Shown: positions 1-64,000 of the stretch, piece by piece
How positions within the stretch are numbered: position 1 is the first letter of the stretch
Layout: every line of letters begins with the position of its first letter
Source: Fimbriimonadaceae bacterium
GTDB lineage: Bacteria; Armatimonadota; Fimbriimonadia; Fimbriimonadales; Fimbriimonadaceae
DNA length: 64,000 nt
Assembly: GCA_019454125.1 (NCBI GenBank)
Contig: CP075365.1
Span: forward strand, 2,102,218 to 2,166,217
Direction of reading: 5' to 3'
Notes under the pieces: model-generated
Told to the model about the DNA's origin: nothing
What the model saw: only the letters and a program-made list of their open reading frames with translations
The model's database searches: none
Made by a program: the position numbers and the translations under genes

Positions 1-2
1 TT

Positions 3-1118
3 TCGATCCTGCCGCAACAGCTTGTGAACGGACTCCTCCTGGGGTCGATCTACGCGTTGATCGCGCTGGGTTACACCATGGTGTACGGCGTGCTTCGCCT
101 GATCAACTTCGCCCACGGCGAAGTGTTCATGCTGGGGTCTTACGTGGCGCTTTTCGTCTCGTGGGGGCTGGGGTTCCACCCGGCGGACTTGGCACGTGCC
201 GACCGCCCTTCTTCAGCCCTCTATCTGGCGATCATGCTCCTCGCGAGCATGGCGGTCTGCGCCCTCATCGGAGTGTTGATCGAGCGACTGGCTTACCGGC
301 CCATGAGGAGCCAGCCGCGCATCGCCTCGCTCATCACCGCGATCGGGGTCTCGCTCTTCATCCAGTATGCGGGCGGGCTCTTCCTGCCCCAATCGCCGCC
401 CCCCGCGATCTCCGAGCAGATCAACCCCTACCGCGGCAGCCTAGACCTCACCCTGAAGCCGGCGCCCGCACAACTGCTTCAGCAGGCCGACACCCTGCAA
501 GGGAACGTGGTCGCTGCCCAGCGCGCCTTAGAGGCCGCCGCCAACACGCCTGAGGAAGCTCAGCTGCGGACCCAGCTTCAGGAGAGCCAGAGGCAACTGT
601 TCCAGGTCCAAGGGGAGATCAACAACGAATCCGTCGACCTGACCATCCCGATCGGCCAGCTCATCATGCTCGGCACGACCGTTGCGCTTATGGGCGGCCT
701 TTGGTACCTGGTGCAAAAGACGAAGACCGGCCGAGCCATGCGCGCCGCCTCCCACGATTTTGATTCGGCCTCGCTGATGGGCGTCAGCGTCGGCCGCGTC
801 GTGACCATCACGTTCTTGATCGGTTCGGCGCTCGCCGGTGCCGGGGCCATGATGTACGCCACCGTGCTGCGCACCCCGCTCACCCCATTTATGGGCGTCA
901 CGCCCGGTATCAAGGCGTTCGTGGCGGCGGTTCTCGGCGGTATCGGCAATATCCCTGGCGCCGTCCTTGGCGGCTTGCTGATGGGCGTGGTCGAGACCCT
1001 GGCCGTCTGGGCCGGCTTTAGCGGTTACAAGGACGCGGTGGCTTTCGTCATCCTCATCGTGGTGCTGCTCTTCAAACCCGGTGGCCTCCTCGGTTCGGCC
1101 AAGGTGGAAAAAGTATGA
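3..1118 (+). CDS. livH: Branched-chain amino-acid ABC transporter permease LivH (5' end cut by window)
   Basis: Inner-membrane permease of the leucine/isoleucine/valine ABC importer. The frame is open from base 3, and the residues before the GTG at 24 (ILPQQLVNG) match the usual LivH N-terminus, so the true start probably lies upstream of the window. The family pattern GYTMVYGVLRLINFAHGE is followed by GVSLFIQ and, near the C-terminus, AAVLGGIGNIPGAVLGG. Between the membrane segments ending at about residue 121 and starting at about 205 (counting from the GTG) there is an unusual glutamine- and alanine-rich helical insert, absent from ordinary LivH. The stop overlaps the livM start in ATGA (1115-1118). 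Family assignment is firm; the insert function is unknown. Confidence 0.93.
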   Translation, partial: SILPQQLVNGLLLGSIYALIALGYTMVYGVLRLINFAHGEVFMLGSYVALFVSWGLGFHPADLARADRPSSALYLAIMLLASMAVCALIGVLIERLAYRPMRSQPRIASLITAIGVSLFIQYAGGLFLPQSPPPAISEQINPYRGSLDLTLKPAPAQLLQQADTLQGNVVAAQRALEAAANTPEEAQLRTQLQESQRQLFQVQGEINNESVDLTIPIGQLIMLGTTVALMGGLWYLVQKTKTGRAMRAASHDFDSASLMGVSVGRVVTITFLIGSALAGAGAMMYATVLRTPLTPFMGVTPGIKAFVAAVLGGIGNIPGAVLGGLLMGVVETLAVWAGFSGYKDAVAFVILIVVLLFKPGGLLGSAKVEKV

Positions 1119-2338
1119 AGTTTTGGGCCGTACGCGCGCTTTCCGTACTCGCGGCCCTTGCGTTCGCTTATGGCCTTGAGAGCGTGGTCTCCGGCAATAT
1201 GGCTGAGAACTACCGCCTCTTTGTCTTGGCCGGTCTCTACGTCACCCTTGCGGTCAGCTTAAACCTTATCAACGGCATAACCGGCCAGTTTTCGATCGGC
1301 CATGCAGCCTTTTACATGGTCGGCGCTTACAGCGCGGGTGCGGTCTCGCAAGCGTTCTATGCCAACCAGTCTCTTGGCCAGGTTCCTTGGCTGATAACGA
1401 TGGCCCTTTTCGGTGGCGTTTGCGCCGCGATCGCCGGTCTCGTCGTCGGCTTGCCCAGCCTTCGCCTTCGTGGGGACTATCTCGCGATTGTGACACTCGG
1501 TTTCGGCGAGATTTTGCGCATCGTTGCGCAGAACATTAAGGAGGTGGGGGGCGCTTACGGCATGAATGTGAAGCCTTTCGGCTCGGCCCCGAACACCCTG
1601 TGGCTAGTCTGGTTACTTGCCATTCTGTGCATAGCCGTATGCCGAAACCTACTCAGAACCGCCCACGGGCTGCCCTTCTTGGCTGTGCGCGAAGACGAGG
1701 TGGCGAGCTCCGCCATGGGGGTTAACGTTCCCTCGACGAAGGTCACCGCGTTCGTTATAGGATCTATGTTTGCGGGAATGGCTGGTGCGCTGCTCGCCCA
1801 CACGGAAACGTTTATCTCTCCCGACATGTTTAAGATGGACGTGTCGTTTATAATTCTGACAATGGTGGTCCTCGGCGGCACAGGCTCCATCACTGGTTCG
1901 ACGGTCGCAGCCGTCGCACTCTTCGCCATTCCCGAGTGGCTGAGAAATCTCCAAGACCCGGTCACGAAGACCGCTTATCAGATCCCGGGTTCTGCGATTG
2001 TCGCGGGCGTGGTCGCCGTGGCATTAGCGGTTGCAGCGCTCCGTTATATCCAGCACAACGTCCACCGCGGAAACGGGCAAAAGTTTGGCTTCGGGGTCGT
2101 CGCAATGGCCGTCGCCGCCATTCTTGGTGTGCTGCTCAAATCCGTGTTCGGCCTCGTCCCCCAGTTAGCTACCCAAACCTTTGAAGCCTCATCCCTACGC
2201 ATGGTGATCTTTGCGTCCACCTTGATCGTCCTTATGCTCCTTCGGCCGCAAGGACTTTTCGGACACCACGAGTTCAGTTGGAGTTGGCTCAAGAGCCTCT
2301 TCACCGGCACCAGGCCACCCTTGGAGGCGAGCTCGTGA
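1115..2338 (+). CDS. livM: Branched-chain amino-acid ABC transporter permease LivM
   Basis: Second inner-membrane permease of the same importer, 407 residues. LivM hallmarks are GITGQFSIGHAAFYMVGAY near residue 55, LPSLRLRGDYLAIVTLGFGEI near 115-135, VLGGTGSITGS near 250 and LLRPQGLFG near the C-terminus. Between PEWLRNL (about residue 275) and the final helix there are about 80 extra residues holding two further hydrophobic segments, so it is longer in that region than the usual family member. The ATG overlaps the livH stop and the last bases overlap the livG GTG start (GTGA), so the three genes are translationally coupled. GC falls towards 50-55 % here compared with the first kilobase. Confidence 0.93.
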   Translation: MKFWAVRALSVLAALAFAYGLESVVSGNMAENYRLFVLAGLYVTLAVSLNLINGITGQFSIGHAAFYMVGAYSAGAVSQAFYANQSLGQVPWLITMALFGGVCAAIAGLVVGLPSLRLRGDYLAIVTLGFGEILRIVAQNIKEVGGAYGMNVKPFGSAPNTLWLVWLLAILCIAVCRNLLRTAHGLPFLAVREDEVASSAMGVNVPSTKVTAFVIGSMFAGMAGALLAHTETFISPDMFKMDVSFIILTMVVLGGTGSITGSTVAAVALFAIPEWLRNLQDPVTKTAYQIPGSAIVAGVVAVALAVAALRYIQHNVHRGNGQKFGFGVVAMAVAAILGVLLKSVFGLVPQLATQTFEASSLRMVIFASTLIVLMLLRPQGLFGHHEFSWSWLKSLFTGTRPPLEASS

Positions 2339-3105
2339 GCCAGCCCGTACTCGAGCTCCGCGAGGCAACGATCCGCTTTGGCGGACTCGTCGCCGTGAAC
2401 TCTGTCTCCTTTCAGCTAAACCAAGGCGATTTGTTCGGCCTAATTGGCCCGAACGGCGCGGGCAAGACAACCTGCTTTAACCTGATAACGGGAGTATATA
2501 AACCGACGAGTGGTTCGATCACTTTCAATGGGAGGGAGATTGGGGGCCAGCCGCCATCAAGGATTTGCGAGATGGGCATTTGCCGGACATTCCAAAACAT
2601 CCGGCTTTTCCCTGCGCTTTCGGTGCTGGAGAATGTCGTAGTCGGCGCCTTTCTGCGCAAGAAGAGCTCTCTACTTTCAGCATTTACGTATATGCCTCCA
2701 GCGATAAAGGAAACTTCGGAGCTGCGAGAGCGGGCGATGGAACTTTTAAGGGTCGTGAACCTTGAGGAGTTCGCCCATGTTCGGTCGGCCGACCTATCTT
2801 ATGGAAAACAAAGAAGGCTGGAGATAGCACGCGCCATGGCTACCAAACCTGAGCTCATTCTTCTTGACGAACCTGCCGCAGGCATGAACCCTTTAGAGAA
2901 GAACGAACTTCAGCAAACGGTAAAGGACATTCGCGACTCCTTTGGCATGACCGTCCTCCTTATTGAACACGATATGAAGTTCGTCATGGGTCTCTGCGAG
3001 CGAATCGTCGTGCTGGACCACGGTGAGGAGATCGCCCACGGCCCGCCAGAGGCCATCCGCTCGAACCCAAAGGTCATTGAAGCCTACCTTGGCGAAGCTG
3101 TCTAG
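2335..3105 (+). CDS. livG: Branched-chain amino-acid ABC transporter ATP-binding protein LivG
   Basis: Cytoplasmic ATPase of the Liv importer, 256 residues from a GTG that overlaps the livM stop (GTGA, 2335-2338); a longer in-frame start at 2278 lies well inside livM and is rejected. Walker A GPNGAGKT is at residues 38-45, the signature LSYGKQ at 154-159, Walker B ILLDEP at 175-180 and the switch histidine in IEHD at 212. The region between Walker A and signature is long, and AGMNP follows Walker B, both typical of LivG rather than LivF. The partner ATPase LivF and the binding protein are not in the window after this gene; LivF may lie upstream or elsewhere. Confidence 0.93.
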
Positions 3106-3106
3106 C

Positions 3107-3126
3107 CTAGGTTCCCGCGAACCTAG
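3107..3126 (+). terminator. Hairpin after livG, possible terminator
   Basis: Perfect seven-base stem CTAGGTT/AACCTAG with a six-base loop, two bases after the livG stop codon. It is followed by an A-rich run, not a T tract, so it may act as an mRNA 3' end or attenuating structure instead of a classical intrinsic terminator. Confidence 0.4.
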
Positions 3127-3203
3127 CAAAAAGTGGGGGAAAACTTCCGCTAAGTCCCCGCGACGTTCGCCCGGTCAGTCGCGTCTGAACAAGAGCCGCT
3201 TCC

Positions 3204-6200
3204 ATGTGCACCCGCCCCTTCGTCCATCTGCACAACCATACTGAGTACTCCCTGCTCGACGGGGCCACCCGCATCCCTCAAATGGTTGCCCGTGCTAAAG
3301 AAGAAGGAATGCCGGCTATCGCCATCACCGACCATGGTGTTATGTTCGGATGTATGGAGTTTTATTTCGAGTGCGTTAAACAGGGCGTTAAGCCCATTCT
3401 GGGAATGGAAGCTTATGTCGCTCCCCAGGGCCTGAGGGATCGGACCGCTAATGAAGAAAAGCAGGCTTACCACCTCTTATTGCTTGCGCGCAATGAGGAA
3501 GGTTACAAGAACCTTTGTCGCCTTCATTCAATTGCAGCGTTGGAAGGTTTCTATTACAAACCACGCATAGACCATGAGGTCTTAAGGAGCCATGCTAAAG
3601 GGTTGATCGGTTCGACGACCTGCATCGGTAGCGAGGTCAACCAGCTTCTTTTGGCAAGTAAGTACGACGAGGCCCAGTATCGGGCTGGTATGTACAAGGA
3701 GATCTTTGACGAGGGTTGCTACTTCGTCGAGCTTCAGGACCACGGGATCGATAAACAGACCCAAATGAATCAAGGCTTGCTGCGCATAGCGCATGAGCTG
3801 AACCTGCCGCTTGTAGCCACTAACGATTCGCACTTTCTGTGCAAAACAGATAACGAACCGCACGATGTACTTTTGTGCATCGGTATGGGCAAGCTTCGCT
3901 CCGACGAATCGAGGATACGGTTTACCGGCAACGAGTATCTAAAGACGGCTAGTGAGATGGCCGCCTTGTTCCCCGATCATCCCGAGGCGATCGAAAACTC
4001 TCTGCAGATTGCCGAGCTTTGCGAGCTAAACATTACTCCGTCACGGAACCTTATGCCCGAGCCGGACATGCCGGAAGGCGAAACTCCGACGTCTTACCTA
4101 CGAAAGCTCGCTTATGAAGGTTTATCATCGAGGCTCGGCAAGCAGGGGGACAATGAGTCTGAAAGGCTCGAATACGAACTCGGGGTCATCGAGAAGACCG
4201 GCTTCGACGCGTACTTTCTGCTTGTTAAAGAGTTCGCGGATTTCACGCGTTCAGAAAGTATCGCGTTCGGTGTAAGAGGATCTGCCGCAGGCTCACTTGT
4301 AAGTTATTGCCTCGGTATTACGGATGTCAACCCGGTTGAGTATGACTTAACGTTTGAGCGCTTCCTCAACCCTGAGCGCGTGTCTATGCCGGATATAGAC
4401 ATGGACTTCGAAGACGCACGCCGGGACGAAGTCATCCGCTGGGTCCAGGAGAAATATGGGGCAGACCGGGTCGCGCAGATCGTGACATTTGGGACGCTCG
4501 GCGCAAAGGCTGCAATCAAAGATGCGGGGCGTGTGATGGGGTTTCCGCCTGTGGAGACCGATAAACTTTGCAAGCTTCTACCCAACCGCCCGGGCTTGAC
4601 TTTGCAAAAAGCTCTGGACGAACCTTCCCCAGATTGCGGCGAAGATTGGATCCGCTTCTATTCCGAATGTTCCGATTTTAGGTCTGCGCTTGGAGACGCC
4701 AAACTGACCGGATTGGTGAAGACTGCAAGGACTATCGAGGGCCTCTGCAGGCACTCCGGCGTCCACGCCGCAGGGGTCGTCATTTCCAAGACTCCATTGG
4801 CGGATAGTGTCCCGCTTTATCGCTCAAGTGATGGTCAGCCGGTTACGGCCTACGAGATGGGAATCCTTGAGAAGCTAGGCCTTCTGAAGATGGACTTCCT
4901 GGGCTTGAGCAACTTGACGGTCTTGTCAAGGACTATCCAGAACATTGCGCAGACGCATCCTCAAAGCCCCATTGCTTTGGAAGGGGTTTCAGCGATCCCC
5001 TTCGAAGATGAAGCGACATTCGCGATGCTCTCTAAAGGTGACACGGTCGGAGTGTTCCAGCTAGAGTCGGGCGGGATGCGCCGGAACATTGTCGAGCTTA
5101 AGCCACAAAGCGTTCGAGAACTTGCGGCCATGGTCGCACTTTATCGGCCCGGTCCGATGGATCACATTCCAAGCTTTGTCGACAACAAGTTCGGCAGAAA
5201 GCAACCGGTCTATTTGGATCCAAAGATGGAGCCCATCCTGGCCGAGACCTACGGGATCATCGTCTATCAGGACCAAGTCCTCAAACTCGTTCAAGCGTTA
5301 GCGGGATTCTCGCTCGGTAAAGCCGACATTCTCAGGCGAGCGATGGGCAAGAAGGATAGGCTCGTCATGGAGTCTATGAAGGAAGAGTTTCTCAAGGGTT
5401 GCGAAGCTAACGAGATTATCCAAGAGGTAGCGAACGAAGTTTGGGAGCTTCTTCTGCCTTTTGCCGGTTACGCGTTCAACAAGGCCCACGCGGTTTGCTA
5501 CGCTATACTCGCATACCAGACGGCTTACCTTAAAGCCAATTTCCCGGTGGAGTATATGGCGGCTCTGCTCGCCGTCTATAGTGACAAGGAAGACCGGGTC
5601 ACGAGCTTTATCGAAGATTGCCGCAGGCAAGGAATCGCCGTGATCGCTCCGAATGTGACGAAGAGCTCCCTCGATTTTTCCGTGGAGCATTGCGAAACTG
5701 GTTACGCAATACGCTTCGGGCTTGGTGCCATAAAGGGCGTCGGAGAGGGACTTGTCAACCACATCATTGCCGACCGCGAGGAAAACGGCGAATACACCCA
5801 CTTTTATGAGTTTGCGGACCGGGTAAGGCCGGCTGGACTTAACAAGCTTTCCTTGGAGGCGCTTATCAAGGCGGGGGCACTTTCGGACATCGAGCCCAAC
5901 CGGAACAAGTTGCTGGAGAACCTGGAGGGGGCGCTGGCCTTCGCGGACACGGCCGGGCGACAACGCAAAGAAGGGCAAGACTCACTTTTTGGCGGGGGCG
6001 GAAACGAAGAGACTTCTTTGGAATACCCGACCCTCCCAGAGATGCCGGCGCCAGAAAGGTCGCAAGTTCTGCAGATGGAGAAGGACGTCATGGGGATCTA
6101 CGTTTCGGACCACCCGCTGCGAGCTGTGAGCCGCTCCCTTCCCTTCCTCGCCTCCAACACTTGCGCGCAGATCACTGAACTTGAAGAGCATGCGAAGGTC

Positions 6201-6782
6201 AAACTGGCTGGCGTCATGACGAACGTCAGAGAGATCGTGACCAAAGCGCGCGGCGAGAAAATGGCGAGCCTTATCCTGGAAGACCTTTCTGGACAAGCTA
6301 CCTGTGTCGTCTTCCCGGCCACTTACGCAAAATTCAAAGACCTCATTTCTAAGGACGCTATCGTCCGTATAATGGGTACGGTCTCGCACCGAGAACGACC
6401 GGGCGGGGGTGGTGAGAAGTCGGTCGAAGTCATGGTTGACGCGGTCGAACCTTTGCCTGTCGATATTAATGCGGCGGTCGTCGACGATTCCGTGATCGGC
6501 ACCGTGCTCATCCAAATCGAAAGGGCCACGCGAAAGGAGCTTGAGTCCATCAAAGAGTTGGTCGAACAACACCCCGGAGACTACGAAGTCGTTGTGCAGT
6601 TCGGAGCCAACCGCACCGGGCAACCCATGTTCCTTTTGAACCGGCTGGACGGGGCGCCGGAGACGGTGGCGAAGCTGCGGAGGTCGATCAGCCACGGCCA
6701 CGTCCAGGTCCTGCGCAACCGGGACCAAGAGACCGTTGCCCGCGAGCCTGTTGAGGAACCCTCAGTCGCCCTGGCACGTTAA
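3204..6782 (+). CDS. dnaE: DNA polymerase III alpha subunit
   Basis: Replicative polymerase catalytic subunit, 1192 residues, close to the usual DnaE length. The N-terminal PHP domain begins FVHLHNHTEYSLLDG and keeps AITDHG and ATNDSHF, so its metal-binding residues look largely intact and proofreading or structural metal binding is possible. The palm motif PDIDMDF places catalytic aspartates at about 397 and 399. Helix-hairpin-helix and OB-fold regions follow, the OB-fold beginning near KLAGVMTNVREIV (about residue 1000). Start ATG at 3204 is chosen because the PHP motif follows within ten residues. GC is near 50 % over much of the first 2.6 kb and rises to about 65 % towards the 3' end. Confidence 0.97.
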   Translation: MCTRPFVHLHNHTEYSLLDGATRIPQMVARAKEEGMPAIAITDHGVMFGCMEFYFECVKQGVKPILGMEAYVAPQGLRDRTANEEKQAYHLLLLARNEEGYKNLCRLHSIAALEGFYYKPRIDHEVLRSHAKGLIGSTTCIGSEVNQLLLASKYDEAQYRAGMYKEIFDEGCYFVELQDHGIDKQTQMNQGLLRIAHELNLPLVATNDSHFLCKTDNEPHDVLLCIGMGKLRSDESRIRFTGNEYLKTASEMAALFPDHPEAIENSLQIAELCELNITPSRNLMPEPDMPEGETPTSYLRKLAYEGLSSRLGKQGDNESERLEYELGVIEKTGFDAYFLLVKEFADFTRSESIAFGVRGSAAGSLVSYCLGITDVNPVEYDLTFERFLNPERVSMPDIDMDFEDARRDEVIRWVQEKYGADRVAQIVTFGTLGAKAAIKDAGRVMGFPPVETDKLCKLLPNRPGLTLQKALDEPSPDCGEDWIRFYSECSDFRSALGDAKLTGLVKTARTIEGLCRHSGVHAAGVVISKTPLADSVPLYRSSDGQPVTAYEMGILEKLGLLKMDFLGLSNLTVLSRTIQNIAQTHPQSPIALEGVSAIPFEDEATFAMLSKGDTVGVFQLESGGMRRNIVELKPQSVRELAAMVALYRPGPMDHIPSFVDNKFGRKQPVYLDPKMEPILAETYGIIVYQDQVLKLVQALAGFSLGKADILRRAMGKKDRLVMESMKEEFLKGCEANEIIQEVANEVWELLLPFAGYAFNKAHAVCYAILAYQTAYLKANFPVEYMAALLAVYSDKEDRVTSFIEDCRRQGIAVIAPNVTKSSLDFSVEHCETGYAIRFGLGAIKGVGEGLVNHIIADREENGEYTHFYEFADRVRPAGLNKLSLEALIKAGALSDIEPNRNKLLENLEGALAFADTAGRQRKEGQDSLFGGGGNEETSLEYPTLPEMPAPERSQVLQMEKDVMGIYVSDHPLRAVSRSLPFLASNTCAQITELEEHAKVKLAGVMTNVREIVTKARGEKMASLILEDLSGQATCVVFPATYAKFKDLISKDAIVRIMGTVSHRERPGGGGEKSVEVMVDAVEPLPVDINAAVVDDSVIGTVLIQIERATRKELESIKELVEQHPGDYEVVVQFGANRTGQPMFLLNRLDGAPETVAKLRRSISHGHVQVLRNRDQETVAREPVEEPSVALAR

Positions 6783-6796
6783 ACCCGAGAAGCCCA

Positions 6797-7498
6797 ATGA
6801 GAGTCATCCCGCTCGCCCTCTTACTCGCCGCGTCGCTTTCGGCGTGGGCACAGGACACCGCATTCGACAGGCACGTGGCGAGCGTCGAGCTGCTCCAGTC
6901 CAAGGCGATCCAATCTGAGCTGAAGGTGAGCGACTCCCAGCGGGCGGCGCTTAACAAACATGCGGATTGGTACAACAAGCAAACGGCAGACATCATTAAG
7001 AGCCTCGGGCAAAGACCATCCGAGACCGCGCAAAAGGGGGCGGCAGACCGGATCGGCGGTTTACAGAAACAGCTGAAAGAGCGCGTGCTTAACGAACTTT
7101 CAAAGTGGCAAATGAGTCGGCTCCGCGAGATCAGCCTCCAGCAGCTTGGCGTGCTCGCAGTCATGGACACCCAAATTTCGAAAAAGATCGGCGTTAGCGA
7201 TTCCCAGTTGGAGAAGATCCGCGCGTTTTGGAACAAGACGGGAACGTCTGTCGCAGAGATCGAGCGCAAGGCGCGGCAACCCATCTGGGACAAGTACAAG
7301 GACAAGAAGCCGAAGGATGAGGCCGAGGCCAAGAAACTGCAGGAGTCGTTCAGTTCCGAGATGGAAGCCGCTTCCAGAACGGTCGCCCCGGATCTTGCCA
7401 AGCACAAGAAGGCCTTCGAGGACTATGTCGACGGAGTGCTCAGCAGCGCGCAAAAGGAAAAGTGGAAAGCCCTAAAGGGCACGCCCTTCAAGGGCTGA
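6797..7498 (+). CDS. Exported helical protein of unknown function
   Basis: 233 residues with a clean signal peptide (MRVIPLALLLAASLSAWAQ, predicted cut after AWA). The mature part is almost entirely charged and helical, with repeats of the form S-D-S-Q (about residues 46 and 134) opening helical segments, a pattern reminiscent of Spy/CpxP-like periplasmic proteins with LTxxQ motifs; that resemblance is only visual. It starts fifteen bases after dnaE and could be cotranscribed. The product is probably periplasmic. No enzymatic motif is seen and I do not recognise the family. Confidence 0.75.
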   Translation: MRVIPLALLLAASLSAWAQDTAFDRHVASVELLQSKAIQSELKVSDSQRAALNKHADWYNKQTADIIKSLGQRPSETAQKGAADRIGGLQKQLKERVLNELSKWQMSRLREISLQQLGVLAVMDTQISKKIGVSDSQLEKIRAFWNKTGTSVAEIERKARQPIWDKYKDKKPKDEAEAKKLQESFSSEMEAASRTVAPDLAKHKKAFEDYVDGVLSSAQKEKWKALKGTPFKG

Positions 7499-7500
7499 GC

Positions 7501-7530
7501 AGTGCCCTCTAACGGTATCCTCAGGGCACT
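7501..7530 (+). other. Eight-base-pair hairpin directly before the sucD start
   Basis: Perfect inverted repeat AGTGCCCT (7501-7508) / AGGGCACT (7523-7530) with a 14-base loop, ending one base before the TTG start codon at 7531. It lies between the stop of the exported protein and sucD, so it may end the first transcript or control access to the sucD start. The loop holds TATCCT (7516-7521), a possible -10 box. Confidence 0.5.
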
Positions 7531-8415
7531 TTGGGCGTTCTGATCGGCAAAGACACGCGCGTCGTCGTCGCGGGAATCACGGGGAAAGAAGGCAGCTTCC
7601 ACACGGAGCAGATGATCGACTACGGCACGAAGGTCGTAGCAGGCGTGACCCCCGGAAAAGGCGGTACCGAGATCCACGGCGTGCCCGTGTTCGACACGAT
7701 GAGGGAAGCGGTCGACAAGACGGGGTGCGACGCCAGCGTCGTCTTCGTCCCTGCCCCCTTCGCGGCCGACTCCGTGCTGGAGGCCGAAGCGGCGGGCATT
7801 CCGCTGGCCGTGCTCATCACCGAAGGCGTTCCCGTGCTGGACTCCATGCGCCTCGTCAACCGGCTGCGGCAGAACGGCACCACCCGACTCGTCGGCGGCA
7901 ACTGCGCGGGCCTCATCACGGCGGGCGAGTGCAAGATGGGCATCATGCCCGGCTACATCTTTACGCCGGGGCCGATCGGACTCGTCTCGCGCTCCGGCAC
8001 GCTCACTTACGAAGTGGTCTGGGAACTGACCCGCGCCGGGCTCGGCCAGACGACTTGCATCGGCATCGGCGGCGACCCCGTGCCGGGGACCCGCTTCGTC
8101 GATTCGCTGGAGATGTTCGAGGCGGACCCCGAGACGAAGGCGGTCGTGATGATCGGCGAGATCGGCGGCACGGACGAAGAGGCGGGAGCGGACTTCATCA
8201 AGCACCACATGAAGAAGCCCGTCGTCAGCTTCATCAGCGGCCGAACGGCGCCTCCCGGCAAGCGTATGGGCCACGCCGGCGCGATCGTCAGCGGCGGGCT
8301 CGGCACGGCCCAGTCGAAGGTGGACGCCCTGCTGGCGGCGGGGGCCAAGGTCGCCGACAAGACCAGCCAGGTCGCCGACCTCGTGAAGCAAGTCCTGAGC
8401 GTGGTCGCGGTCTAA
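7531..8415 (+). CDS. sucD: Succinyl-CoA ligase (ADP-forming) alpha subunit
   Basis: Alpha subunit of succinyl-CoA synthetase (TCA cycle, substrate-level phosphorylation), 294 residues. [25 protein letters not shown] and SRSGTLTYE match the CoA-binding and ligase domains, and the phosphorylated histidine lies in MGHAGAI (H248, equivalent to H246 of the E. coli protein). The conserved GPNCPG loop reads GGNCAG. The start is the TTG at 7531; no ATG or GTG gives the family N-terminus ([17 protein letters not shown]). The beta subunit gene sucC, usually adjacent, is absent here. Confidence 0.94.
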
Positions 8416-8464
8416 AGGTTCGAACCTGTCTGAGGGGCGTTTGAACCCGGTACGCCCTCACTCG

Positions 8465-8479
8465 TGACATAATGTGTCA
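8465..8479 (+). promoter_or_regulatory. Putative -10 box inside a small inverted repeat, cysteine desulfurase gene
   Basis: CATAAT (8468-8473) ends five bases before the ATG at 8479, and the inverted repeat TGACA-N5-TGTCA spans it (8465-8469 and 8475-8479). It could be a leaderless promoter overlapped by an operator. Confidence 0.45.
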
Positions 8480-9555
8480 TGCCCCTCGACCGCTCGCGCT
8501 ACTTCGATAACGCGGCGACGACCCCGCTCGACCCCAGAGTCGTGGCCGAGATGCTTCCCTACCTTGAGGAAGACTTCGGCAATGCCAACTCCATTCATGA
8601 ATGGGGACGGCGGGCCCGCGAGGGGGTGGAACTCGCCCGCGAGCGGGTGGCCAAGCTCTTCGGCGGGAGCCCGGACGAAATCTTCTTCACGAGCGGCGCG
8701 ACGGAGGCCAACAACTGGATCCTGAGCTCGTTTAAATCCGTAGCCGTCAGCCCCTTCGAGCACAGTTCGGTCTGGGAGGCAGGCATCGCCAAGGGCTTCG
8801 ACGTGCTGGACAACGAGGGATACCGGCTGTATGGCCCGCGCCAGAGCACGGACCTTTTGAGCGTGATGGTGGTCTGCAACGAGTCGGGCGCGATCTTGGA
8901 ACTGCCCGAGGTGGGGGAGACGACGCCCAGCCGGGTGCACCGCGATGCCACCCAGGCGCTCGGCAAGGTGCCGCTCAACCTTGCCGACATGGATTACGCC
9001 AGCGCCTCGGCCCACAAGCTTTATGGCCCGAAAGGCATCGGTTGCCTCTACGTCCGCGACGCACGCCCCCTGCCCCCGATGCTCTTCGGCGGCGAGCAGG
9101 AGAGCGGCATGCGGGGCGGGACGCTGAACGTGCCTGCGATCGTCGGATTCGGGGCCGCGTGCGCTATCGCGCTGGACCAGTTCGAGGAAGACCGGGCCCA
9201 CGCCCAGGAGCTTCGCCAGGCCTTCGTCGCCAAGCTCCAGGGGACGAGCGACTGGAAGTCGAACTGCCACGACAACAACTCGCCGTTTATCCTGTGCCTC
9301 TCCTTCCTGGGCGTTCAGGGTGAGACTCTGGTGGTGGAGATGGACGCGGCCGGCTTCGCCATCAGCAGCGGCTCCGCGTGCAGCTCGCATTCCAGCGAGC
9401 CAAGCCACTTCCTGGAGTCTCTGGGATTGCCAAGCCGGTGGTCGCGGGGCACAGTCCGAATCGGTTTTGGCCGGTTCAATACGCTGGACCAGGCCGAAAG
9501 GCTGGCGACTTCCCTGGTTTCGAGCGTAGAGAGCCTCAGGGCTCTAGCCAAGTGA
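8479..9555 (+). CDS. Cysteine desulfurase (IscS/NifS family)
   Basis: PLP enzyme that removes sulfur from cysteine for Fe-S clusters or thio-modification, 358 residues. It opens with YFDNAATTPLDP, has SGATEANNW, the PLP lysine in SAHKLYGPKG (K180), GGEQESGMRGGT, and the persulfide cysteine in SGSACSSH (C301). The family size is about 380-400, so this is a slightly short member of class V aminotransferases. No scaffold gene (iscU/sufU) lies next to it, so its acceptor is unclear; it stands alone between sucD and rpoD. The upstream -10-like box lies at the start codon and no ribosome binding site is seen, which suggests a leaderless mRNA. Confidence 0.92.
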   Translation: MPLDRSRYFDNAATTPLDPRVVAEMLPYLEEDFGNANSIHEWGRRAREGVELARERVAKLFGGSPDEIFFTSGATEANNWILSSFKSVAVSPFEHSSVWEAGIAKGFDVLDNEGYRLYGPRQSTDLLSVMVVCNESGAILELPEVGETTPSRVHRDATQALGKVPLNLADMDYASASAHKLYGPKGIGCLYVRDARPLPPMLFGGEQESGMRGGTLNVPAIVGFGAACAIALDQFEEDRAHAQELRQAFVAKLQGTSDWKSNCHDNNSPFILCLSFLGVQGETLVVEMDAAGFAISSGSACSSHSSEPSHFLESLGLPSRWSRGTVRIGFGRFNTLDQAERLATSLVSSVESLRALAK

Positions 9556-9782
9556 CCCGTGTTGTGCAACAATGATTGGTCACGGCGCGTCCCTAGCTAG
9601 GACAGCCGGATGTCTAATCGACCGGGATTCTCCGATTTTTGCCGCATTTTCCAGACGACGACGTCCAAAGCGGTCAGATTTCCATTATCCTGTCGTTTCG
9701 TTGCCGCCACTGTGAGAGGTTTGGGTTACCCTGGCCCGCTCGGATTGGCGATATCTAGACCCGAGGGTCGCTTGGAACAAGG
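9556..9782. other. 227-base intergenic region upstream of the sigma-factor gene
   Basis: No convincing gene. The stretch is less GC-rich than its flanks and contains the short palindrome CCTAGCTAGG and TATC/TAGA-like hexamers about 30 bases before the sigma gene, so it probably carries the rpoD promoter. A weak ribosome binding site (AAGG) precedes the ATG at 9783. Confidence 0.4.
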
Positions 9783-10916
9783 ATGTCATTGGAAAGCGGT
9801 GTACCGACACAAGTGAGACGCGGAAAAGCCATAACCGTGCGGACGCATAGCCGGCACAGCTATGTCGACGCCAATAAGCATATGCTCCTGGACGACCAGG
9901 AGCCCAACGCCGAAGAACTCTTGGAACTCGAAGAACTCGAGGAAGAAGAGGAAACGGAAGAGAAGCCGCCGGACGATTCCGAAGAGCTCGAGATGTGGAT
10001 GCGGCAAACCCGCCGCGCCCACCTGCTCACGCCCGCCCAGGAAGAGCACCTCGCCAAGCGCGTCCAAGCCAAGGACCTCGCCGAAAGTGGCAAGTGGTCC
10101 AAGGTCGCCGAGCTCATGAACCTGGAGCGCGACCACGAATGGGACGACTGGGAGCGCAAGGAGGTCATGAAGCTTGGCACCCAGGCGAAGCAACAGCTCA
10201 TCGAGAGCAACCTTCGCTTGGTCGTCTCGATCGCGAAGAAGTACAACGCCCGCGGCATCCCGCTCGCCGACCTCATCCAGGAGGGCAACCTCGGGCTCAT
10301 CCGCGCCGTCGAGAAATTCGACTGGCGCAAGGGCTTCCGCTTCTCGACCTACGCCACCTGGTGGATCCGCCGGGCCATCGCCCGAGCGATCATCAACCAG
10401 GGCCGCACGATCCGCATCCCGGTCTATGTCGCCGAGCTGATCAACAAGGTGATGAAGACCGCGAACTCGCTGCAGCAGGAGCTGCACCGCGAGCCCTCGC
10501 CGGACGAAGTGGCCGAAAAGGTGGGCATGAGCCCGGACAGGGTGCAAGAGATGTTGCGCGTGGCCATCGAGCCACTGTCGCTCGAGACACCCGTGGGCGA
10601 GAAGGACAACTCCTCGATCGGCGACTTCGTCCCCTCGCAGAACATGCCGACCCCGTCCGACGTGACGTGGTCGCTGATTCGCCGCGAAGAGATCGACGGC
10701 ATCCTCGGCCGCCTCACCTCGCGCGAACGCGACGTGGTCCGGTTGCGCTTCGGCCTCGACGACGGACGTGCGCGCACGCTCGAAGAAGTCGGCACCGCGC
10801 TCAACGTCACTCGCGAACGAGTTCGGCAGATCGAGTTGCGCGCCATGAAGAAGCTCCGCCACATCGGCCAAGAGCTGGCCGCGCAAGGCTTCACCATCAC
10901 CCCGAGCCCCAACTAA
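9783..10916 (+). CDS. rpoD: Primary RNA polymerase sigma factor (RpoD/SigA family)
   Basis: Housekeeping-type sigma-70 factor, 377 residues. An acidic stretch at about residues 40-70 replaces a long region 1.1; region 1.2 follows ([15 protein letters not shown]). Region 2 contains [30 protein letters not shown] and the -10-binding [15 protein letters not shown]; region 4 has LRFGLDDG and the helix-turn-helix [15 protein letters not shown]. The core motifs are intact, so it should read TATAAT-like -10 boxes, in agreement with the TANNNT boxes found before many genes here. Which of possibly several SigA-like paralogues is the essential one cannot be told from this window. Confidence 0.93.
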
Positions 10917-10928
10917 GCTCAGAGCCCT

Positions 10929-10947
10929 CTCCCCCGCAACGGGGGAG
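10929..10947. terminator. Hairpin between convergent rpoD and permease genes
   Basis: Stem CTCCCCC/GGGGGAG with a five-base loop lies in the 36 bases between two convergent stop codons and could end transcripts from both sides. No T tract on either strand. Confidence 0.45.
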
Positions 10948-10952
10948 GCGGC

Positions 10953-12182
10953 TTATTCTGTGCGGAGGGCTTCGATGGGGCTCAGGCCAGCGGCCCGGGC
11001 CGCCGGGTAGATCCCGAAGACCACGCCGATCAGTGCAGAGAAGCCCGCCGCGATGAGCGCGACCGTGATCGGGAAGGGCATGAGAAGGCCGCCGGCGGCG
11101 GGCCACTTTGCTTGCGCAGTGCCGAAGGTGATCAGCTGTCCCACGAGAAAGGCCAGGCCCATGCCGATCAACCCGCCGACCAGCGACAGGATGGCGCTCT
11201 CGACCAGGAACTGGGTCAGCACGGCCATTCTCGGCGCGCCCACCGCCTTGCGCAGGCCGATCTCCCGCGTCCGTTCCGTCACCGAGACCAGCATGATGTT
11301 CATGATGCCGATCCCGCCGACGAGCAGGGAAAGCGCCGCGACTCCGGAGAGCAGGACGCCCGCGGCCACCACGATGCCGCCGAGCACGGCGATGATCGAT
11401 TCCCGCGAGTCGACGCGATAAATCTCCTTGTTCCCCGACTTACGCATGAGGTAGCGCCACACGTCGTCCATCGCTTGCTGGACGGTGAAACCCTCCTTGG
11501 GGCGCGCCGTGATATAGCTGAGGTACTTTCCCCCCATCCACTTTTGCTGCGTCGTGGTGACGGGGACCCAAACGTCGCGGCCGTTTGTCTGGCCCATGAT
11601 GTCCACCCGCGCCATCACGCCGACGACCTCCAGGGTGATCCCCTGAAACGTCACGAGCTTGCCGAGCGGGTCCTCTTTTTGAAAGAGCCGCGAGACGACC
11701 TCGTCGCCCACGACACAAACGTTCGCGCTGGTTTCGATATCGCGCTTGGTCATGTGACGGCCCTTCTCGATCGCGACGCGGCTCAATTCCGCTTGCTTTT
11801 CGTCCGTCGCCATGATACGGGCGTTCTTCAGCGTGCGGTCCCCGTTCTTGACTGTGTTCAGCGGCACCTGGTAGATCGGCGACGCGATCTCTATCGAGCT
11901 CACTTGGCTCTCGATCTCATGGACGTCGTCCATCGTCAAGCCCTCGATGCCACCCACCGCTTCCCCTTTCTTCATGCGCGAGGGGTCGAAGAAAACGATG
12001 ATGGTGTCGCTACCCAGTTTCTTGATCTCGTAGGTGAGGAAGTGCTGGAAACCGCCCGAGACCATGACGATGAGCGTGACGCTCATGACGCCGATGATCA
12101 CGCCGAGCATGGTCAGGAACGCCCGTAACTTGTGCAGGCGCAGCATGTCGAACGCGACGCGGACAGATTCCCAAACTCCCAT
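10953..12182 (-). CDS. MacB-like/FtsX-family ABC transporter permease
   Basis: 409-residue inner-membrane permease without an ATPase domain. An N-terminal membrane segment (LRAFLTMLGVIIGVMSVT) precedes a large periplasmic domain of the MacB_PCD type (about residues 45-240), and three C-terminal helices include GGIGIMNIMLVSVTERTREIGLRKAVGA, the FtsX/MacB signature, quoted here only in part by its key residues EIGLRKA. It lies two bases downstream of the adaptor gene, and together they resemble MacAB-type efflux or lipoprotein export. The cognate ATP-binding protein is not adjacent and must be encoded elsewhere. Confidence 0.88.
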   Translation of the reverse strand: MGVWESVRVAFDMLRLHKLRAFLTMLGVIIGVMSVTLIVMVSGGFQHFLTYEIKKLGSDTIIVFFDPSRMKKGEAVGGIEGLTMDDVHEIESQVSSIEIASPIYQVPLNTVKNGDRTLKNARIMATDEKQAELSRVAIEKGRHMTKRDIETSANVCVVGDEVVSRLFQKEDPLGKLVTFQGITLEVVGVMARVDIMGQTNGRDVWVPVTTTQQKWMGGKYLSYITARPKEGFTVQQAMDDVWRYLMRKSGNKEIYRVDSRESIIAVLGGIVVAAGVLLSGVAALSLLVGGIGIMNIMLVSVTERTREIGLRKAVGAPRMAVLTQFLVESAILSLVGGLIGMGLAFLVGQLITFGTAQAKWPAAGGLLMPFPITVALIAAGFSALIGVVFGIYPAARAAGLSPIEALRTE

Positions 12183-12184
12183 GG

Positions 12185-13822
12185 TTACTCTTCGTCCGGG
12201 CCGAAGGACATCATTCCCTTACGCTCGGGCCCGCCAAAGGGCGGCCGTTCAAGCTTTTGCCCCTCTGTCACGCCGCTCACGATCTCGTAGAAGGTGTCCG
12301 ACTTGGCCCCGACTTTGACATCGATCCGCTTGTTCTCGGCCTTCGGTCCAGGTTTGTCCGGAGGAACCATGACAAAGTACCCCTTCTCATCCTTCCCTAC
12401 CCGGTCGATGGGCGCGCGCAGCACGTTCTTGCGGTCGATGACGCGCATGCTGCACTTCGCCGACATGCCGCTCTTTAGAAGCGATAGCGGGTCGTCGAGC
12501 AGGACCTTGACCTCGTATTTGACGACCGCGTCCGGGTTGTTCGTCGTCGCCCCCGCGCTCGTGTTCGTGGGGGCTATGGTGGCCACGCGGCCTGTAAACT
12601 TCTTCTCCGGGAAGGCGTCCACCAAGACCTCGGCCTTCATCCCTTCGCTCAGTCGGGCGACGTCGATCTCGTTGATCTCCAGGCGGACCTGCATATGGTC
12701 GCGATCCTCGATGCGCACGATGGTCGTGCCGGCGCTGAAGCTGTTCAAGCTGGCGACGAGCTCACCGACCTGCACGTCGCGCCGCGTGACGATCCCAGTG
12801 ATCGGGGAGAGGATGCGGGTCTCGCCAAGCTGACGCTGGCCGTCGCGAAGCACGCTCCGAAGTTGGTCGATCTGGGCCGCCTGTTGCTGGCGTCCTGCGA
12901 TCAGGGCCTCAATGTCTCGCAGTTGCGTCTCCGCGTCGCGCACGTCCTGTCGCGCCTGCAAGTACTGCTCCCGCTTCACAGAATCTTGGACTCGGTTGAT
13001 CTGGCTGGATTGGAGGCTGGCCTCGGCCTGTCGCACGCGCTCTTCGGCTTGCTGCCGCGCCAGGCGCTGCCCCTCGGCCAAGCGAGAGAGGTTCTCCTGG
13101 GCGTCGCGAAGAGCGGTCGTGGCGAGCGAGACTTGGAGCTCGGCGTTCTCCAGTTCCCGACGGGCGACGAAGCCGCGGTCCATCAGGTTCTTCTGCCGCG
13201 TCGCCTCGCTCTTTGCGTTCTCGAGGCGCGACTCTGCGTTGCGGACCGCGACCTCCGCGGCCGTCCGTTCGTTCGGCTGGGTGACGGTGGTCAATTGCTG
13301 CAGCGCTTCCCGGGCCGAACGCAGGTTCGACTCGGCCGTCGTGATCGAAGCCGCGGTCAAGGCGGGCTGGGCGCCCATTTCCATCTCAAGCTGCTTCAGT
13401 CGGGACTGGGCTTTTGCCAAGGCGGTCCTGGCCGTGACTCGCCGCTGCGCGATCTCGACCTCGGTGCGCCTTGCCCCGGCCTCGGCCCCACGCACCTGGG
13501 CGGCGTTCTGATCCACCTGCAGCTGGGTCTCTTGGGGGTCGATCTCGGCGATGAGGTCGCCTTTGGCGACCATTTGGCCCTCCTGGACGAGAAGCCGCGC
13601 GATGCGCCCGCTCACCCGGCTCTTCACCTCGACGTTGGTCACGGCTTCGAGGGTGCCTGTGTCGACGACCTGGACGAGCACGTCGCCCTTATCGACCTTG
13701 ATCTCGTGCTTCTTCGCCTCGAGCGCCGCCTGGGCCGACTTCTGGAACTGCTGGAAGGCAAAGCTTCCGACGACGACGAGGATGCCCAAAAGGACAAGAA
13801 TCACAATGGCGGCGCGTTTCAA
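12185..13822 (-). CDS. MacA/HlyD-type periplasmic adaptor subunit
   Basis: 545-residue membrane-fusion protein with an N-terminal membrane anchor (AIVILVLLGILVVVGSFAF), a split biotinyl-lipoyl-like domain (VKSRVSGRIARLLVQEGQMV and, after the hairpin, LSPITGIVTRRDVQVGE), and between them an unusually long helical hairpin of about 220 residues (roughly 100-320) rich in Ala, Gln, Arg and Glu. A beta-barrel domain follows. The start is a TTG at 13822 preceded by AGGGAAG. It pairs with the downstream permease to form a tripartite exporter core; a TolC-like channel and the ATPase are not seen here. The substrate is unknown. Confidence 0.88.
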   Translation of the reverse strand: MKRAAIVILVLLGILVVVGSFAFQQFQKSAQAALEAKKHEIKVDKGDVLVQVVDTGTLEAVTNVEVKSRVSGRIARLLVQEGQMVAKGDLIAEIDPQETQLQVDQNAAQVRGAEAGARRTEVEIAQRRVTARTALAKAQSRLKQLEMEMGAQPALTAASITTAESNLRSAREALQQLTTVTQPNERTAAEVAVRNAESRLENAKSEATRQKNLMDRGFVARRELENAELQVSLATTALRDAQENLSRLAEGQRLARQQAEERVRQAEASLQSSQINRVQDSVKREQYLQARQDVRDAETQLRDIEALIAGRQQQAAQIDQLRSVLRDGQRQLGETRILSPITGIVTRRDVQVGELVASLNSFSAGTTIVRIEDRDHMQVRLEINEIDVARLSEGMKAEVLVDAFPEKKFTGRVATIAPTNTSAGATTNNPDAVVKYEVKVLLDDPLSLLKSGMSAKCSMRVIDRKNVLRAPIDRVGKDEKGYFVMVPPDKPGPKAENKRIDVKVGAKSDTFYEIVSGVTEGQKLERPPFGGPERKGMMSFGPDEE

Positions 13823-13933
13823 ACTTCCCTTGCCTTAAGGCAGGCCATCGCGGCCCGCACTACGGTAATTTACCGACGTAGCGCCCCCCTGGTTGCGATT
13901 CAGCCGGGACGGTGCAACGTTGCTTTGACCAGA

Positions 13934-13939
13934 TAGACT
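13934..13939 (+). promoter_or_regulatory. Putative -10 box of the ROK kinase gene
   Basis: TAGACT, six bases before the TTG start at 13946; no ribosome binding site is visible. Part of the leaderless pattern described in the findings. Confidence 0.45.
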
Positions 13940-13945
13940 TAGGAC

Positions 13946-14962
13946 TTGTCGAGCAGATGCGTCGTAGGAGTCGACCTCGGCGGCACCAACGTGCGCGCCC
14001 AAGCGATTGACCAGGCTGGCCGGGCCATGGGCGAGCGGGTCGAGATCCCCTCCCGAGCGCAAGCCGGGGTCGAAGAAACGGTCGCGGCCACCGCGGAAGC
14101 GATCCGTGCCGCCGTCGGCAACGCGGCCGGGCCGGTCGAAGCAGTCGGCGTCGCGGTTCCCGGCTTCATTGACGCGGGCGAGGGGGTCGTGCGCTGGGCC
14201 CCGAACTTCGGCAAGGCCCACGAGGGCGTGTTCCACTATTGGACGGACGTGCCCTTCGGCCGCCTCCTCCATGAGATCCTCGGCCTCCCCGTGACGCTGG
14301 GCAACGACGCGAACTGCGCGGCGCTCGGAGAATATTCCTATGGCTCGGGCAAGGGCGAGGCCAATTGCCTCGTCCTTGTGACTGTGGGCACAGGCATTGG
14401 CGGCGGCGTCGTCCTGGGGAGGCGCGCGACCCAAGGCGGCGTGGGCCCCGCGCTGCTCTTGGGCGGGAACCAGGGGGGCGCCGAACTCGGCCACATCGTC
14501 ATCCGCCAGAACGGGCTGGACTGCAATTCGGGCGCTTATGGGTCGCTGGAGGCCTACTGCCAGCGAGACGCCATCGTCCGCCGGGCCCAGCACCGCTTGC
14601 GGCGGGGTCGCACTTCGCTGGTCCGCGAGATGGTCGCGGACATCGCCGACGTGACGCCGAGACACCTGGCCGAAGCCGCCCACAAGGGCGACGAAATGGC
14701 GCTCGAGGTGTGGTCCGAGGTGGGCGCCGCCCTGGGGGCCGGGCTCGGATCCTTGATCAACATCTTCGCGCCGGACGTGCTGGCGGTCGGCGGCCAGATC
14801 GGCAAGGTCGGCGCCCCGCTTCTCTTACCCGCGATCGCGGAGGCCCGTAACACCGCGATCCCGGCGCTCTTCGCCGATTGCCGCATTCTCACCGCCGAGC
14901 AGATCGACGACGCCGGGCTGCTCGGCGCGGCCGCCCTGGCCTTGGCGGCCTTGCCGCAGTGA
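13946..14962 (+). CDS. ROK-family sugar kinase (glucokinase-like) with altered zinc motif
   Basis: 338-residue ASKHA-fold kinase expected to phosphorylate a hexose or N-acetylhexosamine in the cytoplasm. Phosphate-1 motif GVDLGGTN is at residues 8-15, the catalytic aspartate in GNDANCAALGE at 121, and the adenosine-side motif GTGIGGGVVLG at 148-158. ExGH is present (E180-H183), but the following zinc site CxCGxxGCxE reads C193-x-S195-G-x-x-G-S200-x-E202: two of three cysteines are serine. The start TTG at 13946 gives the family N-terminus. The stop overlaps the next start (GTGA, 14959-14962). Substrate not predictable; glucokinase is only one possibility. Confidence 0.88.
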   Translation: MSSRCVVGVDLGGTNVRAQAIDQAGRAMGERVEIPSRAQAGVEETVAATAEAIRAAVGNAAGPVEAVGVAVPGFIDAGEGVVRWAPNFGKAHEGVFHYWTDVPFGRLLHEILGLPVTLGNDANCAALGEYSYGSGKGEANCLVLVTVGTGIGGGVVLGRRATQGGVGPALLLGGNQGGAELGHIVIRQNGLDCNSGAYGSLEAYCQRDAIVRRAQHRLRRGRTSLVREMVADIADVTPRHLAEAAHKGDEMALEVWSEVGAALGAGLGSLINIFAPDVLAVGGQIGKVGAPLLLPAIAEARNTAIPALFADCRILTAEQIDDAGLLGAAALALAALPQ

Positions 14963-16014
14963 TCCAGCCCCCCGCTTCGTCTGAAGCTGCAGTGGCGGAC
15001 ATTCGTGACGAGATAGAAGCGAAGGAGGCTGAGTTCCTTGGCCCCTTCGGCCAACAGGCCGCGGCTTCGCAGGGGCGAGAGCGGCCCGAACCGCCCGACC
15101 CTGTCCGAACTGCCTTCATGGTGGACCGGGACAGGGTCCTCCACTCCAAACCGTTCCGCCGGCTGAAGCACAAGACCCAGGTGTTCGTCGCCCCAGCCGG
15201 CGACCACTTCCGGACCCGGCTGACCCACACCCTGGAAGTCGCCCAGATCGCGCGCACCGTCAGTCGTGCGCTCCGCCTGAACGAGGACCTGACCGAAGCG
15301 ATCGCGCTTGCCCACGACCTGGGGCACACCCCCTTCGGCCACGCCGGTGAAGAGGCCTTGCACACCGCGCTGCTCCAAGCGGGGCATACAGAGGGGTTCC
15401 GCCACAGCGCCCAGAGCCTGCGCGTCGTGGAAGTTCTCACGCCCCTGAACCTCACCTGGGAGACGCGCCAAGGGATCGCCGGGCACAGCAAGGGCGCGGC
15501 CGACCTCACGGACCTTGACGGCGAACCGACCAGCACGTTAGAAGCCGCGGTCGTCAGGGTCAGCGACCGCATCGCCTACCTCGCCCACGACCTGGACGAC
15601 GCCGTTCGGTCTGGCATCGTCCAGACCGTTCCGAAGTCCCTCGCCGCACTCGGCGAGACGCATGGGGAAAGGGTCGGCAGGCTGGTCGGAGACGTCATCG
15701 AGCATAGCCGCGAGAGTCCTGCCGTCCGGTTCTCCCCGCCCGTGCTGACCCTCGCGAACGAGCTCAAGACTTGGCTCTTCGAGAACGTCTACCTTCGCTA
15801 TACCGACCTAGACCCTGACATCGTCAAAGCGCAAAACGTCGTGCGGGCGCTCTTCGACCACTATCAAAAGCCCGACACCTTGCCGCCTGGGTTCGACGGC
15901 GTGCAAGGCGCGGTCGACTACGTGAGCGGCATGACGGACCGGTTCGCCATCGCCGACTTCCAGCGGCTCTTCGTGCCGACCGGGCTGAGCCAGAGGCTCG
16001 ACCGGCTCGCCTAG
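14959..16014 (+). CDS. dGTPase-like HD-domain deoxynucleoside triphosphohydrolase
   Basis: 351 residues from the GTG overlapping the ROK stop; an upstream in-frame ATG at 14878 would overlap the kinase by 85 bases and encodes an arginine-rich shadow. The sequence has the Dgt-family order: DRDRVLHSKPFRRLKHKTQVF, TRLTHTLEVAQIAR (first His), LAHDLGHTPFGHAGE (HD pair) and a later D in RVSDRIAYLAHDLDDA. The family hydrolyses dNTPs to deoxynucleosides and triphosphate; the length fits the shorter bacterial group with broader specificity. Convergent with the beta-helix gene, whose stop codon overlaps this one by four bases. Confidence 0.92.
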   Translation: MIQPPASSEAAVADIRDEIEAKEAEFLGPFGQQAAASQGRERPEPPDPVRTAFMVDRDRVLHSKPFRRLKHKTQVFVAPAGDHFRTRLTHTLEVAQIARTVSRALRLNEDLTEAIALAHDLGHTPFGHAGEEALHTALLQAGHTEGFRHSAQSLRVVEVLTPLNLTWETRQGIAGHSKGAADLTDLDGEPTSTLEAAVVRVSDRIAYLAHDLDDAVRSGIVQTVPKSLAALGETHGERVGRLVGDVIEHSRESPAVRFSPPVLTLANELKTWLFENVYLRYTDLDPDIVKAQNVVRALFDHYQKPDTLPPGFDGVQGAVDYVSGMTDRFAIADFQRLFVPTGLSQRLDRLA

Positions 16015-18353
16015 CGCCGGGGCGTCAGTTGCACTTGCAAGGTCGTGTACCCGTCGATCTCGAAGTGTTCGATCCGGACCACGCTTCCCTGCCGCAGGGT
16101 GACGACCTTCGTGAACGTGGTCGGCCCCTGATAGTGCCACTCGTCGATGACGCCCCGGCCGTCGACATAGAGGCGCACGCCGTCATCGGACGTCACGCTC
16201 AGGTCGAAGCTCCCGCTGAGGCCGCGAGTCTTTGTCTCGGCGACGGTCAGGAAGTGGTCCGCGGGGACGCCCTTCGCCGGGCTCCCGGAGGTCGCGAAGT
16301 CCAGGGCGGGACGCTTTTCTCTCAGCACCGGCTCGCCCTGCGCGACTGCATCTAGGTTTGGCGGGGTCTTCGGGTCGGGGCCGAGCTGCTGCCACTTCCA
16401 GAACGCGACGTCCCAGGCGAGTTCGATGCGGCGGTCTTCCCAAACGAAGGCGACCGACTTGCCCGCAGGCGTCATGATGCCCCTTGCGTCGACCGTCTTC
16501 CCACCCGCATATTCCAGCTCTATGCGGCGGTCGATCACGCCGCTGGACCGGTCCGGGGTGAACCGAAGCGTGCCGGGCACCGTGCCCGATTGCTTCTCGA
16601 GCTTTCCGCCTCGGACGGACTTGACGCGCCACCTGCCCTTAGGGCCGAGCACGTCGAAAGTGAGGCTGTCGCCCTTCTCCCAATGTCGGTGGCGAAGCAA
16701 CGGTCTGCGGAAGTCGTAAGGGCCCCATTCGTCGACGATGATGTACTTGCGGCCACGCAGGGCGCCCCGAGGCAACATCGCGTCCTGACCGCCGATCAGG
16801 GGCGCCTGTCTCATTCCGAGCAAGCGTTGGAGAGGCTCTCCGCGCATGAGATCGAAGTTGTTCACGGGCATCTCCGTGGGGCTCCAGGAGTCGTACCTCC
16901 AACGAGAAACGATCTCATCGGCGCTAGGATCGCTCACCATCCTGTCGTCAACCGGGTAGGGATCGGGCTTGTAACCTGGTAGCTTGTCCGTCAGGAAAAT
17001 CCCCCGGGGGCGGACATTGGAACTCTGGACGAAGTTTTCGACGTCCCTTGCGACCGGCTCGGCTTCGTCAGCCATCACGTTATTGCTGAACTCAATGTTC
17101 TTCCCGCGCTCAAGCAGGGCGACTCGCCCGGCCGGTGGTGCGAAGAAGTTATCCGTGATCTTTGTGCCGATGTTCCTGGTGTCACGGAACTTGGGATAGC
17201 CCCAGTTCGGGTCGGGCGCGGTCGGGTTTGACCACAGGCGGATGTCGGTCCGATTCTTGGCAAACGTGTTGTGGAAGATGTCGTTGAACTGCCCGTGCTC
17301 GATCGCGACCCCGGACCCGTTTAAGGCGATGACGTTCCCGGCGATGAGCGTGTCATAGCTGTAGCCGCCCCAGACCCCGTTGCCACACTCGACCAAGAGG
17401 TTGTTGACGAACTTGTTACGGCTGAAGGTGGCCTCGATGCCGTTGGCGGGCGAGTGGCTGAAATCGTTTCCATAGACGACGTTGTCGTTGCAGCCGCCTT
17501 CCCCCGTGTCCATGGTCGTTTGTCCCGCCCAAAGGAAGAATCCGTCTCCGCCATGAGTCGCTGAGTTAAAGGCGAATAGGTTAGAGTTGGACTGTTCGTA
17601 CACCAAGAACCCGGTGGAATCCTGCCCTCGGGAATAGACGCCGTGGGAATAGCCCCGCACGCACCAGTCCAGCTTGTTATGGACAATCTTGTTTTCTGAA
17701 GACATGTACAAACCGATGCCGACGGCGCTATTGAATGAGAAGTCGTTGTTGACGACCAAGCCGTTGTTGCAGTTCGTCATCATGAGGGCGCAACTGCCGC
17801 CCGTCACGGTCACTCCCCGCACCTTGAAGCCGTCGCAACCCCTCAGGTAGATCGCTGCCCCATAGCGCAGCCACTCGTCCGCCTCGTTGTGGTGGTAGCT
17901 CATCCAGTCTTCGAGGTCTTCTCGCTCCACCGTGCTCTTCAAGCGTTGCCGCCAGTTGTAGGAGAAGTCGCTGTCGAGGATCTTCAGGCCGCGCGCATCT
18001 TGCGCGTAAAGTCCAATTTTGTAGCCATGGACTTTCACATTCCGGAGGGTGATGTTCCGGCCCTGGACGCGGATCGCCGTTCCTGACCGCTCGTCGGGGG
18101 CGACAGTCGCTTTGGTCCCCCTCAGGGTCGCACCTTGGAAGTCAACCTCGATGTCGTCGCCCTTGATCGTGACCACGCCCTGCTTGCCGGAGGAATCGGG
18201 ACTGGGCAGCAAATAGTCGGCCGTTTGCACCCGGCAAGACTTTGTCAGAACCATGCCTGGCCGAAGCTTGATCTCGGGTGCGCTGGCCATAAGGGCGAAT
18301 GCGATCGCCGCAGTCATGCCACATTCTAATCCAACCTGCCGGAACCGCCGCAT
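16011..18353 (-). CDS. Exported right-handed beta-helix protein with C-terminal PA14-like domain
   Basis: 780 residues. An N-terminal signal sequence (RRFR followed by GMTAAIAFALMASA) is followed by a parallel beta-helix from about residue 60 to 430 with many asparagine-ladder turns such as NNDFSFNSA and GNDFSHSPANGIEA, as in NosD/pectate-lyase-like folds. A middle beta region follows, and the last about 80 residues (SVTSDDGVRLYVDGRGVIDEW) look like a PA14 carbohydrate-binding domain. It probably acts on, or binds, polysaccharide outside the cytoplasm. An internal ATG at 18317 with TAGAAT five bases upstream is an alternative start, but it would lose the basic n-region of the signal peptide. 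Catalytic residues not identified. Confidence 0.82.
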   Translation of the reverse strand: MRRFRQVGLECGMTAAIAFALMASAPEIKLRPGMVLTKSCRVQTADYLLPSPDSSGKQGVVTIKGDDIEVDFQGATLRGTKATVAPDERSGTAIRVQGRNITLRNVKVHGYKIGLYAQDARGLKILDSDFSYNWRQRLKSTVEREDLEDWMSYHHNEADEWLRYGAAIYLRGCDGFKVRGVTVTGGSCALMMTNCNNGLVVNNDFSFNSAVGIGLYMSSENKIVHNKLDWCVRGYSHGVYSRGQDSTGFLVYEQSNSNLFAFNSATHGGDGFFLWAGQTTMDTGEGGCNDNVVYGNDFSHSPANGIEATFSRNKFVNNLLVECGNGVWGGYSYDTLIAGNVIALNGSGVAIEHGQFNDIFHNTFAKNRTDIRLWSNPTAPDPNWGYPKFRDTRNIGTKITDNFFAPPAGRVALLERGKNIEFSNNVMADEAEPVARDVENFVQSSNVRPRGIFLTDKLPGYKPDPYPVDDRMVSDPSADEIVSRWRYDSWSPTEMPVNNFDLMRGEPLQRLLGMRQAPLIGGQDAMLPRGALRGRKYIIVDEWGPYDFRRPLLRHRHWEKGDSLTFDVLGPKGRWRVKSVRGGKLEKQSGTVPGTLRFTPDRSSGVIDRRIELEYAGGKTVDARGIMTPAGKSVAFVWEDRRIELAWDVAFWKWQQLGPDPKTPPNLDAVAQGEPVLREKRPALDFATSGSPAKGVPADHFLTVAETKTRGLSGSFDLSVTSDDGVRLYVDGRGVIDEWHYQGPTTFTKVVTLRQGSVVRIEHFEIDGYTTLQVQLTPRR

Positions 18354-18372
18354 CTAAACCACAATCTTTGCC

Positions 18373-19254
18373 TTGGACCTCGCGGCAAGCGATTTCACGA
18401 CCGCCCTCTCCTTCCCGGGGGAGGAGGGGCTCTATACGGGCATCGGCGGCCAGAAGGTCGTCGCGGATTGCGACGGGCCCGGCCTCTACAAGCTCTGCGG
18501 CCCGGTCGTGGTGGAGGCGGACGGGGCGCAAGAATGCCCGCTGACGGGGAGGTTCGACGACTTCGTCGTCGCGAGGCGTGCCCAGCCCGGGCTGGTGACC
18601 GCGACCCTTCGCTCGCGCCCCGTGCCAAGAGACCTTTCGCCCATCCCCTTCGATGGGCGCTGGGAAGGGTGCGGTTGGGCGCTTCGCTTCGATGCCCCGA
18701 CGAGGGTGGACGGCGAGGACGTGCCCCGGGGCGAGGCGGCGGGCGGCACCCCGGTCTTCCGGTCGCTGGAGGGCAAGGGCCTCGTCGCCCCGCTCCCGGG
18801 CCTCACATGCGCCCTGGTCCAGACGCTCGACCTAGCCGACCCCATGAGTCTCGAAGCCTGCGGCTGGACCGCCCAGAACGCCAGCCAAGTCCAGATCCTG
18901 GCGTCTGAGACAGCCGGGGGAGGCCCCCTCGCGCGCGCCGTCCAATGCCACTTAAACCGGGCGGTCTGGAGCGTTCCCGTCCCGACCGGATGCCTTGGAC
19001 TGAGGCTTCGGCGACTTTACGACCGCTTCCACGGCCGCCAACGGGCCCGCATCATGGTCGATGGCGCCTTCGCCCGATGGTGGTACGACCCAGCGGAGGA
19101 TCGAAACCGCCGATGGGGGTGGAGCGAGACGGGGGTCGACGCCGATGCCCTTTGGGGCAAGGGCGAGGTCGCCCTCACCATCGACCCTCCCGCGGGCACC
19201 GCTCTCTGGAGCTGGTCGAAGTACGAGGTTTTCGCACTCTGCCCCGCCCCTTAG
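18373..19254 (+). CDS. Hypothetical protein with DUF2961-like C-terminus
   Basis: 293 residues from a TTG start, with CACAAT (18360-18365) seven bases upstream and no ribosome binding site. The C-terminal third (RLYDRFHGRQRARIMVDGAF, then WWYDP, RRWGWSET and a final W-S-W-S-K-Y) resembles the beta-sandwich end of DUF2961 glycoside-hydrolase-like proteins, where such segments follow V-DG-W patterns; this is a visual comparison. There is no signal peptide. Many Cys residues suggest a cytoplasmic location. Divergent from the beta-helix gene with only about 19 bases between starts, so the two promoters must overlap. Confidence 0.65.
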   Translation: MDLAASDFTTALSFPGEEGLYTGIGGQKVVADCDGPGLYKLCGPVVVEADGAQECPLTGRFDDFVVARRAQPGLVTATLRSRPVPRDLSPIPFDGRWEGCGWALRFDAPTRVDGEDVPRGEAAGGTPVFRSLEGKGLVAPLPGLTCALVQTLDLADPMSLEACGWTAQNASQVQILASETAGGGPLARAVQCHLNRAVWSVPVPTGCLGLRLRRLYDRFHGRQRARIMVDGAFARWWYDPAEDRNRRWGWSETGVDADALWGKGEVALTIDPPAGTALWSWSKYEVFALCPAP

Positions 19255-19331
19255 ATTCGGAGGCCGCACTTGAACGCGGGGGCTGATAGGGGAAAGCCGG
19301 CCTCTTGTGGAATGACCTGGTTGAGGATTCT

Positions 19332-19787
19332 ATGCTTGGGCTGGTCGGCTACTCAATGTCCTGCTTCGCGATTGCGGTGCTCCTGACCGTCATCGTCCAC
19401 TTCTTCCGCCCGATCCGGCAGAACGACAGCTTCCCGGCTTGGAAATGGATCTTGGGCTTCGTGATCGCGGTCGGCGCGATCCCCTATGGCTACACAGAGA
19501 TCCTCACCAAGATGAAGGGGGACGGCATGGTCGAGCCTATCAAGGTGGCGCTTGGCGACGCAGGCGTGGACGGCGATCTGCTCTATTACCGGATCCGGTA
19601 CACCGACGATCAACGGGCTTCGGTGATCGCGGTCGCCGAGGACAAGAACGTGTTCGGCACCTATGAAAGCGCGGTGTTCTACGTCGACCTCGAAAAGACC
19701 AAGGGCTCCTGGGAGCCGACGTCGTACGAGGTGGTCAACTCCTACCAGCGACAGAAGGACGCCACCACTTTCCCGCCCTACTGGTAA
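19332..19787 (+). CDS. Small membrane protein of unknown function
   Basis: 151 residues from the ATG at 19332, which has GAGG six bases upstream; a TTG at 19305 in the same frame would add nine residues. Two membrane segments (about residues 6-23 and 38-55, the second being WILGFVIAVGAIPYGY) are followed by a soluble domain of about 95 residues with mixed beta/alpha character and an aromatic end (TTFPPYW). I do not recognise a family. The stop codon overlaps the -10-like box of the next gene. Confidence 0.65.
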   Translation: MLGLVGYSMSCFAIAVLLTVIVHFFRPIRQNDSFPAWKWILGFVIAVGAIPYGYTEILTKMKGDGMVEPIKVALGDAGVDGDLLYYRIRYTDDQRASVIAVAEDKNVFGTYESAVFYVDLEKTKGSWEPTSYEVVNSYQRQKDATTFPPYW

Positions 19788-19790
19788 ATT
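19785..19790 (+). promoter_or_regulatory. Putative -10 box of the CBS-domain gene
   Basis: TAAATT, six bases before the GTG at 19797; it includes the stop codon of the preceding gene. No ribosome binding site. Confidence 0.4.
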
Positions 19791-19796
19791 GCCGCA

Positions 19797-20201
19797 GTGA
19801 CGCTTCGCGAGGTTTTGCACGCCCATGTGCCGACCTTGACCGACCAAAGCACCGTGCGCGACGCCGTCGATAAGATGGACGTCTACCAGTTCCCGGCCTT
19901 GGCCGTGCTGGACCAGGACGGCTATCCCATGGCGATCCTCACGGAAGGCGACCTCTGCCGGGCCGTCGGGAGCCACAGCAGCCTCATGGCGATCGCCGCA
20001 GAGCCGGCCGTACGCTTCGCCACGCCGTCGCCGACGGTCGAATCGCCCGATACCGAAGTCTCGGACGCCCTCCACCGGATGATCAGCCAGGGCATCACCA
20101 TGCTGCCCGTCGTCGAGGACGACCGGTTAAGCGGCGTGGTGCTGCGAGTCGACCTGATGCAGGCCATCCTCTTGGACGCCGAGCCTGCTGAGACACCCTG
20201 A
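19797..20201 (+). CDS. CBS-domain-pair protein
   Basis: 134 residues made almost entirely of two CBS motifs, the first at about residues 8-65 (VPTLTDQSTVRDAVDKM ... MAILTEGDLCRA) and the second at about 72-130 (VSDALHRMISQGITMLPVVEDDRLSGVVLRVDL). Such stand-alone pairs bind adenine nucleotides or SAM and usually regulate a partner protein. No membrane segment or catalytic domain. The GTG start is supported by the first motif position. Its partner cannot be inferred from neighbours. Confidence 0.85.
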   Translation: MTLREVLHAHVPTLTDQSTVRDAVDKMDVYQFPALAVLDQDGYPMAILTEGDLCRAVGSHSSLMAIAAEPAVRFATPSPTVESPDTEVSDALHRMISQGITMLPVVEDDRLSGVVLRVDLMQAILLDAEPAETP

Positions 20202-20212
20202 CGATTCCGGCG

Positions 20213-20218
20213 TAGAAA
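20213..20218 (+). promoter_or_regulatory. Putative -10 box of the peroxiredoxin gene
   Basis: TAGAAA, four bases before the GTG at 20223, no ribosome binding site. The spacing is short for a leaderless promoter, so confidence is low. Confidence 0.3.
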
Positions 20219-20222
20219 CGGC

Positions 20223-20681
20223 GTGGTTGCCGAAGGCCAGCTTTTCCCAGACTTCGTCCTGAAAGACCAGGACGGGAACACCGTGACGCGCCAAGACATC
20301 GCAGGGGCGCACGCCGTCGTCTACTTCTATCCGAAGGACGACACGAGCGGGTGTACAAAGGAAGCCTGCGAGTTCCGCGACGCCATGCCCCAGTTCAAAG
20401 GCGTCCGCGTGATCGGGGTCTCCCCGGATAGCGAAGCCTCGCACAAGAGGTTCGCCGGCAAGTACGGTTTGAACTTCACACTCCTTGCCGACAAAGACCG
20501 CGCCCTCGCCACCGCGGCGGGGGTCTGGGTGGAAAAATCCATGTACGGCAAGAAGTACATGGGGGTCGAGCGTTCGACCTTCTTGCTGGATGCGGAAGGG
20601 AGGGTCGTCAAGGCTTGGCAGAAGGTTAAACCGGAAGGGCACGCGGCCGCTGTCCTAGCCGCGACCAAGGGCGGGCAGTAG
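20223..20681 (+). CDS. bcp: Peroxiredoxin, Bcp/PrxQ type
   Basis: Thiol peroxidase that reduces hydrogen peroxide and organic hydroperoxides in the cytoplasm, using thioredoxin. 152 residues, the usual size. The peroxidatic cysteine is C44 in DDTSGCTKEACEF and the resolving cysteine is C49 in the same helix, the atypical two-Cys Bcp arrangement. Further family features are FPDFVLKDQDG at the N-terminus, VIGVSPDS, LLADKDR and GVERSTFLLD. GTG start at 20223. Confidence 0.93.
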   Translation: MVAEGQLFPDFVLKDQDGNTVTRQDIAGAHAVVYFYPKDDTSGCTKEACEFRDAMPQFKGVRVIGVSPDSEASHKRFAGKYGLNFTLLADKDRALATAAGVWVEKSMYGKKYMGVERSTFLLDAEGRVVKAWQKVKPEGHAAAVLAATKGGQ

Positions 20682-20684
20682 ACT
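20679..20684 (+). promoter_or_regulatory. Putative -10 box of panBC
   Basis: TAGACT, ten bases before the panB ATG at 20695, overlapping the stop codon of the peroxiredoxin gene. It would give a leader of only a few bases. Confidence 0.4.
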
Positions 20685-20694
20685 CGCCCGCGCC

Positions 20695-21477
20695 ATGAAG
20701 GGGCGGGTAACAGCACCGAGTCTGAGGAAGATGAAGGAGGCGGGCGAGCTTATCGTCTGCCTCACCGCCTATGATGAGCCGGGCGGATCGATGGCGGAAG
20801 AAGCGGGCGTCGACGTCGTCTTGGTCGGCGATTCGGCCGCCACCACCGTCCACGGTCACCCCACCACGCTTCCGATCACGCTCGAGGAGACCCTGACCCA
20901 CGTGCGGGCCGTCGCGAAGGGCGTGGAGCGGGCCCTTCTCGTGGCCGACCTTCCTTTCGGCTCTTACGGGGCGGGGGTCGCGCAGGCGGTGGAAAGCGCC
21001 TGTGAGTTGGCCAAGGCCGGCGCACAGGCCGTCAAGTTCGAGGGCCCGCTGCTGGAAGAGGTGCGCGCAGTTGTGCGGATCGGCCTGCCCGTGATGGGGC
21101 ACCTGGGCATGACCCCCCAATCCGTCAACGAGTTCGGCGGGCACAAAGTGCAGGGTCGGGACGGCGGCGAGGACATCCTGCGCGCGGCAAAGGAGTTGGA
21201 GGAAGCGGGCGCCTTCGCGATCGTCTTGGAACTGGTGCCGGCCGAGCTTGGGCGGCGAATCTCGCAGGAGGTCAAGGTTCCCACGATCGGCATCGGCGCG
21301 GGGCCCTGGTGCGACGGCCAGATCCAGGTGTTCCACGATGTGCTCGGCCTGGGAACGCGGAGCTTCAAGCACGCAAAGGTCTACTTGGAGGGCCGTCGGC
21401 TGATTACGGAAGCCCTCGCCAAATACGTCGCAGAAACCCGCAAAGGGGAGTTCCCCACCGAGGAGAATTCGTTCTGA
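20695..21477 (+). CDS. panB: 3-methyl-2-oxobutanoate hydroxymethyltransferase
   Basis: First step of pantothenate synthesis: transfers a hydroxymethyl group from methylene-tetrahydrofolate to ketoisovalerate. 260 residues, normal length. LTAYDEPGGSMAEEAGVD, VLVGDSAATTVHGH (metal-binding region), LPITLEETL, ADLPFGSY, VKFEG, GHLGMTPQSVN and VPTIGIGAG match the TIM-barrel family in order. It is coupled to panC by a four-base overlap (CTGA), and both enzymes belong to the same pathway. panD is not in the window. Confidence 0.95.
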   Translation: MKGRVTAPSLRKMKEAGELIVCLTAYDEPGGSMAEEAGVDVVLVGDSAATTVHGHPTTLPITLEETLTHVRAVAKGVERALLVADLPFGSYGAGVAQAVESACELAKAGAQAVKFEGPLLEEVRAVVRIGLPVMGHLGMTPQSVNEFGGHKVQGRDGGEDILRAAKELEEAGAFAIVLELVPAELGRRISQEVKVPTIGIGAGPWCDGQIQVFHDVLGLGTRSFKHAKVYLEGRRLITEALAKYVAETRKGEFPTEENSF

Positions 21478-22316
21478 GGATCTTTCGGACCGTCGCGGAG
21501 CTGCGGGAGGCGCGCGCGGGCCTGGGCGAGCTGGGACTTGTGCCGACCATGGGGGCTTTGCACGAGGGGCACATGGCGCTTGTCAACCGGTCGCGGGCCG
21601 AGTGCGCCTCGACCCTGGTCTCGATCTTTGTGAACCCGACCCAGTTCGGCCCGGGGGAGGACTTCGACGCCTATCCGCGGACGTTCGAAGAGGACCTTGC
21701 GCTCCTGGAGGAGGCGGGGGCCACCGCCGTTTTCGCACCGACCGCCGAGGACTTCTACCCCTACCAGACCACCAAAGTTTTAGTCGAAGACGTGAGCGAG
21801 GGCTTTGAAGGGTCGGCGCGACCGACGCATTTTGCGGGCGTCTCGACCGTAGTCGCAAAGCTCTTTTTGACTTCCACGCCCGACCGCGCGTATTTCGGCC
21901 TTAAGGACTTGCAACAATGCGCCGTGGTACGCCGCATGGTGCGCGACCTAGGATTTGGCTTAAAACTTTCTTTTGTCGAGACGGTTCGAGAACCTACCGG
22001 ACTTGCCCTTTCGAGCCGCAACCGCTATCTTTCGCCAGAAAATCGGATCCTTGCCGCACAGATGTATATCACAATGCATGCGCTTGCCACGCGCTTAGCC
22101 GCTCAGGGGACTTTAGACTCACAAGCGGTAGTGGATGCGAAGAGTTTGCTCACGGAACGCGGTTTTGAAGTGGAATACCTTGCCGTTGTCGACCCGCTTA
22201 GCATGAAAGAACCAGCGGAATTGGCCCCCGACGCGCGCATTGTGTGCGCAGCACGATATGCCGGTGTGCGCTTGATCGATAACGTTCCGATACTAGAAAA
22301 CGCACAAGAGGCTTGA
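21474..22316 (+). CDS. panC: Pantothenate synthetase
   Basis: ATP-dependent condensation of pantoate and beta-alanine, 280 residues. Motifs: LVPTMGALHEGHM (HIGH-type), SIFVNPTQFGPGEDFDAYPR, HFAGVSTVVAKLF, YFGLKDLQQ and LALSSRNRYL (KMSKS-like). The family N-terminus (LRIFRT aligned with MLIIET of E. coli) puts the start at CTG 21474: no ATG, GTG or TTG lies near, the codon overlaps the panB stop as CTGA, and GAGGAG sits eight bases upstream. A longer frame back to 21309 lies inside panB. GC falls from 70 % in a 60-base window at 21541 to 47 % in one at 22021. Confidence 0.94.
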   Translation: MRIFRTVAELREARAGLGELGLVPTMGALHEGHMALVNRSRAECASTLVSIFVNPTQFGPGEDFDAYPRTFEEDLALLEEAGATAVFAPTAEDFYPYQTTKVLVEDVSEGFEGSARPTHFAGVSTVVAKLFLTSTPDRAYFGLKDLQQCAVVRRMVRDLGFGLKLSFVETVREPTGLALSSRNRYLSPENRILAAQMYITMHALATRLAAQGTLDSQAVVDAKSLLTERGFEVEYLAVVDPLSMKEPAELAPDARIVCAARYAGVRLIDNVPILENAQEA

Positions 22317-22341
22317 CCTTCTGGAATTGTTGCGCCATACT
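22313..22341 (+). promoter_or_regulatory. Sigma-70 promoter
   Basis: TTGACC (22313-22318), 17-base spacer, CATACT (22336-22341), just at the panC stop codon. It would give a leader of about 45 bases with GGGAG before the ATG at 22393. One of the few promoters here with a good -35 box. Confidence 0.65.
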
Positions 22342-22392
22342 AAGGCCCCAAAGCCAAATGCCAAGGTGGGCAAGGCAGTCGGGAGTCCAAAC

Positions 22393-22800
22393 ATGGCTAA
22401 GAGTCTTGAGAAAACAAAGTCTGCCCTGAAACTTCGCACCGAGGCGAAATCGGGTGTCTTGACCCTGCGAATCGGCGTGAAGAAGCACGTCCTGCCCTTT
22501 GAAGTCCGTATGCTGAACTCGGACGAATACATCTTCGTGCACATCCCGCCGAGCGCGGAGATCATGAAGCTTACGGGCGACGGGCTCCAGGTTGTCACCA
22601 GCGATAACGAGGCTGAGGCGGCGGCGAAGTCCTTCCGCAAGAGCCGACGTCGCGGTGGCGGCCGGGGAAGCCGCTCCGCCGCCGTGCCTGAGAACGTGCA
22701 GCAGATCCTGGAGCAGATTCCCGCCGGTTACAAGATCGGCTATAATGCGGACGGCTCCGTGAAGCTCGTTAAGAGTCGACGCCGCCGCCGCAACGGCTAA
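22393..22800 (+). CDS. Conserved-looking basic protein of unknown function
   Basis: 135 residues from ATG 22393, which has GGGAG about ten bases upstream; a start at 22327 would fall inside the promoter. The N-terminal half is a compact beta-rich segment (LTLRIGVKKHVLPFEVRMLN, then EYIFVHIPP); the middle carries a strongly basic linker (RKSRRRGGGRGSR) and the end has KSRRRRRNG. The segment VQQILEQIPAGYKIGYNADG looks like a short conserved C-terminal element. The basic tails suggest nucleic-acid or ribosome binding; that is inference. It has its own strong promoter and a good terminator, so it is a single-gene unit. Confidence 0.7.
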   Translation: MAKSLEKTKSALKLRTEAKSGVLTLRIGVKKHVLPFEVRMLNSDEYIFVHIPPSAEIMKLTGDGLQVVTSDNEAEAAAKSFRKSRRRGGGRGSRSAAVPENVQQILEQIPAGYKIGYNADGSVKLVKSRRRRRNG

Positions 22801-22819
22801 GACCAAGCGATGTAGGAAG

Positions 22820-22853
22820 GCCGCACCGCCGGGAAGGTCGGTGCGGCTTTTTT
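22820..22853 (+). terminator. Intrinsic terminator
   Basis: Stem GCCGCACC (22820-22827) / GGTGCGGC (22840-22847) followed by six T residues (22848-22853). Classical Rho-independent terminator of the basic-protein gene. Confidence 0.85.
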
Positions 22854-22864
22854 ACGCCTTGCGG

Positions 22865-22870
22865 TAGATT
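22865..22870 (+). promoter_or_regulatory. Putative -10 box of tRNA-Thr
   Basis: TAGATT preceded by GG, ten bases before the first base of the tRNA. No good -35 box; it overlaps the terminator surroundings. Confidence 0.4.
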
Positions 22871-22879
22871 TCCCTCTCC

Positions 22880-22954
22880 GCCGCCTTAGCTCAGTGGTAG
22901 AGCAACCGCCTTGTAAGCGGTAGGTCGGGAGTTCGAATCTGCCAGGCGGCTCCA
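22880..22954 (+). tRNA. tRNA-Thr (anticodon TGT)
   Basis: Complete cloverleaf with acceptor GCCGCCT/AGGCGGC, D arm GCTC/GAGC, anticodon stem ACCGC/GCGGT around loop CTTGTAA (anticodon TGT) and an encoded CCA end. The T arm GGGAG/CTGCC with loop TTCGAAT has one G:G mismatch at its third pair (51:63), which is unusual for a tRNA and worth checking. Confidence 0.93.
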
Positions 22955-22966
22955 GCCTTTTAACCC

Positions 22967-24247
22967 CTAGCCTCTTTCCGGCCCGCCGCGCAGCGCTTCA
23001 TAGTCCGGTTCGCGGACGACACCCCATTGGGTAAGGGCTAACGCCGACAACAGGATCAGGATGCCTGCCGCCGCCCCGATCGAGGAACGAAGGCCGAAGA
23101 GTTCCGCCGCCCATCCAAAGACGAAGATTCCTATGGGGGCGACCCCAGCGATCGCCCACATGTGCATAGAAAGCACACGGCCCCTCAGTTTCGGCGGGGC
23201 CAACAACTGGAAGAGCGTGTTTGTGGTGTTAAATTGCAGGATCGTTGCCATTCCCAAAACAAAGAAAAGCGGGAAGGCGACCCAAACCGAGTGGGCCAAA
23301 GTCAAACCCAAGAGGGCGAAACCTAAGACCACCATCGCCGCGTGCACGGTTAGAGCCTTATAGGGTAAGTGGCTTATGCTGGCGGCCAGCACGAGCCCGA
23401 CAATAGCCCCGGCCCCGACAAAGCTGAAGGCTTGGCCCAGCCCTGTCTCGTCCAACCCCAAGAGGTTTCTAGCCATGGCAGGCATAAGAGAAATATAGAA
23501 GGTGCCAAAAACCGAGGCGGCAGATTCCATCAAAAAGAGCAAACGGAGCGATGGATCCTTCAGTGTAAACCTCATCCCTTCAAAAATGAGGTCGCGTATG
23601 GGCTCGGTCCGCTTGACCACGGCGCGGAGGTCGGACTTGATTAAGAATGCGGCAAAAGCAAGGGCGAAAAAGCTGACTCCATTGAAGAGGAAGCACGCGG
23701 CCGGCCCCAAGAACTTATAGATCAACGCGCCCAGGGCTGGGCCCACGACGCGGGCCAGGTTGAACGTCGAAGCCTGGGCCGGGATGGCAGAGGACAAGTC
23801 CCGCTCGTCGACCACATTGCGGACCACGGCCTGCCGGGTCGGCAGCTCGACGCAGGCCACGATGCCCGAGACCACCGAGACCACCAAGAAGTGCCAATAC
23901 TGCACCTTGCCAAAAAGCAACGTGAGGCCGAGGAACAGCGGGCCCACCGCGTTCACGGCGGATGTCGCGAAAAGCAAAAGTCGACGGTCGAAGAGGTCGG
24001 ACACGACCCCCGCGAAAGGCCCGAAGAACGAGATCGGCAGGGTCATGGCGAAGGACACCATCGCGAGCTGCCCCGCGTTGCCTGTCAGGTCGAAGACCAG
24101 GTAGCCCTGGGCGAGGGTCTGGACCTGCGATCCGATGAAGGAGATGAACGCCCCGAACCAGAGGATGCGGAAGTCCGGATAGCGCAAGGCCCGGAGCGCA
24201 GGAGAGCGGGCGAGCCGCTCCATCATTCCCCTGCCCTCTGACTCCAT
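22967..24247 (-). CDS. Major facilitator superfamily exporter (EntS/MFS_3-like)
   Basis: 426 residues with about twelve membrane segments. The N-terminus FRILWFGAFISFIGSQVQTLAQGYLVF is characteristic of the EntS/DUF894 drug or siderophore exporters (key residues W, G, S-G-x-Q), and the loop LFDRRLLL matches motif A (D-R-R). It carries a second motif after the central loop. Substrate cannot be predicted. CATACT lies eight bases before the ATG, so the transcript may be leaderless. The 3' half of the gene is near 48 % GC in places while the 5' half is about 63 %. Confidence 0.9.
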   Translation of the reverse strand: MESEGRGMMERLARSPALRALRYPDFRILWFGAFISFIGSQVQTLAQGYLVFDLTGNAGQLAMVSFAMTLPISFFGPFAGVVSDLFDRRLLLFATSAVNAVGPLFLGLTLLFGKVQYWHFLVVSVVSGIVACVELPTRQAVVRNVVDERDLSSAIPAQASTFNLARVVGPALGALIYKFLGPAACFLFNGVSFFALAFAAFLIKSDLRAVVKRTEPIRDLIFEGMRFTLKDPSLRLLFLMESAASVFGTFYISLMPAMARNLLGLDETGLGQAFSFVGAGAIVGLVLAASISHLPYKALTVHAAMVVLGFALLGLTLAHSVWVAFPLFFVLGMATILQFNTTNTLFQLLAPPKLRGRVLSMHMWAIAGVAPIGIFVFGWAAELFGLRSSIGAAAGILILLSALALTQWGVVREPDYEALRGGPERG

Positions 24248-24255
24248 CTGTACTC

Positions 24256-24261
24256 AGTATG
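24256..24261 (-). promoter_or_regulatory. Putative -10 box of the MFS gene
   Basis: CATACT on the minus strand, eight bases upstream of the ATG at 24247, with no ribosome binding site. Confidence 0.45.
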
Positions 24262-24285
24262 GACGTCGCCGAGGTCGGCCACTGG

Positions 24286-24291
24286 TACACT
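24286..24291 (+). promoter_or_regulatory. Putative -10 box of the GT4 gene
   Basis: TACACT, preceded by GG, 28 bases upstream of the ATG at 24320; faces away from the MFS promoter in the same 72-base divergent region. Confidence 0.4.
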
Positions 24292-24319
24292 TTTGACCTT
24301 CTGTAAGCGCGCGTCCCCA

Positions 24320-25411
24320 ATGATGCCTCGCCTGCGTGTCCTGCAAATCGTGTCGAGTTCGGCGACGTCAGGCGCCGAGCACCACTGCTTGGTGCTCGCC
24401 CGTCGGCTCGCGGCCCGGGGACACTCGGTCGAAGTCGTTTGCCCGCCGATCGACTGGATGCAGGAATCGCTGGCCGAGGCAAACATCCCCTGCCACCCGA
24501 TGGACATGCGCGAAGGGGGCGGGCGCACCGCAATCGGCAAGGTCTCGTCGATCGTCCGCCGAGGCGGGTTCTCCCTGATCCATTCCCACCTGAGTCGCGC
24601 CACGTACCTCGGCGCCATCGCGTCCGCCTTCCACCGGGTGCCGCTCGTCTCCACCGTCCACGTTGAGACCCGCGAGCCGATCTATCGCTTCATCACCTGG
24701 GGCTCGAACCGCATCATCGCGGTGAGCAACTATATCCACGGGGTGTTGAAAGGCAGGGGCGTGCGCTCCGACGCCATCGACGTCGTCTACAACGGCACCG
24801 ACTTCGCCGACCGGAACCAGGGGGACTCGACGGCGGTGCACCGCGAATTTGGTATCCCCGAGGGCCGCCGCCTGGTCGGGCTCGTGGGGCGCATAGCGCC
24901 GGAGAAGGGCCATCACATCGCCCTGGAGGCCTTTGCTAACCTGGCCCAAGAGCACACGGACACCCAGCTGATGTTCGTCGGGCGGGCGGAGGGCGACTTC
25001 CCCGGCCAACTGCGCGAAGAAGTCACCAAGCTTGGCCTGGCCGACCGGGTGACTTTCACGGGCGACCGCAGCGACGTCGCGCGGCTCTTCGACGCCATGG
25101 AGTTTTCCATTCTCCCCACCGTGATGGAGTCGTTCGGGCTCGCCGTTATCGAGTGCATGGCGCGGGGGCGGCCCGTCGTCGCCTCGAAAGTCGGGGCTCT
25201 GGGCGAGCTGATCGAGCACGGCGAGAACGGCCTTTTGGTCGAGCAGACTTCCGAGGCGTTCGCCCACGCGATGCGCCAATTGCTCGCAGACCCTGTGCTC
25301 GTCGACCGCATGGGGCGCCTCGCGCGCATCCGTATCCAGGAGCGCTTCACCGTCGCCCAGATGGTGGAGCGGATCGAGGCGGTCTACTACCGCGCCGCCC
25401 GCCTCGGCTAG
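24320..25411 (+). CDS. Glycosyltransferase family 4 protein
   Basis: 363 residues from ATG 24320 (a second ATG follows directly; a TTG at 24293 overlaps the -10 box). GT-B fold: the N-terminal domain has LQIVSSSATSGAEHH with the GAE acceptor loop, then a linker and the C-terminal donor domain with VGLVGRIAPEKGHH (about residue 192) and the E-x7-E motif in ESFGLAVIECMARG (about 272-282) plus GLLV. Members use nucleotide-sugars to build polysaccharide or glycolipid; the exact product is unknown. Convergent with the DUF1385 gene, the stop codons overlapping by four bases. Confidence 0.9.
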   Translation: MMPRLRVLQIVSSSATSGAEHHCLVLARRLAARGHSVEVVCPPIDWMQESLAEANIPCHPMDMREGGGRTAIGKVSSIVRRGGFSLIHSHLSRATYLGAIASAFHRVPLVSTVHVETREPIYRFITWGSNRIIAVSNYIHGVLKGRGVRSDAIDVVYNGTDFADRNQGDSTAVHREFGIPEGRRLVGLVGRIAPEKGHHIALEAFANLAQEHTDTQLMFVGRAEGDFPGQLREEVTKLGLADRVTFTGDRSDVARLFDAMEFSILPTVMESFGLAVIECMARGRPVVASKVGALGELIEHGENGLLVEQTSEAFAHAMRQLLADPVLVDRMGRLARIRIQERFTVAQMVERIEAVYYRAARLG

Positions 25412-26481
25412 GCGTTCGCGGGAGCCGGGTCCGAGGGCACCGCCGCCCGAGCGTGATAGTCGTCCGTGTTGAGCAGCTCCCCCGTGTCCTCCGCGTCCAT
25501 CACAGCTTCCAGGCTCGCGATGGCGACCTCGATTTGGGCTTGCTCCGGTTCGGCGGTCGTGATGAATTGGGTGGCGAGCCCGGGGGCGAGCAGCACGTTG
25601 ACCCATTTCTGCTCCTTTGCCTTCCCCGCCGCGCGGATGACCTCGTAGCTGATGCCGGCGACGAACGGCAAGACGAGCAAGTCCACCAGAATGCGGCTGG
25701 CCGCTAGCAGCCAGCCCGGCGCCGTCAAGGGGACGATGAGGTCGCGCGGGATGAGCGGCACGATCAAGAACGTCACGATCGCCACGATGATCGCGAAGTT
25801 CGTCCCGCACCGCGGGTGGAGCCGGGTTTGGGCGGCACAGTTCGCCGCGTTCAGCTCGACGTGGGCCTCGACCGTATTGATTGCTTTGTGCTCGGCGCCG
25901 TGGTACTTGAAGACTTCGTAAATGGTGGGGATGCGACTGATCGCGCCCAGGTAACCGATGAAGAGCAGGATCTTGATGACTTCTGCGATGTAGTTGGTGG
26001 CCAATGGGAAGCGGTTCGCCTCTTGGCCGGTCGCAGTGCGGACGCTGAACTCGGCGACGACCTCGGGCGCGGCCTTGAAGACGAAAAAGCCGATCACGAG
26101 CGAGACCAAAATGGTCAGGCCGATCACAAAGTTGTCGGTCGCCTTGCTCGTCTTTTTGACGCTGGCCGCCTCGGCGGGGTCGAGATGCTTTTCCTCGGTC
26201 TGCACGCCCGCCGCGAAGTTCATCGCGCGGGTGCCGAGCGCCATCGTGTCCAAGATCGCCAGGCTTCCGCGAAGGAAGGGGGCCTTAAGCCACTTCTGAC
26301 GGCCGATCCAGGTCTTTTCGAGCGGCTCCGTCTTGACGACGATCTTCCCGTTGGGGGCCCGGCACGCCACCGCCCAGTAGTTCGGCGAACGCATCATGAC
26401 TCCTTCCACCACGGCCATGCCGCCAAACGTGAGGTACTCGGCCGACTTCAAGTTGCTCTCGACCGGCGACTTCTCGGACAT
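25408..26481 (-). CDS. DUF1385 (YqhQ-like) membrane protein
   Basis: 357 residues. The opening GGMAVVEGVMMRSPNYWAVA, then FLRGSLAILDTMALGTRAMNF (key residues R-G) and the EHKAINTVEAH segment with a His-rich HPRCGTNF loop are the DUF1385 pattern; several hydrophobic helices lie in between (about residues 133-150, 185-200, 248-285). The family is described as a predicted metal-dependent membrane enzyme without an assigned reaction. A polar tail of about 60 residues ends the protein. TACACT sits eight bases before the ATG. Confidence 0.88.
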   Translation of the reverse strand: MSEKSPVESNLKSAEYLTFGGMAVVEGVMMRSPNYWAVACRAPNGKIVVKTEPLEKTWIGRQKWLKAPFLRGSLAILDTMALGTRAMNFAAGVQTEEKHLDPAEAASVKKTSKATDNFVIGLTILVSLVIGFFVFKAAPEVVAEFSVRTATGQEANRFPLATNYIAEVIKILLFIGYLGAISRIPTIYEVFKYHGAEHKAINTVEAHVELNAANCAAQTRLHPRCGTNFAIIVAIVTFLIVPLIPRDLIVPLTAPGWLLAASRILVDLLVLPFVAGISYEVIRAAGKAKEQKWVNVLLAPGLATQFITTAEPEQAQIEVAIASLEAVMDAEDTGELLNTDDYHARAAVPSDPAPANA

Positions 26482-26489
26482 TCGCGCGG

Positions 26490-26495
26490 AGTGTA
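26490..26495 (-). promoter_or_regulatory. Putative -10 box of the DUF1385 gene
   Basis: TACACT on the minus strand (GGTACACT), eight bases upstream of the ATG at 26481, no ribosome binding site. Confidence 0.5.
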
Positions 26496-26617
26496 CCTAC
26501 CCTGCCTTTCGGCCTCGGAGAGCCTATCAAATGCCCTAGACTTGAAGCAGTCCACGGAACTTTTTGGCCAGAAACGCAGTCATTCCCGCTGTGGCACTGG
26601 CCACAAGGAGCAAGAAC

Positions 26618-26812
26618 ATGGGTCAATTCGACCGGTTGGAGCTCACTGAGGATGAGGCGTACTCGCTTCTCGCTCTCTGTATGACGAGCGACATGGCGCT
26701 GGACCCCCAGTCCGAACAGGCACTGCGGAAGCTGGCCGACTTCTGTCGGTCTCATCGCAATAGTCGGGATAATAACATCGCAGGTGTCAGTGAGCTGGGC
26801 GTGGCGGGCTAA
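26618..26812 (+). CDS. Small acidic helical protein
   Basis: 64 residues from an ATG with AAGGAG nine bases upstream; the upstream in-frame ATG at 26564 has no ribosome binding site. The sequence (LELTEDEAYSLLALCMTSDM ... EQALRKLADFCRSH) is amphipathic helical, with two cysteines 20-30 residues apart and no membrane segment. No family recognised. The leader carries TAGACT at about 26537, a possible -10. Its good ribosome binding site contrasts with the leaderless neighbours. Confidence 0.6.
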   Translation: MGQFDRLELTEDEAYSLLALCMTSDMALDPQSEQALRKLADFCRSHRNSRDNNIAGVSELGVAG

Positions 26813-26820
26813 GGCCCGCC
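26803..26820 (+). terminator. Hairpin over the stop codon of the small protein
   Basis: Perfect stem GGCGGGC (26803-26809) / GCCCGCC (26814-26820) with loop TAAG, which holds part of the stop codon. No T tract follows (TTCGCC), so termination strength is uncertain. Confidence 0.45.
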
Positions 26821-26852
26821 TTCGCCATTTATGGCCCCTGGCGCGACGGCGG

Positions 26853-26858
26853 TAGAGT
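26853..26858 (+). promoter_or_regulatory. Putative -10 box of the NIF3-like gene
   Basis: TAGAGT preceded by GG, seven bases before the ATG at 26866; no ribosome binding site. Confidence 0.5.
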
Positions 26859-26865
26859 TGTTGCC

Positions 26866-27975
26866 ATGGCGACTGTCGGCGACGTCGAACAGGCCCTTGA
26901 GAGCCTGGCCCCTTCCCACCTGGCCTTCGACTGGGACCACATCGGCCTCCAGGTGGGCGACCGCGCGGCTTCGGTCACGCGGGTCGTCGTCTCGCTGGAT
27001 TCTTCGACCGGGGCGGCAGAGCGGGCGAGGCAGCGAGGCGCACAGATGCTGGTGAGCCACCACCCCCTCGTCTGGAAGGCGACCGACCGGTTTACAGCGG
27101 ACAGCAACGACCCGCGCCGAGGGCTCCCCTTCTGGCTCGCGCGCGAGGGGATCGCCTTCGCCGCCGCCCACACCAACTGGGACTGCGCCACGGACGGTCT
27201 CAACGACGAACTGGCAGAAAGGTTGCGACTTAGGGACGTCCAAACCTTCGGGGGCTCCTCCGAAGCAGAAGCGGCCAAGTTGGTCGTCTATAGCCCGGAA
27301 AGCGACGTAGACGCACTGCTGGACGCCCTGGCCGCGGCCGGCGCGGGCGAGATCGGCGCCTACAAACGGTGCGCCTTCATGGCCCCGGGGCGGGGCACCT
27401 TCTGGGCAGGCCCGGAGACCAACCCGACGATCGGCAAGCCGGGCGAGGTCGAAGTGGTCGAGGAGGTCCGGATTGAGACCGTCTTCCCCCTAGCCAAGAG
27501 GCGCGAAGTCGAGCAGGCCGTGGTCGCCATCCATAGCTATGAGGAACCCGCCTTCGACGTCCTCCCTCTGACGCGGCCTACCTATGGCCTGCCGATGGGG
27601 CGCTGGGGGCGGCTGCCAGAACCGATGGGCCGCGCGGCATTCCGTGACCATGTGGACGCGTGCCTGGGCACTCGCTGCGAGCTCTGGTGCCCGGAGGGTC
27701 TTCGGGAGATCGCGACGGTGGCGGTGGTCGGGGGCGGCGCGGGCGGCGAATGGAGAAACGCCGTGCGCCATGCGGACGCCTACCTCACCGGAGAGGTCCG
27801 CCAGGACGAGGCGCTCAGCGCGGTGGAAGCGGGCCTGGCGATCTGTGCGGCCGGACATTACGCGACCGAGCAACCCGGCGTGGAACGCCTCGCACGACGG
27901 CTGGCCGAGAAGCTCCCCGAGATCGAGTTCGAGGTCTACGCCCCGGAGCCCGGAACTTATGGTCGCCCGCTATAA
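26866..27975 (+). CDS. NIF3-like dinuclear metal-centre protein (DUF34)
   Basis: 369 residues, the longer NIF3 form with an inserted PII/CutA-like domain. Metal ligands of the N-terminal half are visible in VSHHPLVW (H65, H66) and AAHTNWD (H102, D106), and of the C-terminal half in AAGHYATEQPG (His and Glu). The insert spans roughly residues 130-230 (VVYSPESDVDALLDALAAAGAG ... IETVFPLAKRREVEQAV, containing the typical G-Y-x-x-C region altered to AYKRCAF). Related proteins include YqfO; a GTP cyclohydrolase type I-like activity was once proposed, but function is not settled. Confidence 0.9.
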   Translation: MATVGDVEQALESLAPSHLAFDWDHIGLQVGDRAASVTRVVVSLDSSTGAAERARQRGAQMLVSHHPLVWKATDRFTADSNDPRRGLPFWLAREGIAFAAAHTNWDCATDGLNDELAERLRLRDVQTFGGSSEAEAAKLVVYSPESDVDALLDALAAAGAGEIGAYKRCAFMAPGRGTFWAGPETNPTIGKPGEVEVVEEVRIETVFPLAKRREVEQAVVAIHSYEEPAFDVLPLTRPTYGLPMGRWGRLPEPMGRAAFRDHVDACLGTRCELWCPEGLREIATVAVVGGGAGGEWRNAVRHADAYLTGEVRQDEALSAVEAGLAICAAGHYATEQPGVERLARRLAEKLPEIEFEVYAPEPGTYGRPL

Positions 27976-28012
27976 CTGGTTAAGATAGTTCTGCTTTTTC
28001 ATTGCGAACATG

Positions 28013-28042
28013 TTGACATCTACGAACACTTTGTGCAATAGT
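28013..28042 (+). promoter_or_regulatory. Promoter of the DinB-like gene
   Basis: Perfect -35 TTGACA (28013-28018), 18-base spacer, -10 AATAGT (28037-28042). The expected start of transcription, about seven bases further, coincides with the ATG at 28050, so the mRNA should have no leader. Confidence 0.6.
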
Positions 28043-28049
28043 CTGCGCG

Positions 28050-28520
28050 ATGGCAAGCATGGACCTGCTCATTGCAGCGCTCGATTCGGCGGTCTGGGAA
28101 CTCAGCGAGGCGTTCAAAGACTTCCCCGATTCGGACGTTTGGAAGCGGCCGGACCCGCGATTGCTCAGCGCCGGCGAACTGGCCGCGCACATTGCTTACT
28201 GGGAGGCCGAATCGCTGCTGGGAGGGGGCTTTGAGAGCCCGCTGGTCAACAAGGCGGCCGACTACTACACCTCCCATGTCGGCCAGCCCTTCGAACTGAA
28301 TCTGGGCGCGGAGGCGGTCTATGCCGAGGTCAAGAGGGTGCACGAGGCGTGCAAGGCCGCGCTCGTCGCGAGCCCCCACGATAGCGAGCAGCCTTGCTCG
28401 AACCGGGACGGCTGGACCTGGGGCTACACGTTGCAATACCAGGTCTTCCACGTGGCCTACCACACGGGCCAGGTCTATTCCGTGCGGCACCTGCTGGGGC
28501 ACGAGACGCCGGACAATTAG
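28050..28520 (+). CDS. DinB-family four-helix protein
   Basis: 156 residues with the DinB/YfiT fold pattern: a first helix, SAGELAAHIAYWE carrying the first metal-binding histidine (about residue 51), and C-terminal QVFHVAYHTGQVYSVRHLLG with the other two (about 133 and 137). The family comprises metal-dependent thiol transferases, for example acting on bacillithiol or mycothiol, and damage-inducible proteins. The start coincides with a predicted leaderless transcript start. Substrate and thiol are unknown. Confidence 0.85.
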   Translation: MASMDLLIAALDSAVWELSEAFKDFPDSDVWKRPDPRLLSAGELAAHIAYWEAESLLGGGFESPLVNKAADYYTSHVGQPFELNLGAEAVYAEVKRVHEACKAALVASPHDSEQPCSNRDGWTWGYTLQYQVFHVAYHTGQVYSVRHLLGHETPDN

Positions 28521-28526
28521 GCGCGG

Positions 28527-28865
28527 CTAGGCGAACGGACGGACTTCCACCGAGCCACGGCAAGCCGCGGCCGCCTTCTTGCCCCATTCGAGGGCCTCGT
28601 CCGGGCTCGCGACGTCCAGGACCCAGAACCCGTCGACGTATTCTTGGGCTTCGAGGTGACGGCCATCGGTCACGGAGAGCGAGCCATCGACGGCGCGTCG
28701 GATGGTCTTCGCGCTGCCCGGGGCCTTGAGGCCACCCACGAAGACGCGGACTCCCGCGTCGATCATGTCTTGATTGACCTGGTCGATGGCGTCCACGACC
28801 TCTTTCGTGATCTGGGTGCCGTGGTCGAAGTCGTTGGGGCGATGGATGGCGACGAGGAACTTCAT
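28527..28865 (-). CDS. YciI-related (YCII domain) protein
   Basis: 112 residues. The order MKFLVAIHRPN, D-M-I-D-A-G-V-R-V-F-V-G-G-L, the SLSVTDGRHLEAQEYVDGFWVLDV stretch (DG-F-Y-type motif) and EWGKKAAAACRGSVEVRPFA are those of the YCII/DGPFAET group of alpha-beta barrel dimers. Such proteins often accompany ECF sigma factors of the SigK type or act as small enzymes, but no sigma gene adjoins this one. Convergent with the DinB gene six bases away. Confidence 0.85.
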   Translation of the reverse strand: MKFLVAIHRPNDFDHGTQITKEVVDAIDQVNQDMIDAGVRVFVGGLKAPGSAKTIRRAVDGSLSVTDGRHLEAQEYVDGFWVLDVASPDEALEWGKKAAAACRGSVEVRPFA

Positions 28866-28921
28866 CTCAGGACACCTGCCTGTCGGCGCGCACTCCGGAT
28901 CGACAACGCTCGGAACGGGAG

Positions 28922-28997
28922 TGGTACCCCGGACGGGACTCGAACCCGCGATTTCCTCCTTGAAAGGGAGGCGTCCTAACCGCTAGACCACCGGGGC
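28922..28997 (-). tRNA. tRNA-Glu (anticodon TTC)
   Basis: Read on the minus strand: acceptor GCCCCGG paired with CCGGGGT, T arm GCGGG/CCCGT around TTCGAGT, anticodon stem with loop CTTTCAA (anticodon TTC), encoded CCA end. The first acceptor pair is G:T. CATAAT on the same strand, at 29015-29020, is a possible -10. Confidence 0.95.
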
Positions 28998-29054
28998 GGA
29001 TCGCTCAGAGAGAAATTATGGCAGGTCAACGGCGGGAGGCCGGGATGACCAAGA

Positions 29055-29084
29055 GTCGCGGGACGCCTTTCGGCGTCCCGCGAC
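29055..29084 (-). terminator. Strong hairpin after the LysM/NlpC gene
   Basis: Perfect 13-base stem (29055-29067 with 29072-29084) and loop TTTC on the plus strand, starting five bases after the stop codon on the minus strand. Very stable; T run weak (TCTTGG on the minus strand). Confidence 0.75.
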
Positions 29085-29088
29085 AAGT

Positions 29089-30699
29089 TCAGCGTCCGAC
29101 GACGTCGGACTTCGGCCCGACTTTCGGGGCGGGATCCATCTCCAGCGTGGAGGGGATGGTGTGCTCGCTCGCCGCGGGCGCGGATTCGCGCTCCTTGGCG
29201 GGCGCGGCCTTCGGCTCGTCGGCGACGACCGTCTTCACCTTTTTCTTCGGAGCATCGCTCTCCTCGAAGTCGGCGGCCACCTTGGAGCCTTTCACGCCGC
29301 TGACGCGGCGCGCACCGGCGTAGCGCTTGCTGTAGTAGCTGTCGCTGAGGTTGTTCACTCGGACCCTTCCTCCGCCGCTACTCGCGTGGACGAACTTGCC
29401 GCCACCGATATAGATGCCGACGTGGCTGACCCGCGAACCGCGCGTGTTGAAGAAGACGAGGTCTCCTTTCTGCAGGCCACCCTTTGAGACAGGGGTGCCC
29501 GAGCGAGACTGCTCGATCGAGGTGCGCGGGATCGACTTGCCGTTCCGCGAATAGACGAAGCTCGTGAAGCCGCTGCAGTCGAAGCCGCCTCGCGAGGTGC
29601 CGCCCCAGCGATAAGGGGTGCCGAGCTGGGCAAGGGCGGTGCCCACGACCGAGCCCGCGGCGGCGGCGCTCAGGGGAGCGACCGGGCGGCTAGACCGGGG
29701 GCTGGCGACCGATTTGGCCGGCTCGCGGTACGTGGCGACTACGGTGGACCTTGTGGCCGTGCGGGTCTTGGTCGGTGCGGCCTTCGCGATCTTGGTCGCC
29801 CGCGGGATGTCCCCGCCGGCGATGGCTTCAGAAGCGGTCACAGAAGCGAGCAGGTCGCCGCGGACCCAACCCACGGTGCCACCGCCGAACTCCAACTTGT
29901 ACCAGTCGCCCACCCGGTCGCGGACCTTCGCGATGCGGCCTGGACTCACCATGGCGAGTCGGGACGCGGAGGTCTTCGCGCCGGAGCGGACGATGACGTT
30001 GTCGCGAATCACGCGGGCGCGCTTCGTGGCGATGCGGGCGATCCCGGGAGTCTCAGCCTTGCTACCCGTGGCTTCGCCGGGAACATGGAGCACGGCGCCG
30101 ATCTTCAAGCGGCCCCAATCCGTGTCCGGGTTCAACTCGCGAAGCTTGGTCGAGGTGATGCCATACTTCCGCGCGATCGTCCAGTCGTTTTCCCCGACGC
30201 GGACTTTGTGACGGCCGTGCCCTACGGTCTTCGAGGCCGGCTTCATGGCAGGGGTCGAAGCGGGCGCAGCTGGCGCGGTGGGTGCGGACGTCTTCGGCTC
30301 GGCTTTGGCGACCGCCGTCGGCACGGTCACGTAGGAGCCAATCTTGAGGTAGCGCCAGTCCACGTTCGGGTTCATGGCGCGGAGGTCGCTCGGCTTGATG
30401 TTGAAGCGGCGGGCGATGCTCCAGTCGGTGTCCCCGTTCTGGACTTTGTACCCGTCCTGGACAGGGGCGGCGGAAGGCTTTTCTTCCTTGACGCGGCCCG
30501 GGATCACGATCACGGTGCCGGGCCGGATCCGGGTGGGCTCCACGTCTGGGTTGGCGTCGATCAGCTTCTGATAGCCGATCCCATAAAGTTTGGAGACCGT
30601 GGCAAAGTTTTGCCCGGGCTCCATTTTGTGTCGGTTAGAGGGCGTGTACGACGCGCTAGCGAGCAGCGCACAAGCCCAAACTGTGCCGGATAGGGTCAA
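29089..30699 (-). CDS. Peptidoglycan hydrolase with three LysM domains, SH3 domain and NlpC/P60 domain
   Basis: 536 residues from a TTG at 30699 with GGAGG six bases upstream. A signal-like segment (SGTVWACALLASASY) precedes three LysM repeats near residues 20-65, 80-125 and 160-205 (the second and third contain TDWSIARRFNI and NDWTIARKYGI), an SH3b segment (about 230-290, ending VGWVRGDLL) and an NlpC/P60 endopeptidase with catalytic C375 in FDCSGFTSFVY and the histidine in SHVGIYIGGG. It should cleave stem-peptide bonds in the wall. A longer frame back to 30990 has no signal peptide and overlaps the promoter. Divergent from the first GT2 gene. Confidence 0.92.
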   Translation of the reverse strand: MTLSGTVWACALLASASYTPSNRHKMEPGQNFATVSKLYGIGYQKLIDANPDVEPTRIRPGTVIVIPGRVKEEKPSAAPVQDGYKVQNGDTDWSIARRFNIKPSDLRAMNPNVDWRYLKIGSYVTVPTAVAKAEPKTSAPTAPAAPASTPAMKPASKTVGHGRHKVRVGENDWTIARKYGITSTKLRELNPDTDWGRLKIGAVLHVPGEATGSKAETPGIARIATKRARVIRDNVIVRSGAKTSASRLAMVSPGRIAKVRDRVGDWYKLEFGGGTVGWVRGDLLASVTASEAIAGGDIPRATKIAKAAPTKTRTATRSTVVATYREPAKSVASPRSSRPVAPLSAAAAGSVVGTALAQLGTPYRWGGTSRGGFDCSGFTSFVYSRNGKSIPRTSIEQSRSGTPVSKGGLQKGDLVFFNTRGSRVSHVGIYIGGGKFVHASSGGGRVRVNNLSDSYYSKRYAGARRVSGVKGSKVAADFEESDAPKKKVKTVVADEPKAAPAKERESAPAASEHTIPSTLEMDPAPKVGPKSDVVGR

Positions 30700-30756
30700 A
30701 CTGTTTCCTCCTCCGAGCCAGGCGAAAGCTCTTGCGAGCCCGGCCAAAGCTAAGGC

Positions 30757-30786
30757 GTTATACCGGTGTTTTTCCGGCAGCGTCAA
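30757..30786 (-). promoter_or_regulatory. Promoter of the LysM/NlpC hydrolase gene
   Basis: On the minus strand, TTGACG (30781-30786), 18-base spacer, TATAAC (30757-30762). It gives a leader of about 60 bases with a GCTC-GCAA-GAGC hairpin and a GGAGGAGG ribosome binding site. Confidence 0.65.
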
Positions 30787-30877
30787 CCAGCACGGCCGAT
30801 ATTGGGACCTTAAATGCAATATTTCTCTCCTTTCTAAAAGTTCGATCCTCGGACTCGTGGTAGCATTTTCGGCGGGA

Positions 30878-31759
30878 ATGCTCAGCATCCTGATCGTGAA
30901 CTGGAACACACGGGACCTCTTGCTCGCCTGTTTGCGATCCCTTTGGCGCTTTCGGCCCGTCTTTGAGGTAGAGACTATTGTGGTCGACAACGCTTCCGGC
31001 GACGGAAGCGCAGAGGCCGTTGAATCCGAGTTCCCCTGGGTTCGGCTCGTCAGGGCCGGAAGGAACCTGGGCTACGCCGCAGGTAACAACCTGGCGTTCC
31101 TTAATGCCCAAGGTGATTGGCTCTTAACGCTTAATCCTGACACAGAGTTTGATGACGATACGCTCCAACGGTCTGTCGAAACCTTAATCGATAAGCCGAC
31201 CTATGGCGCGCTCGGGGTGCGCTTGGTCGGACCCGAAGGGGAAACTCAGCGGTCGGTCCGTGGCTTTCCGTCCCTCGCCGGCGTCCTCGGGGCCGCGACC
31301 GGCCTCGACCGGCTCTTCCCTAGTTCGCCGCTTGGGTCGTACAGCCTCCCCACCTTCGACTATGCCGCGGACGGCCCCGCCCCCCAGCCGATGGGGACTT
31401 TCCTGCTTTTCCGACGTGCAGCGCTGGAAGCCGTAGGGGATCCGAGCCGTCCTTTCGACGAAAGGTTTCCCATCTTCTTTAACGAGGTGGACCTTCTCTA
31501 TCGGCTTGGGCAGGCGGGGTGGCCATGCTGGTATTCCTCACAGTGCCACGTCCGGCACCACCATGGGGCCAGCACCCGACAAGTCCGCAAAAGTATGATT
31601 TGGGAGTCGCACGAGAGCTTAGTCCGTTACCTTCATAAGCACTCCCGCGGGCCGCAAAGGTTGTTGCTTCCCGCCGTTGCCTTGGCGGTGCGAGCCGGGG
31701 CTTTTGCCCGGGCAAAGGGCTACCATGCCGGATTTCGACCTGACCATAACAATCTGTAG
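30878..31759 (+). CDS. Glycosyltransferase family 2 protein (rhamnosyltransferase-like)
   Basis: 293 residues from ATG 30878 (MLSILIVNWNTRDLL); a frame extending to 30590 overlaps the divergent hydrolase gene and is not used. GT-A features: IVVDNASGDGS near residue 36, NLGYAAGNN, the acidic site LNPDTEFDDD at about 85, and GTFLLFRRAALEAVG followed by FFNEVDLLYRLGQAGW, the ED-Y-like loop. The order resembles WbbL-type enzymes of O-antigen or exopolysaccharide assembly. TAGCAT lies eleven bases upstream. First of three overlapping genes (35-base overlap with the next). Confidence 0.87.
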   Translation: MLSILIVNWNTRDLLLACLRSLWRFRPVFEVETIVVDNASGDGSAEAVESEFPWVRLVRAGRNLGYAAGNNLAFLNAQGDWLLTLNPDTEFDDDTLQRSVETLIDKPTYGALGVRLVGPEGETQRSVRGFPSLAGVLGAATGLDRLFPSSPLGSYSLPTFDYAADGPAPQPMGTFLLFRRAALEAVGDPSRPFDERFPIFFNEVDLLYRLGQAGWPCWYSSQCHVRHHHGASTRQVRKSMIWESHESLVRYLHKHSRGPQRLLLPAVALAVRAGAFARAKGYHAGFRPDHNNL

Positions 31760-32630
31760 CTGGAACACGGTCGAAGACCTTCGCACCTGCCTGGCGAGCC
31801 TTAGGGCCTGCGCCGACGAGGGCTCGTTCGAGGTCCTCGTCGTCGACAATGCCAGCTTTGACGGGTCGCCGGACATGGTGGAGAGGGAGTTCCCCGAGTT
31901 CCGCCTCTTGCGCCAAGGGACGAATTTGGGATTCACGGGCGGCCACAACCTGGCCGTGGCCCAGCGGCGGGGGCGCCACGCGGCGCTCCTCAACTCCGAC
32001 ACGGTCGTCCACAAGGGCAGCGTCCGCGCCCTGCTGGCCTATATGGAGGCGCACCCGGAAGTGGGCGTCGTCGGGCCGAAACTGTTGAACCCAGACGGTT
32101 CGCTGCAGTACAGCTGCCGCAGGTTTCCGAACCCGGTCGCGGCGGCCTTCCGCAACACCGTCCTCGGCCGGCTCTTCCCGAATAACCCCTATGTCAAGGA
32201 GTACTTGATGCAGGACTTCGACCACACCCAGAACCGAGAAGTGGACTGGGTCAGCGGCGCGGCGATGTTCCTTCGGGCCGAGCTCATCGAAAAGGTCGGG
32301 TTGCTGGATCCCGGCTACTTCATGTACTGCGAGGACACCGACCTCTGCAAGCGCGCCTGGGAGGCCGGGTTCAAGGTCGTGTATCTTCCCGAGGCGGTGG
32401 TGACGCACGCGATTGGGCGGAGCACGGACAGGGTCGCGAACAAGATGATCGTCCGGTTTCACAAGTCCATGCTGCGGTACTACCGCAAGCACCTTGTCTC
32501 GAAAGCGCCTGCCCCCTTCCGCCCGTTGCTGGTCGCCGCCGCCGCGACCGCGCTTGCGTTGCGGGCCGGCCTCTTTCTCGCGAAGAACCATATGGACGTC
32601 GTGCGCCGATGGCTGAAAAGGCCGCGCTGA
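31725..32630 (+). CDS. Glycosyltransferase family 2 protein
   Basis: 301 residues from ATG 31725, inside the previous gene's 3' end. Motifs: ITICSWNTVEDL, VVDNASFDGSPDMV, NLGFTGGHN, the metal-binding LLNSDTVV (about residue 88), VSGAAMFLRAELIEKVGLLD and MYCEDTDLCKRAWEAGF (aspartates of the ED-D motif). Same subfamily as the preceding gene, so the two probably add successive sugars to one polymer. The C-terminal hydrophobic stretch (VAAAATALALRAGLFL) suggests membrane attachment. It overlaps the next gene by 22 bases. Confidence 0.88.
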   Translation: MPDFDLTITICSWNTVEDLRTCLASLRACADEGSFEVLVVDNASFDGSPDMVEREFPEFRLLRQGTNLGFTGGHNLAVAQRRGRHAALLNSDTVVHKGSVRALLAYMEAHPEVGVVGPKLLNPDGSLQYSCRRFPNPVAAAFRNTVLGRLFPNNPYVKEYLMQDFDHTQNREVDWVSGAAMFLRAELIEKVGLLDPGYFMYCEDTDLCKRAWEAGFKVVYLPEAVVTHAIGRSTDRVANKMIVRFHKSMLRYYRKHLVSKAPAPFRPLLVAAAATALALRAGLFLAKNHMDVVRRWLKRPR

Positions 32631-34711
32631 ACCTCAGGCCCGAGCTCGGCCTGCTCTGCGCCGCTTGCGTCCTGGTGCCGGTTATCGGCGGCCAGGTGAG
32701 CCTCGACGCCCAACCCTTCGGGCCGGGAGGCATTGCCGAGGGCCTGCTCGGCGGGGCCCAACTTCCCTTCGGGGCTCGGCTCCTCATCGGTCTGCTCGTG
32801 CTCGGGGGGCTCGCGATCGTCGTTCTCTCGCGGCGCGTCCTGCAGGCCCCGAACCCCCGTCTGGGCTATGCCCTCTTCAGCCTGGTCGTGGTCCTCGGCC
32901 TCTCGACGAGCGTGACCGCCTTCCCCTACCTCGCCTATGCGCAGTGGCCGAGTTGGATCCTCTATGCGTGCGCGCTTTACCTGACCGTGGCGGCGGCGGG
33001 ACGCCGGCGCGGGATTCGCGCCGTGCTCTGGTGCTTGGCGGGTGCGGGCACGCTGGTCGCGGTCAAGGGCATCCTGGAATACGCAGGGATGCGCGCCACG
33101 GAGCCGACTTATCGCATCTTCGCGGACTGGAACAATCCTAATGCCCTTGCCGGGCTCCTTGTCGTCATCGCCCCGGTGGCGCTCGGTCTGGGGCTCACCG
33201 GAGAGCGTTTGGAGCGGCTGGGCGGGCTGCTCAGCACGGCCCTCGTCCTCTTCGCGCTCGCCTTGACGCAGAGCAAGGGCGGCTTCCTGGCGGAGGCGGT
33301 GGCTCTCGCCGCCTTTGCGGGGATCGCTCTGGCGTGGCGCGTCCCGGCCAAGAGGCTGGCGGTCGCGGCCGTTCCGCTCGGCCTTGCGGGCCTGCTCGTG
33401 GGGGGGCTGGTCGCCACTGCACCGAAGACCGGGACGGCGGGCCAACCCTTCGCCCGGGTGGTCGCGGCAAGCTCGACCCAGGAGCAGTCTGCGGGCTTCC
33501 GCACCTTGCTTTGGCGAAGCGCGGCGGAGTTGGTGAAGACCCGGCCCATGGGCTGGGGGCTCGGGGCCTTCCGATTCGAATCGGCGCGCCCTGGCCTTGT
33601 CAGCCAGACCCACTTCGCACACCAGGCCTATTTGCAGACGGCCTTTGAAGGCGGCGTCCTCGCGCTGGCCTTGCTGTTGGTCGCGGCGGGAATCTGGCTG
33701 CGCGATGTCTGGCGTGGGGCCCTATCGGCGCCGCCAGACCAAAACCTGCTGCGTGCGGCCGTCGTCGCCGGGGTCGTCGGGGTGGGCACGCACGGCTTCG
33801 TAGAGAGCTCGCTCTCTTACTTTGGGGTCGCCTTCGTGGTCTTCGTCCTGATGGGCGCCGCCCTGCAGCTCGCGCCGGACGGGAGCCAACCCGAGTCCAC
33901 GCCGAAGCCGATTCGCCAAGCCTTGTTCTGGATCGGCTGCGTGCTGCCTGCGTGCCTCCTTTTGCACACCGCCCTGGTCGAGTTCTTCAAAGCGAGCGCG
34001 GAGACCGCGCGTCAGGTCGAAGCGCGGCTACCTCTCCGGGCGGCCTCCGAACGGGCGATCTCTCTCGCGCCCTTCGACGGGGAGGCGCACGCCATGGCCG
34101 TCTTCGCGAGCGACGCGCCCCAGGAGGCGCTCGACCATGTTCGTGAAGCCGCCCGCTGGCAGCCCAGCACCCGGTACCTGCGACTCCTCTCCGACGCGGA
34201 GCTCCTGATGCAGCACCCGCAGTCGGCGCAGGCCGCGTTGGAGGAAGCCCTGATCCGGGATCCCAACAACCTCTCGACCTTGGAGCGGCTCTATAAGCTC
34301 TACCGCCAGAGGGGCGAGACGCAGATGGCGCTGGCCACGGCCGAGCGGCTGGTGGCGATCGAGGACAGCGTGTACTTCAAGACCAGGGCGATCCCGGAGC
34401 TCGTGCCCCTGGAGACTTACGACGCGCGTCTCTTCCTGGCCGAGCGCGAGAGCGACCCCGAATCGAAGCGAAGGCTGCTGCTGGACGCGGCGGAGGGGTT
34501 CGCCCGGTTCGCAGAGCTGACCTGGCCCCTGGTCAAGCGGGGGACGGAGGCGAAGGTGCCCGGCGGGTTCCTAGGGATCACCGAGCAAATCGCCCGGGAC
34601 GCGGTCGCACGCGGCAAGGACGCCGCGGAACAGGCGGCCCGATTGTCCGCTCCGGGGAGCCCGGACGCGAAGCGGGCCGAAGACCTGGCTCAGCGGCTTG
34701 CGATCGATTGA
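32609..34711 (+). CDS. O-antigen ligase/polymerase-like membrane protein with C-terminal TPR repeats
   Basis: 700 residues. About a dozen membrane helices (first near residue 15, last near 445) enclose the Wzy_C region with the invariant arginine and histidine candidates in SSTQEQSAGFRTLLWRSA (R) and FRFESARPGLVSQTHFAHQAYLQ (THFAH). The final about 230 residues form two or three TPR-like helix pairs (QSAQAALEEALIRDPNNLSTLERL). This combination occurs in proteins that transfer or polymerise surface polysaccharide made by glycosyltransferases such as the two upstream. The 3' end overlaps the convergent PBP2 gene by 22 bases. Confidence 0.87.
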   Translation: MAEKAALNLRPELGLLCAACVLVPVIGGQVSLDAQPFGPGGIAEGLLGGAQLPFGARLLIGLLVLGGLAIVVLSRRVLQAPNPRLGYALFSLVVVLGLSTSVTAFPYLAYAQWPSWILYACALYLTVAAAGRRRGIRAVLWCLAGAGTLVAVKGILEYAGMRATEPTYRIFADWNNPNALAGLLVVIAPVALGLGLTGERLERLGGLLSTALVLFALALTQSKGGFLAEAVALAAFAGIALAWRVPAKRLAVAAVPLGLAGLLVGGLVATAPKTGTAGQPFARVVAASSTQEQSAGFRTLLWRSAAELVKTRPMGWGLGAFRFESARPGLVSQTHFAHQAYLQTAFEGGVLALALLLVAAGIWLRDVWRGALSAPPDQNLLRAAVVAGVVGVGTHGFVESSLSYFGVAFVVFVLMGAALQLAPDGSQPESTPKPIRQALFWIGCVLPACLLLHTALVEFFKASAETARQVEARLPLRAASERAISLAPFDGEAHAMAVFASDAPQEALDHVREAARWQPSTRYLRLLSDAELLMQHPQSAQAALEEALIRDPNNLSTLERLYKLYRQRGETQMALATAERLVAIEDSVYFKTRAIPELVPLETYDARLFLAERESDPESKRRLLLDAAEGFARFAELTWPLVKRGTEAKVPGGFLGITEQIARDAVARGKDAAEQAARLSAPGSPDAKRAEDLAQRLAID

Positions 34712-36477
34712 GGCGGGGCCGAGGGCGCGCCGTTCAAGAACCGCTCGACCACGCCCTTGGCGATGGGCGCCGCGCGCGTGCCGCCGTGCCCCCCGTTCTC
34801 GACCATCACGCAGATCGCGATGCGCGGATTTTCCAAAGGCGCGAAGCCGACGAACCAGCTGTGGGTGTCGTGGTCCTTGCGGTTCTCCGCACTGCCCGTC
34901 TTGCCGGCCCAGCGCAGGCCCGGGATGCGGGCGGTTTGCGCCGTTCCGGACTCGATGGCGGCGACCATTGCACTCTTGATGAGCGGCCAGTACTGCATGG
35001 AAACGTCCACCTTTCCTAGCACAAACTTATCAATTTTGCGCGTCTCGCCGGTGTTTGGAAAAACGACCGACCGTACCATGTGCGGCTGGTAGCTCTCCCC
35101 GTTGTTAGCCACGAGCGCAGCGACGCACGCCATCTGGAGCGGGGTCACGGCAAGCTCGCCCTGGCCGACGCTGAAGTTCACGGTGTCGCCGGTGGAATAG
35201 GGGCGGTCGCGGTGCTTGGCCCACCATTCCTCGGTCGCCACGGTGCCGGTGGCCTCACCCGGAATGTCGATGCCCGTCCGGCGGCCGATGCCCACCTGGT
35301 CGCACGCTTTACGCAGCGCGTCCGGCCCTGCGCGGACGCCAAGGTCTGCGAAGTACGCGTTGCACGACTTCTCCAGGGCGCGGTGGTAGGAGACCGAACC
35401 GTGCACGCCAAGGCACTTGAAGCGCTTGCGCCCGACTTGGTAGTAGCCCGAACAGAAAGCGGGGCGGCTCGGGGAAAAGACGCCCGCCTCGATTCCCGCG
35501 ATCGTGGTGACGAGCTTAAAGGTCGATCCGGGCGCGTACGCTGCCGCGTAGGCCCTCGGGAATAGGGGCCGGGCGGGGTCGTCGCGCAGCGCCGAGTACT
35601 CGTCCTGGCTGAGGCCCCCGAGGAACTTGGAGGCGTCGTAAGTGGGGTTGCTCGCCAGGCACAAAACGGTGCCGTCGCTCGGGTCTATCGCCACGACGGA
35701 GCCCCTATAGCCGCCGAGAAGCTGGAGGGCATATTTCTGAAGGTCCAGGTCGATGCCCAAGACGAGGTCGTCTCCAGGGATCGGGTGGTCGACCCCGAGT
35801 TCGCGCAGCGGACGCCGGCGTGCGTCAACGATCACGCGTTCGCGACCGGCCGTGCCCATAAGCTCGGCTTCATATTGGCGCTCCAGGCCCGCCAGGCCCA
35901 CGTAGGCGGCGGGCTGGATCCCCTGCTTTTCGAGGCGCTCCACATCGACGTCGCGCGGCTGGCGCACATAGCCGAGCGAGTGGGCCAGCTCTAGGGGGGC
36001 GACATAGTTGCGCACCGGTTGGGTCTCCACCCCGAAGCCTTGGAGCCGGTAGGCGTTCTCCGCGAGCCAGGCCGCGACCTGCAAGTCGGCGCCGACATGG
36101 ACGGGGGCGGGGAGCTCGCCGACCCGCGCGTGCTCCTCGATCTCGCGTTTCAAGCGCTTGGGGTCGATCCCGAGCCGGGCCGCGACCTCCTGGATCACTT
36201 CTGGGTGCTTGAGGGCGATGCTTGGCTTCGCAGTGACGACGACTTCCGGCCGGACGCCGGCGATGACGCGTCCCTTGCGGTCGAGGATCCGGCCGCGCGG
36301 GGCCAGGCGCGAGACCGAGGCCTCGCTCGAGTTCTCGCCCCGGACGCGCAGCTCGTCCGATTGGACGAACTGGAGGTACCAGAGCCGGACCAGAAAGGCC
36401 ACGACAGCGGCCAGTACGACCCCCAGGAAGACGAAGTCGCGCAGGGTGACCGGTCGTTCTTCAGGGGCGCGGATCAT
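34690..36477 (-). CDS. mrdA: Penicillin-binding protein 2 (class B transpeptidase)
   Basis: 595 residues. A short cytoplasmic tail and one membrane helix (FVFLGVVLAAVVAFLVRLWYLQ), a dimerisation region starting RGRILDRKGRVIAG, and the transpeptidase domain with the S-x-x-K motif in PGSTFKLV (about residue 317), an S-x-N-type loop (SCNAYF) and KTGSAE (about 527). It crosslinks peptidoglycan during side-wall elongation, working with a RodA glycosyltransferase not found here. Directly followed upstream by PBP1a on the same strand. TAAACT six bases before the ATG suggests its own leaderless promoter. Confidence 0.93.
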   Translation of the reverse strand: MIRAPEERPVTLRDFVFLGVVLAAVVAFLVRLWYLQFVQSDELRVRGENSSEASVSRLAPRGRILDRKGRVIAGVRPEVVVTAKPSIALKHPEVIQEVAARLGIDPKRLKREIEEHARVGELPAPVHVGADLQVAAWLAENAYRLQGFGVETQPVRNYVAPLELAHSLGYVRQPRDVDVERLEKQGIQPAAYVGLAGLERQYEAELMGTAGRERVIVDARRRPLRELGVDHPIPGDDLVLGIDLDLQKYALQLLGGYRGSVVAIDPSDGTVLCLASNPTYDASKFLGGLSQDEYSALRDDPARPLFPRAYAAAYAPGSTFKLVTTIAGIEAGVFSPSRPAFCSGYYQVGRKRFKCLGVHGSVSYHRALEKSCNAYFADLGVRAGPDALRKACDQVGIGRRTGIDIPGEATGTVATEEWWAKHRDRPYSTGDTVNFSVGQGELAVTPLQMACVAALVANNGESYQPHMVRSVVFPNTGETRKIDKFVLGKVDVSMQYWPLIKSAMVAAIESGTAQTARIPGLRWAGKTGSAENRKDHDTHSWFVGFAPLENPRIAICVMVENGGHGGTRAAPIAKGVVERFLNGAPSAPPQSIASR

Positions 36478-36483
36478 GCAGGG

Positions 36484-36489
36484 AGTTTA
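36484..36489 (-). promoter_or_regulatory. Putative -10 box of the PBP2 gene
   Basis: TAAACT on the minus strand, six bases upstream of the ATG at 36477, overlapping the stop region of the PBP1a gene. Confidence 0.45.
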
Positions 36490-38721
36490 GCCTCGGTGGA
36501 TCGGACAGCGGCCCTTTGGCTCGCTCCCCCGCTTGAACTCCTTACGGACTTTCTCGGGGCAATAGACGGTGGCGCGCTGGCCGGAATCCGCGCACACTTC
36601 CACCGAAAGCGTCTCCTGGTCGATCTTGATGGGGGCGGCGGGTGGCTCGACCACCTTTGCCGGCTCGTTCGGGACCAAAGTGGATTCGTCGTTCAGCGGG
36701 ACCGTGCGCATGTCCTCGGGCGGACCTGGCTCGGAAGTGGCGGCGCGTTGCTCGTCCGGCGGTTCGTCGCCGGGCTCCTCGTCCCTTTGACGCCGCGACT
36801 CTTGCTCTACGGCGCTGCTGAGCTCGGACTTCTTCTCGGGATAGAAGGCATGGACGCGGTCCATCACCCGGGCCCATATGGGCGCGACCACGTCGCCGCC
36901 CATGACCCATTCCGCCATCGAGCCATAGCGGGGCGAGCGGCCCTCGCGGGGAATCTCGTTCGCGACCCAGCCGATGCCCACAAACTTGTCCGTATAGCCG
37001 CAGAACCAGGCGTCTTTGTTGTCGCTCGTCGTACCGGTCTTGCCGCGTGCGTTTGTGATGCGCCCGGCCGCCCGGCCGGTACCGCTGACGGCGACCGCGC
37101 GCAGGAGGGAGTCCATGCCCCGGGCTGCGTCGCTACTAATGACGCGACGAATCACAGTGGGCTCGTTCTTTTTGACCGGCAGACCGTCCGGGCCGATCAC
37201 CCGGACCACGCAGAAAGGCACCACCCGGTCCCCGCCCGTCTGGAAGACGCTATAGGCGGAGGCCATCTCGAGCAGGCTCACTTCACCCGCGCCGAGAGCG
37301 ACCGAGGGGACGGCGGGCAGGTCGCTATTGAACCCGAACGCAGACTTGGCCAAGTGGACCGCGTTCCGCACGCCGACGCCCTGGATGGCCCACATCGCGG
37401 GCACGTTGATCGAGTACATCATGGCGCTCCGGACCGAGACGCTGCCCCCCTTGCCGCCGCCTCGGATATAGCGGTACCCGTTGCCCTCGCGGATCTTGAA
37501 CGGCTCGTTGCTGACGCTCCCATAGGGACTGAGAGTGCCGTACTCGAAGGCGGCCGCATAGATGAACGGCTTGAAGGCGGAGCCCGGTTGACGCCGCCCC
37601 TGGGTCACCACGTTGAATTGGTTGCGGTCATAGCTGGGGCCGCCCGTCATGGCCTTGATGCGGCCCTCGCTGTCCATGACAACGAACGCGCCCGTCGTCA
37701 CCCGCGAGCGCCTTAGACTGTTGACCTGGTCGCGGATCACCGAGTCGACCTGCTGCTGCAAACCGAAGTGGAGCGTGGTCTCGACGCGGTACCCGCCCCC
37801 GGAGAGGTCGACCGACGGCAAGTTCTCCCGGAGATAGGAACGGACGTAGTCCACGAAATACGGCGCAAGCTTTTTGCCAGAGAGGCCGGCGACCTTGTCC
37901 CTGCGCAGTTTGACCGGTTCGACAAGCGACTTCTCATAGTCCTCTTCGCTGACCCAGCCCTCGTCCAGCATCGTCCGCAGGACGACGTCCCGGTTCCGCG
38001 TCGAGGTCTTCAGGTCGACAAAGGGGTTTTCGACGCTCGGACGCCGCACGCAACGGGCAAGCATGGCCGCCTCTGCGTAGGATAGATCGTTCAGATCTTT
38101 ACCAAAATACACCTCTGCGGCGGCCGAGATGCCATAGGCGCCGCTCCCGAAGTAGACCGTGTTGAGGTAGAGGTTGAGGATCTGGTCCTTCGTCAGGCGG
38201 CGCTCGATGAGGGTCGCCAAGGCCATGTCCTTCACCTTGCGCTCCATCGTGCGGTCGGTGCTGGTGAAGGCCTGCTTCGCCAGCTGCATGGTCAAGGTCG
38301 AGCCGCCTTCGACGCGCCGGCCGCTCGCCGTGTTGAAGACGGCGCGGAACATGCCAACGGGGTCAACCCCGCCATGGTCGTAGAACCGCTTGTCCTCGGC
38401 GGCGAGGATGGCGTAGATCACCTTGACCGGGACCTTGTCGATGTCGACCGGTTCGCGGTACTCGGTTTGGATGGTCTCCAGGACCTTCCCGTCCGCGCTC
38501 ACGATCACGCTGGGCGTGCTGGTGGCGGAGCGCATCACCTCAGGCAGCTTTGGAAGGAGCGTCGCCGCTTCGTCCAGTTGCCGCATCACATAGGCGGTCG
38601 CCGCGGCGAGCACAACGTTGACAAGCAAAACTGAGACACAGCCGAAAGTCTTGAGCCTTCGAATCCTACGGGCTTTCCGGTTCGGACGAACGCGGACTCT
38701 TGACGTGGCGGCAGGCGTCAC
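36487..38721 (-). CDS. Bifunctional penicillin-binding protein 1a (glycosyltransferase/transpeptidase)
   Basis: 744 residues from a GTG. A basic N-terminal tail (RKARRIRR) and membrane helix precede the GT51 domain: catalytic glutamate E109 in AAEDKRFYDHGGVD, then RRVEGGSTLTMQLAKQ and KVKDMALATLIERRLTKDQIL with E in the second acidic motif. The transpeptidase domain has the active serine in GSAFKPF (about 380), YSINVP and RGKTGTT (about 560). The C-terminal 130 residues are acidic and proline-rich, ending with paired cysteines (VCADSGQ and YCPE). It polymerises glycan strands and crosslinks them. CATAAT lies eight bases before the start. Confidence 0.94.
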   Translation of the reverse strand: MTPAATSRVRVRPNRKARRIRRLKTFGCVSVLLVNVVLAAATAYVMRQLDEAATLLPKLPEVMRSATSTPSVIVSADGKVLETIQTEYREPVDIDKVPVKVIYAILAAEDKRFYDHGGVDPVGMFRAVFNTASGRRVEGGSTLTMQLAKQAFTSTDRTMERKVKDMALATLIERRLTKDQILNLYLNTVYFGSGAYGISAAAEVYFGKDLNDLSYAEAAMLARCVRRPSVENPFVDLKTSTRNRDVVLRTMLDEGWVSEEDYEKSLVEPVKLRRDKVAGLSGKKLAPYFVDYVRSYLRENLPSVDLSGGGYRVETTLHFGLQQQVDSVIRDQVNSLRRSRVTTGAFVVMDSEGRIKAMTGGPSYDRNQFNVVTQGRRQPGSAFKPFIYAAAFEYGTLSPYGSVSNEPFKIREGNGYRYIRGGGKGGSVSVRSAMMYSINVPAMWAIQGVGVRNAVHLAKSAFGFNSDLPAVPSVALGAGEVSLLEMASAYSVFQTGGDRVVPFCVVRVIGPDGLPVKKNEPTVIRRVISSDAARGMDSLLRAVAVSGTGRAAGRITNARGKTGTTSDNKDAWFCGYTDKFVGIGWVANEIPREGRSPRYGSMAEWVMGGDVVAPIWARVMDRVHAFYPEKKSELSSAVEQESRRQRDEEPGDEPPDEQRAATSEPGPPEDMRTVPLNDESTLVPNEPAKVVEPPAAPIKIDQETLSVEVCADSGQRATVYCPEKVRKEFKRGSEPKGRCPIHRG

Positions 38722-38729
38722 TCGTGTGG

Positions 38730-38735
38730 ATTATG
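38730..38735 (-). promoter_or_regulatory. Putative -10 box of the PBP1a gene
   Basis: CATAAT on the minus strand, eight bases upstream of the GTG at 38721. Confidence 0.5.
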
Positions 38736-38760
38736 ACGGTCGGCCAGGGTGAACCGTTCC

Positions 38761-39705
38761 TCAGTCCTTAACGCGGTTCGAAATCCGCTCCAGCTCTTCG
38801 TCGGTCAGGTTGCCGACGAGCACCAGCGTCACGCCGCCCGCCTTCCAGCTCCGGGCACGAGCCCGCTCGCCGGCGGCTCTCCGCAGGCGTTCCTCCAGGA
38901 CTTCCCCGCGAACCTGGAAAAGGGAGACGGGGCCCTTCGGGGTCAAATAGGTCTGCATCACGACTTTCGCGTTGCCCGGCTCAAGCTTGCGGGCCGAGGC
39001 CAGCTTCCAGCCCTGGATCGGGAGGATGCGGAAGGGCCGCATGCCGAACTCCCGCTCGAACCTGCGCAGGTCGTCCTCGGCGGTGACCACGCGGGCGCCC
39101 GGTTTGTTGATCGTAAAGGCGTCGGCAGGAATCTTCGCGTTGTAGTCGACCCGCGTGTACTCGAAGAAGGCGTTCTGGCCTCCTTGGCGGTCGAACGTCT
39201 GGAACTTCAGCACGTTGCCTTCTGCGGGGTCGATCCAGACCTTGAGCAAACTGCCCCCGGGATCCTTCACCTCTAGCACCCGCGTCTTGATCCCGGCGAC
39301 GGGGCCGCCTTCCTCTTCCGTGTGTTCGCCCTTCCTGCGGCCCCGGGCAAACGCGCCGCGGATCCGGGCGACAAACTCGCGCTCCCGGGAGGGCACCTCG
39401 CGGATCTCGTTGGTGCGAGGGTCGAATGCGTGGCGGGTCATCCCGTCGTCGACGATGACGAACCCTTTCGTGGCTCCGTCCAAGACTTCGATCCGCATCT
39501 TCCTTCCGTCGCGGATGACCCGCTCGGTGACGAGCCGCGGCCCGTCTTTATCGCGGAACTGTAAAGTCCTTACACCTAAAAACTTGACCTTATCGTAAGA
39601 GTCCATGACCTTCTTCACAAGGTCAGGGACGGGTCTTTGGGCAAGGGCCGTCCCCGACCCGAGAAGGGCCACGGCAACGACGTGGGCGGCTCGCAAAGGG
39701 GTCAC
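38761..39705 (-). CDS. RseB/MucB-like periplasmic sensor (outer-membrane lipoprotein-sorting fold)
   Basis: 314 residues from a GTG overlapping the anti-sigma stop (GTGA). A signal peptide (VVAVALLGSGTALA) precedes a LolA/LppX-like N-terminal half with FLGVRTLQF, KMRIEVLDGA and KVWIDPAEGNVLKFQTFD, and a smaller C-terminal domain (PIQGWKLASARKLEPG ... VTLVLVGNLTDEEL) as in MucB/RseB. RseB binds the periplasmic part of the anti-sigma factor and senses lipoprotein or LPS problems. The order sigma, anti-sigma, RseB-like is that of the sigma-E operon. Whether it senses the same signals here is inference. Confidence 0.82.
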   Translation of the reverse strand: MTPLRAAHVVAVALLGSGTALAQRPVPDLVKKVMDSYDKVKFLGVRTLQFRDKDGPRLVTERVIRDGRKMRIEVLDGATKGFVIVDDGMTRHAFDPRTNEIREVPSREREFVARIRGAFARGRRKGEHTEEEGGPVAGIKTRVLEVKDPGGSLLKVWIDPAEGNVLKFQTFDRQGGQNAFFEYTRVDYNAKIPADAFTINKPGARVVTAEDDLRRFEREFGMRPFRILPIQGWKLASARKLEPGNAKVVMQTYLTPKGPVSLFQVRGEVLEERLRRAAGERARARSWKAGGVTLVLVGNLTDEELERISNRVKD

Positions 39706-40145
39706 AGTGGCTTGGCGCTATCGTCGGTCCAGCCGAGGCCATAGGCGGCTTGACGGCCTGCGTCCTCATGGGCGCTGATCAAGGCTTCCTCGATGGACTC
39801 GCCCGGCTTCGTCACCGAACCCTTGACCGCGCCGACCGGTTCGACGTTCGGCTTGGCCGGGTTGACCATCGCGAAAAGGAGGAACGCGCCGGCGACCGCG
39901 GTGGCGGCGGCAAGACCCTGAAAGGCCAGCGTCCATCGGGTCCGCTTGGGCTTCGGCGCCATATGGGCCAGCTTCTCGTTGAGGGCGCTGCGCCATGCCA
40001 GGCTCGGCTCGTCCTCCGGCAGCTTCGCGATGAGCGAGGACAGGCTCCGCTGCGCTTCCAGACCCTCGTCCAGCTGGAGGGCGTCGGCCATGGTCAGCGG
40101 CTCCTCCGAGGAAAGGCGGGAAAGAAACTCCTTGTCTGCTCTCAT
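39702..40145 (-). CDS. Membrane-anchored anti-sigma factor
   Basis: 147 residues. The N-terminal about 70 residues (FLSRLSSEEPLTMADALQLDEG ... LPEDEPSLAWRSALNEKL) form a helical anti-sigma domain; a single membrane segment follows (FQGLAAATAVAGAFLLFAMV, residues 82-101), and a short periplasmic tail of about 45 residues ends the protein. This fits an RseA-like regulator that is released by proteolysis. The ATG overlaps the sigma-factor stop (ATGA), and the stop overlaps the RseB-like start, so the three products should be made in fixed ratio. Confidence 0.85.
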   Translation of the reverse strand: MRADKEFLSRLSSEEPLTMADALQLDEGLEAQRSLSSLIAKLPEDEPSLAWRSALNEKLAHMAPKPKRTRWTLAFQGLAAATAVAGAFLLFAMVNPAKPNVEPVGAVKGSVTKPGESIEEALISAHEDAGRQAAYGLGWTDDSAKPL

Positions 40146-40768
40146 GATTCAGCTCCGGCTAAGTAAAGGGAAACTCGCTTTTGAACGTGGCTGCGGGCGA
40201 GGAAAAGGCGGCTCTTCACGGTCCCGACGGGAACGTCGATCGCCATCGCAATCTCTTCGTACCCCATGTCCTCTTTGTCGTGGAGGAGAAGGACTGTCTT
40301 GAGCTTGTCGCTCATCTCGGCGATCGCTTGCTCCAAGACCTGCTGCAGCTCCTCTTCGAGGACCTTCCGTTCCGGGTCCCACCGAAAGTCGGCGAACTCG
40401 ACCGGCTCTTCCCCGTCTGGGGCGACATCGATCGATTGGCGGGCGGGTGCGCGTTCGTGGCGCCGGGCCCGGTCGACGCAAAGGTTATAGGCGATGCGGA
40501 ACAGCCAGGTCCGGAGCGAGGCGCGCCCGTCGAACCGGCTCATGCCTTGGAAGGCTTTGATAAAGACCTCCTGGGTGATGTCCGCCGCTTCTTCCTGGTC
40601 GCGAACCATCCGCCGGACGAAACCGGTGATCCGTGCTTGGTAGGCGTCGACGATCTTGCCGAACGCGTCATAGTCCTGGCGGCGGCACTGGAGGACTAAA
40701 GCCGCTTCCGCCGAAGCGTCCAACTTACCTTTTGCCGCCAAACGGTCTGCTCCTGCCCAAGCGGTCAT
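40142..40768 (-). CDS. ECF-family RNA polymerase sigma factor (RpoE-like)
   Basis: 208 residues from ATG 40768; a TTG at 40786 in frame would add six. Region 2 contains YQARITGFVRRMVRDQEEAADITQEVFIKAF (key DITQEVFIK) and LRTWLFRIAYNLCVDRAR; region 4 has LLLHDKEDMGYEEIAMAIDVPVGTVKSRLFLAR with the GTVKSR recognition element. ECF sigma factors of this type drive envelope-stress regulons. Immediate downstream genes are its anti-sigma factor and an RseB-like protein. Gene order is the minus strand: sigma, anti-sigma, RseB-like, PBP1a, PBP2. Confidence 0.92.
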   Translation of the reverse strand: MTAWAGADRLAAKGKLDASAEAALVLQCRRQDYDAFGKIVDAYQARITGFVRRMVRDQEEAADITQEVFIKAFQGMSRFDGRASLRTWLFRIAYNLCVDRARRHERAPARQSIDVAPDGEEPVEFADFRWDPERKVLEEELQQVLEQAIAEMSDKLKTVLLLHDKEDMGYEEIAMAIDVPVGTVKSRLFLARSHVQKRVSLYLAGAES

Positions 40769-40804
40769 CCAAGTGTCCAGACGCAAACGTTCCGGACGAG
40801 TTCA

Positions 40805-40832
40805 CCGGGAGGGGCCTTGGTTCCCCTCCCGG
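40805..40832. terminator. Hairpin between the outer-membrane protein gene and the sigma gene
   Basis: Perfect ten-base stem CCGGGAGGGG (40805-40814) / CCCCTCCCGG (40823-40832) with an eight-base loop. It lies after the minus-strand OMP stop (40862) and before the sigma start, so it probably ends the OMP transcript. No T tract. Confidence 0.55.
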
Positions 40833-40861
40833 CGACAAGAACCGGCAAAGGCCGGGGGTCG

Positions 40862-41383
40862 TTAGAACCGGACGCCGGCGTAAACGCCGAAGCCGTTCAG
40901 CTGGCTCTCGTTGCTGCCCCAATAGCGTCCCTCGATGAAGAACGGGGTGCTGCTGCGGACGAAGTCGTAACCGACGACCAGGTTGAAGGTGAAGTCCACG
41001 TCGTTGCTGTCCTGGTTCCGACCGCCCTTGATGTGGGTGAAGCCGACGCCCGCACCGGCACCGTAGTAGACCTGCTGCGACCGGGCGACCCAGTTCAGCT
41101 GAAGCGGGATGTTGGAAAAGTCGCCCTTTCCGTAGTAGTCGGCGGAGATCGTGAGGCTGGCGCTCATTTGGTTCGAACTGCCATAGTTCAGGTCACGAAT
41201 CTTGTACTCAAGCCCACCGGCGAACCAGCTGCGGCCCTCCTCGTCACGGGCATCGCCGTTCGTCGGGAAGAACAGGCCCAAGCGGGCGGAGAGGCCGAGC
41301 GGCTTTTCATATTGCGCAGCGGCGGGGGCGGCGAGCATAACTCCCAGAGCGACGGCGGCGAGCGTAATCGCGGTCTTCTTCAT
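40862..41383 (-). CDS. Outer-membrane beta-barrel protein
   Basis: 173 residues from the ATG at 41383, which has AAGGAG about eight bases upstream; a longer frame begins at 41455. The signal peptide MKKTAITLAAVALGVMLAAPAAAQ is textbook. The rest alternates in strands typical of small OmpA-like barrels (SARLGLFFP, FAGGLEYKI, QVYYGAGAGVGFTHI) and ends GVYAGVRF, a C-terminal aromatic BAM signal. No catalytic motif. It lies just upstream of the envelope-stress sigma operon, which would be a natural regulator, though no shared promoter is seen. Confidence 0.85.
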   Translation of the reverse strand: MKKTAITLAAVALGVMLAAPAAAQYEKPLGLSARLGLFFPTNGDARDEEGRSWFAGGLEYKIRDLNYGSSNQMSASLTISADYYGKGDFSNIPLQLNWVARSQQVYYGAGAGVGFTHIKGGRNQDSNDVDFTFNLVVGYDFVRSSTPFFIEGRYWGSNESQLNGFGVYAGVRF

Positions 41384-41493
41384 CCTTGACTCCTTAATAG
41401 AGGGCCACGCCTTTTTGCGACGGCCTACCTTGATTCTGACGAATTGGGAAGGCACAAGGCCGGGCCCTGGGCTAACGAATCTTCGCCTTTTCT

Positions 41494-42612
41494 TTACCGA
41501 GCCGCCTCCAGAAGGATTTCATAGGCGAGACGGGCGGTCTCGACAAGTGCCTGGCGACTGACCCGCTCCTCGTGGGTGTGGATCTTCTCCATGCCCGTTC
41601 CCAGCACGATTGTCGGCACGCCCTTAGCGTTGAAGACGTTGGCGTCGCTGCCGCCCAAGGTCGTGCGGAGTTCGCCGGTCATGCCAAGCCGCCGTGCCGC
41701 GTTCTGCCCCACCTGCACGACCTTGGCGTCGTGCGGCACGTCGTAGGCGCCGTAGTGCCGGTCGTGGACCACTTCCACCTTGGTCTCCCATTCGCGGGCG
41801 GCGCGCTCGAATTCTTTGACCATGCGGTCGACCACACGGTCCAGTTCCTCCGTGTCCGTGCTGCGGGCTTCGCCGCGCACCAACACCATCGGGCAGACAA
41901 CGTTCACGGCCGTGCCGCCGCTGATGATGCCGAGGTTGTTCGTGGTCTCTGGCCCCAGGCGGCCGACCTTGAGCTTGCTGATCGCGTCGGCCGCGACGCT
42001 GATGGCGTTGATCCCGTTCTCGGGGTCCTTGCCCGCGTGGGCCGGGCGCCCATAAACGGTGAACTCAAGCCGGTCGTGGGTCGCGGTGCGGGTGACGAAG
42101 GTGCCGACGGGCGGGCCTGTGTCTAAAACGAACCCGAAGTCCAGCTTCAAGTCGTCCAGGTTCATGGCGTCCGCGCCTTTCAGGCCGATCTCCTCCGCGC
42201 AGCTGAAGAGCAGGTAGACGTCGCCGTGGGGCTCGCCCGATTCGATCAGGCACTGCACGGCCTCGATCGCGGGAGCCATCCCCGCTTTGTCGTCCGCGCC
42301 CAGGATGGTCTTCCCGTCCGAAGTGAACACGCCGTCGCGCTCTTCGATCACAAGACCCTCGGTCGGCTCCACCGTGTCGAAGTGGGCGCTCAAGAAGATG
42401 CGGGGCGCGCTGCCCATCGTGCCGGGCAGGCGCGCGATGAGGTTGTTCGCGTCGCCCCCGATCCTGCTTCCGGCGTCGTCCTCCCAAACTTCCAGCCCCA
42501 TCGCCTCCAAATGCCGCCGGACGAAGGCCACGCACTTCTTCTCGTGCAGGGCGGGGGCATTGATCAGGCAGAGGTCTTTGAAAAGGGAGACCAGCCTTTG
42601 TTCTTCAACCAT
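41494..42612 (-). CDS. M20-family metallopeptidase (PepT-like aminoacylase/tripeptidase)
   Basis: 372 residues from ATG 42612; the frame continues to 42726 without a ribosome binding site. Zinc ligands appear in order: H in FLSAHFDTVEP, bridging D in ILGADDKAGM, the catalytic EE in FSCAEEIGLKGAD, D in LDTGPPVG and H in the last helix region (KIHTHEERV). The dimerisation domain is marked by YGRPAHAG. The family removes N-terminal residues from small peptides or deacylates amino acids; the resemblance to tripeptide aminopeptidases is strongest. TAAACT is eight bases upstream. Confidence 0.88.
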   Translation of the reverse strand: MVEEQRLVSLFKDLCLINAPALHEKKCVAFVRRHLEAMGLEVWEDDAGSRIGGDANNLIARLPGTMGSAPRIFLSAHFDTVEPTEGLVIEERDGVFTSDGKTILGADDKAGMAPAIEAVQCLIESGEPHGDVYLLFSCAEEIGLKGADAMNLDDLKLDFGFVLDTGPPVGTFVTRTATHDRLEFTVYGRPAHAGKDPENGINAISVAADAISKLKVGRLGPETTNNLGIISGGTAVNVVCPMVLVRGEARSTDTEELDRVVDRMVKEFERAAREWETKVEVVHDRHYGAYDVPHDAKVVQVGQNAARRLGMTGELRTTLGGSDANVFNAKGVPTIVLGTGMEKIHTHEERVSRQALVETARLAYEILLEAAR

Positions 42613-42620
42613 GTGCCCGA

Positions 42621-42626
42621 AGTTTA
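42621..42626 (-). promoter_or_regulatory. Putative -10 box of the M20 peptidase gene
   Basis: TAAACT on the minus strand, eight bases upstream of the ATG at 42612, no ribosome binding site. Confidence 0.45.
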
Positions 42627-42652
42627 ACCTGTCACAGAAGCGGGGCACGCGA

Positions 42653-42658
42653 TACAAT
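42653..42658 (+). promoter_or_regulatory. Putative -10 box of the ferredoxin gene
   Basis: TACAAT, seven bases before the GTG at 42666. No -35 box or ribosome binding site is visible. Confidence 0.5.
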
Positions 42659-42665
42659 CGCGCCC

Positions 42666-42989
42666 GTGGCGACGCACAAGGTCTTTGTCGAGGGTTTTGG
42701 AGAGTACGTGGTCGAGGAGGGCACAAAGCTCGTCCTCGCCCTGGAGCGGAACGGGGTGGACATCAGCCACCGGTGCGGCGGGAACGCGCGCTGCACGACC
42801 TGCAGGGTGACCTTCTCCACTCCGGAGCCGCCGATGGGCGAGAAAGAGCGCCAGAGCCTTGACGAGGACGGCGTGCTCGGCCAATTCCGCCTGAGCTGCC
42901 AGATCCGGGTCGACCGCGACATGACGGTGAGACCGATGATGCTCGCGAGCGAGCAAGGCTGGGACCCGGGCATCGAGGTCGAGGAGTGA
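42666..42989 (+). CDS. 2Fe-2S ferredoxin
   Basis: 107 residues from a GTG. The plant-type 2Fe-2S binding pattern is C37-x5-C43-x2-C46 in HRCGGNARCTTC and C78 in FRLSCQI. It is a soluble electron carrier; the remaining fold matches adrenodoxin/YfhL-like ferredoxins in length. Its neighbours (M20 peptidase on the other strand, apt downstream) do not reveal the partner reductase. The cysteine desulfurase at 8.5 kb may supply its cluster. Confidence 0.9.
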   Translation: MATHKVFVEGFGEYVVEEGTKLVLALERNGVDISHRCGGNARCTTCRVTFSTPEPPMGEKERQSLDEDGVLGQFRLSCQIRVDRDMTVRPMMLASEQGWDPGIEVEE

Positions 42990-43023
42990 CGCCGCCGCCC
43001 GGCCTTGAAATCCTATTCCCCGG

Positions 43024-43029
43024 TATAAA
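43024..43029 (+). promoter_or_regulatory. Putative -10 box of apt
   Basis: TATAAA preceded by GG, eight bases before the ATG at 43038; close to consensus. Confidence 0.55.
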
Positions 43030-43037
43030 CCCGGCGA

Positions 43038-43559
43038 ATGTCTGAGCTGCTCGCGGCCAAACTGATCCGGGACGTCCCCGATTTCCCAAAGCAAGGGATC
43101 ATCTTCAAGGACATCACGCCGGTGCTGCAGAACGCGGCCGCCGCCCAGGAGGCGATCGACCTTCTGGCCGCGGACGCGCGGGACCGGGGTGCGGAGGCCA
43201 TCGTCGGGATCGAGAGCCGGGGCTTCGTCTTCGGCGTGCCGGTCGCCCTGCAACTCGGCATCCCCTTCTCGATGGCGCGCAAGCTCGGAAAGCTGCCCTA
43301 TTCGCGCATCACCGAGGAATATGCGCTGGAATACGGCACGAACACGATCGAGATGCACACGGACGCGGTCGACCCTGGCCAGCGGGTCTACATCGTGGAC
43401 GACCTCTTGGCGACGGGGGGCACGGCCGCCGCTTCGGCAAGGTTGATCGAGCGGCTCGACGCGAGCGTCTGCGGCTTTGGCTTTCTGGTAGAGCTGTTGT
43501 TCCTCGAAGGCCGCAAAAATTTGCTGGGATATCCGATCTGCTCGCTGATCAAGTTCTGA
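43038..43559 (+). CDS. apt: Adenine phosphoribosyltransferase
   Basis: Purine salvage enzyme converting adenine and PRPP to AMP, 173 residues, normal size. The order IRDVPDFPKQGIIFKDITPVL (key DFPKQGIIFKDI), ESRGFVFG, KLGKLPY, MHTDAV and the PRPP site VYIVDDLLATGGTA is diagnostic. A hypoxanthine-type enzyme lies at the end of the window (hpt), so both purine salvage branches are present. ATG start. Confidence 0.95.
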   Translation: MSELLAAKLIRDVPDFPKQGIIFKDITPVLQNAAAAQEAIDLLAADARDRGAEAIVGIESRGFVFGVPVALQLGIPFSMARKLGKLPYSRITEEYALEYGTNTIEMHTDAVDPGQRVYIVDDLLATGGTAAASARLIERLDASVCGFGFLVELLFLEGRKNLLGYPICSLIKF

Positions 43560-43565
43560 CTCTGC

Positions 43566-43571
43566 CAGAAT
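43566..43571 (+). promoter_or_regulatory. Putative -10 box of the OB-fold gene
   Basis: CAGAAT, six bases before the GTG at 43578, in the 18-base gap after apt. Confidence 0.35.
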
Positions 43572-43577
43572 CTTGTC

Positions 43578-43967
43578 GTGGTCGTCGCAACTCTCTGTCT
43601 CCTGCTCGTCGGGCAAACCGCCACCGTCCAAGGTGTTCCTGTTAGCCGGCTCCTTGCGGACGCCGCCGCCTACGACGGCAAGGCCGTCTCGGTCTCGGGC
43701 CAGGTCGGCGACCTTGAGCAAAAGACCAGCAAGAAGGGCAACAAGTACACCGTCTTCAAGCTCGCTTCCGGTAAGGAGTCCGTCAGCGTCTATATGCAGG
43801 GCTGGCCGGAACCGGCCCTGAAGCAGGGCGACTCGGTCAATGCCACGGGCGTTTTCGAGAGAGAGCGCAAGGTCGGGAGCTTCACCGTGAAGAACCAATT
43901 GGACGCGACCAAGGTGAAGGGCACGGACTACGGCGTGAAGCTGCTCAAGCGCGGCTCCGGCGCCTGA
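43578..43967 (+). CDS. Exported small OB-fold-like protein
   Basis: 129 residues from a GTG. A short signal-like segment (MVVATLCLLLVGQTATVQG) precedes a compact beta-barrel pattern with AAAYDGKAVSVSGQVGDLEQKT, KYTVFKLASGKESVSVYM and DSVNATGVFERERKVG, reminiscent of the nucleic-acid-independent OB-folds (DUF4131/tRNA_anti-like) found in exported proteins. The function is unknown. It sits between apt and miaA with six bases to miaA and could be cotranscribed. Confidence 0.7.
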   Translation: MVVATLCLLLVGQTATVQGVPVSRLLADAAAYDGKAVSVSGQVGDLEQKTSKKGNKYTVFKLASGKESVSVYMQGWPEPALKQGDSVNATGVFERERKVGSFTVKNQLDATKVKGTDYGVKLLKRGSGA

Positions 43968-43973
43968 CCTAAG

Positions 43974-44879
43974 GTGCAGGACCCCTGGCTCGCCGCCGTG
44001 ATGGGGCCAACGGGCTCTGGCAAGACGGCGCTGGCAGAATCCCTTGCCGAGGCGACCGGCGCGCTCCTTGTCAACGCGGACGCGTTCCAGATCTACCGCG
44101 GGTTCGACATCGGGACGAACAAGCCCGAGGACCGGGCGCGGTACCACCTGATCGATATCCGCGACCCGGGCGAGGAGTTCGGGGTCGGCGAGTGGGTCTT
44201 GCTGGCGCAGGCGGTCCTGACGCGCGCGTTCCAAGACCAGCGCCCGATCGTGGTGGTCGGAGGGACGGGGTTCTACATCCGCGCGCTCTTCGAGGAATAT
44301 GTGGACCTGCGGCGGCCGCCAGACCCCGCCGTCCGCGCCGAACTGATGGCGCGCGAGCAGAAGGAAGGGCTCGCCGCCCTCGTCGAGGACCTACTCCATC
44401 GGGACCCTGAAACTTCCGTCGACCTCAGAAATCCTGTGCGCGTGCGCAGAGCGCTCGAGCGCCTCTCAACTCCGAAAGATATCGTGGCGGTCGAACTACC
44501 CGCTTTCCGCAAGTTCAAATTTGCACTAAATCCGTCACCTGAACCGTTTGAAAACCGTCTACGCGCGCGCGTCAACGAAATGTTCGAAGCGGGATGGCCC
44601 GCCGAGGTCGAAGGTTTATTGAAAAAGGGGGTCCGAGAAGATTGCCCCGCTATGCGTGCCATCGGGTATCAATGTATCGTTAAATACCTGAGGGGTGCGA
44701 TCAACCGGGAGCAGGCGGAGTCGGAAATCTTTCTCGCGACGCGTCAGTACGCAAAACGACAAAGGACATGGCTCCGGTCTGAGCCGCGGTTAATACAATT
44801 GACCCCGCGCGACACACTGGATTGCGGTGCGAGCGCGGTTTTTCATGAGGCGATGCAGCACCTCGTCACGGAGGAATGA
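43974..44879 (+). CDS. miaA: tRNA dimethylallyltransferase
   Basis: Adds the dimethylallyl group to A37 of tRNAs reading UNN codons, 301 residues. P-loop GPTGSGKT (11-18), the NADAFQIYRGFDIGTNKP motif (usual D-S-x-Q replaced by D-A-F-Q), VVVGGTGFYIRAL, the insertion domain, and RAIGYQ near 227 are present. Its order miaA then hfq is conserved in many bacteria. GTG start. GC declines from high to about 52 % around 44.46 kb, inside the gene, and stays lower through hfq. Confidence 0.94.
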   Translation: MQDPWLAAVMGPTGSGKTALAESLAEATGALLVNADAFQIYRGFDIGTNKPEDRARYHLIDIRDPGEEFGVGEWVLLAQAVLTRAFQDQRPIVVVGGTGFYIRALFEEYVDLRRPPDPAVRAELMAREQKEGLAALVEDLLHRDPETSVDLRNPVRVRRALERLSTPKDIVAVELPAFRKFKFALNPSPEPFENRLRARVNEMFEAGWPAEVEGLLKKGVREDCPAMRAIGYQCIVKYLRGAINREQAESEIFLATRQYAKRQRTWLRSEPRLIQLTPRDTLDCGASAVFHEAMQHLVTEE

Positions 44880-44888
44880 ACTAAATAA

Positions 44889-45161
44889 ATGGCAAAGGCA
44901 ATTAACCTCCAAGACATGTTCTTGAACCAGGTCCGAAAGGAAGGGATCGGAGTCACTATCTACTTGATGGGCGGAGTCCAGTTGCGCGGTCAGGTGCGCG
45001 GCTTCGACGCCTTTACAGTCCTTCTCGACACCCCTGGAAAGCCGACCCAACTTGTCTACAAGCATGCGATCACGAGCGTCGTCCCCGCCCGCCAAATCGG
45101 TGGCAGCGGCGGTGGTGGCCACCGACCCGAACACTCCGAGGCACCGCCCGAAGAAGAATAA
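44889..45161 (+). CDS. hfq: RNA-binding protein Hfq
   Basis: 90-residue Sm-like RNA chaperone. Sm1 is [25 protein letters not shown] (Q8 in LQD retained, D in [10 protein letters not shown]), Sm2 is [12 protein letters not shown] with the YKHA proximal-face motif. The rim arginine pair of E. coli is only partly kept (RKEG for RRER). A short flexible acidic tail (GSGGGGHRP ... PPEEE) differs from the E. coli one. Ten bases after miaA and three before dapF, so miaA-hfq-dapF is probably one operon. Confidence 0.95.
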
Positions 45162-45164
45162 GGC

Positions 45165-45992
45165 ATGCGCTTCGTCAAGATGCATGGCATCGGTAACGAC
45201 TTCGTGCTCGTGAACGGCGAGCGCGAGGCCGTTACCCCTGGCCAAGCCGCGCGGCTGGCAGTGCCGATCTGCGACCGGAAGTTCGGGGTCGGTTCGGACG
45301 GGCTCATCGTCGCCTACCCCGGCCCGACCGGTTCCCTGGCCATGCGGATGTGGAACCCAGACGGCTCGGAGAGCGAAATGTGCGGCAACGGAGTCCGTTG
45401 CTTTGCGAACTTTGCGCGCGATGAGGGCCTCACCGACTCGCTGGAGATCCCGGTCGAGACTGGCGCCGGCCTCCTCACCCTGTCGATCCTGGCGGACGGC
45501 CGCGTACGGGTCGATATGGGCCCAGCCCGGTTGACCCGGGGCGAGATCGGCATGGCCGGCCCCGCCGGTGAAACGTTCGTCGCGCAGACGGTCCAAGCTT
45601 TGGGCGCAACCTATTCCGGCACGGCCGTTTCGATGGGCAATCCGCACCTGGTCCTCTTTGTGGAGGACCCCGAGGCGATCGAGCTGACGGAGGTCGGCCC
45701 GGCCCTGGAGCACCATGCCCTGTTCCCAAACCGGACGAACGTCCACTTTGCCAAGGCGGAGTCGCGGTCGCGGGTCAAGATGCGGACTTGGGAGCGCGGG
45801 GCGGGCGTGACGCTCGCTTGCGGCACGGGCGCTTGTGCCGTCGCCGTTGCGGCGCACCTGAACGGGCTCGCCGACCGGCGTGCCACGCTGGCCCTACCCG
45901 GCGGCGAACTCGAGATCGAATATCAGGAGGATGGCCGCGTCTTCATGACCGGCCCAGCCACGAAGGTCTTCGAGGGCGAGTGGAGCGGCTAG
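45165..45992 (+). CDS. dapF: Diaminopimelate epimerase
   Basis: Converts LL- to meso-diaminopimelate for lysine and peptidoglycan, 275 residues. FVKMHGIGNDFVLVN, VGSDGL, the first catalytic cysteine in EMCGNGVRCF (C73), GNPHLVLFV, ERGAGVTLACGTGACA (second cysteine C219) are in order. ATG three bases after the hfq stop. Presence of this enzyme agrees with meso-DAP wall peptides and with the PBPs and NlpC hydrolase in the window. Confidence 0.96.
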   Translation: MRFVKMHGIGNDFVLVNGEREAVTPGQAARLAVPICDRKFGVGSDGLIVAYPGPTGSLAMRMWNPDGSESEMCGNGVRCFANFARDEGLTDSLEIPVETGAGLLTLSILADGRVRVDMGPARLTRGEIGMAGPAGETFVAQTVQALGATYSGTAVSMGNPHLVLFVEDPEAIELTEVGPALEHHALFPNRTNVHFAKAESRSRVKMRTWERGAGVTLACGTGACAVAVAAHLNGLADRRATLALPGGELEIEYQEDGRVFMTGPATKVFEGEWSG

Positions 45993-46033
45993 CTCCGACC
46001 TCACTGCACGGCCGTCGACCCTGACAAGGGCGG

Positions 46034-46507
46034 CTATTCGCCCCGCTGGAGCTCGCGCCGCGTCTCTTTCGCGCGGAGAGCCTCGCGCTTGTCATATTCC
46101 CGCTTGCCCCGAGCGAGGGCGATGGCGACCTTAACCCGGCCCTTCTCGTTGAAGTAGACCTTATAAGGGACGATGGTCAGCCCCTTTTCCTGCGACTTTC
46201 GCTTGAGACTGTCGATCTCGCGCCGGTGCATCAGAAGCTTGCGCTTGCGGCGTCGGTCGTGCCCAAAGTGGGAGGACTTGTCGTAGGGCTCCACGTCCAG
46301 GTTGTGCAGCCACAACTCGCCGTCCTCCACCGCGCAATAAGCGTCGGTAAGGTTCGCGCGACCGAGATATACACTTTTCACCTCGGTCCCAACGAGAGCG
46401 ACCCCAGCCTCGTGCGTCTCGACAAACTCATAGTCGTAGCGCGCCTTACGATGCTCGATCGTGGCCGGGCCCTTTTTCTCGTCCTTCTTGCTGCCCTTTG
46501 CAGCCAT
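46034..46507 (-). CDS. smpB: SsrA-binding protein SmpB
   Basis: 157-residue tmRNA partner for ribosome rescue. The oligonucleotide-binding barrel shows ARYDYEFVETHEAGVALVGTEVKSV, LWLHNLDVEPYDK and HDRRRKRKLLMHRREI (key HxxRxxKLLMH); the basic C-terminal tail (GKREYDKREALRAKETRREL) enters the mRNA channel. TACAAT is nine bases upstream of the ATG, facing away from the FKBP promoter. Convergent with dapF across 41 bases. The tmRNA gene itself is not found here. Confidence 0.95.
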   Translation of the reverse strand: MAAKGSKKDEKKGPATIEHRKARYDYEFVETHEAGVALVGTEVKSVYLGRANLTDAYCAVEDGELWLHNLDVEPYDKSSHFGHDRRRKRKLLMHRREIDSLKRKSQEKGLTIVPYKVYFNEKGRVKVAIALARGKREYDKREALRAKETRRELQRGE

Positions 46508-46516
46508 GGGCGCGGA

Positions 46517-46522
46517 ATTGTA
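46517..46522 (-). promoter_or_regulatory. Putative -10 box of smpB
   Basis: TACAAT on the minus strand (GGTACAAT), nine bases upstream of the ATG at 46507. Confidence 0.5.
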
Positions 46523-46529
46523 CCGGAGG

Positions 46530-46535
46530 TACTAT
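46530..46535 (+). promoter_or_regulatory. Putative -10 box of the FKBP gene
   Basis: TACTAT preceded by GG, nine bases before the ATG at 46545, divergent from the smpB box. Confidence 0.45.
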
Positions 46536-46544
46536 CTTGGGGCT

Positions 46545-47312
46545 ATGCGTACCTGGTCGGCTGTGGGGGCCGCCTTTCTTTGTCTGCACCTGGTCGGTTG
46601 CGGCCAGAACTCGGAAGCGAATAAGAAGCCTAAGTCCCTTTACGAAAAAACCATCACGACCGACATCAAGGTGGGCACGGGGCCGGTGGCAGAAGATGGA
46701 GACCTCGCACTGGTCGAATACGTCGGAAAGTTTCCAGGCTCGGGCAAGCAATTCGACTCCAACGTCAACAACCCGAACAACAAGACTCCGCTCGCCTTTC
46801 ACGTGGGATCGTACGAGGTGATCAAGGGCTTTAGCGACGGTGCGCGCGGCATGAGGGTCGGGGGCGAGCGCGAGGTCAAAGTGCCCTATGACTCAGGCTA
46901 CGGCGAGGTCGGCAGCCCGCCCGCGATCCCGCCTTACTCCGACCTGAACTTTAACCTAAAGCTCCTCTATGTCGTTAAAGATAAGGAACGCAACGTTTTC
47001 GACTATGAGGACGTCAAACCAGGCACTGGGCCCGAAGTCAAGGTTGGCAGTAAGGTTACCGTCCATTACACGGGTAAGTACCTAAACGACTATCTGTTCG
47101 ACGACACGCGCAAACGGGGGCAGCCCGTCACCTTCACTGTCGGCAAACAGCAGGCGATCTCCGGCATTGACAAAGGCGTTGTCGGGATGAAGCAAGGCGG
47201 GTCGCGCAAACTTTGGCTCCCTCCCGACACGGCCTGGGGCATGGGGGGTAGCGAGGACGTGGCCGGGAACCAAGTCCTCGTCTACGAGATCGAGCTTCTG
47301 AAAGTCGAGTAG
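46545..47312 (+). CDS. Lipoprotein with two FKBP-type peptidyl-prolyl isomerase domains
   Basis: 255 residues from ATG 46545; an in-frame ATG at 46461 lies inside the smpB gene and would bury the signal. The lipobox LHLVGC marks a signal peptidase II site at C19. Domain 1 (about residues 45-155) holds ALVEYVGKFPGSGKQFDS, VIKGFSDGARGMRVGGEREV and YDSGYGEVGSPPAIPPYSDL; domain 2 (about 160-255) holds KVTVHYTGKY, GIDKGVVGMKQGGSRKLWLPP and ends LVYEIELLKVE. It should assist folding of exported proteins. A tandem arrangement in one lipoprotein is less common than a single domain. Confidence 0.9.
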   Translation: MRTWSAVGAAFLCLHLVGCGQNSEANKKPKSLYEKTITTDIKVGTGPVAEDGDLALVEYVGKFPGSGKQFDSNVNNPNNKTPLAFHVGSYEVIKGFSDGARGMRVGGEREVKVPYDSGYGEVGSPPAIPPYSDLNFNLKLLYVVKDKERNVFDYEDVKPGTGPEVKVGSKVTVHYTGKYLNDYLFDDTRKRGQPVTFTVGKQQAISGIDKGVVGMKQGGSRKLWLPPDTAWGMGGSEDVAGNQVLVYEIELLKVE

Positions 47313-48143
47313 CTACTCGGCCTTACCGTTCCAGAAGCGGTCCTTTTCATCGACCGTCGTCCCTTGGCCGACGAGCGCCGAGATCGGCTTGGACGACGTG
47401 TGCCCGTCCGTCCAAGTCACCAGGACGCAGTCTTTCTGATAGCGCGGCCAAAGCTGGCCCTGCGACCGCGCGTCCGGCCACTTCAGGTCGGTGCGCCACT
47501 TGCTGGGCGGGTCAATGCGCTCGTAGCCGATCGGGTTCGTGACCGAACCGCCACCCGGAATGGGGAGGTCCTTCATCGTCGATTCCGCGTAGGCGACCGT
47601 CTGCGCGGGGGCGCCGAGCGAGGTCGCGGAAACGCCGATGTAATAGAAGGGCCGCGGGTTCTGGCCGTTCGGGTCGAAGGTGTCGATGCGCTGGTTCAGG
47701 TAGGTGTAGTTCATCCCATAGCTGGGGTTCGAACCGACCACGTACTCCCAATACTCGTTCTTGGGGTCGAAGCGGCCCCGGCCCTGGGGGTCGGCGAGCG
47801 ACGGGTCGTCGGCGCGGTCCTTGGGCGAGAGCAGCACGTCCCGGCTCTTGGTGTAGGGCAACAAGAGCGCCGCCCAGTACTTGAGCCCGTGGTCCGGTTT
47901 CGGGTCGGCCATCGAGTACATGTAGTAGCGCGGCGGCAGAACGTCGTCGCTGTCCCCGATGTAGAGCATCGTGGCCGTGCCGATCTGGCGGAGGTTGCTC
48001 GTGTCGCTCGTCTTCTTGGCGGCGTCCTTGGCCTGGGCGAAGACGGGGAAAAGGATCGCCGCCAGGATCGCGATGATCGCGATGACGACGAGCAGCTCGA
48101 TAAGGGTAAAGGCGCGTGCCTTGCGCTTAAGTGCTCCCTGCAT
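47313..48143 (-). CDS. Prepilin-type N-terminal cleavage/methylation protein (pseudopilin-like, DUF1559-like)
   Basis: 276 residues from ATG 48143. A short basic leader ([10 protein letters not shown]) precedes the type IV pilin signal [20 protein letters not shown] with glutamate at +5, cut by prepilin peptidase. The following segment [27 protein letters not shown] is the pattern of multi-copy pseudopilin-like families of Armatimonadota and Planctomycetota. The remainder is a beta-rich globular domain with VTWTDGHTS near the end (an H-x-DG-like motif reading W-T-D-G-H). It starts the base after the FKBP stop, convergent. Function probably surface-associated; unproven. Confidence 0.85.
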
Positions 48144-48421
48144 GTCGCTATGGTCGCACCTGGTGGCCCCTCCCGGCATCGCGCGGGTGGCTAGTGCTTG
48201 ACTATTTTGACGAGATCGGATTCGGTCTGAACTGAAAGTTCCTTGGCTTCTTGCATAATATGACTGAACTGACGTTCTCTTGCGGTTTTTGCCGGACAAT
48301 CCGGGCGCGGGAGCGTGCCGTTAGAAGCGTCCCACAAAGGAAGGCGCCTGCCTAAATCGGACAACTGCGCCGGCGGTCGGCGGCGACGCCAGCCGTTCCG
48401 CGAGATGCAGTCAGCAGCGAC
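48144..48421. other. 278-base intergenic region without a gene
   Basis: AT-richer stretch upstream of the pseudopilin gene and downstream of the hypothetical pair. It contains GCATAATATG (48250s) and TTGACT near 48200, so it probably carries the pseudopilin promoter on the minus strand. No tRNA, terminator or clear inverted repeat was found. Confidence 0.35.
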
Positions 48422-49297
48422 CTACTTCGGCGGCTGCCAGTCGGCCGCGCCAACCATGCGGTCGACCCAGTCGCCGATGGCCGCTTTCATCGAACCTTTT
48501 GCATTCGCCTGTGTCTTGAGGATGGCTTCCTTCGCCTCCTGGTAGTGGCCGAGCCTAAAACTGCTCCGCGCATGGTACAGGCTAATGAGCGGCTGATCCG
48601 GCCACAGGGCGAAAGCTTTCGAACTACACCTGTAGGCTTCCTCCCCTTCCTGGGTCGGGAATTTGTCATAGCAGAGCGCGGCCCAAGCCGCAGCCTCATG
48701 CTGGGCCAACGTTTGTGGCCTCGGAGCGTTCAGGGACTCTGCCTCTTCCCCGCCGATGTTGAAGTAGCACGGGAGGCTCCCCTTGAGCGTAGTCCGCGCC
48801 CCTTCCCGATCGCGAAGGTGGCAGTATGCAATGCAAAGGAGGGGGTAGTAGCAGTCGTTAACACGACCGCTTTCATTGTTTACGAGCGTCTTGACCGCGT
48901 CGGCCGGCCGATCCATGTCGATGTAGAGCCGGGCGAGCTTTGGCGGGATGAAGCTAAAGTAGCCTCCTTGCGAGAACTTGGGTGCCCCCTCAAGAGCTTC
49001 CTCAAGGATGCGGGCCGCCTGCGCGAGATCGCCTTGCCGAACGGCCTCGTCCGCCAGCCGTTCTTGTTCGCCCTGGCGACGAAACTCGGCATTAACAACC
49101 TCAATATCTCGCGGGTCAGGTTTCTCAGCGGTCTCATAAAACTTAATCGTGCCGTTAGTTTTAGTCCCCTGGTGCACTCGACTATCGTTCCGCACTACGA
49201 CCGCTGCCTCGGATGCGTCGCGCGAAGCGCAACCCAAGCAAAGAGCGAGTATCGCGAATACCCCAATGCAGTGCCGAAAATCTCGTTGTTTTTCCAT
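48422..49297 (-). CDS. TPR-like lipoprotein of unknown function
   Basis: 291 residues from ATG 49297 (frame open further to 49453, outside any signal). The lipobox LALCLGC is at about residue 18-23. After a spacer the sequence is helical: QEQRLADEAVRQGDLAQAARILEEALEGAP, DRPADAVKTLVNNESG and later SFRLGHYQEAKEAILK form three to four tetratricopeptide-like pairs. Cysteines are frequent (CYYPLLCIAYCH). GC content and codon choice are lower than in flanking genes, suggesting a different history. It is two genes with the next CDS on the same strand, nine bases apart. Confidence 0.7.
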   Translation of the reverse strand: MEKQRDFRHCIGVFAILALCLGCASRDASEAAVVVRNDSRVHQGTKTNGTIKFYETAEKPDPRDIEVVNAEFRRQGEQERLADEAVRQGDLAQAARILEEALEGAPKFSQGGYFSFIPPKLARLYIDMDRPADAVKTLVNNESGRVNDCYYPLLCIAYCHLRDREGARTTLKGSLPCYFNIGGEEAESLNAPRPQTLAQHEAAAWAALCYDKFPTQEGEEAYRCSSKAFALWPDQPLISLYHARSSFRLGHYQEAKEAILKTQANAKGSMKAAIGDWVDRMVGAADWQPPK

Positions 49298-49305
49298 TGT
49301 TGTGC

Positions 49306-50799
49306 TCAAGGTACGAATGTAGCGCCAGTTGTGTGCAGGAAGCTCCAGGTCGGCTGAACCGGGAAGTCCGCAGTATAAGACCATTGCGCCGCCCCATTTT
49401 CGACCGGGCCCCATGGATCCGTCGGTAACGAGCGACTGACGGAGCCACCCCAATACCAGGTAAATTCCTTGAGTGCAACCCAGTGCACGCCATAGAGGCC
49501 CTCATGTTGGGGCGGCTTGTACATAACGTAAGCTTTGAAGCTCTCGGTAGCGATTCGCGATTGAGTTATGGGCGGCTGCCAGTGTGGCTCCAACAAAGCC
49601 CAAGGTGAGTCCCCGGTCCAATTGAAGCTCGCAACGGGATCAATGGACGAATAGTAAGGTCCAGAGAAAGGATAACTTGTGTCAAGGCCATCAATTCCGT
49701 TGGTTTCTAGGTGTTTGGGAACTCCACCCTGCACAATGTGCCTTGCGGGAATCAACTTTTGAACGAATTGCCATCTACCTACACCATCGTAGACGGCTGG
49801 AGTACATGGGTTTGCCGCCCATATGATCCCAGCAGGTCCTAGTAGAGTTTGACCCCACGGAGCTAGCCCTCCAAAGAGCCGAAAGCGGAGATCACCGCCT
49901 ACCATGTTCTTCTGTGGTGTGCCGATTCCAACGGAAACCTGACTTGGCGTTGGTTTCTCGAGCGTGACGGTTCTTGTAATCGTCAACGACTTCTGCACTG
50001 GCCCGCCAATGAATGTTTGGCACGTAAAGTCTCCCTCTCTTAGCTTGCTGAAGTAGCACGTGGTCGACTTAGCGATACCGGGAACATAGGGGGTGATCGT
50101 GGCACTGTTCGGCCACGCGCTATATGCGGCGAACAGACGACCTCCGCTGATTGCCCATTGGTACGTATCGTCCGGATAGTCCGGTAGTCCACCCTTGGTC
50201 AGCGTCGCCACGACCTCTTGGCCGACTAGGCAGTAGTCGTTGTTGCCGCCAGAGCCAGATTGAACGCCGTCAAAGTCGATATCGATCGGGTAGATGTAGG
50301 GTTTGTACCAAACTTCGCAGAAAGGAAAGTCAGGATAGTTCGCCGTAACATCGTTCGGTGACGGACTGACGGTCAATGTAAACGAGGATGCCTTATACTT
50401 GACCGACCAGCGGCTTCCTTCGCTAACCTTATTGACCTCCGGGTCTCCGAGACCGTTGTTGGCGGCTCCACTGTGGTCATAGGCCGCCCGGCAGTACTCG
50501 CCGATAACGATGGCGGGGGGCGGTTCGTCCGTCGGCGATGACTTCATCCACGTCACGGTTGCTGTGATCGTGCCTGTGCAATCTGTCCACCCCGGATTGA
50601 ACGGAAGGTGGGGCTCCGCACCGTATCGGCCGGTCGGGTTTTGGTCGTTGTACGAATCGCTGAAGATGTCAGGCGAGCCACTAGCCTGCATCCGCCAGGT
50701 ACCACCCGAGTACTCAATCTTATAGTAACCGGCCTGACCAAGAACCGCGGTGTTCAAGGCGAGCCATAGAGCCGCCAACCGCCAACCGCCAACCGCCAT
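49306..50799 (-). CDS. Exported beta-rich protein, no recognised family, start codon in a heptanucleotide repeat
   Basis: 497 residues with a signal peptide (RLAALWLALNTAVLG). The mature part is rich in Tyr, Trp, Pro, Thr and cysteine pairs and looks like a large beta-sandwich protein; stretches such as LTKGGLPDYPDDTYQWAISGG and CYFSKLREGDFTCQTF resemble Ig-like domain edges seen in Fimbriimonadia exported proteins, but this is weak. The ATG sits at the end of a tandem AACCGCC (plus strand) repeat of four copies, one imperfect. GC content is low for the window. No close functional guess. Confidence 0.6.
   Translation of the reverse strand: MAVGGWRLAALWLALNTAVLGQAGYYKIEYSGGTWRMQASGSPDIFSDSYNDQNPTGRYGAEPHLPFNPGWTDCTGTITATVTWMKSSPTDEPPPAIVIGEYCRAAYDHSGAANNGLGDPEVNKVSEGSRWSVKYKASSFTLTVSPSPNDVTANYPDFPFCEVWYKPYIYPIDIDFDGVQSGSGGNNDYCLVGQEVVATLTKGGLPDYPDDTYQWAISGGRLFAAYSAWPNSATITPYVPGIAKSTTCYFSKLREGDFTCQTFIGGPVQKSLTITRTVTLEKPTPSQVSVGIGTPQKNMVGGDLRFRLFGGLAPWGQTLLGPAGIIWAANPCTPAVYDGVGRWQFVQKLIPARHIVQGGVPKHLETNGIDGLDTSYPFSGPYYSSIDPVASFNWTGDSPWALLEPHWQPPITQSRIATESFKAYVMYKPPQHEGLYGVHWVALKEFTWYWGGSVSRSLPTDPWGPVENGAAQWSYTADFPVQPTWSFLHTTGATFVP
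50770..50797. repeat. Tandem heptanucleotide repeat at the start of the exported protein gene
   Basis: Four copies of a seven-base unit: AGCCGCC (one mismatch, 50770-50776), then AACCGCC at 50777-50783, 50784-50790 and 50791-50797, reaching into the ATG on the minus strand. A change of one copy shifts the frame, so expression could be switched by slippage. Confidence 0.8.
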
Positions 50800-50838
50800 G
50801 CTTTTACAATAAGGCGGAGTTCAGAATTCTTGCGGGCC

Positions 50839-50861
50839 AAGAGGACTAAAGGACCTCTTGC
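50839..50861 (-). terminator. Hairpin after pdhB
   Basis: Stem CAAGAGG (50839-50845) / CCTCTTG (50855-50861) with a nine-base loop, ten bases past the pdhB stop on the minus strand. No T tract; weak candidate. Confidence 0.35.
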
Positions 50862-50870
50862 AAAGTGGCT

Positions 50871-51854
50871 TCAGCCCAGCTTCTTCTCGATCGTCGCGAG
50901 GACGTCGTCGACGTCCGGGATGCACTCGAGTTCGAGGACTCGGGCGTAGGGCATGGGGACGTTGAGTCCGCCGACCCTGACCACGGGGGCGTCGAGGTCG
51001 TCGAAGCAGTCTTCTCCGATGCGGGCTGCGATCTCTGCGCCGAAGCCGCCGCTGCGCCAGTCTTCATAGACCACGACCGCGCGATGGGTCTTGGCGACGC
51101 TGGCGTAGATGGTCTCGGTGTCGAGCGGAAGCAGCGAGCGGACGTCCACGACCTCGGCCTTGACCCCTTTCTCCGCGAGCCTCTCTGCGACGGCCAGGTT
51201 CACCTGGGTCATGCGGCTATAGCCGATGAGGGAGAGGTCGCTACCCTCGCGCAGGATCTGCGCCTTGCCGAAGGGCACGACGAAATCCTTGTCGTCCGGG
51301 ATCGTGCCCTTGAGGGTGTAGAGGCCGGGGTTCTCGGTGAAGATGACGGGGTTATCGTCCCAGATGGCGGTCCGCAGCATGCCGTAGGCGTCTTCGACCG
51401 TCGCGGGCGCGACGACCTTGAGGCCCGGGCAGTGGGCGTACCAGCCCTCCATCGAGTGGCTGTGCTGGGCGCTGAGCTGCTTGGCGGCGCCGCCCGGCCC
51501 GCGCACGACCATCGGCACCGAGACCTGCCCACCCGTCATGTAGTGGATCTTGGCCGCGTGGTTGATGATCTGGTCGAGCGCCAGGATGGAGAACGACATC
51601 GTCATCATCTCGACGATCGGGCGAAGCCCGGTCATGGCCGCGCCGATCGCGATGCCGGTGAAGCCAGGCTCGACGATGGGGGTATCGACGACGCGCTTCT
51701 CGCCGTACTTTGGCCAGAGGCCCTTGGTGACCTTGAAGGTGCCTTCATAGCGGCCGATGTCCTCGCCGATGACGAAGACGTCCGGGTTCCGGTCCATTTC
51801 TTCGTCGATGCAACGGTGGACCGCGTCGCGATAAGTGGTTTCGATAGTGCTCAT
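50871..51854 (-). CDS. pdhB: Pyruvate (2-oxoacid) dehydrogenase E1 component, beta subunit
   Basis: 327 residues. TPP-dependent heterotetramer subunit: AVHRCIDEEMDRNPDVFVIGEDIG, GTFKVTKGLWPKYGEKRVVDTPI, EPGFTGIAIGAAMTGLRPI and the transketolase C-terminal domain with VVYEDWRSGG are characteristic. The reaction decarboxylates pyruvate and passes the acetyl group to lipoyl-E2. It follows pdhA on the minus strand. No E2 or E3 gene lies next to it, unlike most pdhABC operons, so those are encoded elsewhere. Branched-chain oxoacid substrate cannot be excluded. Confidence 0.93.
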   Translation of the reverse strand: MSTIETTYRDAVHRCIDEEMDRNPDVFVIGEDIGRYEGTFKVTKGLWPKYGEKRVVDTPIVEPGFTGIAIGAAMTGLRPIVEMMTMSFSILALDQIINHAAKIHYMTGGQVSVPMVVRGPGGAAKQLSAQHSHSMEGWYAHCPGLKVVAPATVEDAYGMLRTAIWDDNPVIFTENPGLYTLKGTIPDDKDFVVPFGKAQILREGSDLSLIGYSRMTQVNLAVAERLAEKGVKAEVVDVRSLLPLDTETIYASVAKTHRAVVVYEDWRSGGFGAEIAARIGEDCFDDLDAPVVRVGGLNVPMPYARVLELECIPDVDDVLATIEKKLG

Positions 51855-51892
51855 TTTGGGGTTGGAGATTGGGTCTCGCGTCGCCGCCGTGG

Positions 51893-52906
51893 TCAGTGGC
51901 CCTTCTCCGGCTCCATGTCCGTGTAGAGGTCTTCATAGACTTCGTGGGGCTCGGGGAACGGGCTCGCCTTAGCCTTCTCGAAGATCTCGTCGACGTAGGC
52001 GATGGTCTCGGCGTCGATCGCCTCCATCTTCTCGCGGGTCATGACGTTGCGCTCCTCCATAAGGGCTTCGAGGCGCTTGATCGGGTCGCGCTTCATGGCG
52101 AGGTCTTCTTCGTCCTTCGTGCGGTAGAGCTGGCGGTCGTTATCGGCCGCACCGTGGCCGGCAAAGCGGTAGTTCATCACTTCGACGACGTAGGGCTTCC
52201 CTTCTTTCCGGACGTAGTCGACGATTCGGGCGGCGTCCTTGGCGACCTGGACCACGTCCATGCCGTCGATCCGCTCGGACTTGATGCCGAACGGCAGTCC
52301 CCGCTTGTAGAGCTCGGGGTCGGCGGCGTGGAACTCCAGCCGCGTGCCCATCGCGAACTCGTTGTTCTCGATGATGTAGATCACGGGCAAGTCCCAGAGG
52401 GCGGCCATGTTCAAGCTCTCGAAGAAAACCCCCGCGTTCGCGGCACCGTCGCCGAGGTAGCAGAGGGTCACCCGGTCTTCCCCGCGATACTTGGCGGCGA
52501 AGGCGAGGCCCGTACCAAGGGGGGTGTGGCCCCCGACGATGCCCCAGCCGCCCCACCAGCGGCGCTCTTTGTCATAAAGGTGCATCGAGCCGCCCTTGCC
52601 CTTGGCGAGGCCGCCCTGACGCCCCATAATCTCGGCCATCACGGCCACAGGGTCGCTGCCCAAGAGGATCGGCTGGGGGTGCGCCCGGTAGGCGGCGATC
52701 AAGTCGTCATAGCCCGCCCGGATCGCATGGTGGAACCCCACCGCGGTGGCCTCCATCCCGATGTAGACGTGCATGTAGCCGCCCACCAGCCCTTGGCGAT
52801 AGGCGACGTTGCACTTTTCCTCGAAGTGCCGGATCAGAACCATTTGCCGGTAGAACTCTTCGAGCTTTGCCGGGCTTTCAATAGCCAATATGTCTGTCTT
52901 CGTCAC
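51893..52906 (-). CDS. pdhA: Pyruvate (2-oxoacid) dehydrogenase E1 component, alpha subunit
   Basis: 337 residues from a GTG. It contains HFEEKCNVAYRQGLVGGYMHVYIGMEA, the MHLYDKERRWWGG loop and the TPP motif GDGAANAGVFFESLNMAALWDLPVIYIIENN (G-D-G-A ... E-N-N, quoted by ends), followed by FAMGTRLEF. Length fits the alpha chain. 38 bases separate it from pdhB, which suggests one transcript in the order pdhA-pdhB. Upstream on the same strand is TATAAG, a possible promoter. Substrate specificity between pyruvate and branched-chain 2-oxoacids is not certain. Confidence 0.93.
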   Translation of the reverse strand: MTKTDILAIESPAKLEEFYRQMVLIRHFEEKCNVAYRQGLVGGYMHVYIGMEATAVGFHHAIRAGYDDLIAAYRAHPQPILLGSDPVAVMAEIMGRQGGLAKGKGGSMHLYDKERRWWGGWGIVGGHTPLGTGLAFAAKYRGEDRVTLCYLGDGAANAGVFFESLNMAALWDLPVIYIIENNEFAMGTRLEFHAADPELYKRGLPFGIKSERIDGMDVVQVAKDAARIVDYVRKEGKPYVVEVMNYRFAGHGAADNDRQLYRTKDEEDLAMKRDPIKRLEALMEERNVMTREKMEAIDAETIAYVDEIFEKAKASPFPEPHEVYEDLYTDMEPEKGH

Positions 52907-53039
52907 GCGCTGTACCTTTTGCTTGCCGTTTCTACGGTTCTGCCACAGCGCCGCGCCATTGCGTCGCCATTAGGCTTATACCTTGGGAGAGCAATCCCGG
53001 CCCGGTCCCAGGATGATGCCCAAAAGGACTCAAAAGAGC

Positions 53040-54188
53040 CTATGGGGCGAGCGCGGTCTGGGCCAAGCGGAGCGCGGTCTGGTGGACCAACCGGCACCCT
53101 AACCCCTGGCAGACGGCCAGGGCCCTGGCCCGTCGCTCCGATGCTTCCAGCCTCTTGCCCATAAGGTCGTGCAGGCGGGCCGAGATCTCGAGCCGGGCCG
53201 CCTCGTCGATCGCCATCGTGGCTTGGACCGCATCGGCGACCGCGGCCGCCTGTTCAAAGTCCCCACGGAGAAAGGCGTGCCGAATCCGGCCGATCTCGAC
53301 ATAGTAGGCCACCTCTTTGTCCGTGACCGTCTGCTCCGCCTGCTCGAAATGGCGGTGGCAGGCGTCCATCTCGCCGAGGCGGCTATGAGCGTCCGCGAGC
53401 AAGAGGTGCAGGAGGGGGCGATAGGCGCCGTCGGTCGGCCAGCGCTCGATCGCGTTCACCATCGCGCGCGTCTTCCTCGCGCCGTCGAGCGGGTCGTGGA
53501 AGACGTTCGCCAGACAGCAGAGCGCGAGCGCGCGCCAGCGTTCCGGGCAGTCCGCGCCGAGCGGCGAGAGGACGTTGTAGGCCTGGAGCGCGACCCGACT
53601 GGAAAAGACGTCGTGGCCCCTGAGCACAAGTGAGGACGCATAGACAAGAAGGCAGACTCCCAGCATCCTGCGGGCGACGGCCGGGCGCAGCGCCAACGAA
53701 GCGACCGCGCGGCGAAGGCGAAGGGTGTCCAGGTCCGACCACGCGCGCCCGTCCCAAAGGCCGCTCGTCCGGAGCCAGACCCAGCCGTCCTCGACCCCGT
53801 CCGGGATGCGGAGGTCCATATCCGGCACTTCGCGCCGGGCCAAGGCGCTGCCCTCCTTGCGGTCGGCGCCCATCGTGACGGCGATGCCGGCGAGCCGGGC
53901 GGGTTCGGGCCAGCGAAGCCCGCGCTCATAGGCGGAGAGCAGGCTCGGGCTCATACCGACCCGGCGGGCCGCCTCGGATATCGAAAGGCCGCGCCGGAGC
54001 CTGATGCACCGCAAAATCTCGCCGGCTTGCGGATCTAAGTCGAACCCCGGCGCGAAGGTCGCGTGCACCTCTCGGATCGGGCCCCGCGGGGTCGGCGTCA
54101 CCCGGACTTGCGCCGAGCCAGCTCGCGCGGCAAGGCGTCTCTTTTCTGCCGGCGACAGGCCCCCACTGCGCCGATGGCATACGTTCAC
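53040..54188 (-). CDS. XRE-family transcriptional regulator with helical C-terminal domain
   Basis: 382 residues from a GTG. The N-terminal helix-turn-helix lies at about residues 58-92 (CIRLRRGLSISEAARRVGMSPSLLSAYERGLRWP). The following about 280 residues are all-helical with regular spacing (DAHSRLGEMDACHRHFEQAEQTVTDKEVAYYVEIGRIRHAFLRGDFEQAAAVADA), a TPR-like array as in quorum-responsive or peptide-sensing XRE regulators. There is no membrane segment. The gene stands alone between pdhA and the large exported protein, so target genes are unknown. GC is very high. Confidence 0.82.
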   Translation of the reverse strand: MNVCHRRSGGLSPAEKRRLAARAGSAQVRVTPTPRGPIREVHATFAPGFDLDPQAGEILRCIRLRRGLSISEAARRVGMSPSLLSAYERGLRWPEPARLAGIAVTMGADRKEGSALARREVPDMDLRIPDGVEDGWVWLRTSGLWDGRAWSDLDTLRLRRAVASLALRPAVARRMLGVCLLVYASSLVLRGHDVFSSRVALQAYNVLSPLGADCPERWRALALCCLANVFHDPLDGARKTRAMVNAIERWPTDGAYRPLLHLLLADAHSRLGEMDACHRHFEQAEQTVTDKEVAYYVEIGRIRHAFLRGDFEQAAAVADAVQATMAIDEAARLEISARLHDLMGKRLEASERRARALAVCQGLGCRLVHQTALRLAQTALAP

Positions 54189-54317
54189 TGGTTGTTGACC
54201 TGGACTTATCTTACACGGAGGACCTAGGTCGGCACAAGTAGGTAAATCTTACGACATACATCCTGATGGTTTTCCGGGTCCGGAACTTGCCGGGCCAAAC
54301 CGTGCGTAAGCCACAAC

Positions 54318-56558
54318 GTGACGCCCTTGCGAACGATCGCGATTTCGATCTCCCTTGGTCTCTTTTCCCTTTCCCTGGCTCAAGAACCCACAGTTTCGCT
54401 CGCCTGCGAAGGCTGGACCGTTCCCCAGGTGCTAGAAGGCTTAAGCGCTAAGACGGGTCAAAAACATTCTGCCGACGCCTCTTTCGCGTCCACGCCCTTG
54501 CTGATCGCGGCCAAGGAAGTCGACGCGGCCACCTTGCGCGAAAAAATCGCGGCGGTGGTGGCGGGCTCCTGGCGGAAGACGGAGGGCGGTTATATCCTGG
54601 AGCCGGACGCCGCCGCCCTGAACCGCCGCAAGGCGGAGGCGGTCCAGCGACGGGCGAACGCCCTGGCCGAGTCGCTCAAGAAGCGGTTGGACTCGATCAA
54701 ACCGGCCGTCTGGGACCGGGAGTCTGCGCGGAAGGCCATCGGCGAAGAACGGCGTCGGCGCGAGGAAATGAACAAGAACTTCCAGGGCCAGGACTTGGGC
54801 GGGGGCAACGCCTTTGCGATCTCGGTGAACGGCGGCGGGAACTCCCAGGGGCCGGCCGAGGGGGCGCTGGTGGCGGCCCTCAGGTCGCTCTCGCCGCACG
54901 ACCTGGCAAACCTGCAACCGGGCGACCGCATCGTCTATTCGACCCGCCCGACGGCCCGCCAAAAGCCGACCCAGTTTGACGGCACAGCCGCCCTCGCTCG
55001 GTTCGTCGACGCCTATAACGTGATCGCGGACGAATCGAAGGGGTTCGCGGACGAGTTCGTGAACGTGCGCCATATGGGTGGCCTCCCCCTAGGCGCGGAG
55101 CCGATTTCCGCCGCCACGTGCAAGTTGCTGCTGGTCGTCAGCCGGCCACCGATCGGGGACGGCATTGAAATCGTCGTCAAGGTCGCGGACGCGGCCGGCA
55201 AGATCGTGGGCAGCGCCGACGCCTCGTTGGGCGCGGCGAGCAGCGTGGATGCCCCCGCCCTGGCCGAGCGTCTGGCGAAGGCCAAGGTCCGCCAAAGCGC
55301 CCTGGGCCGCGAACTTGCCGCAGCCCTGGCCGATCCGGACACCGCCAACAGCGCGCAAGTGATGACGGTCCGCATGGGTGCGGGCACCGCCTTCGTCGCG
55401 TCGCCGTTCTCGCACCTCGCCCCGCTTCCCCTCTCGGACGAGCTGGCCGCTGCGATCCTGGACCCGGCCCGCTTTGACCCTGCCAAAGTCCTTCTGGGCG
55501 GGCCGCTCCAGAACCTGCCGGCAGGCATGAACGTGGTCGCCTCGGTCCCGGACGCCGCATTGAAAGGCGCCTTGCGCGAGCTCGCCAGCACGGAGGCGAC
55601 TTACCAAACTCTGCTCAACGCCCTTGCCCGCGGCGGCTATCTTACGGTGGATTCGGCCGAGGACTGGCTTACGCTATCACCTCGGAACCCGGTCGATGCG
55701 GCCCGGCTTCAAGCCCCGCGCAAGGAGACCACCGAGTACCTGGGAGCGATAAAGACCAAGGGCTATGACCGCCTTTTCGAGGCGGGCCGTTTTGCACTGG
55801 CCCTCGGCAAGAACCCGACTGCGGAGAACCTCGCCTTCGCCTACATCCGGGCCTATGCGCCCGTGCAGTTCGGGCGACTTCGGTTCTGGGCCGAGCAGGG
55901 CCTGGAGCACTTGCAGCTCTACGCCCTGCTGACCCAGGGCCAAGTGGAGGCCCAATTGGGCGAAGCGCAGGCGTACCGCCTCGCCACGCTCGACCCAGGC
56001 AAGCGCGGCCTTCTGGAACGTCTGGTCTACGGAGCTTCTGGCTCCGCCCGCATGGGCCTGGGTTTTATGTCCCTGGGCATCCGGGCGGAGAGCGGGGGGA
56101 GGCCCGGTGGCCCGCTCGATCTGAGCGAGCGGCTCTCCTCCGAGCCAACGGAGGCCTTTCCGCAGGGACTCCCCGGCGAGGCCGTCCTGAGGATCCAGCC
56201 AGAGGAGTCTGAGGCCGTCTTCGGCACGGTCCCCAGGGTGCGTGGAGGGAGGTTCTATTCGGCGGAGACGCTGGGAATAGAGCAGGCCTTCGGCAAGAAC
56301 GGCGACCTGGCCCCCTCGGCTTCCCTTCCGACCCTCTTCCAGCAAGCCCGCCAGCGGACCCTCACCATGACCTGCTCGATCGGGGACCAGACCCTGGACT
56401 CTACGGACTTCGACGACGCGTGGGTGGTGGCCGGTTCGCTGCCCGTGGACTTCGCGCGGCTCCCGGATGACTTCAAAGAACGGGTGGCGAACCAGCAGGC
56501 GGCGATGGCAGAGCGGCCCCTGCGGATGGGGCCAGGGCGAATAAAACCGCCCCTCTAA
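54318..56558 (+). CDS. Large exported protein of unknown function (secretin STN-like N-terminus)
   Basis: 746 residues from a GTG. A signal peptide (IAISISLGLFSLSLAQE) precedes about 75 residues resembling the short STN/secretin domain (VSLACEGWTVPQVLEGLSAKTG ... LREKIAAVVAGSWRKTEGGYILEP), which often binds peptidoglycan or a partner protein. A helical charged linker follows (about residues 92-150). The C-terminal 550 residues have no recognisable enzyme motif and lack membrane helices, and no secretin pore domain is seen, so it is not a complete secretin. Followed by a strong terminator. Function unknown. Confidence 0.75.
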   Translation: MTPLRTIAISISLGLFSLSLAQEPTVSLACEGWTVPQVLEGLSAKTGQKHSADASFASTPLLIAAKEVDAATLREKIAAVVAGSWRKTEGGYILEPDAAALNRRKAEAVQRRANALAESLKKRLDSIKPAVWDRESARKAIGEERRRREEMNKNFQGQDLGGGNAFAISVNGGGNSQGPAEGALVAALRSLSPHDLANLQPGDRIVYSTRPTARQKPTQFDGTAALARFVDAYNVIADESKGFADEFVNVRHMGGLPLGAEPISAATCKLLLVVSRPPIGDGIEIVVKVADAAGKIVGSADASLGAASSVDAPALAERLAKAKVRQSALGRELAAALADPDTANSAQVMTVRMGAGTAFVASPFSHLAPLPLSDELAAAILDPARFDPAKVLLGGPLQNLPAGMNVVASVPDAALKGALRELASTEATYQTLLNALARGGYLTVDSAEDWLTLSPRNPVDAARLQAPRKETTEYLGAIKTKGYDRLFEAGRFALALGKNPTAENLAFAYIRAYAPVQFGRLRFWAEQGLEHLQLYALLTQGQVEAQLGEAQAYRLATLDPGKRGLLERLVYGASGSARMGLGFMSLGIRAESGGRPGGPLDLSERLSSEPTEAFPQGLPGEAVLRIQPEESEAVFGTVPRVRGGRFYSAETLGIEQAFGKNGDLAPSASLPTLFQQARQRTLTMTCSIGDQTLDSTDFDDAWVVAGSLPVDFARLPDDFKERVANQQAAMAERPLRMGPGRIKPPL

Positions 56559-56565
56559 AATGGTC

Positions 56566-56593
56566 GACGCCCCCTGCCTGCGGGGGCGTCTTT
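56566..56593 (+). terminator. Intrinsic terminator
   Basis: Perfect nine-base stem GACGCCCCC (56566-56574) / GGGGGCGTC (56582-56590), seven-base loop, then TTTA. Ends the large exported-protein transcript. Confidence 0.8.
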
Positions 56594-56612
56594 ACCTCTC
56601 CTGTTATGGATG

Positions 56613-56771
56613 TTATCGAGCGCGTCGGGCAAATGCCAGACCGATGCCCATAACCAGCGGAAGCACCCCTCCCGCCATGTTGCGGACCGTTTCGGCGCCG
56701 GTCGGGTTAGCCGCCGAAGCTATTCCGGCGAGGAGAACCAGGGTGACCAGAGCGACGTTCCGTGTCCGCAT
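56613..56771 (-). CDS. Small membrane protein, PEP-CTERM-like layout
   Basis: 52 residues from ATG 56771, nearly all hydrophobic: a signal-like segment (VALVTLVLLAGIASAA), a short polar stretch (NPTGAETVRNM) and a second segment (GGVLPLVMGIGLAF) with the basic end ARRAR. The layout resembles sortase-like C-terminal sorting tags or a tiny two-segment membrane protein. The ribosome binding site is unclear, so the gene is only plausible. It lies between the convergent large exported-protein gene and the HDOD gene upstream on the same strand. Confidence 0.4.
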   Translation of the reverse strand: MRTRNVALVTLVLLAGIASAANPTGAETVRNMAGGVLPLVMGIGLAFARRAR

Positions 56772-56844
56772 GGAGACAAGAGAGTCGCACCCTGCGTGCC
56801 AAGGCCCTCCGGAGCGGGGCATTTCTGGCACAGTTTCGGGGTGT

Positions 56845-57699
56845 TCAGGCTGCGATGCCGAAGGCTTCTTGAGCCCGGTCGATCTCCTGACGGACGACCT
56901 CGATGATGATCTGGAACTGCTCGGGCGGGAGTCCGATGACCTCCGAAACTTCGGCGGAGACGTCGTGGTTACCCGGAATCTTGCTGTGCTCGAACCCGGC
57001 TCGGTTCGCCAAGGCGTCTGCCGCGGCGACAACGCAGGTCGTTTCGTAGTACTCCTCGTCCGAGATCGGGTCGACTGAGAACCGGATGGCGCGGCGGATC
57101 ATCGGGCTCAGCCCCCATCGGTCGGCCAAGACCCAGCCCACGTCGCAATGGCTGAAGCCCGCGACTTCAATGGCGACGTGGTGGAGCGGACGCTTCAATT
57201 CGATGCAACGAGTAATGATCGTGTTTAACTCGTGCGCCATAAACTTGTCCATTATAAGAATGCCGACGTCGTGCATGAGCCCGGCGCAGTAGAGCTCTTC
57301 GGCCTTCAAGGGGGAGCGGATCTTCCCGATGATGCGGGACGCGGTGGCGACGGCGAGGCAATGGCGCCAGAATCCGAGGCGCTCGAAGCTTTCGCACTTG
57401 CTCCGGCCAGAGACCATCTGCTGCATCGCCGCGCTGACGACCAGGGACCGGACGGTGGTGAGGCCGAGGAAGCTGATGGCCCGGCCCACCGTCGGGATAT
57501 TGGGAGAGCCGTAGTACGCCGAATTCGCGACACGCAGGATCTTCGCAGTGAGGGCGGCGTCCCGCTCGATCGCCCGCTCCATCTCGCGGGTGCTGGCATC
57601 GGAGTCGTCGGCAAGCCGCAAGACGGTGCTTGCCGCCTGCGGCAAGACCGGCAAGTTTTCGCTGCGAGACATCCTGATTTCCAGGCTCGCGAGGTCCAT
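56845..57699 (-). CDS. HDOD-domain signalling protein
   Basis: 284 residues from ATG 57699 (an upstream TTG at 57726 in frame is possible). The HDOD core is visible in order: LPVLPQAASTVLRLADDSDAS, IERDAALTAKILRVANSAYYG, GRAISFLGLTTVRSLVVSAAMQ, GFWRHCLAVATASRII, LYCAGLMHDVGILIMD (HD-like pair) and FSHCDVGWVLADRWGLS. The family is a catalytically inactive or degenerate HD relative used in signalling and motility control. No GGDEF/EAL domain is fused. Divergent from the dnaJ-hspR pair. Confidence 0.88.
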   Translation of the reverse strand: MDLASLEIRMSRSENLPVLPQAASTVLRLADDSDASTREMERAIERDAALTAKILRVANSAYYGSPNIPTVGRAISFLGLTTVRSLVVSAAMQQMVSGRSKCESFERLGFWRHCLAVATASRIIGKIRSPLKAEELYCAGLMHDVGILIMDKFMAHELNTIITRCIELKRPLHHVAIEVAGFSHCDVGWVLADRWGLSPMIRRAIRFSVDPISDEEYYETTCVVAAADALANRAGFEHSKIPGNHDVSAEVSEVIGLPPEQFQIIIEVVRQEIDRAQEAFGIAA

Positions 57700-57787
57700 A
57701 AGGAGATTGTCGGCGCAAGCCGTCAAAATTTACGACAATTTTCCGAAGACGGCGGTCCTTTTTCCACGTCCGTTTGGGAGGGCGGAA

Positions 57788-57831
57788 CCTGACGATGGTA
57801 CACTCATGTTCTTGAGTGTAAGGGCATCATG
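57788..57831 (+). promoter_or_regulatory. Operator-like inverted repeat before dnaJ-hspR
   Basis: Eight-base arms TACACTCA (57799-57806) and TGAGTGTA (57813-57820) with a six-base gap, ending eight bases before the ATG. It contains CTTGAGT (57811-57817), the exact HAIR half-site of HspR, and ACTCATG (57802-57808), one mismatch from the other, in reversed order; CCTGACG sits N7 before the latter. Likely HspR binding site. Confidence 0.55.
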
Positions 57832-58791
57832 ACGCGTGACTACTACGAGGTGTTGGGAGTCCCTCGCCACGCCGACGAGAAGCAGATCAAGTCGGCCTAT
57901 CGCAAGCTCGCCCGGAAGTACCACCCGGACGTCAATCCGAACGACCCTTCTTCGGAGGCCAAGTTCAAGGAGATCGGCGAAGCCTACGCTGTTCTGGGCG
58001 ACGAGGAAAGGCGCAGGAAGTACGACCGCTTCGGCAGCCGGTTCGAGGAGGCTGAGCAGTACGGGGGCGGCGGCTTTCAGGTCGAAGAGGGAGACTTCGA
58101 CTTCGGCTCTATATTCGGCTCGATCTTCGGGGGTTTCGGGGGTGGTGGCGAAGCCTTCACCCGGCTCCGGGGGATGGAGCCGCACGACGTCGAGCATGCG
58201 ATCGAGGCCACGCTTGAGGAGATCGACTCGGGCACCTCGCGGACGCTGACTTACCAGACCCAAGACGCCTGCCCGACGTGCCAAGGGACGGGGCAGGTCA
58301 CGCTGGGCGACGCCCGGCGGCGTGGGGTCTGCCCGACCTGCCGCGGGACGCGGACCGTCGCGAACTCCCGGCGCATCCAGCTAAAGATCCCTGCCGGGTT
58401 CGAGGACGGAAAAAAGCTACGGGTGCCGGGGGGCGGGGCCAAGGGTTCCAACGGCAAGTCCGGAGACCTCTTCGTCGCCGTGCGGGTACTGCCGCACAAG
58501 CTCTTCAAGCGGAAGGGTGAGGACACCGAGGTGAGCGTCGACCTTCCCTTCACCCTGGCCGCGCTAGGCGGGCAGGTCCGGGTGCCTACCCCGCGCAGCG
58601 CGGGGCACATCACCGTGCCGCCGGGGACCCAGACGGGCCAAATTTTCCGCCTGCGCGGACAGGGGATCACGAAGCTCAAAGGAGGGCGGGGCGACCTGCT
58701 CGCCCGGGTGCGGATCACCGTCCCCGAGAAGCTGACCGATAAGCAAAAGAGACTGCTGCAAGACTTCGCCAAAACGGAGGAAACGTCGTGA
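57829..58791 (+). CDS. dnaJ: DnaJ/CbpA-type co-chaperone with a reduced zinc finger
   Basis: 320 residues. The J domain ([36 protein letters not shown]) with the HPD tripeptide at 33-35 stimulates DnaK. A Gly/Phe-rich linker ([19 protein letters not shown]) and the substrate-binding C-terminal barrels follow ([18 protein letters not shown], then [16 protein letters not shown]). Only two CxxCxG-type motifs are present (CPTCQGTGQ and CPTCRGTRT, near residues 146-167), giving at most one zinc site, where standard DnaJ has four motifs and CbpA none. It heads an operon with hspR, with which it overlaps by GTGA (58788-58791). DnaK and GrpE are not adjacent. Confidence 0.93.
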
Positions 58792-59192
58792 GGAGTCGGC
58801 AGCACCCGGTCTATATGATCGGGGTGGCCGCGGAGCTCTGCGGGGTGCACCCACAGACCCTCCGGCAATACGAGCGGCTCGGCTTGGTCGTCCCCGCCCG
58901 AGTCGGCACCAAGAACCGGCTTTACAGCGACGAAGACGTCCAACGGGTGCGCCGCATCCAACGGCTGACCCAGCAGTTGGGAGTCAACCTTGCGGGGGTC
59001 GAAATCATCCTTCGGCTGCTCGACGAGATGGACGAACAGCGGATGGACTTTGAACAACAAATGGAAGATTACGCCACCGAAGTTGAACAAAGGGTGCAGA
59101 ACATGCTCCAGAACACGAACGTCCCCGTCCGCACCGACGGCCGCCTGTTGCCCGTTCCGAAGTACCGTCCCGCGCGAAAGTCCGATCTTTAA
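58788..59192 (+). CDS. hspR: HspR-type MerR-family heat-shock repressor
   Basis: 134 residues from a GTG overlapping the dnaJ stop. The MerR-type winged helix is at residues 9-75: [47 protein letters not shown], with the [13 protein letters not shown] stretch characteristic of HspR, then a coiled-coil dimerisation helix (about 80-110). In actinobacteria HspR binds HAIR sequences with DnaK as co-repressor. Here it is co-transcribed with dnaJ, and an inverted repeat with HAIR half-sites lies upstream of dnaJ, so autoregulation of the pair is likely. Confidence 0.9.
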
Positions 59193-59219
59193 CCGACACG
59201 TCGCGGGGGTTGGTGCCGA

Positions 59220-59225
59220 TAGAAT
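59220..59225 (+). promoter_or_regulatory. Putative -10 box of the esterase gene
   Basis: TAGAAT, eight bases before the ATG at 59234, no ribosome binding site. Confidence 0.5.
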
Positions 59226-59233
59226 AAGCAGAG

Positions 59234-60088
59234 ATGTTGAGCCTTGCCCTCCTTGTCGCCGCCAACCTTGGCCTGGACGTCCGCACCGAAGTGCCCTACC
59301 GCACGGTCGGCGGAAAGACGCTGATGATGGACATCTACAAGCCGAAGGGCGAGGCCGAGGAGGAGATCCCGATGGTCGTTGTGATCCACGGCGGGACCTG
59401 GATGGCGGGCAAGCGGCAGGATATGGCGGCGATTTGCCAGGCCATCGCCCGCGAGGGGATGGCGGCCGCGACGGTGGATTACCGCTTGGCCCCGAACAGC
59501 CGCTGGCCCGCGATGATCGAGGACTGCCAAGCGGCGGTCCGCTTCCTGCGGGCAAAGGCGGACGACTACGGGCTCGACACGGACGCCTTTGGCTCCTGCG
59601 GGGCGAGCGCGGGGGGGCATCTGGCGCTGCTGCTGGGCTTGACCGACACCTGGGAACAAGACCCCGCCGACAACCCCGACCAAAGTAGCCGGGTGGGCGC
59701 GGTCTTCAACCTCTTCGGCCCGGTCGACCTCACCCAAGACTTCGATGTGAAGCTTGCCGACTTCGTCAGCAAAGCGGTGATCGGCAAACCCTACGCGGAC
59801 TCCAAGGAGGAGATCGCCAGGTTCAGCCCGATCACCTACGTCGACGGCACCCAGCCCCCGATCTTCACCCTGCAGGGCGAGGCGGATACGGTCGTGCCGT
59901 TCCGCCAGGCACAGCGGCTGGACGAGGCGGTGAGGGCCAAGGGCGGGACGCATGAACTCACGCTCCTCAAGAAGATGGGTCACGGGATCGATGAGAAGGA
60001 CCCCGAACAGATGAAAGGCGTGAAGGCGGGAATCGACTTCCTGAAAGACCTTCTTCTCCGCAAAGTTGCGGGAACACTGCGCGGTTAG
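59234..60088 (+). CDS. Alpha/beta-hydrolase of the BD-FAE/esterase-lipase type
   Basis: 284 residues. A hydrophobic N-terminus (MLSLALLVAANLG) may be a signal or lipid anchor. The oxyanion hole is in VVIHGGTWMAGKR, the nucleophile in GSCGASAGGHLALL (G-x-S-x-G-G), the acid near GEADTVVPF and the catalytic histidine in KMGHGIDE. The order fits the HSL-like acetyl-esterase/feruloyl-esterase group (Abhydrolase_3). The natural substrate is unknown. Confidence 0.85.
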   Translation: MLSLALLVAANLGLDVRTEVPYRTVGGKTLMMDIYKPKGEAEEEIPMVVVIHGGTWMAGKRQDMAAICQAIAREGMAAATVDYRLAPNSRWPAMIEDCQAAVRFLRAKADDYGLDTDAFGSCGASAGGHLALLLGLTDTWEQDPADNPDQSSRVGAVFNLFGPVDLTQDFDVKLADFVSKAVIGKPYADSKEEIARFSPITYVDGTQPPIFTLQGEADTVVPFRQAQRLDEAVRAKGGTHELTLLKKMGHGIDEKDPEQMKGVKAGIDFLKDLLLRKVAGTLRG

Positions 60089-60112
60089 GCTGGAAAAACG
60101 CCGGGCGTCCAG

Positions 60113-60118
60113 TAGAAT
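60113..60118 (+). promoter_or_regulatory. Putative -10 box of the subtilisin-like protease gene
   Basis: TAGAAT preceded by G, seven bases before the GTG at 60126. No ribosome binding site. Confidence 0.5.
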
Positions 60119-60125
60119 CTCCTGC

Positions 60126-62063
60126 GTGTTTTCGCTGTTCTTGCAGGCTTCAGAGGACGCTGCCCTAACGGACCTGGCCGCCCGCCTCGCCGTCGCGGAC
60201 TCCCGGGTCGCGGCCCATTCCGCTTCCCTCGCGGCCCGCTTGGGGCTTCCCATGCGAGGGACGAACGCGAACGGCGACTTCCAGCTTGCCGGCTGGGAAG
60301 TGGGGCCGGTCTATCGGCAGACGTGCAACCTGGGCACGGCGAAAACGATAGGCGCGGACCTTGTCTGGCCGAACGGCGGCGCAGGATATTCCCTCACGGG
60401 CGCGGGCCTGAAGGTCGGCGTCTGGGACAGCGGCCCCGTCTTCGCCCACAGCGAACTCACCGGACGGGTCACCGTGATCGACAACGGCCAGCCCGTCAGC
60501 GGCCACGCTACCCACGTGGCCGGGACGATCGCGGCGACGGGGGCCGACCCAAACGCAAAGGGCATGGCGTACCAGGGCCTGATCGATTCGCGCGATTGGA
60601 ACAACGACCTGGCCGAGCTTGCGGCCGCCGCGGCCGCCGGGCTCACCCTCTCCAGCCACTCGTACACCGCCGTCTGCGGATGGAGCAACAACTACTTCGG
60701 CGACGGAAAGTGGGCATGGTTCGGCGATCCTGCGATCTCCCAGACTTCCGATTGGAAGTTCGGCTTTTACGACGCGACCGCCCGCGACCTGGACAGCGTG
60801 TGCAGAACCGCGTCCCGGCTGCTTCCGGTGGTCGCGGCAGGCAACGACCGCTCGGACACCGGCCCCGTCCCAGGCACGCCCTACTGGCTCGTGACCAACG
60901 TGAAAGTGCTGAGCACGGACGTGCGCAACAAGGACGGGGGGACCCTGGGCTACGACAGCCTGCCCATGGGGATGCAGACGGCCAAGAACCCGCTCTGCGT
61001 CGGGGGCTGCGCGAAAATCCCGAACCGGTATGGCAAGCCGGGAGACGTGGTGCTCGGGCCCTATAGCAGCTCGGGACCGACGGACGACGGCCGCATTAAG
61101 CCGGACCTCGTCGCGCCCGGCACCGGGGTCTATTCGATCTTCGAGGACCAGCGCTATGGCGAGTTGACGGGGACTTCGTCCTCTGCCCCAACGGTGGCCG
61201 GCGGCTTGAGCCTGGTGCGGCAGCGCTATCGGCAGACCCACGGCAACGCGGATCCTCGGGGGGCGACCCTGAAGGCGCTCGCGGTCCACGCAGCGCGGGA
61301 AGCCGGCCCCTACGAAGGGCCGGACTATCGGTTCGGCTACGGTCTCTTCGACGCGGCCGCGGCGGCGCGGCTCGCCACGTTCGACCAGCAAGTCACCAAC
61401 ACGGTCCTGGAAGGGACGCTGACCCAGGGCGGGGTCTTCACGACCCAGATCCAGTGCGACGGCGACCAGCCGGTCAAGGCCACCCTCGTGTGGATGGACG
61501 AAGCGGGGCCCGTTCCCCCGGTCAGGCTCAACCCGGCGACCCGCATCCTCGTGAACGATCTGGACCTGCGGATCGTCAAAGGCGCCTCGATCGCCCTCCC
61601 CTGGACGCTCGATCCAGCCGCCCCCGGCCGCGCCGCCGTGCGCGCGGACAACTGGCGCGACAACGTGGAGCAAGTCGTCTTCCCCACCAGGCCGGAGGGT
61701 GTCTACACGATCCGCGTCACCCACAAACGCACCCTGACGAGGGCGCAGCCTTTCTCGTTGGTCGTGACCGGGGCCAACCCGCCCTTGGCGCTGGCCGCGA
61801 AGCCCAACCGCGTGAAGGGCGGCTCTCCCAACGTGGTGACCGCGACGGTCGACGTCGGCATCCCCGCGTCGAAGGGCTTGGTGCTCAAGCTGACCTCCGA
61901 CAACGCGGCTGCGAAGGTGCCCGCCACCGTCGTGGTCCCGGCCGGCGCGACGCGCGCCACCTTCACGATAGACCACTCCGCCGTGACAGTGGACCAAGTG
62001 GTCAAGATTTCCGCGCTGGGCTCCGGAGTGACTCGCCAAGTGACCCTGACGCTCGTCAAATAG
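60126..62063 (+). CDS. Subtilisin-like (S8) serine protease with C-terminal beta-sandwich
   Basis: 645 residues from GTG 60126; the frame continues to 60066 but that part overlaps the esterase gene and has no signal. The catalytic triad is D101 in VGVWDSG, H130 in GHATHVAGTIAATGA (usual HGTHVAGT slightly altered) and S353 in GTSSSAPTVAGG. The last about 90 residues (AAKPNRVKGGSPNVVTATVDVGIPASKGLVLKLTSDNAAAKVPATVVVPAGATRATF, listed by its repeats) form an adhesive beta-sandwich typical of Fimbriimonadia exported proteins. The short N-terminal hydrophobic part is a weak signal peptide. Cleaves exported or extracellular proteins. Confidence 0.88.
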   Translation: MFSLFLQASEDAALTDLAARLAVADSRVAAHSASLAARLGLPMRGTNANGDFQLAGWEVGPVYRQTCNLGTAKTIGADLVWPNGGAGYSLTGAGLKVGVWDSGPVFAHSELTGRVTVIDNGQPVSGHATHVAGTIAATGADPNAKGMAYQGLIDSRDWNNDLAELAAAAAAGLTLSSHSYTAVCGWSNNYFGDGKWAWFGDPAISQTSDWKFGFYDATARDLDSVCRTASRLLPVVAAGNDRSDTGPVPGTPYWLVTNVKVLSTDVRNKDGGTLGYDSLPMGMQTAKNPLCVGGCAKIPNRYGKPGDVVLGPYSSSGPTDDGRIKPDLVAPGTGVYSIFEDQRYGELTGTSSSAPTVAGGLSLVRQRYRQTHGNADPRGATLKALAVHAAREAGPYEGPDYRFGYGLFDAAAAARLATFDQQVTNTVLEGTLTQGGVFTTQIQCDGDQPVKATLVWMDEAGPVPPVRLNPATRILVNDLDLRIVKGASIALPWTLDPAAPGRAAVRADNWRDNVEQVVFPTRPEGVYTIRVTHKRTLTRAQPFSLVVTGANPPLALAAKPNRVKGGSPNVVTATVDVGIPASKGLVLKLTSDNAAAKVPATVVVPAGATRATFTIDHSAVTVDQVVKISALGSGVTRQVTLTLVK

Positions 62064-62066
62064 CAC

Positions 62067-62100
62067 CCGGCCCGATGGGTTTTTGAACCCGGAGGGCCGG
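62067..62100. terminator. Compound hairpin between protease and pgk
   Basis: Outer stem CCGGCCC (62067-62073) / GGGCCGG (62094-62100) and inner stem GGGTT/AACCC with a loop of T's. It follows the protease stop by a few bases, so it is likely its terminator, though there is no T tract after it. Confidence 0.5.
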
Positions 62101-62106
62101 TAAGAT
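62101..62106 (+). promoter_or_regulatory. Putative -10 box of pgk
   Basis: TAAGAT, six bases before the ATG at 62113, directly after the hairpin. Confidence 0.45.
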
Positions 62107-62112
62107 TAGGGC

Positions 62113-63288
62113 ATGGCCCTCGCCAAAAAGACGGTTCGCGACGCGGAGGTTTCTGGCAAGACGGTGCTCGTCCGGTGCGACTTCAACGTGCCGCTGGAAG
62201 GCGCGCGCATCACGGACGACCGCCGCATCACGGAAGCCTTGCCTACCATAAGGCTCCTAGTCGAGAAGGGGGCGAAGGTCGTGCTCTGCTCGCACTTGGG
62301 CCGGCCGAAGGGGGTGACGCCCGAGTTCTCGCTGAAGCCGGTGGCCGACCGCTTGGGCGAGCTTCTCGGAAGGCCGGTCTCCTTGGCGGGGGACTGCGTC
62401 GGGCCCGAGGTAGAGGCGGCGGTGGCAGCTTTGGATGCGGGCGGCGTCCTGCTGTTGGAGAACGTCCGGTTCCACCCGGAAGAGGAAAAGAACGCGCCGT
62501 CATTTGCCGCCGAACTGGCGAAAGGCAAAGATCTCTTTGTGAACGACGCCTTCGGCACGGCCCACCGGGCGCACGCCTCGACCGAGGGCGTGGCGCGGGT
62601 GCTCCCTGGCTATGCGGGGCTTCTTATTGAAAAGGAACTGCAGTACCTGGGCGAGGCGCTCCACGACCCGGCGCGGCCGTTCGTGGCGGTGCTCGGAGGC
62701 GCAAAGGTCGCGGACAAGATCAAGGTGATCGATAACCTGTTGCCGAAGGTGGATAAGCTCCTGATCGGCGGCGGGATGGCGTTCACCTTCCTCAGCGCCC
62801 AAGGGTTCGAGATCGGGATGTCGCTCCTGGACTCGGACAGCGTGGACTATGCGAAAGGCGTGCTGAAGCAGCACGCGGGCAAGCTCATGGTGCCGGTGGA
62901 CGCGGTGGTCGCACCGAGCTTCAGCGAAGAAGGGCCGATCGCGGTGGTCGACGCGAACAAGATCCCGCCGGACCAGATGGGGCTGGACATTGGGCCGCGC
63001 ACGGCCCTCTCCTTCCGAGAGACAGTGGCGGCAGCAGGCACCGTGGTCTGGAACGGCCCGATGGGCGTCTTCGAGATGCCGGCCTTTGCCGAGGGCACAA
63101 AGGCGCTCTGCCAGGGCTTGGCCGAGTGCAGGGGGACGACCGTGGTCGGCGGCGGGGACAGCGCCTCGGCGGCCGAGATCTTTGGCGTGGCCGACAAGGT
63201 GACGCACGTCAGCACCGGCGGCGGCGCCTCGCTGGAATACCTCGAGGGCAAGGAACTGCCCGGTATCGCCGCGCTCCAGGACGCGTGA
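62113..63288 (+). CDS. pgk: Phosphoglycerate kinase
   Basis: Glycolytic ATP-forming enzyme, 391 residues, the usual length. KTVLVRCDFNVPLEG, DDRRITEALPTIR, HLGRPKG, VNDAFGTAHRAHAST, VLGGAKVADKI, VDKLLIGGGMAF and WNGPMGVFE then GGGDSASA give the N- and C-terminal domains with the hinge. The stop shares one base with the hpt ATG (TGATG at 63286-63290). The gene follows the leaderless pattern, with TAAGAT six bases before the ATG. Confidence 0.96.
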   Translation: MALAKKTVRDAEVSGKTVLVRCDFNVPLEGARITDDRRITEALPTIRLLVEKGAKVVLCSHLGRPKGVTPEFSLKPVADRLGELLGRPVSLAGDCVGPEVEAAVAALDAGGVLLLENVRFHPEEEKNAPSFAAELAKGKDLFVNDAFGTAHRAHASTEGVARVLPGYAGLLIEKELQYLGEALHDPARPFVAVLGGAKVADKIKVIDNLLPKVDKLLIGGGMAFTFLSAQGFEIGMSLLDSDSVDYAKGVLKQHAGKLMVPVDAVVAPSFSEEGPIAVVDANKIPPDQMGLDIGPRTALSFRETVAAAGTVVWNGPMGVFEMPAFAEGTKALCQGLAECRGTTVVGGGDSASAAEIFGVADKVTHVSTGGGASLEYLEGKELPGIAALQDA

Positions 63289-63818
63289 TGACGAGCGAGA
63301 CCCTTCGGATGGAGACCCTGATCGGTGCGGACGACCTTGCCCGGCGGTGCCGCGAGCTCGCGCAGGAGATCGACGAGGTTTATGCGGGAGAGCCGGTCGT
63401 CCTGATCGCCGTGCTGAACGGGGCGTTCGTCTTCGTGGCGGACCTGGTGCGGCATATGCAGACCCCCCTCACGGTCGATTTCGTGCAGATCGGGACATAC
63501 GCCGACCGGACGGAGTCCAGCGGGGTCTTCCGGTTCAAGAAGGACCACGAGACCAATATCGAGGGGCGGCACGTGCTGGTGGTGGAGGACATCGTCGACA
63601 CGGGCCATACGCTCAGCCGGCTCACCGAGCTCCTCAGGACGCGCCAGCCCAAATCCCTGCGGGTCGCGACGATGCTGGACAAGCCTTCCCGCCGGGCCCA
63701 CGAGGCCCTAGTGGATTTCGTCGGGTTCGAGGTCCCCGACGTCTTTGTGGTAGGATACGGTTTGGATTACGCGGAAAGGTTTCGTAACCTTCCTCATGTA
63801 GCCGTCCTGGGCTTTTGA
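63288..63818 (+). CDS. hpt: Hypoxanthine phosphoribosyltransferase
   Basis: Purine salvage enzyme, 176 residues from ATG 63288; the frame open from 63126 lies inside pgk. IAVLNGAFVFVADLVRHM is the flexible-loop region, the PRPP motif is VLVVEDIVDTGHTL (near residue 103) and the C-terminal part DVFVVGYGLDYAERFRNLP matches bacterial Hpt/HprT. Coupled to pgk by a one-base overlap. In many genomes hpt is followed by ftsH; here two short frames follow before the window ends. Confidence 0.94.
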   Translation: MTSETLRMETLIGADDLARRCRELAQEIDEVYAGEPVVLIAVLNGAFVFVADLVRHMQTPLTVDFVQIGTYADRTESSGVFRFKKDHETNIEGRHVLVVEDIVDTGHTLSRLTELLRTRQPKSLRVATMLDKPSRRAHEALVDFVGFEVPDVFVVGYGLDYAERFRNLPHVAVLGF

Positions 63819-63919
63819 GCTTCCTGCCCAACTCCCCAGTTCTCCATCACCAGCTCGGCTTCGTCAGCAACGGCTTTCCGCTTGGCGAGACCACCTACGA
63901 ACGAAACGTCACCGAATGA
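63815..63919 (+). CDS. Possible 34-residue peptide between hpt and the next gene
   Basis: A TTG at 63815 overlaps the hpt stop (TTGA) and the frame ends in ATGA (63916-63919), the start of the next gene. The peptide (SFLPNSPVLHHQLGFVSNGF, then further to VTE) has no recognisable motif and no signal. It fits the coupled-overlap style of the region, but it could also be noncoding spacer. Low confidence. Confidence 0.3.
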   Translation: MSFLPNSPVLHHQLGFVSNGFPLGETTYERNVTE

Positions 63920-64000
63920 CGCACGTATTCCGACCCCGAAAATCCGAGGCCGGCTCTGGCAAGCGACGCCGCCACCGCGGCCCGCGCGAAGAGCGCCCGG
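63916..64000 (+). CDS. Start of a gene cut by the window end
   Basis: ATG 63916 opens a frame that stays open to the last base (about 28 residues: THVFRPRKSEAGSGKRRRHR and further arginines). The start is very basic. It could be the beginning of a DNA- or RNA-binding or ATPase protein; no family can be told from the fragment. Confidence 0.4.
   Translation, partial: MTHVFRPRKSEAGSGKRRRHRGPREERP

Follow-up and report, generated by a model that had tools for sequence, protein, structure and literature searches.

How is the dnaJ-hspR operon of this Fimbriimonadaceae bacterium controlled, and through what kind of site? The window, that is, the whole stretch of 64,000 nucleotides that was analysed, belongs to a genome of 2.65 Mb in a single contig. 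At positions 57788-57831 it contains an element read directly from the sequence as CCTGACG-N7-ACTCATG-TT-CTTGAGT-N7-CATCATG. The binding site of the repressor HspR, HAIR, has the 14-base consensus CTTGAGT and ACTCAAG, seven bases apart. The sequence-only reading proposed that the element is an HspR operator whose halves stand in reverse order as a separate inverted repeat, or else that it consists of two degenerate tandem HAIR sites. All of the strings quoted there, and the inverted repeat, proved exact on a direct check of the window sequence, and the coordinates place the repeat, as claimed, 8 to 30 bases 5' of the dnaJ start codon at 57829. The features of the locus are as follows, in window positions.

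57788..57794, + strand: H1, CCTGACG, decayed left half of HAIR site A, with 4/6 matches to CTTGAG, in the column of CTTGAGY of relatives
57802..57808, + strand: H2, ACTCATG, right half of HAIR site A, with TCA invariant in 28/28 first-set loci
57811..57817, + strand: H3, CTTGAGT, perfect left half of a second, predicted site B, 23 bp after H1
57825..57831, + strand: H4, CATCATG, proposed degenerate right half of site B on an exploratory basis; it ends in the start codon of dnaJ
57799..57820, no strand: perfect inverted repeat TACACTCA-N6-TGAGTGTA, arms of 8 bp each, read as H2 and H3 with extensions, back to back
57799..57804, + strand: TACACT, -10-like sequence of a putative promoter, with TG at 57796-57797
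57829..58791, + strand: dnaJ, with Pfam DnaJ and DnaJ_C above cut-off and NCBIfam DnaJ_bact below it (309 vs 377 bits)
58788..59192, + strand: hspR, MerR-type repressor gene, with NCBIfam HeatShock_HspR at 112.5 bits (cut-off 105) and Pfam MerR_1

The hspR gene is the second gene of the operon, after dnaJ, and a divergent gene encoding an HDOD-domain protein (Pfam) is located upstream of the element. The closest named relatives of this HspR come from Fimbriimonadaceae and other Armatimonadota, and a match to HspR, in some cases weak, was found in 59 of the 61 genomes searched. By eye, the DnaJ protein has only two CxxCxGxx motifs (window 58268-58360), and its central zinc-finger domain is not reported by Pfam.

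Palindrome and tandem half-sites

The palindrome pattern with up to three mismatches has two matches in the window against 0.02 expected; a pattern read off its own site is rare by construction, so that conservation is the real test. The whole genome contains one exact copy (57799-57820) and one copy with three mismatches. This partial palindrome, the only other one in the genome, lies at window 5793-5814 (TACACCCA-N6-TGAGTTTG). A looser pair, RCTCAWG-NN-YTTGAGY with up to two mismatches, gave 8 matches against 3.1 expected, a count reached by 4 of 100 shuffles, and its exact match is confined to the dnaJ-hspR element.

The search for the same inverted repeat before other heat-shock genes, suggested earlier as a check, thus yielded no second copy within two mismatches anywhere in the genome, which counts against the palindrome as a unit; as a recurring unit it was rejected. 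The same result favours an operator of some other regulator, or a chance palindrome. This explanation is given a small probability, as it is opposed by the conservation of the element in relatives and its match to HAIR, described below, and by the presence of hspR as the second gene of the operon.

Conservation was assessed in two sets of loci. The first comprised 35 loci of the family, of which 30 were readable before dnaJ; removal of L011, which has no good HAIR, and of L047, which nearly repeats L046, left 28. Five of the 35 gave no DnaJ by motif, three of these being cut by contig ends, and two of the loci without DnaJ by motif, L023 and L026, show the operator and DnaJ as L071 and L083. 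The further set was drawn from the best 48 loci (L116-L163) of another collection, of which 2 were without DnaJ, 15 repeated the first set and 31 were new, representing 28 distinct cores. With L155 and L160 excluded, the two sets provide 54 distinct loci.

At the equivalent place, the relatives carry a canonical HAIR, CTTGAGY-N7-RCTCAWR, together with a third half-site, and show 0-4 mismatches to the relaxed HAIR consensus. The conserved columns in the 28 first-set loci are H1, the GT following it, TA at +11/+12, H2 and H3; flank columns -40 to -17 hold at most 0.31 bits each. Of these loci, 20 have the motif TTGA[AG] at +1 and 21 have it at +24 (the other 7 lack it there); of the 31 further loci taken from the best 48, 26 have it at +1 and 29 at +24, with one occurrence at most at any other offset in either set. 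The further-set misses at +24 are L128 and L160, the latter lacking a HAIR, and L155, where the HAIR is doubtful, was counted as a match. At least four of the five letters of TTGAG are present at +24 in 49 of the 54 distinct loci; the mean count for the remaining offsets is 0.6.

In the relatives H1-N7-H2 is therefore an ordinary HAIR in the usual order, with H3 placed 23 bp on, and the pair that appeared to be reversed consists of neighbouring halves of two successive HAIR sites, the right half of the first and the left half of the second. In the window species H1 has decayed and H3 is perfect, so that the palindrome arises from the adjacency of the two strongest half-sites. Its arms reach eight bases because the half-site consensus (ACTTGAGCGT) extends beyond seven bases and two such half-sites adjoin. 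The view of the reversed halves as a separate inverted-repeat unit was not upheld, given the lack of a genome copy within two mismatches, perfect arms in 3 of the 54 distinct loci, and conservation of both flanking half-sites. The relatives favour the other reading offered, two degenerate tandem HAIR sites, through H1-N7-H2, H3 at fixed spacing and the exploratory test of H4 given below.

Measured against the HAIR consensus, site A of the window species has four mismatches and site B three. An H1 score as low as that of the window (4/6 to CTTGAG) is found in 3 of the 54 loci, and the score of its H3 (6/6) in 8. Where H3 is perfect, H1 is imperfect in 6 of 8 loci, against 10 of 46 otherwise (p 0.006), and since the loci are related this and the other p-values given here overstate the case. 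Across the 54 loci the strengths of H1 and H3 show no significant rank correlation (p 0.10). Evidence that a perfect H3 makes up for a weak H1 is only suggestive.

The inverted repeat might also act in RNA, as a hairpin in the dnaJ leader, for example a thermometer. In the fold predicted for 57795-57850 its arms are paired, and a shift of the partners by 1-3 columns reduces pairing from 71% to 20-39%, a drop expected for any two complementary half-sites. However, the fold is ordinary (z -0.62, with 49 of 200 shuffles as good). In the 28 loci the share of paired cells is 71.4%, and in shuffles 69.0%; the observed pairing is reached by 37 of 500 shuffles, and the covariation score is reached with 51 of 500 shuffled partners. 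Moreover, the putative -10 sequence is inside the left arm, so that this arm would be absent from the transcript. Compensating changes in the paired arms are not clearly above shuffles and, perfect arms being as infrequent as noted above, an RNA hairpin is not supported and is very improbable.

Promoter and dnaJ start codon

The suggestion that the element could cover a promoter is in keeping with a -10-like sequence. The sequence TANNNT occurs at +11, in the same column, in 43 of the 54 loci and is represented in the window by TACACT with TG 5' of it, whereas a simple sigma-70 scan found no promoter at the window element. Judged from the -10-like position, the transcription start would fall within H3.

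With H3 taken as the left half of another HAIR, the matching right half would occupy +37 to +43. In 31 of 52 loci (two of the 54 gave no ATG) the first in-frame dnaJ ATG is at +41, and T followed by C or T precedes the ATG in 15 of the 31 loci in register, against 1 of the 21 out of register (p 0.0007; exploratory, the loci being related). This gives exploratory support to a putative fourth half-site containing the dnaJ start codon. The columns of its region, 37-40, hold 0.11-0.36 bits, and this poor conservation favours a single HAIR operator, in which HspR would occupy H1-H2 only and H3 would be kept for early transcribed sequence, ribosome binding or weak contacts. Helicobacter pylori offers a parallel: according to PMC6102357, its operators have a single HAIR from which binding extends cooperatively into unrelated flanking sequence. 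On the other side, H3 repeats the half-site sequence at a fixed spacing, an H3-like half is found again, displaced downstream by one base, in 9 of 19 family dnaK operators, where the start codons are further away, and the H1 required by a single HAIR is the weakest part in the window. A single HAIR operator is thus considered unlikely, if well short of negligible.

A second promoter-like element is found in relatives. The sequence [GC][AG]AAC at -16 is associated with CGT at +6, which is present in 20 of the 23 loci with it and in 11 of the 31 without it (p 0.0002; loci related); the further loci taken alone give p 0.13. In the first set, a GRAAC element is present in 13 of 28 loci, 12 of these with CGT. 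In 12 of 19 genomes of the family, among them the present one, dnaK is preceded by the form GGAAC-N17-CGTT beside a HAIR:

genome C1:1560899-1560924, minus strand (L065, L259): GGAAC-N17-CGTT before dnaK; found in relatives in L225, L226, L228, L229, L231, L233, L236-L240 and L080

The same element is carried by SigH/SigE promoters of Corynebacterium glutamicum, a species whose dnaK is likewise associated with a HAIR (PMC10012870). The dnaK regions of the family resemble that system; in contrast, the window's own dnaJ promoter is without GGAAC-N17-CGTT, and the whole genome shows no excess of it (26 matches vs 23 in the control). The element is therefore credible only where conserved in relatives, and was rejected as a regulon of this genome. 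One of the 26 matches, not above chance, is at window 6755-6780 (genome C1:2108972-2108997).

The sister families f2-f5 are organised differently. In 11 of their 16 loci a site CTTGAYA-N7-RCTCAAG lies 3.1-3.7 kb before hspR, and in the other 5 no HAIR-like site was found within two mismatches. TTGA[AG] is present at +24 in none of the 11 sites, and dnaK was seen between the HAIR-like site and hspR in 9 of the 11, nine having been inspected; the window's genome has its dnaK at a distance of 0.6 Mb. The tandem operator thus seems to be a feature of the lineage where dnaJ-hspR has a promoter of its own. In eight sister-family loci (L199, L201-L205, L209, L210), the left half CTTGACA contains a perfect sigma-70 -35 hexamer, TTGACA, and several of these have TATAAT-like bases about 19 bp after CTTGACA.

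HAIR and CIRCE sites in the genome

A HAIR model of 25 positions was built from the 28 first-set loci, the window site among them, and 150 of 276 first-look candidates were scored with E up to 10. Three places in the genome were found among the candidates scored, all of them before heat-shock genes:

before dnaK: CATGAGC-N7-GCTCAAG, E 0.036
before a small-HSP gene: CTTGAGC-N7-GCTCATA, E 0.80
before dnaJ: the window element, E 1.43, the site itself being part of the model

The small-HSP gene is below the cut-off of every NCBIfam model that it matched, and an H3-like half-site is absent from its operator. A degenerate HAIR, TTTGATA-N7-AGTCAAG, was found by inspection directly 5' of the clpB ATG and is not listed in the model scan. 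The clpB start codons adjoin or overlap the right half of HAIR in relatives (L084, L086, L091, L101) and in this genome (L111, near 4082), so that a repressor site there would cover the translation start. The plain HAIR pattern with up to three mismatches gave 45 places in the whole genome against 120 in the reversed control, and was discarded as useless for a genome search.

Among relatives, 27 of 37 genomes have a match to the HAIR model at E up to 1. In 30 chosen loci the match precedes dnaK in 9, clpB in 9, a small-HSP gene in 2, dnaJ in 2 and nothing recognised in 6, with L090 and L094 left unassigned. Two of the 30 belong to the window's own genome, genes of relatives were named by sight, and most matches already known before dnaJ, as well as some others, were left out of the choice.

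The genome also has hrcA (257 bits vs a cut-off of 197), and the element contains CACTC...GAGTG, which would fit a CIRCE-like site for the HrcA repressor. However, the CIRCE consensus has a spacer of 9 (PMC7464140) and the element one of 8. The CIRCE-like sites before groES of the same genome, a gene named by sight, keep the spacer of 9 and have TTGG/CCAA outer arms. At the window element it is HAIR spacing that is conserved in relatives, and GCACTC-N9-GAGTGC with up to two mismatches shows no excess in the genome (89 matches vs 127 in the control). Identity with CIRCE was rejected on the spacer, and this explanation is scarcely credible; the presence of hrcA and of groES sites with nine-base spacers indicates that CIRCE is a separate element. 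The two CIRCE-like repeats before groES are TTGGCACTC-N9-TACTGCCAA and ATCACTC-N9-GAGTGCCAA (L064 1470-1530; genome near C1:1827873-1827925).

A candidate HspR operator

The proposal of an HspR operator is supported by the presence of hspR in the operon, the conservation in relatives, the HAIR before dnaK and the small-HSP gene, and the degenerate HAIR before clpB. The element is probably an autoregulatory operator of dnaJ-hspR, a candidate defined by sequence comparison, with two tandem HspR sites on the promoter. One HspR dimer would bind HAIR site A (57788-57808), over the -10 region, and a second would bind site B (57811-57831), 23 bp on, over the predicted transcription start and the start codon. 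Together the two cooperating dimers may exclude RNA polymerase until heat stress. DnaK aids repression by HspR, and misfolded protein draws DnaK off on heat shock. Counting against the predicted operator, the H1 of the window is among the three poorest of the 54 loci. In H. pylori and Campylobacter jejuni, HspR binding is lost or much reduced when one arm of the main HAIR is damaged (PMC6102357, PMC7464140).

Operators with several HAIR sequences are known. In C. jejuni a stronger, high-affinity HAIR is flanked by weaker, low-affinity ones with a conserved left arm and a right arm that is not, cooperative spread of HspR has been proposed, and HrcA/CIRCE is separate, as reported in PMC7464140. 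Unlike there, the second predicted site in the present family has a fixed 23-bp step and lies mostly downstream, over the start codon. The dnaK operon of Streptomyces coelicolor has three HAIR repeats in one promoter, the consensus CTTGAGT-N7-ACTCAAG and HspR autoregulation, as cited in PMC6102357, whereas in the window species dnaJ-hspR has a promoter separate from that of dnaK. HspR of H. pylori likewise acts at its own promoter by autoregulation, with HAIR near the transcription start and cooperative dimers proposed; in the same source, one HAIR per operator is reported, with no further HAIR-like sequence. Among open-licence papers, searched by title and the start of the abstract, none was found on an HspR operator of this kind in this group.

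Most likely, the operator would be ordinary in kind, with a layout common to related bacteria. A wider proposal can be put forward tentatively, and is rather doubtful as a whole: an operator found throughout the family, with two HspR sites phased at 23 bp, the right half of site B being built round the dnaJ start codon and the strong half-site passing between subsites without loss of control. In many relatives this operator would overlap GGAAC/GAAAC-N17-CGT, which would mean that HspR and an extracytoplasmic-function sigma factor control it together, in bacteria other than Actinobacteria. Of interest are the 23-bp phasing, which is conserved, the position of the start codon within the putative H4, and the movement of the strong half-site. 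If the operator is real, the HspR switch would extend to a little-studied group of bacteria, with a probable regulon of dnaK, the small-HSP gene, clpB and dnaJ-hspR, and would provide a simple case of a repressor operator that still works while its strong half-site moves.
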